A DNA stretch of 35,437 nt from Myxococcota bacterium (GTDB lineage Bacteria > Myxococcota_A > UBA9160 > UBA4427): positions 1-35,437 of the forward strand of contig JANQSB010000659.1 in NCBI GenBank assembly GCA_028284295.1, given 5' to 3'. The notes under the pieces are model-generated. The model was not told where the DNA came from, made no database searches, and was given only the letters and a program-made list of their open reading frames with translations. The translations under genes and the position numbers were made by a program. Positions 1 through 35,437 of the stretch are shown here, piece after piece; within the stretch, counting starts at the first letter, position 1, and each line of letters begins with the position of its first letter.

Positions 1-1
1 C

Positions 2-679
2 GACGCGCGCCTGCAGTACGCGAACGCCGCCCCGGCCGTGATGCTGGCCAAGGGCGAGTCGCTGGTCATCGACTTCTACGCCGTCTGGCGCCTGGCGGAC
101 GCCCACGCCTTCCGCCGCAGCTACCCGCGCGGCTTCGCGGAGGCCGAGCAACGGATCCTCGAGACGGTGGTCTCGCGGGTGCGGGAGCAGGTGGGCCAGT
201 CGACCCGGGCCGAGCTGCTCGCCCGCTCGGACGTGATCGCCACCCTGGACGACGCGAGCGAGCTGTCGCTCGGGGAAACGGGGATCGACGTGGTCGACGT
301 GCGTCTGAATCGCATCGAGCTGCCGCGCGCCGCCGAGCCCGCCGCCTATGAACAGATGCGCGAGCAGCGGCGCGCCATCTCCCGGGAGCTTCGCGCCGTC
401 GGCAGTCGTCGCGCGCGGGAGATCCGGGCGAACGCCGAGCGCGAGGCCGCACTCACCCTGGCCGAGGCGCAGTCCCAGGCCGAGGTCACCCGGGGTGAGG
501 GCGACGCCGAGTCCGCACGCATCTACGCCCAGGCCCACGGTCGCAACCCGGAGTTCTACGCCTTCGTGCGCAGCCTGCAGGCCTATCGGGAGACCCTCAA
601 GGGAAAGACCACGATGGTGCTGCCCCCGGACCACGAGTTCTTCCGCTTCCTCGATCCGAACGGCGCCCCCGGGCGCTAG
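2..679 (+). CDS. hflC: HflC-type SPFH/band-7 protein, 5' end missing
   Basis: This is the C-terminal 225 residues of an SPFH/prohibitin-domain protein. The frame is open from base 2, so the start and N-terminal membrane anchor lie outside the window. Visible features are the band-7 strand VIDFYAVWRLAD, a charged helical stretch rich in Arg, Glu and Ala (residues 105-165), the motif RGEGDAESARIYA, and the HflC-like end with NPEFYAFVRSLQAY and a final DHEFFRFL. In this family HflC pairs with HflK at the inner membrane and modulates the FtsH protease; hflK is expected just upstream. The stop is 21 bp from the stop of the convergent permease gene. HflK is the main alternative, but the short C-terminus without a Gly/Pro-rich extension favours HflC. 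Confidence 0.85.
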   Translation, partial: DARLQYANAAPAVMLAKGESLVIDFYAVWRLADAHAFRRSYPRGFAEAEQRILETVVSRVREQVGQSTRAELLARSDVIATLDDASELSLGETGIDVVDVRLNRIELPRAAEPAAYEQMREQRRAISRELRAVGSRRAREIRANAEREAALTLAEAQSQAEVTRGEGDAESARIYAQAHGRNPEFYAFVRSLQAYRETLKGKTTMVLPPDHEFFRFLDPNGAPGR

Positions 680-700
680 GACACCCGGGCGCGTCGTCTC

Positions 701-1792
701 TCAGGCAGGCATCTCGAACAGTCGCCACCCGCCGAAGGCGAAGAAGCCCGCGAGCAGGGCCCAGGGGGTGGACGCCGGGGGAAGGAGTCCGCTCACCGTG
801 AGGGTCTCGGCCAGGGTTCGCAGACCGAAGAAGCAGGTCACCGTCGCGATGCCGTAGAGCGCGGGGAGCGTCATGCCGCGTCCCGCCCCGCGCTCGACCC
901 GCGCACCGAGCGGGATGGCGACGAGCACGAAGAGCAGCACCGCGAAGGGCTCGGCCAGCCGGGCATGCAGCAGGGCGCGCGGCCGTTCCGAGCGTCGACC
1001 CTCCTCACCCTCCCGCGCGATCACCTCCGTGAGCTCGCGGACCGACAGCGCCCCGAGGTCGGCGCCCATGAGCGCCACGCCCGTGTGCTCGGCGAGATCG
1101 AGGGTGACCGGACCCTCGTGGTCCTCGATGCGGGGCGCACCCGCTCGGTCCGACGGGTCGAAGCGGTGTACCCGCGGTGCCTCGAAACGGAAGACGTCGT
1201 CCTCGTCGAGCGTCGCGCTGGGAGCCTGGATGCGCCGGAGAAGGCGGCCTCGCGCGTCGAGCTCGAAGATCTGGACTCCCCGCAGGGTGCTCGTCGCCCG
1301 GTCCGCATGCCCGATGTTGTATATCGTGCGTCCGCGCTGGTACCAGAAGGAGCCTTCGCGGAAGCGGATCGACTCGGCTTCGGCCTCGGCGTCGCGTTGG
1401 TTCCAGCCCCGCGTGGCATCGAGGACCCAGGTTTCGTTGAGCAGGAAGGCGCAGGCGGTCAGGACGCCGCCGGTCGCGAGGAGGGGGGCAGCGATTCGTC
1501 GGGGGGAGAGGCCGCCCGCCTTCGCGGCCAGCAGCTCGAGCCATCGGGCAGCGGTCCCGAAGGTGAAGTAGGCGGCACCGAAGGCGGCGATGGGGATGAC
1601 GTCACGCAGATAGTAGGCGGGAACACGAAGCAGCAGGTACTCGGTGACGTCCGCGAGCCCGCCTCCTCCCCGGAGCATGTCCCCGAGGTTGAGCATCATC
1701 TCGACGATGACGAGGGTGATGGTCGAGACGATCAGGAACGCGGCGAAGTAGCCCAGGAAGCGTGCGACCAGATGGCGCGTGAGGATGCGCAC
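701..1792 (-). CDS. lptG: LptG/LptF-type lipopolysaccharide export permease
   Basis: The 363-residue protein has the YjgP/YjgQ permease layout: an N-terminal membrane segment (about residues 10-35), two more hydrophobic segments before residue 125, a periplasmic beta-rich domain (about 130-265), and three C-terminal membrane segments (about 270-355). In this family two such permeases and LptB form the inner-membrane ABC transporter that extracts LPS and passes it to LptC/LptA. Length and layout are usual. I favour LptG over LptF, but the two are hard to separate by eye and no partner gene is visible. The GTG start has no Shine-Dalgarno sequence. It lies 6 nt after an extended -10-like element, and only 32 bp separate it from divergent ribF. 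Confidence 0.82.
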   Translation of the reverse strand: MRILTRHLVARFLGYFAAFLIVSTITLVIVEMMLNLGDMLRGGGGLADVTEYLLLRVPAYYLRDVIPIAAFGAAYFTFGTAARWLELLAAKAGGLSPRRIAAPLLATGGVLTACAFLLNETWVLDATRGWNQRDAEAEAESIRFREGSFWYQRGRTIYNIGHADRATSTLRGVQIFELDARGRLLRRIQAPSATLDEDDVFRFEAPRVHRFDPSDRAGAPRIEDHEGPVTLDLAEHTGVALMGADLGALSVRELTEVIAREGEEGRRSERPRALLHARLAEPFAVLLFVLVAIPLGARVERGAGRGMTLPALYGIATVTCFFGLRTLAETLTVSGLLPPASTPWALLAGFFAFGGWRLFEMPA

Positions 1793-1798
1793 GAGGCG

Positions 1799-1807
1799 AG
1801 CGTAGCA
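1799..1807 (-). promoter_or_regulatory. extended -10-like element ahead of lptG (possible leaderless start)
   Basis: Read on the minus strand this is TGCTACGCT, a TG-n-TACGCT extended -10 pattern, followed by 6 nt and then the GTG start at 1792. A start site 6-7 nt after the hexamer would fall at the first base of the GTG, giving a leaderless mRNA, which fits the missing Shine-Dalgarno sequence. The same 9-mer stands 7 nt ahead of the aroQ ATG. No convincing -35 box is visible. Confidence 0.4.
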
Positions 1808-1824
1808 CGAGGGGGTGCGGGACT

Positions 1825-2775
1825 TTGGAAGCCGTTCGCGGCACGGCCGCGCTGAAGCGCGAGCTTCGCAGGCCGGTTCTCACGATCGGGAACTTCGACG
1901 GACTTCACGTCGGGCACCGCGCGATCATGAAGACCGTTCTGGGTCGGGCGCGCGACCTCGGGGGCGAGGCGGTGGTCTACACCTTCGACCCCCACCCGCG
2001 GAAGGTGTTGCGACCCGAGAGCGCGCCGCAGCTGTTGACGACGCTGGACCAGAAGCTCGAGCTGCTCGAAGAGATGGGGATCGACGTGGCGATCGTCGAG
2101 CCCTTCGACCGCGAGTTCGCAGAGCTCGACCCGCAGGCCTTCGTTCGCGAGTACATCCATCGCCGCATCCGGCCGATGGAGGTCTACGTGGGCTACGACT
2201 TCCACTTCGGGCGCGATCGGGAAGGATCGATGCGTCTGCTCACCGAGACGGGGCCGCGCCTCGGCTTCTCGGTGACCATCTTTCCCGAGGTCACGATCGA
2301 CGGTCGCGACGTGAACTCCACGCGGATTCGCGAGCTGATCGGGCAGGGCGAGGTGGCGGAGGCGGGCCGCCTCCTGGGGCGTCCCTTCCGGGTGCGCGGC
2401 CGGGTGGTCGAGGGACAGCGGCGGGGACGGACCCTGGGCTTTCCGACGGCGAACCTCGAGCCGCACAACGAAGTGATGCCCGAGGCCGGCGTCTACGCCG
2501 GATGGACCCGCTTCGTGGACGACGGCGACCCGGCGCGCGGTCGCGAGATCCCGACGGTGACCAATGTCGGTCAACGTCCCACCTTCGAGGACGGCCGGGG
2601 ATTCGTGGCGGAGGCCCACCTCATCGACTTCTCGGGCGACGTCTACGGTCGCTCGATCGAGCTGAGCTTCGAGCGTCGTCTGCGCCGCGAGCGCCGCTTC
2701 GACGGTCCCGACGCGCTGCGGGAGCAGATCCAGCGCGACGTCGTCGAAGCCCGACGCTGGCTCGAGTCGCGGTGA
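1825..2775 (+). CDS. ribF: bifunctional riboflavin kinase / FAD synthetase
   Basis: RibF phosphorylates riboflavin to FMN and adenylylates FMN to FAD in the cytoplasm. The N-terminal nucleotidyltransferase domain (about residues 17-180) shows TIGNFDGLHVGH, the nucleotide-binding HxGH signature, and YTFDPHPRKVL. The C-terminal flavokinase domain (about 190-312) shows GRTLGFPTANL, GVYAGW and TNVGQRPTF and ends in the usual RFDGPDALREQIQRDV helix. The 316-residue length is standard. The start is a TTG about 8-13 nt after a GAGGGGG Shine-Dalgarno-like run, and the next residues lead straight into the first strand. The stop overlaps the GTG of the following gene as GTGA. Confidence 0.95.
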   Translation: MEAVRGTAALKRELRRPVLTIGNFDGLHVGHRAIMKTVLGRARDLGGEAVVYTFDPHPRKVLRPESAPQLLTTLDQKLELLEEMGIDVAIVEPFDREFAELDPQAFVREYIHRRIRPMEVYVGYDFHFGRDREGSMRLLTETGPRLGFSVTIFPEVTIDGRDVNSTRIRELIGQGEVAEAGRLLGRPFRVRGRVVEGQRRGRTLGFPTANLEPHNEVMPEAGVYAGWTRFVDDGDPARGREIPTVTNVGQRPTFEDGRGFVAEAHLIDFSGDVYGRSIELSFERRLRRERRFDGPDALREQIQRDVVEARRWLESR

Positions 2776-3914
2776 GCGGATCCCTCGAAGGCGGTGATCG
2801 CCCCGACCCGGTCGAGGAGGTCGCGCTCGGTGCGGCCCCCGGCGCCACCGATCCGAAGAGCCCCAGCGCCGGCTGGCGCGACTGGCGGGTCCTCCTGGGT
2901 CTCGCGATCACGGTGGCGGCCTTCGCCTTCGCGTTGCGCGGGATCCCCATCGCTCAGGTCGTGGACGCGCTGGCGGACGCGGACCTGTGGATCCTCTACG
3001 GCATCTCGATCCCCTCCTACCTGTGCGCGGTGTGGTTTCGGGGGTTGCGCTGGCGCCACCTGACCAACCCCATCGCGCCGATCGCGCCGGGGCTGCTCGC
3101 GCGCGGAGTCGCCATCGGCTTCATGGTGAACAACCTGGTTCCGCTGCGGATCGGCGAGGTGGTTCGCGCCTGGTACGTCTCGAAGGAGAGCGGCGTGAAG
3201 GCGTCCGCGCTCTTCGGCACGGTGGTGCTCGAGCGCGTGATCGACGTCGTGGCGGTGGTCCTGATGGCGGCCGCGAGTCTGCTGCTGGCCGGAGCGGGCT
3301 CCGAGGAGCGGCGCTTCCTCGCCCAGGGCGCCCTCCTGCTGCTGCCGGCGGGTATCGTGCCGCTCGTGGTGCTGATCCTGTTGCGGGTCGCCCCGGATGC
3401 CATGCTGCGCCTCGCCGGGGTCTTCCTGCGCCCCTTTCCGGAGCGCTTCGCGCGCGGCGTCGACGAGCTGATGCGCAGCTTCATCCAGGGCCTGGGGGCG
3501 CTCTCGGGGGGCAGCCATCTCTTCTGGATCGGCTTCCATACCGCCACGATCTGGCTGATCTGCTCCATGTTGCCGGTGCTGGCGGGCTTCCTCGCTCTGG
3601 ACATCGACCTCGGCTCGGCGTTCGAGATGGTCGTCGTGTCCTACGTGTCCCTGGCGGCCGTCGGCGTGGCGGTCGCGATCCCGTCGGCGCCCGGCTTCTT
3701 CGGGACCTACCAGCTGGCCTTCAAGACGGTGCTGGTGCAGTTCGGCGTGGCCTCCGCGACGGCCTTCGCCATCGGCCTGCTGGTCTGGTTCGTGTTCTGG
3801 TCGACCCTCACGGTGGCGGGCCTGGTGGTGATGCGGGCGGGGGGAACCCGCCTCTCCGACCTGACGCGCGGGGCCGCCGAGAGCGACTCCGGTACCGCCG
3901 GACAGACCGACTGA
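2772..3914 (+). CDS. LPG synthase transmembrane-region / flippase-like membrane protein (UPF0104 family)
   Basis: A 380-residue integral membrane protein with about eight hydrophobic segments after a short polar N-terminus. It resembles the transmembrane part of lysylphosphatidylglycerol synthase MprF and AglD-like proteins: FRGLRWRHL, then GFMVNNLVPLRIGEVVRAWY (the conserved N-x-x-P-x-R-x-GE region), ALFGTVVLERVID, and a late IPSAPGFFGTYQ motif. The cytoplasmic aminoacyl-transferase domain of full MprF is absent, so a role moving or modifying lipid or glycolipid is inferred and the substrate unknown. The GTG start overlaps the ribF stop, implying translational coupling. The frame stays open far upstream across ribF, but those residues are a shadow of ribF. 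Confidence 0.85.
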   Translation: MSGSLEGGDRPDPVEEVALGAAPGATDPKSPSAGWRDWRVLLGLAITVAAFAFALRGIPIAQVVDALADADLWILYGISIPSYLCAVWFRGLRWRHLTNPIAPIAPGLLARGVAIGFMVNNLVPLRIGEVVRAWYVSKESGVKASALFGTVVLERVIDVVAVVLMAAASLLLAGAGSEERRFLAQGALLLLPAGIVPLVVLILLRVAPDAMLRLAGVFLRPFPERFARGVDELMRSFIQGLGALSGGSHLFWIGFHTATIWLICSMLPVLAGFLALDIDLGSAFEMVVVSYVSLAAVGVAVAIPSAPGFFGTYQLAFKTVLVQFGVASATAFAIGLLVWFVFWSTLTVAGLVVMRAGGTRLSDLTRGAAESDSGTAGQTD

Positions 3915-3935
3915 AAACGTCGCTGAATCGGTAGC

Positions 3936-3951
3936 TTGGGGCGGAAGCTGC
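3936..3951 (+). promoter_or_regulatory. possible sigma-54 (-24/-12) promoter ahead of pilB
   Basis: TTGGGGCGGAAGCTGC has GG and GC dinucleotides at sigma-54 spacing (10 nt between) and matches nine of the twelve fixed positions of TTGGCACG-N4-TTGC. It lies in the 172-bp gap between the LPG-type gene and pilB, about 135 nt before the pilB start. It is much weaker than the two minus-strand sites in this window. The rest of the gap (3952-4086) shows no other clear signal. Confidence 0.35.
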
Positions 3952-4086
3952 GGGTTCCCGAGGCGTCCCCGACCGGGTAAAGATCCCCCGTCGGCAGGCC
4001 GATATCTGGTCGAGATTGCGAGGCTTTTTCGCTCTCGGCCGGGCCGCCCCGCGCGCCGCGTCCGGGAGCCGTGTGGGGGGGAACCC

Positions 4087-5790
<1,704 letters not shown>

Positions 5791-5809
5791 AGGCGGGAAG
5801 GCACCTTCA

Positions 5810-6889
<1,080 letters not shown>

Positions 6890-6903
6890 GGGGAGGGGAC
6901 CCG

Positions 6904-8115
6904 ATGCCCATCTACAACTGGCAGGGCCGGACGCGGGACGGCGCCAAGAAGAAGGGCGCTCTCGAAGCGGCCAACGAGGCCGCGGTCACCGCACAGCTGC
7001 GTTCGCAGGGGATCCTGCCGACCAAGGTCAAGCTGAAGCCCAAGGACGTGGAGGAGATCTTCACCTTCCTGCAGAAGCGGGTGAAGACCAAGGACCTCGT
7101 CATCTTCACGCGACAGTTCGCCGTGATGATCGACGCGGGTCTGCCCCTGGTGCAGTGTCTGCAGATCCTGGGCGACCAGAGCGAGAACCCGACCCTGGCC
7201 CGGACCATCCGGGAGGTGCGGAACGAGGTCGAGGCGGGTGCGACCTTCGCGGAGTCCCTGGCGAAGCACCCCAAGATCTTCGACGACCTCTACGTCAACC
7301 TGGTCGCGGCGGGCGAGGTCGGCGGTATTCTCGACACCATCCTGAACCGCCTGGCCATCCAGCTGGAGAAGTCGGACAAGCTGGCCCGCCAGTTCAAGGG
7401 CGCCATGATCTACCCGATCACGGTGAGCACGATCGCCGTCGGCGTCGTCGTCCTGCTGCTCGTCAAGGTGATCCCGGTCTTCGAGAAGATGTTCGCGGAC
7501 TTCGGTGGGTCGCTGCCGGGGCCGACCCAGACGGTGATCGACCTGTCGAACTGGATGCAGGCGAACGTGCTGTACTGCATCGCGGGCGTGATCGCCGTGA
7601 TCGTCGTGCACTCGCAGGCACGGGCCCGCAGCGTGGCCTATCGCTACCAGACCGACAAGCTGAAGCTCATGCTCCCGCTCTTCGGGAACATCATCAAGAA
7701 GGTCGCGGTGGCCCGCTTCACGCGTACCCTGGGCACCATGATCGCGTCCGGCGTTCCGATCCTCGACGCGCTCGACATCGTGTCGAAGACCGCCGGCAAC
7801 ATGATCATCGAGGAGGAGCTCCAGGAGACGCGGGCGTCGATCTCCGAGGGCAAGACCATCGCCGAGCCCCTGATGAACTCGAAGGTGTTCCCGGGGATGA
7901 TGGTGCAGATGATCGCGGTCGGTGAGGAGACCGGAAACATGGAGGTGATGCTGAACAAGATCGCCGACTTCTACGACGACGAAGTCGACGTGGCGGTGGC
8001 CGCACTCACCTCGATGCTCGAGCCGGTCCTGATGGTGTTCATGGGCGGTGCGATCGGGTCGATCCTGATCGCCATGTACCTGCCGATCTTCACCATCGCC
8101 GACACCATCGGCTGA
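6904..8115 (+). CDS. pilC: type IV pilus inner-membrane platform protein PilC
   Basis: PilC is the inner-membrane platform that couples PilB and PilT rotation to pilin insertion or extraction. The 403-residue protein starts MPIYNWQGRTRDG, the usual PilC/GspF N-terminus, and has two T2SSF repeats (about residues 70-195 and 270-395). Each carries the RQFAVMIDAGLPLVQCL / RFTRTLGTMIASGVPIL pattern and a following GEVGG / GEETGNM turn. Hydrophobic segments are near 172-195, 215-240 and 375-400. The ATG follows AGGGGAGGGG, and 14 nt separate it from pilT; upstream open frame inside pilT is a shadow. Confidence 0.95.
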   Translation: MPIYNWQGRTRDGAKKKGALEAANEAAVTAQLRSQGILPTKVKLKPKDVEEIFTFLQKRVKTKDLVIFTRQFAVMIDAGLPLVQCLQILGDQSENPTLARTIREVRNEVEAGATFAESLAKHPKIFDDLYVNLVAAGEVGGILDTILNRLAIQLEKSDKLARQFKGAMIYPITVSTIAVGVVVLLLVKVIPVFEKMFADFGGSLPGPTQTVIDLSNWMQANVLYCIAGVIAVIVVHSQARARSVAYRYQTDKLKLMLPLFGNIIKKVAVARFTRTLGTMIASGVPILDALDIVSKTAGNMIIEEELQETRASISEGKTIAEPLMNSKVFPGMMVQMIAVGEETGNMEVMLNKIADFYDDEVDVAVAALTSMLEPVLMVFMGGAIGSILIAMYLPIFTIADTIG

Positions 8116-8134
8116 TCAGCAGAAGCGACGCGTC

Positions 8135-9901
8135 GTGACGGGGAGCGAGGGGCTCCGCGATCGCAGTCGAGTCACCGGGGAGCGGTCCTCTCCGGGGCTC
8201 GGCGACCGCGCCCGCCGGCAGGCCGAGCAGCTGCTGCTGGGTCGACTGATCCTCACCGGGGTCAGCTTCGGCATCGCGGCCGTCCTGCAGGCGCCCAACG
8301 GCGAGATGTCCGAGGGCGCGATGACGGGCCTCTTCTGGACCGTGGCGCTCGCCTTCGGCGCGACGGCCATCTCGGCGACCCTGGTCCGCCGCCTCCGCTC
8401 GCTCAACCGCTTCGCGACGGTTCAGATCGGCCTGGACGTGGCGATCGTGACCTCGCTCGTGCACTTCTCGGGCGGCTACGGCTCGCTCTTCGTCTTCCTC
8501 TACGTCGTCGTCACCGTCTACGGTGCCCTGCTCTTCGAGCGCTGGGGCGCCTTCGGCGCGGCCACCCTCAGCGCCGTGGGCTACGGAGCGGTGTTGTGGT
8601 TCGCGGGCGAGGGACTGTCCTGGGATTCGGGTGTGGTGACCTGGGGAGTCCACGTGGGAGCGCTCTTCCTGGTGGGTGCCCTCGCCAGCGTGTTGTCCCG
8701 GGAGCTCCACCGTACGGGCGAGGCCCTCGATCGCCGCACCGACGACCTGATCCGGCTGCGCAACCTGCACGAGCGCACGGTCGAGAGCATCATGAGCGGA
8801 CTGGCGACCAGCGACCGTCGCGGCTGCGTGACCTCCTTCAACCCCGAAGCGGAGCAGATCACGGGGATTCCCGCCGTCGAGGCGATCGGTCGCCGACTCG
8901 ACGACCTGATCCCGGGGGCGGCCGAGGTGCTGGACGACTCTCACTCGGAGAAGGAGGCTTCCGGGCCGCACCGGGTACGCATGCGATACACGGACCGGGC
9001 GGGTCGGGACCTGCACCTCGGGCTCGCGGGCTCGATCCTCTGGGACGAGGACCACGCGGAGGCGGGCCACGTGCTGATCTTCCAGGACGTCAGCGAGGTG
9101 GTGGAGATGGAGCGCCAGCTGCGACGCTCCGAGCGGCTGGCCGCGGTCGGCGAGCTGGCCGCCAAGATGGCCCACGAGATCCGCAATCCGCTGGCCGCGA
9201 TCTCCGGGTCCGTCGAGGTGCTGCGGGCCGGACTCCGGGAGGACGAGACCCAGCCCGAGCACGACCGGCTGATGGGGATCGTGGTGCGCGAGGCGCACCG
9301 GCTGGGCGACCTGATCCAGGACTTCCTCCAGTACGCGCGGCCGAAGCCGCCGAGCCGCAAGTCCATCGCGGTGGCGGCCCTGATCGAGGAGGTGGTGAGC
9401 CTCTTCGAGTCCTCGCTGCCCGAGTCCGTCGAGCTCGCCTTCGAGCCCGGCGTCGAGCCACACGGCCCGCTGGTGGCCCGGGCCGATCCGGACCAGCTTC
9501 GCCAGCTGGTCTGGAACCTCCTCGTGAACGCCGTCCAGGCGATGCCCGAAGGCGGGCGGCTGGCGGTGTCCCTCCGGCCCCTTCGACCCGAGCCCCCTCA
9601 AGCACGTCCCGCAGCGGGCCGAAACGGAGAGAGGGGGGAAGCCCGCAGCCCTGCGCCGTGGGTCGAGATCGCCGTGGCGGACACGGGTGTCGGAATCCCC
9701 AGCGAAGTCCAGGATCAGATCTTCGAGCCCTTCTTCACCACCAAGAAGGGAGGCTCGGGCTTGGGGTTGGCCACGGTGCACCGGATCGTCGAGAGCCACG
9801 CGGGCACGCTGCAGCTGGAGAGCACGCCGGGGGAGGGCACCGTGTTCCGCGTCGGGCTCCCGCCCTCGTCCGCTCCGGATCCCGAGGAGGCCGGCTCGTG
9901 A
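8135..9901 (+). CDS. pilS: PilS-type sensor histidine kinase
   Basis: PilS is the membrane kinase of the PilS-PilR pair that controls pilin transcription with sigma-54. This 588-residue protein has several N-terminal membrane helices (about 35-190), a PAS domain (about 205-325), HisKA with the phospho-acceptor His347 in KMAHEIRNPLAAISG, and an ATPase domain with N box NLLVNAVQAM, G1 DTGVGIP, F box FEPFFTTK and G2 GSGLGLATVHRIVESH. An Arg/Pro-rich insert (about 484-508) interrupts the ATPase domain. The GTG start has only a weak AGAAG upstream, so it is probably coupled to pilC. The stop overlaps the pilR start (GTGA). Confidence 0.9.
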   Translation: MTGSEGLRDRSRVTGERSSPGLGDRARRQAEQLLLGRLILTGVSFGIAAVLQAPNGEMSEGAMTGLFWTVALAFGATAISATLVRRLRSLNRFATVQIGLDVAIVTSLVHFSGGYGSLFVFLYVVVTVYGALLFERWGAFGAATLSAVGYGAVLWFAGEGLSWDSGVVTWGVHVGALFLVGALASVLSRELHRTGEALDRRTDDLIRLRNLHERTVESIMSGLATSDRRGCVTSFNPEAEQITGIPAVEAIGRRLDDLIPGAAEVLDDSHSEKEASGPHRVRMRYTDRAGRDLHLGLAGSILWDEDHAEAGHVLIFQDVSEVVEMERQLRRSERLAAVGELAAKMAHEIRNPLAAISGSVEVLRAGLREDETQPEHDRLMGIVVREAHRLGDLIQDFLQYARPKPPSRKSIAVAALIEEVVSLFESSLPESVELAFEPGVEPHGPLVARADPDQLRQLVWNLLVNAVQAMPEGGRLAVSLRPLRPEPPQARPAAGRNGERGEARSPAPWVEIAVADTGVGIPSEVQDQIFEPFFTTKKGGSGLGLATVHRIVESHAGTLQLESTPGEGTVFRVGLPPSSAPDPEEAGS

Positions 9902-11280
9902 GCGAAGCACGCATCCTGGTCGTCGACGACGAGCGCAGCATGCAGGAGTTCCTCGAGATCTTCCTGCGCCGCGAGGGGTTCGACGTCGCCACCGCCGGCG
10001 ACGTCGACAGTGCGCTGGTTGCGATCGACTCCGACGACTACGACCTCGTCATCACGGACATCCAGATGCCGGGTCGGACGGGCCTGGACCTGCTGCGCGA
10101 GATCCGTCAGCGCAGCAACGACACCGTCGTCCTGATGATCACCGCCTTCGCGAGCACGGACACGGCCATCTCCGCGATGAAGGAAGGCGCCTACGACTAC
10201 ATCACCAAGCCCTTCAAGGTCGAGGAGATTCGCCACGTCATCGAGAAAGCGCTGGAGAAGAAGCTCCTCTCCCGCGAGAACCGACGTCTGCGCAGCGAGC
10301 TCCGATCGCAGCAGCGACATCGGACCATCATCGGTGGAAGCCCGCCCATCCAGCGCATCTTCGACCTGATCGGCCAGGTCGCGCAGACCCGCACCAACGT
10401 CCTGATCTCGGGTGAGAGCGGGACCGGCAAGGAGCTCGTGGCGCGAGACATCCACACCCAGAGCGAGCGCAGCGACAAGCCCTTCGTGGCGGTGAACTGC
10501 GGCGCGATTCCGGAGAACCTGCTCGAGTCCGAGCTCTTCGGCTACGTGAAGGGCGCCTTCACCGGTGCGGTCCAGAACAAGGAGGGCCTCTTCGAGGCCG
10601 CCGACGGCGGCACCCTCTTCCTGGACGAGATCGGCGAGCTCTCGCATCCGCTCCAGGTGAAGCTGCTCCGGGTGATCCAGGAGCGGACCATCCGCCGCGT
10701 GGGCGGGACCAGCGACCAGGCCGTGGACGTGCGGATCGTCTCCGCCACGAACCGGAACCTCTCCGACGAGGTGTCCGCGGGTCGCTTCCGCGAAGACCTC
10801 TACTACCGCCTCAACGTCATCCAGATCGCGGTGCCGCCGCTGCGGGAACGCCGCAGCGACATCCCGCTGCTGGTCACCCACTTCATGCAGAAGTTCTCCG
10901 AGGAGCTCGGGCGTCCGGTTCGCAGCGTCAGCGACGGCGTCATGGGGAAGCTGATGGCGTACGACTTTCCCGGGAACGTTCGCGAGCTCGAGAACCTGGT
11001 GGAGCGCGCGGTCGCGCTCTCGCGAGACGAGCACATCGGCGTCGACGCCCTGCCGCCGGGTCTCTCGGAGCGGGCGCGTCCCGGAGCTCCCCAGATTCCC
11101 GCCGAGGGCATCGACCTCGACCAGGTCCTGGCCGACTACGAGCGCTCGCTCCTGACCCAGGGGCTCGAGCAGGCCGGGGGCGTCAAGAAGCGCGCCGCGC
11201 AGCTCCTGGGCGTCTCGTTCCGCTCCTTCCGCTATCGCCTCGAGAAGCTCGGACTCGACGACGACCCGAACGAGTCCTAG
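9898..11280 (+). CDS. pilR: PilR-type sigma-54-dependent response regulator
   Basis: An NtrC-family activator of 460 residues. The receiver domain (1-120) carries the acidic pocket DD at 10-11, phospho-acceptor Asp54 in VITDIQMPG, and the switch Lys in YITKPFKVEE. The AAA+ domain (about 140-375) has Walker A GESGTGKE, the sigma-54 contact loop GAFTGA, Walker B GGTLFLDEIGEL and the arginine-finger region FREDLYYRLNV. A Fis-type HTH closes the protein (GGVKKRAAQLLGVSFRSFRYR). The GTG start overlaps the pilS stop, so the pair is translationally coupled. Targets may include the sigma-54 sites in this window and an unseen pilA. A second activator of the same architecture lies at 22046-23407. Confidence 0.93.
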   Translation: MSEARILVVDDERSMQEFLEIFLRREGFDVATAGDVDSALVAIDSDDYDLVITDIQMPGRTGLDLLREIRQRSNDTVVLMITAFASTDTAISAMKEGAYDYITKPFKVEEIRHVIEKALEKKLLSRENRRLRSELRSQQRHRTIIGGSPPIQRIFDLIGQVAQTRTNVLISGESGTGKELVARDIHTQSERSDKPFVAVNCGAIPENLLESELFGYVKGAFTGAVQNKEGLFEAADGGTLFLDEIGELSHPLQVKLLRVIQERTIRRVGGTSDQAVDVRIVSATNRNLSDEVSAGRFREDLYYRLNVIQIAVPPLRERRSDIPLLVTHFMQKFSEELGRPVRSVSDGVMGKLMAYDFPGNVRELENLVERAVALSRDEHIGVDALPPGLSERARPGAPQIPAEGIDLDQVLADYERSLLTQGLEQAGGVKKRAAQLLGVSFRSFRYRLEKLGLDDDPNES

Positions 11281-11285
11281 CCCCG

Positions 11286-12749
11286 GTGGACCGGGCGCGC
11301 GGAAGGGGGGTCCAGGCGGAGGTCCTGGTGAGCCTCGCGCTCGCCATGACCACGGCGGTCGCGCTCCTGGCCGCCTTCTTCCTGCAGGCCCACGCCAATC
11401 ACCTGGAGCGGCTCGCGCCGGCCCTCGGACGGGCGCTCGCCGCGGAGGCGGACCGGGCGCCGCTCGGGATCACCGAGACGGTGGGCAGTGCCACCTGGTT
11501 CCGTGTCGTGCCCGGGGTCGAGCCGCTGCCACACGCGATCACTGGCGAAGTCCTGGACCGGGCCGGGCGGGACCTCGCCGACGACGCCCGGACGACCGGG
11601 AAGCCGCTGCTGCAGCGCGGCTGGCCGTGGCAACCCATCCGCTTCGCGACGCCCGTCGCGGGCGCGACACCGGGGGTGGTGGCCGTCGCCGTGCTGCCGC
11701 CCTCGATGGACGGCTGGGTGCTGGTCGGCCTGCTCGCCGTGGACGGGCTGGTCTTCGCCTGGCTGGGCGGCTACCTGCTGCGCCGGCGGGTGGTCTCGCC
11801 CCTGCGCGAGCTGGCGCGGGTGGCCCGCGAGATCGAGGACGACGGTCCCGGTCCCCGCGTGGCCGTCGAGGGCGTGCGCGAGACGGTCGAGGTCGGAGAG
11901 GCGCTGAGCGACATGAGCGAAGGACTCGCGCGCCGCAGCGCCGAGCTGGAGAAGGCGGTCGCCGAGCTGCGCCAGGCGAACTCGACCCTGCGTCGCGCCC
12001 AGGACGGCCTGGACCGCTCCGAGCGGCTGGCTTCCGTGGGGCGTCTGGCGGCCGGCGTCGCCCACGAGGTCGGCAATCCCATGGGTGCGGTCCTCGCGTT
12101 CCTCGACCTGGTGGGCCGCGACGAGGGGCTCTCGGAGAAGTCGCGAGGCTATCTGGAGCGTGCCCTCGAGCAGTGCCAGCGGGTGAGGCGCATCCTGGGG
12201 CAGCTGCTGGACTTCTCGCGTCCTCCGCGCCCGACGCCTGCGGAGTTCGATCTGCGCGAGGCGGCGGAACAGGCGGTCGCGCTCGTCGCGGCCCAGAGGC
12301 GCTACGACGGAATCTCGTTCGAGGTCGACTGCGAGCCGGGAGCCGATCCTTCGGACGCGCCGGCGACGGTCCGGGTGATCGCCGACGAGAGCGTGGTGGC
12401 CCAGATCCTGCTGAACCTCGTCCTGAATGCCGCGGACGCGGTCGCGAGGCTGGAGGAACCGCAGGTTCGACTGACCGTCGCCTCGCGCACCGAGGCGGGT
12501 GGCGTCGTCTGTGCGGTCGAGGACAACGGGCCCGGGGTCGAGCTCGAGGACCGTCGTCGCGTCTTCGATCCCTTCTTCACCACCAAGGCGCCCGGGGAGG
12601 GGACCGGTCTGGGCCTGGCCACCGCCCTGCGGCTGGCCGAGGAGATGGGGGGCAGCCTGGAATGCCAACGCCCCCGGCAGCTGCCGGGGGCGTGCTTCGT
12701 ACTCTCGCTCCCGGCCGCCGGAGCAGCCGGCCCGACTACTGGGGCATGA
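11286..12749 (+). CDS. HAMP-containing sensor histidine kinase without adjacent regulator
   Basis: A 487-residue membrane kinase: first membrane segment about 12-33, an extracytoplasmic sensor region (about 34-139), second segment about 143-163, HAMP (about 165-215), a coiled-coil linker, HisKA with His260 in AAGVAHEVGNPMGAVLAF, then an ATPase domain with NLVLNAADAV, DNGPGVE, FDPFFTTK and GTGLGLATALRLAEEM. The HEVGNP variant is common in kinases of NtrB/ZraS type that serve sigma-54 activators. The GTG start is 5 nt after the pilR stop. Its partner is not adjacent; PilR or the activator at 22046-23407 are candidates. Its last 14 bases overlap the convergent gene, and a 26-bp perfect palindrome sits in its last codons. 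Confidence 0.85.
   Translation: MDRARGRGVQAEVLVSLALAMTTAVALLAAFFLQAHANHLERLAPALGRALAAEADRAPLGITETVGSATWFRVVPGVEPLPHAITGEVLDRAGRDLADDARTTGKPLLQRGWPWQPIRFATPVAGATPGVVAVAVLPPSMDGWVLVGLLAVDGLVFAWLGGYLLRRRVVSPLRELARVAREIEDDGPGPRVAVEGVRETVEVGEALSDMSEGLARRSAELEKAVAELRQANSTLRRAQDGLDRSERLASVGRLAAGVAHEVGNPMGAVLAFLDLVGRDEGLSEKSRGYLERALEQCQRVRRILGQLLDFSRPPRPTPAEFDLREAAEQAVALVAAQRRYDGISFEVDCEPGADPSDAPATVRVIADESVVAQILLNLVLNAADAVARLEEPQVRLTVASRTEAGGVVCAVEDNGPGVELEDRRRVFDPFFTTKAPGEGTGLGLATALRLAEEMGGSLECQRPRQLPGACFVLSLPAAGAAGPTTGA
12668..12693 (-). terminator. 26-bp perfect GC palindrome downstream of the PilY2-like gene
   Basis: The left arm ACGCCCCCGGCAG is followed directly by its exact reverse complement. 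It lies 42 nt past the stop of the convergent small exported gene and inside the last codons of the histidine kinase gene, so it could terminate the minus-strand unit. No strong U-tract follows on either strand. It shares the arm CGCCCCCGGC with the hairpin at 13101-13128. Confidence 0.5.
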
Positions 12750-13083
12750 GCTCCACGGTGAGACGGGTCGCCTCGATCCCCTTCCCGCCCGCCTTGCCGG
12801 AGTAGACCACCAGCACCGGGTGCATGCCCGGCTCGGGGATCTGCGCGAACGAGATCCGCTTCTCGTCGCCGTCGTAGATCCGGGTGTCCTCGGTCACCTT
12901 CACCAGCGTGTCCTCGAGCTGCAGGGTCATGTTGGCGAGGTCCTTGGAGACGAGGATCTCCTTGCCGCTGGCCGAGCCGGCCCAGGCCGGCGCCGCCAGC
13001 AGGAGGATCGTGAAGGCGGCGAGGGCGGCGAGTGCGATTCGGCGTCCCCGGCCTCGCGAGTCGTTCGGGATGGGAGTCTGCAT
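12736..13083 (-). CDS. small exported PilY2-like protein
   Basis: A 115-residue protein with an N-terminal signal peptide (RRIALAALAAFTILLLAAPAWA, cleavage probably after AWA near residue 35) and a mature domain of about 80 residues: KEILVSKDLANMTLQLEDT, a short TRIYDGDEKRISF segment, PEPGMHPVLVVYSG, and a final EATRLTVELMPQ strand. That strand order resembles the small beta-barrel/DUF5666-like fold, in which a value set in RIYD...ISF precedes a PGM turn. PilY2 of Pseudomonas is also a small exported protein directly downstream of pilY1, which is the position here. The PilY2 assignment is inference from position and pattern. ATG follows CAGGAG at 8 nt. A 13-bp hairpin separates it from pilY1. 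Confidence 0.6.
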   Translation of the reverse strand: MQTPIPNDSRGRGRRIALAALAAFTILLLAAPAWAGSASGKEILVSKDLANMTLQLEDTLVKVTEDTRIYDGDEKRISFAQIPEPGMHPVLVVYSGKAGGKGIEATRLTVELMPQ

Positions 13084-13100
13084 CTTGGGTTCTCCTGGTC

Positions 13101-13128
13101 CGCCCCCGGCCGGAACCGGCCGGGGGCG
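13101..13128 (-). terminator. strong GC hairpin between pilY1 and the PilY2-like gene
   Basis: CGCCCCCGGCCGG (13101-13113) and its exact complement (13116-13128) are separated by AA. The hairpin lies 29 nt past the pilY1 stop and just before the Shine-Dalgarno of the small gene. No U-tract follows, so it may be a partial terminator, an RNA-stability element or a repeat rather than a full stop. It shares ten-base arms with the palindrome at 12668-12693. Confidence 0.5.
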
Positions 13129-13157
13129 CTGGGGTTTGCTTCCTGGTGCTCTCGCGC

Positions 13158-16100
13158 CTAGAGCTCTCGCCAGTAGAACTGTCCGATGCCGCCACCCCCG
13201 TCGGGCAGGGGGCAGTCGTTCGGCCAGTTCGGGCAGGGGCAGTCCGGTCCGGGGCAGTCCGGCGTGCCGTCCCCGTTCAGGTCACCCGAGCCCGGGACGA
13301 CCACCTCGCCGTCCTGGTTGTTGATGATGACCTTGTTGGGGTTCGGCTCGGTCGAGCTGCCCGTGTACCCGCCGCTGCTGATGGTGATCTGGGGCGAGGT
13401 CGGCATGCCCGAGCCCAGGTCGACGCTCACCGAGGACACCCCGCCGCTGCCCGGCTCCACGAAGACGCCCTCGCCGCAGTACACCTTGTAGGCGTACAGC
13501 TTCGCGAGTCCGCTCGAGATGCAGGGGTTGTTGCTGATAGTGGGCACGTAGGAGGCCGCGAGCACCGTGAAGGAGAAGATGTCGGTCTCCGTGACGAACT
13601 TCTCGGCCTCGTCGCCGACGAAGTAGAAGCCGTCGTAGGACGCGATGTCCGCGCAGCCGGTGTAGGAGGGCAGCTCCCTCAGGTCCGTCTCGGTCTTGAC
13701 CACCGTCGAGCCCCCCTTGTCCAGCGGGTCCTTGTCGAGGATCGAGTAGAGGCGGTTGTTCTCGAGGGTGGTGCCGGCGAGGCCCGGATCGCGGATGTTC
13801 ATCCGCTCGCCGGTGCCGACCACGAGCCACAGGTTTCCGTTCTTCAGCGTCGCGCTGGGCGTGTAGTACATGCTCTTGTAGTAGGTCTTGGCCGGGGGGC
13901 CCGCCGAGTAGTAGGTGGGCGCCGAGAAGACCTTGCGGAAGGGCCAGTTCGGCTGGGCGACCGAGCCGCCACCGTTGATCGGATCCTGTCCGATGGTGCC
14001 GATCACCCACTTCCAGACGTTTCCGCCCAGGTCCGTCATGTAGATGACGTCCGCGTAGCCGTCGAAGTCGAGGTCGAAGACCGCGGGCGAGGCCGGCATC
14101 GCGTAGTGCATGGCCTGCTCGGGATTCGTCGACGAGTACACGAAGGTCGACGGATCCGTGGACGAGCTGGTGCCGGATGGATCGAACTTCTTCTCCGCCA
14201 GCACCTGACCCGTCTTGAGGTCGAGGATCACGATGCCGCGGCCCTCGGTGGCCTCCACGTCGTAGGAGGCATCGTCGTTCGGGTCGCTCTCGGGCGCGTA
14301 GCCCAGGCCGAACACCGCCACCCAGCGGTCGTAGCCGGGCGTGCTGGCGTTGGGCGTACTGACGCTGGGATTGACCTTGATCTTGACCACGACCGGCTGC
14401 GACCAGGTCTGGCCCATGTAGTCGACGATGCCGCCCGTGGCGTCCTCGCGCGGGAACTCCCACAGGTAGCAGGGGTACATGCCGCCGCTGGCCGGGGAGG
14501 GGCAGGTGATCGAGGACGGGTCCGTGATGTCGAGGGCGTAGTAGCTGTTGCCCCCCTGGCGCAGACCGCCCATGGCGATGGTGCGCCAGCCCTGCCAGCC
14601 CGTGCCGTCCTTCGGCCCGTTCACCGAGGAGGAGCCGTAGAACCAGACGTCTGCCACGGTGGCCGATCCGTCGACGCCGTAGAAGCTGCGCCCGTTGGCG
14701 TCGATCGGGATCTTGCGGGCGATCTGGCGCGTCGAGTAGGGCATGAAGCCGGCGATCTCGGCGCCGGTGCCCTGGTCGTAGGCGGGCGGCGTGTTGCCGC
14801 TCTGCCAGGTCCCGGCGTCGAAGAGGCGCAGGAAGCCGTCGTTGGCGCCCGCGACGATCACGCGCTTGCGGTGCTCGTAGTACTTCGCGAAGGCGACGTA
14901 GTCGAGGTCCCGCTGGAAGGAAGACGGTCCCGGCACCACGACCGGATCCGAGTGGAAGATGTCCCCGAGCTTCCAGCGCCGCTCGTCGCAGCCCGCACCG
15001 GTGGAGCCGAGCTCGCAGCCGCGCAGGTTGTCGACCACGACGGTGCGCAGCTCGTCGGCGTCGGTGGGCGGCGTGTAGCCGGCGTAGACGTAGTCGGAGA
15101 TGTTCGCCGCCGTCAGGTCCAGGTGCGCCGGGGTGATGTTGGAGCTGTCGAAGAGGGTCAGCTGGCTGACGCCCGCGGTCCCGGTCAGGGTGCTGGTCAC
15201 GAGCTTCCGCGAGCCCGGGGTGCGGTTGTCGAGCTCCTCGCCGGCGTCCCAGTAGGGGACGGCGGTGGTCTTGAAGGAGCCCGCCACGCAGGTGGTCGGA
15301 GCGCCCGGGTCGTTCAGCGCGCAGTTGTCGTTGGAATCGAGGATCGCGCCGGCTGCGGTGATCTGCCAGGACCGGAGGTGACCCTCCCAATAGCCACTGT
15401 CGTTGCCCGGAATGAAGAGGCTGGTGTAGAACTGACCGCCCTGGGAAGTCCGGGTAGCCGGCACCGTGGCCGCCGTGAAGGCCTGGCTCTTGCGCACGAT
15501 GTCGCTCAGGGTCTCCGAGATGGCGTCGGCCAGGGCCGCGGCGTTGTTGCTGGTGTGGAACTGGCCGTTGCCGACGTTGGCGGTCAGCTGCAGCAGGCTG
15601 TTGGCCGCGTCGCCCGTGGTGAAGCCCACCGTGTAGGTGTCGATGAACTGGTCGACGCCGTTGTGCGGGTCCATGTCGGGTCGGAAGTCGTTGTCCTGCA
15701 TGTACTTCGCGATGTCGTCGAGGAACCAGGCGCACTCCAGGCTCGAGCCGTAGATGCACTCGGGTGCGGAGGTCGGGTACTCGTTCTGGCCGTCGACGTT
15801 GTAGTCGCCGATCAGGGTGTTGAAGTTGCTGAAGCCGAAGTCGGTGCTGCCGCCGTTGGCGTCGAAGTCGTCGCGGGTGGGCTCGCCGTCGGTGATGATG
15901 ACGACGAAGTTCTTCTGGCAGGCGTGCTGGACCGGGCTGTCGGGCACCGTGGGCGAGCCCGAGCTGCTGTAGGGGCCGTTGTTGGTGGTGCGGTAGACGT
16001 ACTCGGGGAAGGTCACGCCCCCGTTGGCCGGTCGGTCGCCGGCCGTGCGGCTCATGAAGTAGGTGTAGATCTGGAACAGGGTCTCGCCGAGCGGCGTGTA

Positions 16101-16862
16101 GGTCTCGCCGGCGAGGTCGTCGATCGCGTCCTCGAGGTGATCGGCGTGGCTCTGGGTGGTGCCGTTCAAGGAGTAGACGTTGGGATTGCCGGCGTCGTCC
16201 AGATAGTCGTTGGAGGGGACGACGATGTAGCCGCCGTTGGGGTCGCTGGCGTCGCGGAACTGGGCCAGGCCGAAGCGGACCCGGCCGCTGGTGTTCACCT
16301 CGCAGATGACCTCCTTGAGGATCTGCTTGGCGGCCGTCACGCGCGAGCGGCGATAGAGGTTGTAGCTGCCGCCGCCGATGCAGGCCGAGTAGTTGCCGTT
16401 GTTGGTGGCGCGGATCTCCGAGATGTAGGGGGTGGCGGCGGCACTGTAGAGCCAGTTCAGATAGCGCCCGAGGTACCAGGTGTCCTCGCCCGTCGCCTGC
16501 ACCTCCGGGTCGACGAAGATCTCGCGGCCGCTCGAGACGCAGTTCGACGAGCTGATGCTGTGGGTGCCCGAGCGGAAGCTCGTGTCCGAAGAGCCGCTCG
16601 GGTAGGAGTCGCTGCTCGACGAGTTGACGTAGTAGGTGCGGGTGTCGCTCCAGTAGCGGCAGGCCGGCGTCGCGCTGGGGTCGAAGGCCGGGTGCCAGAC
16701 GGCGTGGAGCATCGAGAGGGAGTTGTCCATCACGAGCATCACGTTGGGCGCGACCACCGTGGAGAAGAGCACGGTGTCGTCCGCTCGGGCGGCGCGCGGG
16801 CTCGCGAAGGCCAGCAGGGCGGCCGCGACGAGGGCGATGCGAGAGGCGGTGGGGAAGTTCAT
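13158..16862 (-). CDS. pilY1: type IV pilus tip adhesin / assembly factor PilY1
   Basis: A 1234-residue exported protein. Signal peptide: about residues 1-27, ending AAR-A. A von Willebrand A-like domain starts near residue 38 with the MIDAS-type DNSLSM (Asp46) and includes FVVIITDGEPTRDDFDANGG. The C-terminal half is the PilC/PilY1 beta-propeller, with VIVAGANDGFLRLFDAG, VDGSATVADVWFYG, WQGWRTIAMGGLRQGG and the calcium-loop region FDLDFDGYADVIYMTDLGG (Asp930 onward). PilY1 caps the minor-pilin tip, promotes extension and binds surfaces. The tail is unusual: a second loop DLNGDGTPD, then a Cys/Pro-rich stretch with four cysteines. The ATG at 16862 follows AGGAGAACGCC. An open frame 51 codons further upstream crosses the sigma-54 promoter and is not used. 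Confidence 0.93.
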   Translation of the reverse strand: MNFPTASRIALVAAALLAFASPRAARADDTVLFSTVVAPNVMLVMDNSLSMLHAVWHPAFDPSATPACRYWSDTRTYYVNSSSSDSYPSGSSDTSFRSGTHSISSSNCVSSGREIFVDPEVQATGEDTWYLGRYLNWLYSAAATPYISEIRATNNGNYSACIGGGSYNLYRRSRVTAAKQILKEVICEVNTSGRVRFGLAQFRDASDPNGGYIVVPSNDYLDDAGNPNVYSLNGTTQSHADHLEDAIDDLAGETYTPLGETLFQIYTYFMSRTAGDRPANGGVTFPEYVYRTTNNGPYSSSGSPTVPDSPVQHACQKNFVVIITDGEPTRDDFDANGGSTDFGFSNFNTLIGDYNVDGQNEYPTSAPECIYGSSLECAWFLDDIAKYMQDNDFRPDMDPHNGVDQFIDTYTVGFTTGDAANSLLQLTANVGNGQFHTSNNAAALADAISETLSDIVRKSQAFTAATVPATRTSQGGQFYTSLFIPGNDSGYWEGHLRSWQITAAGAILDSNDNCALNDPGAPTTCVAGSFKTTAVPYWDAGEELDNRTPGSRKLVTSTLTGTAGVSQLTLFDSSNITPAHLDLTAANISDYVYAGYTPPTDADELRTVVVDNLRGCELGSTGAGCDERRWKLGDIFHSDPVVVPGPSSFQRDLDYVAFAKYYEHRKRVIVAGANDGFLRLFDAGTWQSGNTPPAYDQGTGAEIAGFMPYSTRQIARKIPIDANGRSFYGVDGSATVADVWFYGSSSVNGPKDGTGWQGWRTIAMGGLRQGGNSYYALDITDPSSITCPSPASGGMYPCYLWEFPREDATGGIVDYMGQTWSQPVVVKIKVNPSVSTPNASTPGYDRWVAVFGLGYAPESDPNDDASYDVEATEGRGIVILDLKTGQVLAEKKFDPSGTSSSTDPSTFVYSSTNPEQAMHYAMPASPAVFDLDFDGYADVIYMTDLGGNVWKWVIGTIGQDPINGGGSVAQPNWPFRKVFSAPTYYSAGPPAKTYYKSMYYTPSATLKNGNLWLVVGTGERMNIRDPGLAGTTLENNRLYSILDKDPLDKGGSTVVKTETDLRELPSYTGCADIASYDGFYFVGDEAEKFVTETDIFSFTVLAASYVPTISNNPCISSGLAKLYAYKVYCGEGVFVEPGSGGVSSVSVDLGSGMPTSPQITISSGGYTGSSTEPNPNKVIINNQDGEVVVPGSGDLNGDGTPDCPGPDCPCPNWPNDCPLPDGGGGIGQFYWREL

Positions 16863-16916
16863 GGCGTTCTCCTGGGTCCTGCCGGCGGCTCGTTTCCGCG
16901 GGCAGGGAAGGGGATC

Positions 16917-16932
16917 GCAAGCCGCGTGCCCA
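16917..16932 (-). promoter_or_regulatory. sigma-54 promoter of pilY1 (one mismatch)
   Basis: On the minus strand this reads TGGGCACGCGGCTTGC, matching TTGGCACG-N4-TTGC at eleven of twelve fixed positions with exact -24/-12 spacing. Transcription would start near 16905, leaving a leader of about 43 nt before the pilY1 ATG. It lies in the 184-bp gap after a strong hairpin, so pilY1 appears to have its own activator-dependent unit. The bases after TTGC (GA) match those of the FimT-operon promoter. Confidence 0.75.
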
Positions 16933-16982
16933 TCGGCTTGTCTAGCCGTAAGCATCGGAAAAACGGGCACTTTCCTGAAACG

Positions 16983-17019
16983 AACGATGCGGCCCCGGGG
17001 CTCCCGGGACCGCATCGTT
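16983..17019 (-). terminator. hairpin between the Ig-like lipoprotein gene and pilY1
   Basis: AACGATGCGG (16983-16992) pairs exactly with CCGCATCGTT (17010-17019), and CCCGG/CCGGG arms inside can extend the stem. It lies 28 nt past the lipoprotein stop on the minus strand. The minus-strand tail (CGTTTC) has few U residues; the plus strand ends in TTTT, so it may work in both directions. It is a good candidate for the end of the minor-pilin operon. Confidence 0.6.
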
Positions 17020-17046
17020 TTGCGGAGTACGAAGTTTCTTGCGGTC

Positions 17047-18054
17047 TCAGTAGCCGCGCGCCGCCGGGGCCGGCTGGCCGGGCTGGACGCCCACCGTGAG
17101 CTCGAAGGTGAAGGTGCTGCCCTCGCCGCGGCCGTCCTTGACCCCCACCTCGACGGGGTGGACGCCCGCCTGGGTCGAGGTCGGCGTCCAGGTCAGCACC
17201 CCGGTGATGGCATCCATGCGCATGCCGGTCGGACCCTTCTCCAGGAAGAAGCGGAGGTTGCGGTCGCCGTCGGGGTCCTTCGCCACGAAGGTGTAGGTGA
17301 ACTTGCCGTCTTCGGCGCGACTGGCGGGCAGCTGCGTGATCATGGGCGGCGAGTTCCCGAGCATCAGCACGGGGCTGTGCTCCTCGCGACTCTGGCTGCG
17401 GCCGTCGGAGGCGACGACGGTCACCTGGATCTTGTCGCCCCGCCTGAGTCCCGTGGTGTCGAAGCTTCGCTCCCGACCATTCTCGTCGCCGTTGACCGTC
17501 CAGCTGTAGCGGAAGCGGAGCGAGTCGTTGTCGGGGTCGCTGGCGTGCGGGGTGGCCTGGATGGTCTCGCCTGCCCGCACGTCGCCGAAGGGCTCGAGGG
17601 TGACCGAGGAGAGCACCGGCGGCCGGTTCCCGGCTCGCACCGTCGCCTTCATGGGTGCGCTGGTGTTGAGCCCGTCCGAGGCCGTGACCGAGACCTCGAC
17701 CCGGTCGTTCTTCTTCAGGTCGACGAGGTAGTAGACGGGCTTCTCTCCGCGCCGGACCTCCTTGCCGTTGTGGCTCCAGACGTACTCGTAGCGGAGCGCG
17801 TCTCCGTCCGGGTCGGAGGCCTCGACGATGGCGCGGAGCTCCGTGCCCGGCGCGAGCACCGGCGGCGTGATGACCACCCGCTCGATCACGGGGTCGCCGA
17901 GGCCGGCGCTGGATGCCGCGGCCTCGCTCTCCGTCGCGGACGGGGCGACGATGGCGTTGCCGGTGGGGGTCGGTGTGCTGTCGTCGGAGCCGCAGGCCAG
18001 GGCCAGGGCGGCGGCCGCCGCGCAGAGCACGATCCGGGAGTTCGACTTCGGCAT
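17047..18054 (-). CDS. lipoprotein with Ig-like/PKD-type repeats and a He_PIG-like C-terminal domain
   Basis: A 335-residue predicted lipoprotein: lipobox ALALACG with Cys21, then a Thr/Ser/Ala-rich linker (22-50). Repeats of Ig/PKD type follow, each with a DPDGD or DPDND turn: about 53-140 (VIERVVITP to VEVSVTASDG), about 145-230 (NRPPVLSSVTLEP to IQVTVVASDG) and about 235-325 (NSPPMITQLP). The last contains GPTGMRMDAITGVLTWTP and AGVHPVEVGVKDG, the putative-Ig (He_PIG) pattern. A paralogue with the same final domains lies at 21164-22006. It sits between pilX and pilY1 on the same strand, where classical systems have nothing, so a role in anchoring or presenting the tip is inferred. ATG follows AGGAGGG. 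Confidence 0.75.
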   Translation of the reverse strand: MPKSNSRIVLCAAAAALALACGSDDSTPTPTGNAIVAPSATESEAAASSAGLGDPVIERVVITPPVLAPGTELRAIVEASDPDGDALRYEYVWSHNGKEVRRGEKPVYYLVDLKKNDRVEVSVTASDGLNTSAPMKATVRAGNRPPVLSSVTLEPFGDVRAGETIQATPHASDPDNDSLRFRYSWTVNGDENGRERSFDTTGLRRGDKIQVTVVASDGRSQSREEHSPVLMLGNSPPMITQLPASRAEDGKFTYTFVAKDPDGDRNLRFFLEKGPTGMRMDAITGVLTWTPTSTQAGVHPVEVGVKDGRGEGSTFTFELTVGVQPGQPAPAARGY

Positions 18055-18072
18055 GGTGTTCCCTCCTGCACC

Positions 18073-18096
18073 CGGGCGCGCCCTTCGCGCGACCCG
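18073..18096 (-). terminator. stem-loop between pilX and the lipoprotein gene
   Basis: CGGGCGCGC and GCGCG-A-CCCG form a nine-pair stem with one bulged A and a CCTTC loop, in the 45-bp gap before the lipoprotein ATG. There is no U-tract and the downstream gene has an excellent Shine-Dalgarno, so it more likely affects relative expression or mRNA stability than ends transcription. Confidence 0.35.
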
Positions 18097-18099
18097 CGA

Positions 18100-18642
18100 T
18101 CAGTATCCGGTCGAGAGGACCTTGGTCTCCTGCACCTCGATCCGCGCGGTGGAAGCTCTCTGCTCCCAGATCCCGCCCGCGTTCTCGGGGCTCTGACCGA
18201 TCACGTTGATCCGCCAGATGGTGTTCACGTAGCGGGGATTCGAGAGGTTCATCCCCTCGGCGGGCCCCCCGTCCTCGACGTACTGGATGGCCGCGCCTCC
18301 CGCCGGCGGGTTCGGGTCCGGGAAGTAGCGGGGCCGGGCCTGGTAGCGGGCGTAGAGGGTGGCGTCGCCCAGGTTGGTGGCGGGCAGGGTGGGGGCGGCG
18401 CTGCGTGCGTCGGCGTCGGCGATCAGCTGCCGACCGTGGGCGGCTCCGGCCTCGGCGGCATAGAAGGCCGAGCGGCTCCGGTTCGTGAGGCCGGCGATCT
18501 GCTGGTCCTCGCCGGCGGTGTCCAGTGCGGCCACGCCGAGCAGGCCCATCAGCACCAGCATCATCACCGCGACGAGCATCGCGGAGCCGGATCGGCGTCG
18601 GTCGGATCGACCTCCTGCCTGGCGTCGATCTGTGAGGCGCAT
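18100..18642 (-). CDS. pilX: PilX-type minor pilin
   Basis: A 180-residue protein whose N-terminus is a clear PilX_N domain: a basic leader of about 20 residues, then SGSAMLVAVMMLVLMGLLGV, AALDTAGEDQQIAG and the diagnostic SRSAFYAAEAGAAHGRQL. PilX joins PilV, PilW, FimT/U and PilY1 in the complex that primes pilus assembly and remains at the tip. The leader junction is not a GFTLxE site and Glu5 of the mature pilin is missing; PilX proteins often diverge here, so processing is likely but not proven. ATG at 18642 follows CAGGAG. The gene begins 29 nt after the pilW stop; upstream open frame inside pilW is a shadow. Confidence 0.85.
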   Translation of the reverse strand: MRLTDRRQAGGRSDRRRSGSAMLVAVMMLVLMGLLGVAALDTAGEDQQIAGLTNRSRSAFYAAEAGAAHGRQLIADADARSAAPTLPATNLGDATLYARYQARPRYFPDPNPPAGGAAIQYVEDGGPAEGMNLSNPRYVNTIWRINVIGQSPENAGGIWEQRASTARIEVQETKVLSTGY

Positions 18643-18671
18643 GGGTCGGTCTCCTGAGGGACGCGGGGCCA

Positions 18672-19763
18672 CTAGCGCAGGCCCACGTTGCGCGGCTTCA
18701 CCGTCATGGTGAGCACCCGGCGGCGGGAGCCGTCGGCGGGCTGTGCGGGCGCCACGCGGTTCTCCATGGCGATGAAGGTGTTCGTCGCCAGGGTCGGATC
18801 CTCGGCCACGTCGGCATCCTGGGCGCGGGTGCGGATCACGACACTGAGGCGGATCTCGCGCAGCCGGCTGTGGTCCCAGCTGCCACTCTGGTACTGGGTG
18901 CCGCCGGCGATCGAGCCCGGGTACTCGGTGTTGCTCGTGAACGGCGGCTGCTGGGGGGCCGGCTGGGGATCGTTGTCGACCACGCCGTCGTCGTCGACGT
19001 CGATGAAGAAGGCCGCCTGCATGTCCTCGACGTCTTCCGCGAGAACCACGCCGTTGCGGGTGAGCTGGTTGTTGGGGTTGACCATGTAGACCGTCGCCGG
19101 AATCGCCACCAGCTCCTGGGGGTTGTCGCTCGCCGCCAGCGCGCGCAGGGGCAGGCTGCCGGTTCCTCCTTGGCCGAAGTCGTAGTCGACCCGGACCGAC
19201 GAGACGTTGGCGCCGATGTTGAGGGTGTTGGCCTCGATCCAGGCGCAGGAGTTGCCGCGGCCGGGGTTGTTGCGATCGGCGACGATGACGCCGCCTCGCT
19301 GGTTCAGGCCCGGCACGTCGACGAAGTCGCTGTCCTGGACACCGTTCCCGTCGCTGTCGTAGAAGGGGTTGCCGTCGACGGTGGAGTTGCCCTGGATGGT
19401 CAGGGTGTCCGTGTTGGTGCCGTCGTAGCCCGCCGTGATCCGGGCGCCCAGGTCGTTCTGGGTCTGGCTGATCGGGTTGATGGCGAGAGCGTCGGACACG
19501 ACGATGATGTCCGGCGCGTTCGTGCGGTCGACCGCGCACACGGCACCGCCTTCCGGGACCATGAAGCCGGTCACGCGCAGCTCCCGCTCGACCAGGTCCG
19601 TGATGACGCGCAGGTTCGTCTGGGCTTCGGCGACCTGGTCGACGACCTGATAGGTCGCGGTCTGCCGCGCCAGCATCTCCATCAGGAAGACGGACACGAT
19701 GCCGAGGATCGCCATGGCGACCATGACCTCGGCCAGGGTGAACGCTCGAATGCGACGCTTCAT
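18672..19763 (-). CDS. pilW: PilW-type minor pilin
   Basis: A 363-residue pseudopilin with basic leader MKRRIRA followed by FTLAEVMVAMAILGIVSVFLMEML; the mature Glu5 is present. It has the usual PilW region TNLRVITDLVERELRVTGFM and a large C-terminal domain. The residue before the prepilin-peptidase site is Ala rather than Gly, which usually slows or weakens processing. Two aspartate-rich loops, DSDGNGVQDSD (about residues 139-149) and DVDDDGVVDND (about 258-268), resemble calcium-binding turns. ATG at 19763 is preceded by GAGAG. It lies 8 nt after pilV on the same strand and starts a gene order identical to classical pilV-pilW-pilX-pilY1. Confidence 0.85.
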   Translation of the reverse strand: MKRRIRAFTLAEVMVAMAILGIVSVFLMEMLARQTATYQVVDQVAEAQTNLRVITDLVERELRVTGFMVPEGGAVCAVDRTNAPDIIVVSDALAINPISQTQNDLGARITAGYDGTNTDTLTIQGNSTVDGNPFYDSDGNGVQDSDFVDVPGLNQRGGVIVADRNNPGRGNSCAWIEANTLNIGANVSSVRVDYDFGQGGTGSLPLRALAASDNPQELVAIPATVYMVNPNNQLTRNGVVLAEDVEDMQAAFFIDVDDDGVVDNDPQPAPQQPPFTSNTEYPGSIAGGTQYQSGSWDHSRLREIRLSVVIRTRAQDADVAEDPTLATNTFIAMENRVAPAQPADGSRRRVLTMTVKPRNVGLR

Positions 19764-19771
19764 GGGAGCTC

Positions 19772-20197
19772 TCACGGGTCGTTGTGCCTCACGCTCGAGA
19801 TCGCGTAGGTGCTGCCGGGCGATCCCGCCGGTGCTTCGGGAGTGGTCCAGTTGACCTGCACGTCGAGCAGGCGCAGGGCGGGGTCGGGTCCGGCCTGGAC
19901 CCGCCAGGTGACCGAGTACTGCTGCGGGGCGCTGGGGCCCGAGCCGTTGGTGGGACCGTTGACCACCCGCGGCGCGCTCCAGGCCGAGGGCGGGATCGCG
20001 CCCCAGGGCTGTCGCTGCAGGAACTCCATCTGCTGCTCGGCCACGCGGGCCGCCTCGCTCACGTGCCGGCCGTGACGGGACCCCTGGAGGGCCTGGGTCT
20101 GCATGGCGAGCAGTCCGAGGAGGCCGATCGACAGGATCGTCATGGCGACCAGCAGCTCCAGCAGGGTCAGGCCCTGCTCCTCGCGGTCTCGTTGCAT
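19772..20197 (-). CDS. pilV: PilV-type minor pilin
   Basis: A 141-residue pseudopilin: leader MQRDREEQG, then LTLLELLVAMTILSIGLLGLLAMQ, with Gly at -1 and Glu5 in place, followed by the PilV-like QALQGSRHGRHVSEAARVAEQQMEFL and a short C-terminal domain ending in DVQVNWTTPE. I chose the ATG at 20197 because AGGGAG lies 9 nt upstream. An in-frame ATG at 20215 overlaps the stop of the preceding pseudopilin (TGATG) and would add six residues to the leader. The product is predicted to be an inner-membrane pilin precursor and part of the tip priming complex. Confidence 0.82.
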   Translation of the reverse strand: MQRDREEQGLTLLELLVAMTILSIGLLGLLAMQTQALQGSRHGRHVSEAARVAEQQMEFLQRQPWGAIPPSAWSAPRVVNGPTNGSGPSAPQQYSVTWRVQAGPDPALRLLDVQVNWTTPEAPAGSPGSTYAISSVRHNDP

Positions 20198-20214
20198 CCG
20201 TCGGGCTCCCTGCA

Positions 20215-20883
20215 TCAGTTCGTCCAGGCGTTCGAGGCGGCGTCCCAGGAGTAGACCTTCGGGACGCCCAGCGCGGAGAGCACGACCGCGTAGTCGCGCT
20301 GGCCGGCGGCGGCCCCTCCGTTGGTGAGGTACACGCCGCCTGCACCGGACCCGACCGGACCCGTCGCGCAGGCGTTGGTGAAGCCGACCGGGACGCCGTC
20401 GTTCCGGAAGAGCACCCGGTTCGTCTGGGCGCCGAACTGGTCGCTGAACGACGATCCGGTGGTGTGATTGCCACCGCCGCCGTCCACGGGCACACGCCCG
20501 GCAGCGAAGGTGACCCCCCAGTTCAGGTTCGCGAATTCGGTGGCCGGGTCGGTGGAGACGTTGATGAGCGTCTCGTTGTTGTCGATGCAGCAGTCGCCGT
20601 CGGCGTCTGCGAGGATCACGATGGGGCCGGGGAGGGCGTTGTTGCACGCGTCGACGGCGTTCGGCGCGGTCCACATGACGACGTGCTGCTCTTCAGCGAG
20701 GATCGCCTGGGCCCGGGCCGCCTGGAAGGCGTTCGAGATCATGCGCGCCGTCGTCTTGGCCCGGCTGTTCGACTGCATGCGGTTGAAGCCCGGGATCGTG
20801 AGCGCGGCCGCGATGCCGAGCACCGCCACCACCACCATGATCTCCGTGAGGCTGAAGCCCCGGTTGCGTCGGTTGAGCTGCAC
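20215..20883 (-). CDS. FimT/FimU (GspH)-type pseudopilin, first gene of the minor-pilin operon
   Basis: A 222-residue type IV pilin-like protein. Leader MQLNRRNRG is followed by FSLTEIMVVVAVLGIAAALT, with Gly at -1, Phe at +1 and Glu5, and by the FimT/GspH helix RMQSNSRAKTTARMISNAFQAARAQAI. The C-terminal domain contains DADGDCCIDNNE, an Asp-rich loop with adjacent cysteines, and ends NVLF-like strands then VYSWDAASNAWTN. The start is the GTG at 20883; a longer frame to 20961 would begin ahead of the predicted transcription start of the sigma-54 promoter and adds no pilin leader. It leads pilV, pilW, pilX and the Ig-like lipoprotein gene. Confidence 0.82.
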   Translation of the reverse strand: MQLNRRNRGFSLTEIMVVVAVLGIAAALTIPGFNRMQSNSRAKTTARMISNAFQAARAQAILAEEQHVVMWTAPNAVDACNNALPGPIVILADADGDCCIDNNETLINVSTDPATEFANLNWGVTFAAGRVPVDGGGGNHTTGSSFSDQFGAQTNRVLFRNDGVPVGFTNACATGPVGSGAGGVYLTNGGAAAGQRDYAVVLSALGVPKVYSWDAASNAWTN

Positions 20884-20967
20884 GATCTTCCACTCCCTGG
20901 TTGGCCCTGCAGGCGCCGTGCGGCGAGCGTCGTTCTGCCGCGAAGGCCGTCCGGTCCGCACGAGTTC

Positions 20968-20983
20968 GCAAGGGACGTGCCAA
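20968..20983 (-). promoter_or_regulatory. perfect-consensus sigma-54 promoter of the minor-pilin operon
   Basis: On the minus strand the sequence is TTGGCACGTCCCTTGC, identical to the sigma-54 consensus TTGGCACG-N4-TTGC at all twelve fixed positions. Transcription should start near 20957, giving a leader of about 74 nt before the GTG at 20883. Sigma-54 requires an NtrC-type activator, and one is encoded about 1 kb upstream on the same strand. Confidence 0.9.
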
Positions 20984-21076
20984 GCCAGCGAATCGGCTAG
21001 CCCCGCGACCTTCTTGAGCTTTCGCCGTTCTCGCCGCGGTCCGGGGCGAGCCGGCTATGCAAGGCGCTGCGGAGCC

Positions 21077-21160
21077 CGCAAGCGCTTGCGTACCGCCTTC
21101 GCGCTCGGGAAGGTCTGCACGAGGCGCAGACCCGGCAGCAAGCGAACGCGAAGCGTTCGC
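21077..21160 (-). promoter_or_regulatory. cluster of three inverted repeats, candidate activator-binding (enhancer) region
   Basis: Three dyads lie upstream of the sigma-54 promoter: a perfect 14-bp palindrome CGCAAGCGCTTGCG (21077-21090, about -120 to -133), GGTCTGC/GCAGACC with a 7-nt spacer (21112-21132, about -155 to -175), and GCGAACGC-GAA-GCGTTCGC (21142-21160, about -185 to -203). Distance and symmetry fit upstream activating sites. The distal hairpin is only 3 nt past the stop of the next upstream gene, so it could instead be its terminator. The 280-bp gap (20884-21163) holds no convincing gene. Confidence 0.5.
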
Positions 21161-21163
21161 CAG

Positions 21164-22006
21164 CTAGCGCTCCGTCCCGCTCGCATCCGCGGGTCGGGGC
21201 GTCCGCACCCACAGCACGAAGACCTGGGCGCTGCGGCCGCCGAGGCCGTCGCTCACCTCCACCCGCACGCGATGTCGTCCGGCCTGCTCGGGTCGGGGGC
21301 GCCAGGTGAGGGTGCCTTCGTGTGCCTCGATCCGCATGCCGGGGGGCCCCTCGACCAGCGCGAACTCGAGCAGGGGGTCGTCGTCCGGGTCGACGGCCCC
21401 GATCGGGTACACGAAGGCGCCGTTGGCGTCGAAACCGCGGGGGAAGGTCGTGATCGTCGGTGCCGCGTTGCCCACGACGATCTTGCCCGAGACCCAGGGC
21501 TCGCTCTCGTGGCTGCCGTCGGCGGCCACTACGGTGACTTGCAGCCGGGCGCCTCGTTCCAGGTGCTCCCGGGGCAGCACGGGCGTGGGAGTGGCGAGCG
21601 GTCCACTCGGAAGATGCCAGGTGGTGTGCAGGGAGACCGGGTCGCCGTCCGGGTCGAAGACCTCGACCTGCAGCCGCAGGTCGCTCTGTGCCGTGACCCG
21701 CTCGCGCGTGAACTCGACGCGTCGAAGGGTCGGGGGGCGATTGCCCGGGCGCGGCACCAGAGCGGCCGGTGCCGGGGCCGCGGGCGGCACGGCCTCCGGC
21801 GGCGGTGCCTCGGGACCGGGCGCGGAGACGGCGACGGGCTCCGGTCCCTCGGCGAAGGGCATCGACCGGGTGCTGGCTCCGGAGAGCAACGGCGGAAGCG
21901 CCACGAAGGCGAAGCCACAAACCGCGAGCAGGGCCGCTACCCCGGACAGTGTCTGTCCGGAGAGCGGGGGCAGGGCCCGATCCCTGTGCCTTGCGTTCGC
22001 GTCCAT
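21164..22006 (-). CDS. membrane-anchored Ig-like/He_PIG protein, paralogue of the lipoprotein at 17047-18054
   Basis: A 280-residue protein with one membrane segment or uncleaved signal (about residues 15-42, GVAALLAVCGFAFVALPPLL), a Pro/Ala-rich linker (about 55-85), then two beta-sandwich repeats. The first (about 85-175) has NRPPTLRRVEF, VFDPDGDPVSL and VTVVAADGS. The second (about 178-270) has NAAPTITTFPRGF, DPDDDPLLEFALVEGPPGM and GTLTWRPRPEQAG. Those elements line up with the second and third repeats of the lipoprotein. It is 39 nt downstream of the activator gene on the same strand, so probably co-transcribed. ATG at 22006 follows GAGG; an in-frame GTG at 22039 is possible. Cellular role is unknown. 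Confidence 0.72.
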   Translation of the reverse strand: MDANARHRDRALPPLSGQTLSGVAALLAVCGFAFVALPPLLSGASTRSMPFAEGPEPVAVSAPGPEAPPPEAVPPAAPAPAALVPRPGNRPPTLRRVEFTRERVTAQSDLRLQVEVFDPDGDPVSLHTTWHLPSGPLATPTPVLPREHLERGARLQVTVVAADGSHESEPWVSGKIVVGNAAPTITTFPRGFDANGAFVYPIGAVDPDDDPLLEFALVEGPPGMRIEAHEGTLTWRPRPEQAGRHRVRVEVSDGLGGRSAQVFVLWVRTPRPADASGTER

Positions 22007-22045
22007 CTGTTTGCCTCGGTGCGCGCCTCGTGCGGGCACCCGGAA

Positions 22046-23407
22046 TCAGTCGCGCAACCCGAACTCCTTGATCTTGTAGAGCAGCGCTCGGTGACTGATT
22101 TCGAGCAGCTTCGCTGCGTGCGTGCGGTTTCCACCGGTCGCGGTCAGGGCCCGGCGGATGGTGTCGGCCTCTGCGGCGCGCTTCGCGCGCTTGAGCGAGT
22201 AGGAGGAGCCTTCGCTGGGGTCTTCGCCGCCGATCGCCGAGACGACGCTCTCCGGCAGGTTCTGGAGCGTGATCCGGTCGGTGTCCGCGAGGATCAGCGC
22301 GCGCTCGATGACGTTCTCGAGCTCGCGCACGTTGCCCGGCCACGAATAGCCGGCGAGGCGCTCGAGGGCTTCGTCGGTGATGGTGCGGACCGGCTTGCCG
22401 AGCGCGTCGCGGAAGTGCGCGAGGAAGTGATCGGTCAGCAGCGGGATGTCCTCGCGACGCTCGCGCAGGGGCGGGACGCGCAGGTGCATGACGTTCAGCC
22501 GGTAGAAGAGGTCTTCGCGGAAGCGGCCGGCTTCGATCTCGCGTTCCAGCTCGCGCGAGGTCGCCGCGATGACCCGTACGTCCACCTGCTGGGCCTTGGT
22601 CTCGCCCACCGGGCGAACCTCTTCTTCCTGGAGCACGCGAAGGAGCTTCACCTGGAGCGCGGCGGGCAGCTCGCCGATCTCGTCGAGGAAGATGGAGCCA
22701 CCATTGGCTTCGACGAAGAGGCCGCGGCGGGCCCGCGCCGCTCCCGTGAAGGCGCCCTTGGCGTGTCCGAAGAGCTCGCTCTCGAGCAGGTTCTCGGGAA
22801 TGGCCCCGCAGTTCACGGCGACGAAGGCCTCGTCGCGACGCGGAGACTGGGCGTGGATGGCTCGCGCGAGCACCTCCTTCCCGGTTCCGCTCTCGCCGGT
22901 CAGCAGGGCGGTGGTCTTGTAGGTGGCGGTCCGTTCGAGCAGCTCGAGGAGCTCGATCATCGGCTTCGACGCCGCCACGATGGGGCGGTCGCCGACGGCC
23001 CGCTGCACGTCGCGCTGGAGCCGCGCGTTGGCCTGGCGGAGCTTCTCCCGCTCCCAGGCCTTGCGGATGGTCAGCACCACCTCGCTGGGCTGGAAGGGCT
23101 TCGCGAGATAGTCGTACGCGCCTCGGCGCATCGCCTCGACGGCGAGGTCCTCGGTTCCGTAGGCGGACATCAGGACGATCGGCGCGCCCGGCAGCTGGCG
23201 CGCGATCTGCGGCATCAGCTCGAAGCCGTCGACGCCGGGCATCCGCAGGTCGCAGAGCACCACGTCGACCGGTTGCTCCTCGATTCGTTCGAGGGCGCGC
23301 TCGCCGCAGTCGGCGGTCGCGACCTCGTAGCCCTCGCTGGCGAGCACGAGCTCGAGGCTCTCTCGGAAGGCCTCGTCGTCGTCGACGATCAGGATGCGTT
23401 GAGCCAT
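22046..23407 (-). CDS. second NtrC-family sigma-54 response regulator
   Basis: A 453-residue activator: receiver domain (1-120) with DDD at 9-11, Asp53 in VVLCDLRMPG and Lys in YLAKPFQPSE; AAA+ domain (about 140-370) with GESGTGKE, GAFTGA, GGSIFLDEIGEL and FREDLFYRLNV; and a Fis-type HTH at the end (GGNRTHAAKLLEISHRALLYK). It has all residues needed to be phosphorylated and to remodel sigma-54 polymerase. No kinase is adjacent; the unpaired kinase at 11286-12749 is a candidate partner. The ATG at 23407 follows AGAGG at 10 nt; an upstream extension of 61 codons lacks domain content. Its position near the consensus promoter suggests that it controls the minor-pilin operon. Confidence 0.9.
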   Translation of the reverse strand: MAQRILIVDDDEAFRESLELVLASEGYEVATADCGERALERIEEQPVDVVLCDLRMPGVDGFELMPQIARQLPGAPIVLMSAYGTEDLAVEAMRRGAYDYLAKPFQPSEVVLTIRKAWEREKLRQANARLQRDVQRAVGDRPIVAASKPMIELLELLERTATYKTTALLTGESGTGKEVLARAIHAQSPRRDEAFVAVNCGAIPENLLESELFGHAKGAFTGAARARRGLFVEANGGSIFLDEIGELPAALQVKLLRVLQEEEVRPVGETKAQQVDVRVIAATSRELEREIEAGRFREDLFYRLNVMHLRVPPLRERREDIPLLTDHFLAHFRDALGKPVRTITDEALERLAGYSWPGNVRELENVIERALILADTDRITLQNLPESVVSAIGGEDPSEGSSYSLKRAKRAAEADTIRRALTATGGNRTHAAKLLEISHRALLYKIKEFGLRD

Positions 23408-23562
23408 GCGGCACTTGCCTCTCGGGACCTCATCGGCAGAGAGGCGCGGTTCACCTGAGGAGGATGCGTGGAAGCGGGCAGGGCCCGGGGTGAATTCGCC
23501 GCATGTCGGCTGCCGGCTGGGGACGTGTGACTCACCGCACAAATTCCCCTCAAGGAGCCGGA

Positions 23563-23606
23563 GGGAGGCTGGCTCAAGTCCCCGAAACACGGGGCCGATA
23601 CCTCCC
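23563..23606 (+). promoter_or_regulatory. possible structured leader ahead of the HTH-pilM operon
   Basis: GGGAGG (23563-23568) can pair with CCTCCC (23601-23606), enclosing a CCCCG-AAACA-CGGGG hairpin (23580-23594). A competing pairing, GAGCC (23555-23559) with GGCTC (23571-23575), uses the outer stem's 5' arm as its loop, so two folds may exclude each other. It lies 57 nt before the HTH start. I see no match to the known cyclic-dinucleotide riboswitch cores. The rest of the 256-bp divergent gap (23408-23663) shows no clear promoter. Confidence 0.25.
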
Positions 23607-23663
23607 GAGGACTCTCACCGTGGCCAGCGACGACGGCTGCGGGTCGCCGGAAGGGAATTGCCG

Positions 23664-24026
23664 TTGCCGAGCAACAACGTTCAGACCTTCAGGGAAGGGC
23701 TCATGATGAGCAAGGCGGAGCTGGCGCGAAAGGCCGGGCTCTCGACGCTCACGATCGATCGGGTGGAAGCCGGTCGGCCGTGCCGGCTCGACACGAAGCG
23801 CAAGATCCTGCTCGCGCTCGGGCTGAAGGTGTCGGACAAGGACCGGCTCTTCGGTGTGGGCGCCGACGAGGCGCCGGGGGCCGCTCCTTCTTCTTCCTCT
23901 CCTTCTACTCCTGCGCCCGAGACCCCGCCCGGCTCGCCGACGTCGGGCACCCCGGCTTCGGCCGGATCGACGCCTGCCGCGTCGCCCTGGGCGGGACCGA
24001 CCACGCGAAACGGAGATCGCCGATGA
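23664..24026 (+). CDS. small XRE-like helix-turn-helix protein coupled to pilM
   Basis: A 120-residue protein. Residues 3-65 are a Cro/C1 (XRE)-type HTH: NNVQTFREGLMMSKAELARK, AGLSTLTIDRVEAGRP and KRKILLALGLKVSDKDRLFG. The remaining 50 residues are a disordered Ser/Pro/Thr/Ala tail. The TTG at 23664 is chosen because GGAAGGG ends 8 nt upstream and the HTH homology starts at once; ATG codons at 23703 and 23706 would cut off the first helix. The stop overlaps the pilM ATG as ATGA, so it is translationally tied to the pilus operon. DNA binding is inferred from the fold; whether it regulates this operon is unknown. Confidence 0.75.
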   Translation: MPSNNVQTFREGLMMSKAELARKAGLSTLTIDRVEAGRPCRLDTKRKILLALGLKVSDKDRLFGVGADEAPGAAPSSSSPSTPAPETPPGSPTSGTPASAGSTPAASPWAGPTTRNGDRR

Positions 24027-25105
24027 AGCTTGCAATGCCGCGATTCGGAAAGGCCAGTGTGGTGGGCCTGGACATCGGGTCTTCGGCCGTGAAGGCCGTC
24101 GAGATCCACTCGAAGGGCCGCGACAAGGGATTCGAGCTTCGCAGCCTGGGGATCGCCCCGCTGCCCAACGAGGCGATCGTGCAGGGCGCCTTCCTGAACT
24201 CGAGCGCCATCGTGGACGCGATCGGCGAAGCCATCGACGTCGGTCGCATCAAGAGCAAGGAGGTTGCCGTCGCGGTCTCCGGGCACTCGGTGATCGTCAA
24301 GAAGGTCAGCCTGCCCGCCATGACCCGCGAGGAGCTGGAAGACCAGATCCAGTGGGAGGCCGAGCAGTACATCCCCTTCGACGTGAACGAGGTGCACCTC
24401 GACTTCCAGATCCTCGACACCAGCGAAGGGGAAGGGCAGATGGACGTCCTCCTGGTCGCGGCGAAGCGCGATCTGGTCGACGACTACGTCCAGGTCATCC
24501 AGGAGGCCGGGCTGACTCCGGCCTGCGTCGACGTCGCCGCCTTCGCCGTCGAGAACGCCTACGAGATGAACTACACGCCGCAGCCCGACGAGGTCGTCGC
24601 GCTGGTGAACATCGGGGCCCAGGTCGTGAACATCAACGTGATCCAGAACGGGATCCCGGCCTTCACCCGCGACATCACCACCGGCGGGAACCAATACACC
24701 GAAGAGATCCAGAAGTCGCTCTCCATCTCCTTCGACGAGGCCGAGCGCATCAAGCTCGGAGGCAACGCCCTGGAGCAGAACCAGGAAGTCGTGCCGCAGG
24801 AAGTGGAGCATGCCATCCGCTCCGTGACCGACACGGTCATCGGGGAGATCGCCCGCTCGCTCGACTTCTTCACGGCGACGGCCGCGGAGAGTCGCATCAA
24901 CCGCGTGCTCCTCTCCGGGGGCGGCTCCGGAGTGTCCGGTCTCGACAGCTCCTTCGCCGAGCGAAGCGGTCTCGAGGTCGAGCTGATGAACCCGCTGGCG
25001 CGGATGCTGCCGAGCAAGGGCTTCGACGACGACTACCTGGCGACCGTCGGTTCGTCGCTGGGCGTCTGCATCGGGCTCGCGAGCCGGAAGGTGGAGGTCC
25101 AATGA
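24023..25105 (+). CDS. pilM: type IV pilus actin-like protein PilM
   Basis: A 360-residue cytoplasmic actin-fold protein that binds the N-terminal tail of PilN and links the motor to the alignment subcomplex. It shows the phosphate-1 motif GLDIGSSAVKAVEI near residue 13, the PilM-specific KKVSLPAMTREELEDQIQWE and AEQYIPFDVNEVHLDFQIL, the phosphate-2 strand VALVNIGAQVVNINVI, and the adenosine motif VLLSGGGSGVSGLDS. Length is typical. ATG overlaps the HTH stop and its own stop overlaps the pilN ATG (both ATGA). The frame is open upstream, but the MKLAMPRFG start fits the family. Confidence 0.95.
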   Translation: MKLAMPRFGKASVVGLDIGSSAVKAVEIHSKGRDKGFELRSLGIAPLPNEAIVQGAFLNSSAIVDAIGEAIDVGRIKSKEVAVAVSGHSVIVKKVSLPAMTREELEDQIQWEAEQYIPFDVNEVHLDFQILDTSEGEGQMDVLLVAAKRDLVDDYVQVIQEAGLTPACVDVAAFAVENAYEMNYTPQPDEVVALVNIGAQVVNINVIQNGIPAFTRDITTGGNQYTEEIQKSLSISFDEAERIKLGGNALEQNQEVVPQEVEHAIRSVTDTVIGEIARSLDFFTATAAESRINRVLLSGGGSGVSGLDSSFAERSGLEVELMNPLARMLPSKGFDDDYLATVGSSLGVCIGLASRKVEVQ

Positions 25106-25689
25106 TCGAGATCAATCTACTTCCCCACCGCGAAGCGCGACGCGCGGCGGACCTGCGCCAGACGGCCGGCATCCTGGTCCTCGGCCTGGTGTTGGTCTGC
25201 GGCGGTATCGCGATGGTGGATCGAGGGATCGACCGCGACATCTCCGACGCCGAAGCGACGGTGCGCCAGCTCGAGGCGGACATCGCACGCTACAAGCCCG
25301 AGCAGGAGCAGGTCGAGAAGTTCAAGGCCAAGCGCAGCGAGCTCGAGGACAAGCTGGACGTCATCAAGGGCCTCGACCGCGCGCGCAGCGGCCCGGTCCG
25401 GATCATGGACGAGCTCTCGAAGAGCACGCCCGACCGCCTGTGGCTGACCTCGCTGGCGACGGAAGGGGTCCAGATCACCGTGGAAGGCGACAGCCTGGAC
25501 ACGGGCGTGGTCGCCGACTTCCTGCGGAGCCTGAATGCATCGCCGTACTTCACCGAGGTAGACCTCGAGCGGACCTCGTCCGGGGCACAGGTGGAGGGCG
25601 TCAAGCTCGTGCACTTCATCATCACCGCCGCGCTGGCGGACCCCGACGCGGATGAAGACGACGCCGAGTCCACCCCGGAAGAGGCCTAG
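25102..25689 (+). CDS. pilN: type IV pilus assembly protein PilN
   Basis: A 195-residue single-pass inner-membrane protein. It starts with MIEINLLPHREARR, the conserved PilM-binding INLLP motif, followed by one membrane helix (about 22-42), a coiled coil (about 45-95) and a periplasmic ferredoxin-like domain (about 100-175) with STPDRLWLTSL and VADFLRSLNASPYF. The end is acidic (DPDADEDDAESTPEE). PilN pairs with PilO in the periplasm and with PilM in the cytoplasm. The gene overlaps pilM by 4 nt and lies 12 nt before pilO. Confidence 0.93.
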   Translation: MIEINLLPHREARRAADLRQTAGILVLGLVLVCGGIAMVDRGIDRDISDAEATVRQLEADIARYKPEQEQVEKFKAKRSELEDKLDVIKGLDRARSGPVRIMDELSKSTPDRLWLTSLATEGVQITVEGDSLDTGVVADFLRSLNASPYFTEVDLERTSSGAQVEGVKLVHFIITAALADPDADEDDAESTPEEA

Positions 25690-25701
25690 AGGACGCTCAC
25701 C

Positions 25702-26307
25702 ATGGACATGAAGAGCATCGATTTCGACGAGCAGCTCGAGAAGCTCGGGAAGGTCCCCCGCGCGGCCCGCTACGGCGCCGTCGGGGCGATTCTCGCGCTG
25801 GTTGCCGCGGGCTACTACTTCCTGGCCTATCAGGACGCGAGCGCGCAGCACGCCGCGCTGCGCGGACGCGCGCAGGAGCTCCAGCGCAAGCTCACCAACG
25901 TGCGGGCGGTCGCGAACAACGTCGGCGAGTTCGAGCAGGAGGTCGCGACCCTCGAGCGCGAGCTCGAGATCGCGCTCAAGCAGCTTCCGAACCGCAAGCA
26001 GTTCGAAGACCTGCTGCAGGACATCACCACCGCGGGAAAGAAGGTGGGGGTGACCATCAAGTCCATCGAGCGAACGGATGAGATCGAGCACGACTTCTAT
26101 GCGGAGGTCCCGTTCACACTCGAGCTGCAGGGCACCTATCACAACATCGCCATGTTCTTCGAGCGGGTCGCCAAGCTGCCGCGGATCGTGAACATCGGCG
26201 CGATGCGCGTTTCCACCTCGAACCCCAACCAGCAGAGCGCCGAGCTGCGGGTCGAGGGCACGGCGACGACCTTCCGCTTCCTCAGCGAAGACGCGGACCA
26301 GGCCTAG
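25702..26307 (+). CDS. pilO: type IV pilus assembly protein PilO
   Basis: A 201-residue inner-membrane protein with a short cytoplasmic segment, one membrane helix (about 24-44), a long coiled coil (about 48-95) containing ELEIALKQLPNRKQFEDLLQ, the usual PilO hinge, and a C-terminal ferredoxin-like domain with FTLELQGTYHNIAMFFERVA and KLPRIVNIGAM. PilO forms the alignment complex with PilN and PilP. The ATG at 25702 follows AGAGGA, and an in-frame ATG two codons later is also possible. Confidence 0.93.
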   Translation: MDMKSIDFDEQLEKLGKVPRAARYGAVGAILALVAAGYYFLAYQDASAQHAALRGRAQELQRKLTNVRAVANNVGEFEQEVATLERELEIALKQLPNRKQFEDLLQDITTAGKKVGVTIKSIERTDEIEHDFYAEVPFTLELQGTYHNIAMFFERVAKLPRIVNIGAMRVSTSNPNQQSAELRVEGTATTFRFLSEDADQA

Positions 26308-26320
26308 GTAGGAGGCAATC

Positions 26321-26887
26321 GTGAGACGAATCCGAGCGATCGCGGTGCTTGCCTGCGTGGCTCTGCTGGCCACGGCCTGCGGCGACGAGCCGGCCACGGG
26401 GCCGACCGCCGCGGACTACAAGGCCGAGCGAGAGCGTCTGCTGGCCAAGATGAAGAAGAACAAGGCCCAGGCGCCGCAGCAGCAACAGCAGCAGCAGGCC
26501 GCGCCCGCGGATCCGAACGCCAGCGGCTTCGGAGCGGTGGCCGCCACCTACACCTACGACAAGAAGGGGAAGCGCGATCCCTTCCAGCCCTACCGGCACA
26601 ACCGCGGCCTGCAGGCCGACGTCAGCGGCCCGCTCATGGCCTACGAGCTCGAGCAGCTGCAGGTGGTGGCCGTGGTGTGGGATACGGGGAACCCCCGAGC
26701 GCTGGTCTCGGATCCCCGCGGTGACATGCACGTGGTGAGAGAGGGCACGCCGATCGGCAAGAACGACGGCCTCGTGATCCACATCGGGGACAACATGGTC
26801 CTCGTCAAGGAAACGTACATCGACTTCGCGGGTGAGATGACGACCAACGACGTCGAGTTGCGGATTCGTAGTACTCAGGGAGGGTGA
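26321..26887 (+). CDS. pilP: type IV pilus lipoprotein PilP
   Basis: A 188-residue lipoprotein with signal ending LLATACG (Cys20). A flexible region follows, with a charged helix (AERERLLAKMKKNKA) and a run of seven Gln (26481-26501), then the beta-sandwich homology domain (about 75-185): KGKRDPFQPY, LEQLQVVAVVWDTGNPRALV and VREGTPIGKNDGLVIHIG. PilP links PilN/PilO to the PilQ secretin N0 domain. The GTG start follows GGAGG at 5 nt. The stop overlaps a GTG of the pilQ frame. Confidence 0.93.
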   Translation: MRRIRAIAVLACVALLATACGDEPATGPTAADYKAERERLLAKMKKNKAQAPQQQQQQQAAPADPNASGFGAVAATYTYDKKGKRDPFQPYRHNRGLQADVSGPLMAYELEQLQVVAVVWDTGNPRALVSDPRGDMHVVREGTPIGKNDGLVIHIGDNMVLVKETYIDFAGEMTTNDVELRIRSTQGG

Positions 26888-26892
26888 GCAGG

Positions 26893-29800
26893 ATGGTCGC
26901 TCCGAGAAGCGAAAGCTGGATTGCACGCACGGCGCTCTTCGCTGTCGCGCTGGCAACGGTGGGGGTGCTGGCCTGCTCCTCCTCGTCGCCGCCGCCGACC
27001 GCATCGCGCACGTCGGGAAGCTCCGCCTCGTCGGCGGATCGTCTGACCGACGTTCGCGTGGAGAGCAGTGGAGGGGGCAGCATCATCACCCTGCAGGGCT
27101 TGCAGGACCCGGTCTACACCGCGTTCCTGCACGCCGAGCCGAGGGCTCTGGTGCTCGACATCGCGTCCGTGGAGATCGCGACGCCGAACGATCTCGTGAT
27201 GGTCTACGACGGACTCGTCGAGAACGTGACGGTCTCGACCTACGGCGGCAGCGCCGGTGAGTCGCTGACCCGCGTCGAGATCGCGCTCTCCCAGGACGCG
27301 AGCTACGAGATCGCCAACACGGCGGACGGCCTGCAGGCGGTGCTCGCGCCCGCCGACGGCGAGATCGCCGCGATGGACGAGAGCGTGGCCGACGACTCGG
27401 GTTGGGCGACCGAGCTGGGAACCAGCGAGGCGACCCCCGAGGATCTGGAAGGCGACGCGTTCGACGCCGGCACGACCGAGGAGGTCGATCCCTGGTCGGA
27501 TCCCAGCGCCGAGACCATCAGCGACGGCGATGATGCCCTCGAGACGGGCGAGACCCTGGCCGAGGAGATGGACGAGCCGATGGTGCCCGAGGCGGCCCCC
27601 GCGGCACCGGCCACCGAGCTCACGGGCGTGTCGCACCAGGCGACGCTGAGCGGCGTGCTCGTCCACCTCGAGGCCGACGGGATCGTCGGTGCGATGGAGA
27701 CCTTCACGCTCCAGGACCCCGAGCGGCTCGTGATCGACATGCCCGGGATCGGCAGCAAGGCGCCCGCCAAGACCGCGGTCGGGACCGCGCAGGTCGCCCA
27801 GGTCCGCGTCGGTGCACACCCCGACAAGGTGCGCGTCGTGATCGACGGCGGCGAGTCGGCGGGCGGCTTCGAGGAGCGGCGCATCTCGCCGGCCTCGAGC
27901 GGTCTCTTCCTGGCCCTCGGGACGGGAGAAGACCTGGAGACGGCCCTCAACGACGCACTCGGTGCCAGCACCGACAGCATCGCGATGGACGCGATGGAGA
28001 TGGAGATCGAAGAGCCGTCGATGGACGACCCCTCGATGGACGAGATGCTCATCGAGACGGAGGCCAGCGAGGTGGCCGCCATCGACACCGCCTCCGAGAT
28101 GGAGTTCGGTGACACGTCGGTGGAAGAGGCAGCCGAGAGCGTGGCCGTGGCCGACGCCGAGGCCGTGCCGACCACCGCCAGCGCCCAGGTCTACGGCATC
28201 CACTACGACTCGAAGGACGACTACGAGCGGGTGGTGATCCTGAGCGACACCCTGGTCGACTACGATCTGCTGAAGCCGGACGACGAGACCCTGGTGATCA
28301 GCATTCCCGACGCCACGGTGGCGCCGGAGGCGACCGGCCGGGTGACCGCCCATGCGCGGAAGCCGATCTCGCTGATCTCCACCTTCCAGCAGCCCGACGT
28401 GTCCACGCCGGAGGTGCGGGTCGTGGTCAAGCGGGCTCCGGGCCTCGAGCCCGAGGTGTTGCGACGCGGCTCGATGATCTTCGTCGACTTCCCGAACACG
28501 GGCCTCGTGGCGGCTCCCCCGCCGGCCTTCCAGACCGAGCAGGAGTGGATCGACGCGGGGCTCGCCGGGACCACGCCGGCCGCCCCGGCCTCGAACACCA
28601 TGGTCGCGGATGCGGGCGGTGAGACCTTCAGCCTGAGCGAGTCGGCTCCGGCCGAGACGCTGGACGGCACGATGGTCGAGGCGCCCACGATCGAGATGGA
28701 GGTCTCGGAAGGGACGGAGATGGAGTTCGACACCGTCCCCAGCTTCGACGCCGACGAGACGGTCGCGATGAACCCCGCGAGTGCGGGTCCGGCAGCCCTC
28801 GAGGCACCGGCCGCGGCCGAGATCCTGGAAGAAGGCGGGCTGATCGACGGCAAGGAGTACGAGGGCCGCCGCATCTCGCTCGACTTCAAGGACGTGCCGG
28901 TCGCGGACGTGCTGCGCCTGATCGCGGAGGTCTCCGACCTGAACCTGATCGCGGGTGACGAGGTCGAAGGCAATGTCACGATCCGCCTGGTGGACGTGCC
29001 CTGGGACCAGGCGCTCGACGTCATCCTGCTCACCAAGGGCCTCGGCTTCGTGCGTGTGGGCAACGTGCTGCGCATCGCGCCCGCGGACATCATCAAGGCC
29101 GAGGAGGAGCTGCGGCTCCAGGAGCGCCGCAACAAGGAGACCCTCGAGGACCTGGTCGTCAAGCTCCAGCCGGTCAACTACGCGAACGTCGCCGACATGA
29201 GCCAGCTGGTGAAGCGCCTGCTGACTCCGCGCGGCACCGTGAACGTGGACGTCCGCACCAATACCCTGATCATCAAGGACATCCCCTCGGTGATCGACGA
29301 GGCGACGGCGCTCATCAAGGCGATCGACACGGAGACGCCGCAGGTCCTGATCGAGGCGAAGATCGTCGAGGCGGCCCTGGACTTCTCCCGGGAGCTCGGA
29401 TCGATCTGGTCGATCGGAACCAACGAGCTGGAGGACGGCTTCAGCGGGAACGCGCCCCGGCGCGATCTCGGTGGTCCGGACTTCCGCTTCCACGACCAGA
29501 ACAACGTGATCTTCGGGAACCCGATCACCTCGGTGCCGACCGGCATCCTGAACATGAACGCCTTCGTGCTCAACGAGGACTTCAACGTCAACGTCCAGAT
29601 CCAGGCCGCGGAGTCCACGGGTGACGGCAAGGTCATCTCCAGTCCGCGCATCCTGACCCTGGACAACCGCGAGGCCGAGATCCAGCAGGGTGTGTCGATC
29701 CCCTTCCAGACCTTCGAGAACGGCGACGCGAGGCTGGAGTTCATCGACGCGGTGCTGTCCCTGCTCGTCACGCCTCACGTGACTTCGGACAAGACCATCA

Positions 29801-30102
29801 TCATGCAGGTGGAGGTGACGCGGAACGCGCCGGACGACTCGGTGCCGACCCCGACCGGTTCGCCGGCGATCGCCCGGGCCGAGGCCCGGACCGAGACCCT
29901 GGTCAAGGACGGCCAGACGCTCGTGATCGGTGGCATCTACACGGTCAACGAGTCGGAGCGCGAGAGCCGGGTGCCCTATCTCCACCGGATCCCGGTCCTC
30001 GGCTCGGCCTTCAAGAGCCGCGAGATCACGGACCAGCGCAAGGAGCTGCTGATCTTCGTGACCCCGCGGATCATCCTGGCCTCCGAGCTGGCGGGAGCCT
30101 GA
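26893..30102 (+). CDS. pilQ: type IV pilus secretin PilQ, long form with three AMIN-like domains
   Basis: An outer-membrane secretin of 1069 residues, longer than the usual 700-900. The signal ends VGVLACSSSS, which looks like a lipobox. Three AMIN-like domains follow (about 45-155, 243-345 and 430-540), separated by acidic, Met/Glu-rich linkers (about 155-240, 360-425, 560-640). Then come the STN/N0 domain (about 661-740, ISLDFKDVPVADVLRLIAEV), N1 (about 755-840, VKLQPVNYANVADM) and the secretin domain (about 850-1069, with VISSPRILTLDNREAEIQQG and VPYLHRIPVLGSAFKS). AMIN domains bind peptidoglycan. The ATG at 26893 has AGGGAGGG 8 nt upstream; the GTG at 26884 overlaps the pilP stop and is the alternative. 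Confidence 0.95.
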   Translation: MVAPRSESWIARTALFAVALATVGVLACSSSSPPPTASRTSGSSASSADRLTDVRVESSGGGSIITLQGLQDPVYTAFLHAEPRALVLDIASVEIATPNDLVMVYDGLVENVTVSTYGGSAGESLTRVEIALSQDASYEIANTADGLQAVLAPADGEIAAMDESVADDSGWATELGTSEATPEDLEGDAFDAGTTEEVDPWSDPSAETISDGDDALETGETLAEEMDEPMVPEAAPAAPATELTGVSHQATLSGVLVHLEADGIVGAMETFTLQDPERLVIDMPGIGSKAPAKTAVGTAQVAQVRVGAHPDKVRVVIDGGESAGGFEERRISPASSGLFLALGTGEDLETALNDALGASTDSIAMDAMEMEIEEPSMDDPSMDEMLIETEASEVAAIDTASEMEFGDTSVEEAAESVAVADAEAVPTTASAQVYGIHYDSKDDYERVVILSDTLVDYDLLKPDDETLVISIPDATVAPEATGRVTAHARKPISLISTFQQPDVSTPEVRVVVKRAPGLEPEVLRRGSMIFVDFPNTGLVAAPPPAFQTEQEWIDAGLAGTTPAAPASNTMVADAGGETFSLSESAPAETLDGTMVEAPTIEMEVSEGTEMEFDTVPSFDADETVAMNPASAGPAALEAPAAAEILEEGGLIDGKEYEGRRISLDFKDVPVADVLRLIAEVSDLNLIAGDEVEGNVTIRLVDVPWDQALDVILLTKGLGFVRVGNVLRIAPADIIKAEEELRLQERRNKETLEDLVVKLQPVNYANVADMSQLVKRLLTPRGTVNVDVRTNTLIIKDIPSVIDEATALIKAIDTETPQVLIEAKIVEAALDFSRELGSIWSIGTNELEDGFSGNAPRRDLGGPDFRFHDQNNVIFGNPITSVPTGILNMNAFVLNEDFNVNVQIQAAESTGDGKVISSPRILTLDNREAEIQQGVSIPFQTFENGDARLEFIDAVLSLLVTPHVTSDKTIIMQVEVTRNAPDDSVPTPTGSPAIARAEARTETLVKDGQTLVIGGIYTVNESERESRVPYLHRIPVLGSAFKSREITDQRKELLIFVTPRIILASELAGA

Positions 30103-30152
30103 CCGAAGCCAACGACTTGCGCGGACGGTCCGTGCAGAATCCGCACCATGGA

Positions 30153-30180
30153 ACGGGGGAGAGCGAGAGCTCTCCCCCGT
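30153..30180 (+). terminator. terminator-like hairpin after pilQ
   Basis: ACGGGGGAGAGC (30153-30164) and its exact complement (30169-30180) form a 12-bp stem closed by the GNRA-type loop GAGA, 50 nt after the pilQ stop. The following bases (CTCCATTT) are only weakly U-rich. It probably ends the HTH-pilMNOPQ transcript and separates it from aroB. Confidence 0.65.
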
Positions 30181-30216
30181 CTCCATTTCCGGGCAGTGCG
30201 TTCTGCGGTCCGCCTC

Positions 30217-30222
30217 TATACT
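30217..30222 (+). promoter_or_regulatory. possible -10 box of the aroB operon
   Basis: TATACT lies 37 nt past the pilQ hairpin and about 105 nt ahead of the aroB GTG. No good -35 box is visible 16-18 nt upstream. It is the only -10-like hexamer I noticed in the 225-bp gap (30103-30327). Confidence 0.3.
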
Positions 30223-30327
30223 GCCGCGCGACGGGGTGGAGGCGGAGCGAAGGAGCGTGGCAGAGGTGGCCGAGGTGATCGCGCGAGTCCTCGCAGGCGA
30301 GGGACCGGACGCGCGGGGAGGGCGGTC

Positions 30328-31419
30328 GTGAGCGCCCGGCCCCGCGTCGTGCGCGTCGATCTCGGCGAGCGCAGCTACCCCATCCACCTGGGGACCGGAG
30401 ATCTCGACGGCGTGGGCGACGCGGTCGCCCGCCACACCGGCGCGAACCAGGTGGGGCTGGTGACGGTGCCGGGCGTGGGGCGCCGCTACGGGGCCCGGGT
30501 GGTGCGGTCGCTGCGGGCCGCCGGCCTGAAGGTCACCCGGGTCCAGGTGCCCGACAGCGACGCCACCAAGAACCTGGGCCAGGTCCGCAAGCTCTACGAT
30601 CGCTTCCTGACCGCCGGGCTGGACCGGAAGTCGGCCCTGGTGGCGCTGGGCGGGGGCATGGTGGGCGATCTCACCGGCTTCACGGCGGCCACCTACCTGC
30701 GCGGCATCCCCTTCGTACAGATCCCGACCACGGTTCTCGCCATGGTCGACGCCAGTATCGGGGGCAAGACCGGTGTGAACCTGCGCCAGGGAAAGAACCT
30801 GGTGGGGGCGTTCCACCAGCCTTCGCTGGTCTGGATCGACACGGCGACCCTGCGATCCCTGAGCCCCCGCGACCGCGCCGCCGGCATGGCCGAGGTCGTG
30901 AAGGCCGGGGCGATCTGGGACGCCCGCTACTTCGCCCGGCTCGAGCGGGACTGCGATCGGGTGATGGAGCTCGACCCGAGGGCCCTGATCCCCGTCCTCG
31001 AGCGGGCGTGTCGCATCAAGGCCGAGGTGGTGCGTCGCGACGAGCGGGAGGAGAGCGGCGTTCGCGCGCTTCTGAACTTCGGCCACACCCTCGGTCACGC
31101 CATCGAGAAGCAGATGGGCTACCGGCGCATCCGGCACGGCGAGGCCGTGGCCATCGGGATGGTCCACGCGGCCCGCCGCTCGGAGGCCCTGGGTCTGGCA
31201 CCTGCGGGGACGGCAGGGCCCATCGAGGACCTCCTGGCCCGGCTCGGGCTGCCGACGGAGATCCCCCGGTATGATCGCCGGGCTCATCTCGCGGCCATGA
31301 AGGTCGATAAGAAGAAGGAGGGCCGGAAGATCCACTACGTGGTCCTGCGCCGGATCGGTGAGGCGCAGACGGTGGAGCTGTCTCCGGCCGAGATCCTTCC
31401 AGCGAGGGCACCCGCGTGA
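30328..31419 (+). CDS. aroB: 3-dehydroquinate synthase
   Basis: AroB converts DAHP to 3-dehydroquinate, the second step of the shikimate pathway, using NAD+ and a divalent metal. The 363-residue protein has the signature run LGGGMVGDLTGFTAATYLRG, IPTTVLAMVDASIGGKTGVN and GKNLVGAFHQPSLV, the metal ligand Glu in GMAEVVKAG, and the histidines of NFGHTLGHAIE and RHGEAVAIGM. Length is normal. The GTG at 30328 follows GGGGAGGGCGG; the frame stays open upstream but homology begins here. Its stop overlaps the GTG of the next gene. aroB next to pilQ is a widespread arrangement, but the aroK usually found between them is missing. Confidence 0.95.
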   Translation: MSARPRVVRVDLGERSYPIHLGTGDLDGVGDAVARHTGANQVGLVTVPGVGRRYGARVVRSLRAAGLKVTRVQVPDSDATKNLGQVRKLYDRFLTAGLDRKSALVALGGGMVGDLTGFTAATYLRGIPFVQIPTTVLAMVDASIGGKTGVNLRQGKNLVGAFHQPSLVWIDTATLRSLSPRDRAAGMAEVVKAGAIWDARYFARLERDCDRVMELDPRALIPVLERACRIKAEVVRRDEREESGVRALLNFGHTLGHAIEKQMGYRRIRHGEAVAIGMVHAARRSEALGLAPAGTAGPIEDLLARLGLPTEIPRYDRRAHLAAMKVDKKKEGRKIHYVVLRRIGEAQTVELSPAEILPARAPA

Positions 31420-32183
31420 GCGACACGGCATCCGACCCGACCCCGGACACGGCGATGGACTTCGCCGCACGCGCCGAGGAGCGTCGCCTGGCGGGCGATG
31501 CGCACGCGGCCATCGAGATCGCCGAGTCCGGACTGTCGCGCGAACCGGGCGACCTGCGCGGTCGCGTGGCGCTGGCGCTTGCGCGCATCGACCTGGGGGA
31601 CATCCTGCAGGCGCGCGACGACCTCTCCGAGGCCATCCGGCGCGCCGAGTCCGCGAGCGCGTCGCCGGAGACCTCGAGCGAGAACCGCCGACTCGACGAT
31701 GAGCTGGACGCGGGTGCGCTCGGCGACGACGAGCTCGAGACCGCGTTCGCCCAGGCCGAGACGAACCCCGACGAGATGATGGACGCCAACAAGGTGGTCG
31801 AGCAGACCCTGCGCGACGCCGAGCTGGACACACCCGAGCCCGAGCTCGTCGAGGTCGAGTCCCTCGAGACCCCCTTCGACATCACGAGCCGACCCACCTA
31901 CGCGACCGAGTCGATGGCGATGCTGCTGGCCGAGCAGGGCCGTCGCGCGGAGGCCGAAGCCCTGCGAGAATCCCTGGGTGGGAACGGGTTCGACGCAACG
32001 GTCGAGGACGATGCGACGCTCGAGCGGATGCCGCCGGCCGACGCCGGCGCCGCCGACTGGGGCGAGGCGTCCTTCGGCCCGGACCACGTCAAGCGACTGC
32101 AGGTCGTGGCCACTCTGGAAGGCTGGCTCCACAACCTGAAGCGGAACACGGACCGGAGTCCGCGCGCCGGAGGGGCGGCATGA
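31416..32183 (+). CDS. TPR-like protein paired with a Roadblock/LC7 gene
   Basis: A 255-residue soluble acidic protein with no signal or membrane segment. Residues 15-85 form about two TPR-like helical pairs (AARAEERRLAGDAHAAIEIA and RVALALARIDLGDILQARDD). A low-complexity acidic middle (about 88-165) follows. A third helical hairpin (about 167-190, ESMAMLLAEQGRRAEAEALR) and a terminal segment VKRLQVVATLEGWLHNLKRN close it. The GTG start overlaps the aroB stop, and the stop overlaps the Roadblock ATG (ATGA). That tight coupling suggests the two proteins act together. The molecular role is unknown. Confidence 0.7.
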   Translation: MSDTASDPTPDTAMDFAARAEERRLAGDAHAAIEIAESGLSREPGDLRGRVALALARIDLGDILQARDDLSEAIRRAESASASPETSSENRRLDDELDAGALGDDELETAFAQAETNPDEMMDANKVVEQTLRDAELDTPEPELVEVESLETPFDITSRPTYATESMAMLLAEQGRRAEAEALRESLGGNGFDATVEDDATLERMPPADAGAADWGEASFGPDHVKRLQVVATLEGWLHNLKRNTDRSPRAGGAA

Positions 32184-32560
32184 GCTTCGAGAGCATCCTG
32201 CAAGAGATCCTGGACCAGTGCGGCGGCGGCCTGGGGATCGCGTTGATGGGAGCCGACGGCATTCCGATCGTGCAGCTCACGGCACCTGGCACCGGCGAGG
32301 TGCCGAACCCGCTCGGGGACGAGATCGGGACCGCCGGTGTGGAGTTCGCCCGCATCCTCTCGGAGATCCAGAAGGCCTCGGATGCCCTCAACGCGGGTCC
32401 CATGCACGAGACCGTGATCAACCTGGCCGCCTTCCAGCTGCTCTTCCGCACGGTGGACGAGGACGTGATCCTCGTGCTCGCGATCGCCCACCAGGGAAAC
32501 CCCGGCAAGGCGCGCTACCTCGTGCGCCGGCATCTCGTCTCGCTGCGCGAAGAGCTCTGA
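32180..32560 (+). CDS. Roadblock/LC7-domain protein
   Basis: A 126-residue single-domain protein with the Roadblock/longin-like layout: helix MSFESILQEILDQCGG, strands GIALMGADGIPIVQL and ETVINLAAFQLLFRTVDEDV, then ILVLAIAHQGNPGKARYLVR and a closing helix. Bacterial members such as MglB act as GTPase-activating partners of MglA-type Ras-like GTPases that control polarity and type IV pilus motility. No MglA-like gene lies in this window. The insert APGTGEVPNPLGDE after the second strand is unusual. It is coupled to the TPR gene by a 4-nt overlap. Confidence 0.78.
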   Translation: MSFESILQEILDQCGGGLGIALMGADGIPIVQLTAPGTGEVPNPLGDEIGTAGVEFARILSEIQKASDALNAGPMHETVINLAAFQLLFRTVDEDVILVLAIAHQGNPGKARYLVRRHLVSLREEL

Positions 32561-32567
32561 GAGCCCG

Positions 32568-32579
32568 GGCCCGCGGGCC
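32568..32579. repeat. 12-bp perfect palindrome between the Roadblock gene and aroQ
   Basis: GGCCCGCGGGCC starts 8 nt after the Roadblock stop and ends 4 nt before the extended -10-like element of aroQ. It could be a short terminator stem, an operator, or chance in such GC-rich DNA. Confidence 0.25.
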
Positions 32580-32583
32580 GGCC

Positions 32584-32592
32584 TGCTACGCT
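32584..32592 (+). promoter_or_regulatory. extended -10-like element ahead of aroQ (possible leaderless start)
   Basis: TGCTACGCT is identical to the element ahead of lptG and ends 7 nt before the aroQ ATG at 32600. No Shine-Dalgarno sequence lies between them, so a transcript starting at or next to the ATG is the simplest reading. No -35 box is evident. Confidence 0.4.
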
Positions 32593-32599
32593 CTGTGTC

Positions 32600-33064
32600 A
32601 TGACGGACGCCCTCTCGATCCTGGTCGTGCACGGGCCGAACCTCAATCTGCTGGGCACCCGCGAGCCGGAGGTCTACGGCAGCGTCACGCTCGAGGAGAT
32701 CGACGCCGCCCTCGAGGCGGCCGGCAAGGAGGCCGGCTGCCAGATCGAGTGCTGTCAGTCGAACCACGAAGGCGTGCTGATCGACCGCATCCAGGAGGCT
32801 CGCAGCTGGGCGAGTGGCATCCTCATCAACCCGGCGGGCCTGACGCACTCGAGCGTCGCGCTACGCGATGCCCTGCTGGCCACGGAGCTGCCCGTGGTCG
32901 AGGTGCATCTCTCGAACGTGTTCGCCCGCGAGGCGTTCCGCCACCACTCGTTCGTCTCGGGGATCGCCGTCGGGGTGATTTCGGGCTTCGGTCCGCAGAG
33001 CTACCGCCTGGGTCTCGACGCGCTGCTCGGACATCTCAACGCCGAGCTCGCAGACGCCGACTAG
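32600..33064 (+). CDS. aroQ: type II 3-dehydroquinate dehydratase
   Basis: AroQ dehydrates 3-dehydroquinate to 3-dehydroshikimate, the step directly after AroB. The 154-residue protein has the type II features: [17 protein letters not shown] with the catalytic Tyr and lid Arg, [15 protein letters not shown], the substrate-binding Asn in [20 protein letters not shown], and [26 protein letters not shown] replaces the more common NPGAYTH. It shares a cluster with aroB but appears to have its own leaderless start. Its stop is followed at once by the next gene's GTG. Confidence 0.95.
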
Positions 33065-33901
33065 GTGCCGAAGGTCCGGCTGCTCGTCGAAGCGGGGGGT
33101 GAGTCCGCCGGCGGGCGCGCGCTCGGTCCCGCCGCCAGCGGCCCCTTCAACATGGGTGTCGACGAGGCGCTCTTCGCGACCGCGCAGGCATCGGGCCGGC
33201 CGACGTTGCGCTTCTACACCTGGGACGGCCCGTGGCTCTCGTTGGGCTACGCCCAGCCCTTCGACGACGCCGGGCGGCAGTCTCTCGAGCGCGCGGGCGT
33301 CGGCCTCGTGCGGCGGGCGACCGGTGGACGTGCGGTCCTGCACGGCGCCGACCTCACCTATGCGATCGCGGCGCCCGAGGGTCTGCTGCCGGGTGGGGTG
33401 CGGGAGTCCTATGCGGCCGTGGCCGACGTGTTGCTGGGAGCGCTGGGCGCGCTCGGCATCCCGGTCACGCGCAGCGCAGCAGGATCGCGGGCTCCCGGCA
33501 GCGAGGTGTTCGACTGCTTCGCCGAGCCCGCCGCCGACGAGATCTGCCTCGCTGGCGGCAAGCTGTCGGGCAGCGCGCAGCGCCGGGTGGGTGGCGCGTT
33601 GCTGCAGCACGGCTCGATCCGCCTCGCGCCGGACCCGCAGAGCGCGCTCGCGGCCGTCGCCCGGACCTCGCCGGGCGCCGTCGGAGCCGGTGCTACCAGC
33701 CTGCAGGAGTCGGGGCACGGCCGCGCACCGGACGAGCTGGTGGAGGCCTGCATCCGGGCCTTCACGGACGCCCTGGGGCCCCTCGAAGAGGCCCCGCTGA
33801 CGCCGGCCGAGCGATCCGCGGCCGCGGCTCGGGGGGCCGAGCCGGTCTCTCCGTCCCATCTCTGGGACGCGACCCCTGGGCGAATTCCAGCGAATTCGTA
33901 G
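33065..33901 (+). CDS. LipM-like octanoyltransferase / lipoate-protein ligase A family protein
   Basis: A 278-residue protein of the BPL/LplA/LipB fold. Visible motifs are the N-terminal GPFNMGVDEAL, LRFYTWDGPWLSLGYAQP, the nucleotide or acyl-binding RRATGGRAVLHGADLTYAI, then Cys151 in FDCFAEPAADEICLAGGK and LSGSAQRRVGGALLQHGSI. A cysteine at that position followed by the conserved Lys is the hallmark of LipM-type octanoyltransferases, which move octanoyl from ACP to GcvH without ATP. LplA ligases usually lack it. The final 40 residues are low complexity. GTG lies directly after the aroQ stop. A lipoate-protein ligase remains possible. Confidence 0.8.
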   Translation: MPKVRLLVEAGGESAGGRALGPAASGPFNMGVDEALFATAQASGRPTLRFYTWDGPWLSLGYAQPFDDAGRQSLERAGVGLVRRATGGRAVLHGADLTYAIAAPEGLLPGGVRESYAAVADVLLGALGALGIPVTRSAAGSRAPGSEVFDCFAEPAADEICLAGGKLSGSAQRRVGGALLQHGSIRLAPDPQSALAAVARTSPGAVGAGATSLQESGHGRAPDELVEACIRAFTDALGPLEEAPLTPAERSAAAARGAEPVSPSHLWDATPGRIPANS

Positions 33902-33946
33902 GGGAAACCCCCTCAAGAGGCCGCTTCGTCGTCCCGATAGGACCGT

Positions 33947-33966
33947 CGGGAGGGTCTGCCCTCCCG
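33947..33966 (+). terminator. 8-bp GC hairpin after the LipM-like gene
   Basis: CGGGAGGG and CCCTCCCG are exact complements around a TCTG loop, 45 nt after the stop and 33 nt before the next start. There is no U-tract. It could be a weak terminator or part of the leader of the following TPR gene. Confidence 0.4.
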
Positions 33967-33999
33967 CTGCCTGCTCGTGTGTCGAGCCGAGAGGGATCC

Positions 34000-35437
34000 T
34001 TGGCGGTCAACAAGCGGAAAGTCCTGGATGCTGCGCGGAAGTACGCCCAGAAGGGTGCCAAGGAGAAGGCGCTCAAGGAGTACCACACGCTCCTCAAGCT
34101 GGATCCCCGGGACGCCAAGCTCCACCTCGAGATCGGCGACTGCTACCGCCGCTGGGGGCAGATCGACGAGGCCATCACCCAGTACGCCCGGGTCGCGGAC
34201 CAGTACAAGGACGACGGCTTCGACGCCCGTTCGGTCGCCGTCTTCAAGCAGATCCTCAACCTCGACCCCAAGCGCTACAGCGCCTACGTGTCGCTGGCGG
34301 AGCTCTACCAGCGCATGGGCCTCGACTCCGAAGCCCTGGGTGCGCTGCAAGCGGCGGCGGACGGCTACCACAAGGAAGGGGACAAGCCCGCCGCGCTCGA
34401 GCTGCTGCGGAAGATGGCGACGCTCGATCCGACGAACACCACCAGTCGCCTCAAGGTCGCCGAGCTGCTGCGCCAGGAGGGCATGGAAGACGATGCGGTC
34501 GCCGAGTACGAAGCCGTCATCGCCGAGCTCGACCGTCAGGGCGCGCGCGAGCAGACCCTGCCGGTTCTGGAGCGCATCCTCGAGCTGCGCCCCGACCGCA
34601 GCGACATCCTGCGAAGCACTGCGCGCAAGCTGATCGAGATCCGCAAGCCCGAGCGCGCGGAGCCCTTCGCGCGCAAGGCCGTCGAGCTGGACGCCGAGGA
34701 CGCGGATGCGCTCGAGGTGGCGATCGACGTCTACAAGGCGCTGGGCAAGGACGAGGAGCTGGCCAGCACGACCCGCGCGCTCGCCAAGATGTACCGCGAG
34801 CGCGGAGACCAGGACAAGGCGCGCGAGCTCGCTCAGCGGATCCCGCTGAGCATGGAGCTCGCCGCCGACGAAGAAGGTGGCGAGGCACCGGAAGAGAGCG
34901 AGTCGGCCTTCCTCAGCGACGACGAGCTGCTCGACGACGACTTCCTCGCCGGAGAAGCCTCCGAGACGGCCGAGCCCGAGCTTCCACTGGAAGAGGCCGC
35001 CGAGCTCGAGCTCGAGCTCGACGACGAGGCCGACGAAGAGGACGACGCCGAAGAGCTGGTCCTCGATCAGGAGGACGACGGTGCGCTCGACACGGGCGAC
35101 GCCGCTGCCGACGAGGGAGAAGCTCCGCTTCCCGAAGGCGATCCCGAGCAGCTCCTCGCCGAGGCGAGCGTCTACCTTCGCTACGGCAAGCGCGACCAGG
35201 CCATCGCGAGCCTGCAGGCGGTGCTCGCCCAGGAGCCCGACCACCGGGCCGCGCTCGAGCGGCTCGGCGACGCCTATGCCGAGGGCGGCGACGACGTTCC
35301 CGCCGTAGCCGTGTGGACCCGCGCTGCCGAACGGGCCGCCGCCGACGGCGACTCCAGCGCCTTCGAGCTGCTGCGCGACCGCATCGCCGCCCTGGACGAG
35401 GCCGCCGCCGCCGGGCTCGAGGCCCCGTCCCCGTCGG
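34000..35437 (+). CDS. large TPR-repeat protein, 3' end outside the window
   Basis: The frame stays open from the TTG at 34000 to the end, giving 479 residues so far. Residues 1-285 are tandem TPR-type helical hairpins, such as ALKEYHTLLKLDPRDAKLHL, EIGDCYRRWGQIDEAITQYA, AYVSLAELYQRMGLDSEALG and VAELLRQEGMEDDAVAEYEA. An acidic, low-complexity segment (about 287-380) with ELELELDD-type runs follows, and TPRs resume at about 384 (LLAEASVYLRYGKRDQAIAS). No signal peptide or membrane segment is visible. The TTG follows GAGAGG at 5 nt. Such proteins usually act as scaffolds; the partner is unknown. It may continue well beyond the window. Confidence 0.8.
   Translation, partial: MAVNKRKVLDAARKYAQKGAKEKALKEYHTLLKLDPRDAKLHLEIGDCYRRWGQIDEAITQYARVADQYKDDGFDARSVAVFKQILNLDPKRYSAYVSLAELYQRMGLDSEALGALQAAADGYHKEGDKPAALELLRKMATLDPTNTTSRLKVAELLRQEGMEDDAVAEYEAVIAELDRQGAREQTLPVLERILELRPDRSDILRSTARKLIEIRKPERAEPFARKAVELDAEDADALEVAIDVYKALGKDEELASTTRALAKMYRERGDQDKARELAQRIPLSMELAADEEGGEAPEESESAFLSDDELLDDDFLAGEASETAEPELPLEEAAELELELDDEADEEDDAEELVLDQEDDGALDTGDAAADEGEAPLPEGDPEQLLAEASVYLRYGKRDQAIASLQAVLAQEPDHRAALERLGDAYAEGGDDVPAVAVWTRAAERAAADGDSSAFELLRDRIAALDEAAAAGLEAPSPS

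Follow-up and report, generated by a model that had tools for sequence, protein, structure and literature searches.

There is only a partial understanding of how the complex of minor pilins and PilY1 at the pilus tip is stabilized and passed through the secretin, and the extra factors known from minor pilin/PilY1 gene clusters, TfcP and MXAN_1370, are lineage-specific. TfcP is encoded in minor pilin/PilY1 cluster 1 of M. xanthus, where it stabilizes PilY1.1 (PMC8833165). In a survey of PilY1 clusters across 67 Myxococcota genomes, TfcP and the uncharacterized MXAN_1370, encoded in cluster 3, are the extra proteins of the M. xanthus clusters, and the main text of that survey makes no mention of lipoprotein, Ig-like, immunoglobulin or PKD (PMC13190605).

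Here, we describe a type IVa pilus locus of a Myxococcota bacterium that encodes two related proteins, called A and B below, near its minor pilin genes. The window, meaning the whole stretch of DNA that was analyzed, is 35,437 nucleotides long. On its minus strand lie, in 5' to 3' order, the gene for an NtrC-family sigma-54 activator (22046..23413), the gene for B (21164..22006; 280 aa), a fimU/GspH-like minor pilin gene (20215..20880), a pilV-like minor pilin gene (19772..20284), both with provisional start codons, the minor pilin genes pilW (18672..19772; PF16074) and pilX (18100..18657), the gene for A (17047..18054; 335 aa), which pilX precedes by 45 bp, and pilY1 (13158..16862; PF05567), whose product has an N-terminal DNSLS MIDAS-like motif and a DLDFDGYAD motif resembling a calcium site. 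The pilM-N-O-P-Q genes are on the plus strand. Behind pilY1 on the minus strand comes a gene for a small exported protein of 115 aa (12736..13083), which gave no Pfam or NCBIfam match; several related tip clusters have a homolog of it in the same position, L148, L156-L160, L187, L188, L199 and L203 among them.

An earlier note on this DNA had described A and B as paralogs that share a two-domain C-terminal half, differ in anchor and linker, and are encoded between pilX and pilY1 (A) and between the activator and the first pilin gene (B). Both open reading frames and the gene order were recovered as described, and the likeness of the two proteins was borne out. A and B are 39% identical over 181 residues (BLASTP, E = 4e-30), and a search of the whole genome with A returned A itself, B and a single far weaker match (30%, E = 0.008), which places the likeness of A to B well above that to the other Ig-domain proteins of the genome. 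He_PIG (PF05345) and Big_9 (PF17963) score above the curated Pfam cut-offs in both (43.3 and 55.3 bits in A, 25.2 and 32.0 bits in B), and He_PIG was found in all 23 members of A from family f1 (E up to 0.001). We can add to the earlier description that A consists of three tandem Ig-like domains, the last being of the He_PIG/Big_9 type; the first of them is missing from B, whose two Ig-like domains are related to domains 2 and 3 of A. The AlphaFold2 models, built on four sequences for both proteins, agree with the structural match that had been expected: that of A, with a mean pLDDT of 75.5, shows three beta sandwiches and that of B, where pLDDT mostly exceeds 90, shows two, and both have disordered N-termini. 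A sequence search of the PDB gave no significant relative (best E = 0.069).

The two proteins part at their N-termini. A has a PROSITE-type lipobox, LALA-C21, and a lipobox ending in cysteine is kept in 23 of the 23 aligned members from f1. B has no lipobox; it has a hydrophobic stretch at residues 23–41 (Kyte-Doolittle mean 2.4), predicted to form an N-terminal membrane helix, and a linker that is 33% proline. From the lipobox and the helix, respectively, A is predicted to be an outer-membrane and B an inner-membrane protein, as the earlier note had proposed, and A is presumably lipidated. Neither protein matched N_methyl, the N-terminal methylation motif of prepilins, which the fimU, pilV and pilW products do match, and the heme motif CxxCH is absent from A, in which the only cysteines, at 11 and 21, are both at the signal sequence. 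A DPDGD-type acidic motif is present in all three domains of A in the window and has been lost from domains 2 and 3 in lineage g12, which weakens the idea that A acts in a calcium role through these motifs.

The note had further described A and B as bracketing the minor pilins, and a single design of this kind was not supported. A sigma-54-type -24/-12 promoter, TGGCACG-N4-TTGC(G), lies on the minus strand at 20967..20982, upstream of fimU and downstream of B. It is the only such site in the window when up to 1 mismatch is allowed (0.24 expected), and 27 of 47 related loci have a site of this type in the 500 bp that precede fimU, compared with 3 of 47 on the opposite strand. The operon from fimU to A therefore starts after B, so that the sigma-54-driven tip operon includes A but not B, whose gene follows that of the activator at 39 bp. 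A symmetrical bracket was rejected on this ground and because B is confined to one genus. A scan of 16800–22100 for sigma-70 promoters found nothing. Between A and pilY1 there is a strong hairpin with a 17-bp stem (16983..17019, minus strand), possibly an attenuator that sets pilY1 apart from the pilin genes. The sister species has a comparable hairpin there, with a core sequence in common, and the f10 loci checked showed no clear equivalent in a simple stem search that also missed the window's own hairpin. Two f10 loci have sigma-54-like sites between A and pilY1 (L157:10649-10664 and L203:9557-9572), which suggests that pilY1 could have a promoter of its own.

We then considered how widely the two proteins are distributed. 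With a profile built from 23 members, A was found in 64 of 80 genomes of the order (E up to 1e-5); across the class, 68 of 91 genomes have it at E up to 1e-20, and most of these carry a single full-length copy. Approximately 60 loci were read, covering 12 families, and in almost all of them the full-length copy lies beside type IV pilus genes, so that homologs situated away from such genes, which the earlier note had named as one ground for rejecting its proposal, are the exception for A. The genes are usually arranged as fimU-pilV-pilW-pilX-(A)-pilY1-(A), often with NtrC and pilMNOPQ behind them; genome G048 differs in having A immediately upstream of fimU. Where pilY1 is on a different contig from the minor pilin genes (G021, G022, G026 and G028), A stays with the minor pilins. 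The copies that have no pilus neighbors (L042, L128, L129 and L140) are extra copies or lie at contig ends, and their genomes each carry a linked copy as well. Genome G057 has three A-type copies, one beside pilX, one behind an NtrC gene and one unlinked to pilus genes (L125, L126 and L140). Outside the class, A is absent from 20 PilY1 loci of other classes in the phylum, and what matches it most closely outside the class is either a two-domain protein with unrelated neighboring genes or a single Ig domain within a large protein. Within the class, lineage g11 (G019 and G020; L187 and L188) has a complete fimU-pilV-pilW-pilX-pilY1 cluster and no A in the whole genome; since its tip operon is intact without A, A is not indispensable.

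The presence of A follows that of the tip genes. In the class, 65 genomes have both A and PilY1, 4 have A alone, 6 PilY1 alone and 16 neither (Fisher p = 1e-9), and among order genomes that have pilM the corresponding counts are 53, 3, 4 and 9 (p = 2e-6); these p values overstate independence, as the genomes share ancestry, and many of them are draft bins, so that some absences are gaps. The co-occurrence that had been expected in related genomes is thus class-wide for A and does not extend to B, which is confined to its genus. In a mirror-tree test, the partial Mantel correlations of A given pilM were 0.52 with pilW, 0.47 with pilV, 0.44 with pilY1, 0.36 with pilX and 0.33 with fimU (p = 0.001 each, which is the floor of 1000 permutations). 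For scale, fimU against the other tip genes gives 0.21–0.40. The association of A with the tip genes holds after dereplication (0.45), and the distance trees of A and pilM do not track each other (r 0.02–0.06). In this genus, PilY1, PilW and A, as found in the window, nest among sequences of family f10 (SH-aLRT 99, 96 and 88/91, respectively), while PilM is closest to those of its own family, f1. Read most simply, the trees indicate that the tip module was exchanged between families as one block with A in it; linkage alone could also have brought A along, and such hitch-hiking could partly produce the co-inheritance.

A is therefore a class-wide, pilus-linked family, encoded with the tip genes and inherited with them. 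We give about an even chance to the reading that it is a dedicated lipid-anchored accessory of the type IVa minor pilin–PilY1 tip complex in this class. As we picture it, A would be a lipid-anchored arm of three Ig-like domains, in the periplasm or at the outer membrane, made from the minor pilin/PilY1 operon, and it would most likely hold, stabilize or receive the FimU-PilV-PilW-PilX-PilY1 complex in the envelope before or during its passage through the secretin. Contact with PilY1 or the minor pilins, a docking or stabilizing role, and docking at the outer membrane are what we infer. In E. coli, an aspartate at position +2 of the lipobox retains a lipoprotein at the inner membrane. In the f1 members of A, this position is glycine in 16 of 23 and aspartate in 2 of 23; by the E. 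coli rule the latter two would stay at the inner membrane, which counts against the reading as a tip accessory. A stronger form of the proposal makes A a class-wide structural component of the type IVa pilus, an arm at the outer membrane by which the priming complex is docked or checked, and which lineages exchange as a single module with the tip adhesin; this we hold only tentatively, at clearly less than an even chance.

B has to be considered separately. It occurs only in the two species of this genus, where it lies behind the NtrC gene (39 bp in the window, about 25 bp in L004), and it groups with the f1 copies of A (SH-aLRT 94) and not with the A of the window, which nests in f10. Possibly, B derives from the resident copy and was modified once the module had been swapped. 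The same tree, together with the loss of the lipobox and the first domain and with faster evolution (53% identity between the two species, compared with 75% for A), would also fit a resident copy of which only a decaying or idle remnant is left, without present function, after a tip module with its own A had replaced the earlier one. We regard this as rather doubtful, since the frame is open in both species and the dN/dS of about 0.38–0.39 indicates purifying selection (about 0.27 for A; dS is near 1, so these values are rough). In our reading, B is a genus-specific, membrane-anchored, two-domain relative made with the NtrC activator and not a core part, perhaps with a similar task at the inner membrane. 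As a candidate equivalent of B in another genome, the NtrC-adjacent copy L126 of G057 was set aside: its lipobox and its grouping with family f9 make it look like an independent case.

For A, the main alternative to a tip accessory is a part of the core machine on the secretin side, a pilotin-like or TsaP-like outer-membrane anchor for PilQ whose position among the tip genes would be secondary. In the sister order, f12, the order is NtrC-A-pilM-N-O-P-Q, with the minor pilins and PilY1 elsewhere, an arrangement that makes a secretin-side role possible and fits A as an anchor of the machine too; in many members of the order A adjoins NtrC-pilM, and a pilotin is an outer-membrane lipoprotein. Nevertheless, we consider this alternative unlikely, given that A does not track PilM in the distance trees, that nine order genomes have pilM but lack both A and PilY1, and that no TPR or LysM match was found in A or B with Pfam (E up to 1).

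As a second alternative, A could act with pili at the cell surface, in cell–cell or matrix contact, as an exposed adhesin or receptor lipoprotein, and have no part in assembly. The Foldseek matches of A and B are strings of cadherin, contactin and fibronectin-type domains, and such beta-sandwich strings often serve adhesion, but Ig-like folds are generic, and the whole-chain TM-scores are low, so that the domain fold alone is informative. The orthologs of A are near single-copy and of stable 335-aa length, without repeat expansion, which together with the operon position favors a machine part and makes an adhesin improbable. Finally, the tie of B to NtrC makes a regulatory role possible, in which A and B would be envelope partners of a sigma-54 circuit and report the state of the pilus or envelope to the adjacent activator. 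In favor of it, the gene for B follows that for NtrC after 39 bp and on its strand; NtrC, A and pilM are co-directional in f12; and in family f29, outside the class, genes for two-domain relatives directly adjoin one for an FHA-sigma-54 activator, the two being separated by 26 bp or overlapping by 4 bp (L135:7927-10271 and L136:9793-12181). We nevertheless judge this reading very unlikely, as NtrC-type activators are cytoplasmic, no histidine kinase link was found, NtrC is not a neighbor of A in f10 or in most f1 loci, and the out-of-class relatives in other families have unrelated neighbors.

Returning to A as a putative accessory of the tip complex, it follows the tip genes and not the core machine, and is therefore a concrete candidate tip factor in a large uncultured class; moreover, the tip module that includes it looks transferable between families, which bears on the evolution of pilus adhesion specificity. 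In the full text of open-licence papers we found no description of an Ig-domain lipoprotein in minor pilin operons, in keeping with the earlier note, which knew of no described type IV pilus component of this kind, and we regard the A family as previously undescribed. It can be compared with several known groups of proteins. The pilotins PilF/Tgl resemble A in being outer-membrane lipoproteins of the same machine, and TsaP likewise acts at the secretin, but these proteins use TPR or LysM domains, which A and B lack by Pfam. He_PIG and Big_9 are the families of the last domain in both A (domain 3) and B; members of these families are usually repeats in large surface or secreted proteins, whereas A is a small lipoprotein of fixed make-up, encoded in a pilus operon. 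Two-domain lipoproteins of about 240–280 aa elsewhere in the phylum (L131-L138) match domains 2 and 3 of A, and in those read with an intact N-terminus the signal sequence ends at a cysteine; in contrast to A, they lie outside pilus loci, beside udk, greA or FHA-sigma-54 genes. MXAN_1370 is, like A, an additional protein of a minor pilin/PilY1 cluster, but it carries a T2SS-T3SS_pil_N domain, which Pfam did not find in A or B (PMC13190605). TfcP, like A, is an additional envelope protein whose gene belongs to a minor pilin/PilY1 cluster and which only some lineages have, but it is a soluble, periplasmic, noncanonical cytochrome c with CxxCH, whereas A is a predicted Ig-domain lipoprotein without that motif (PMC8833165). 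Of the components described, TfcP is the nearest to A in role, though not in kind.
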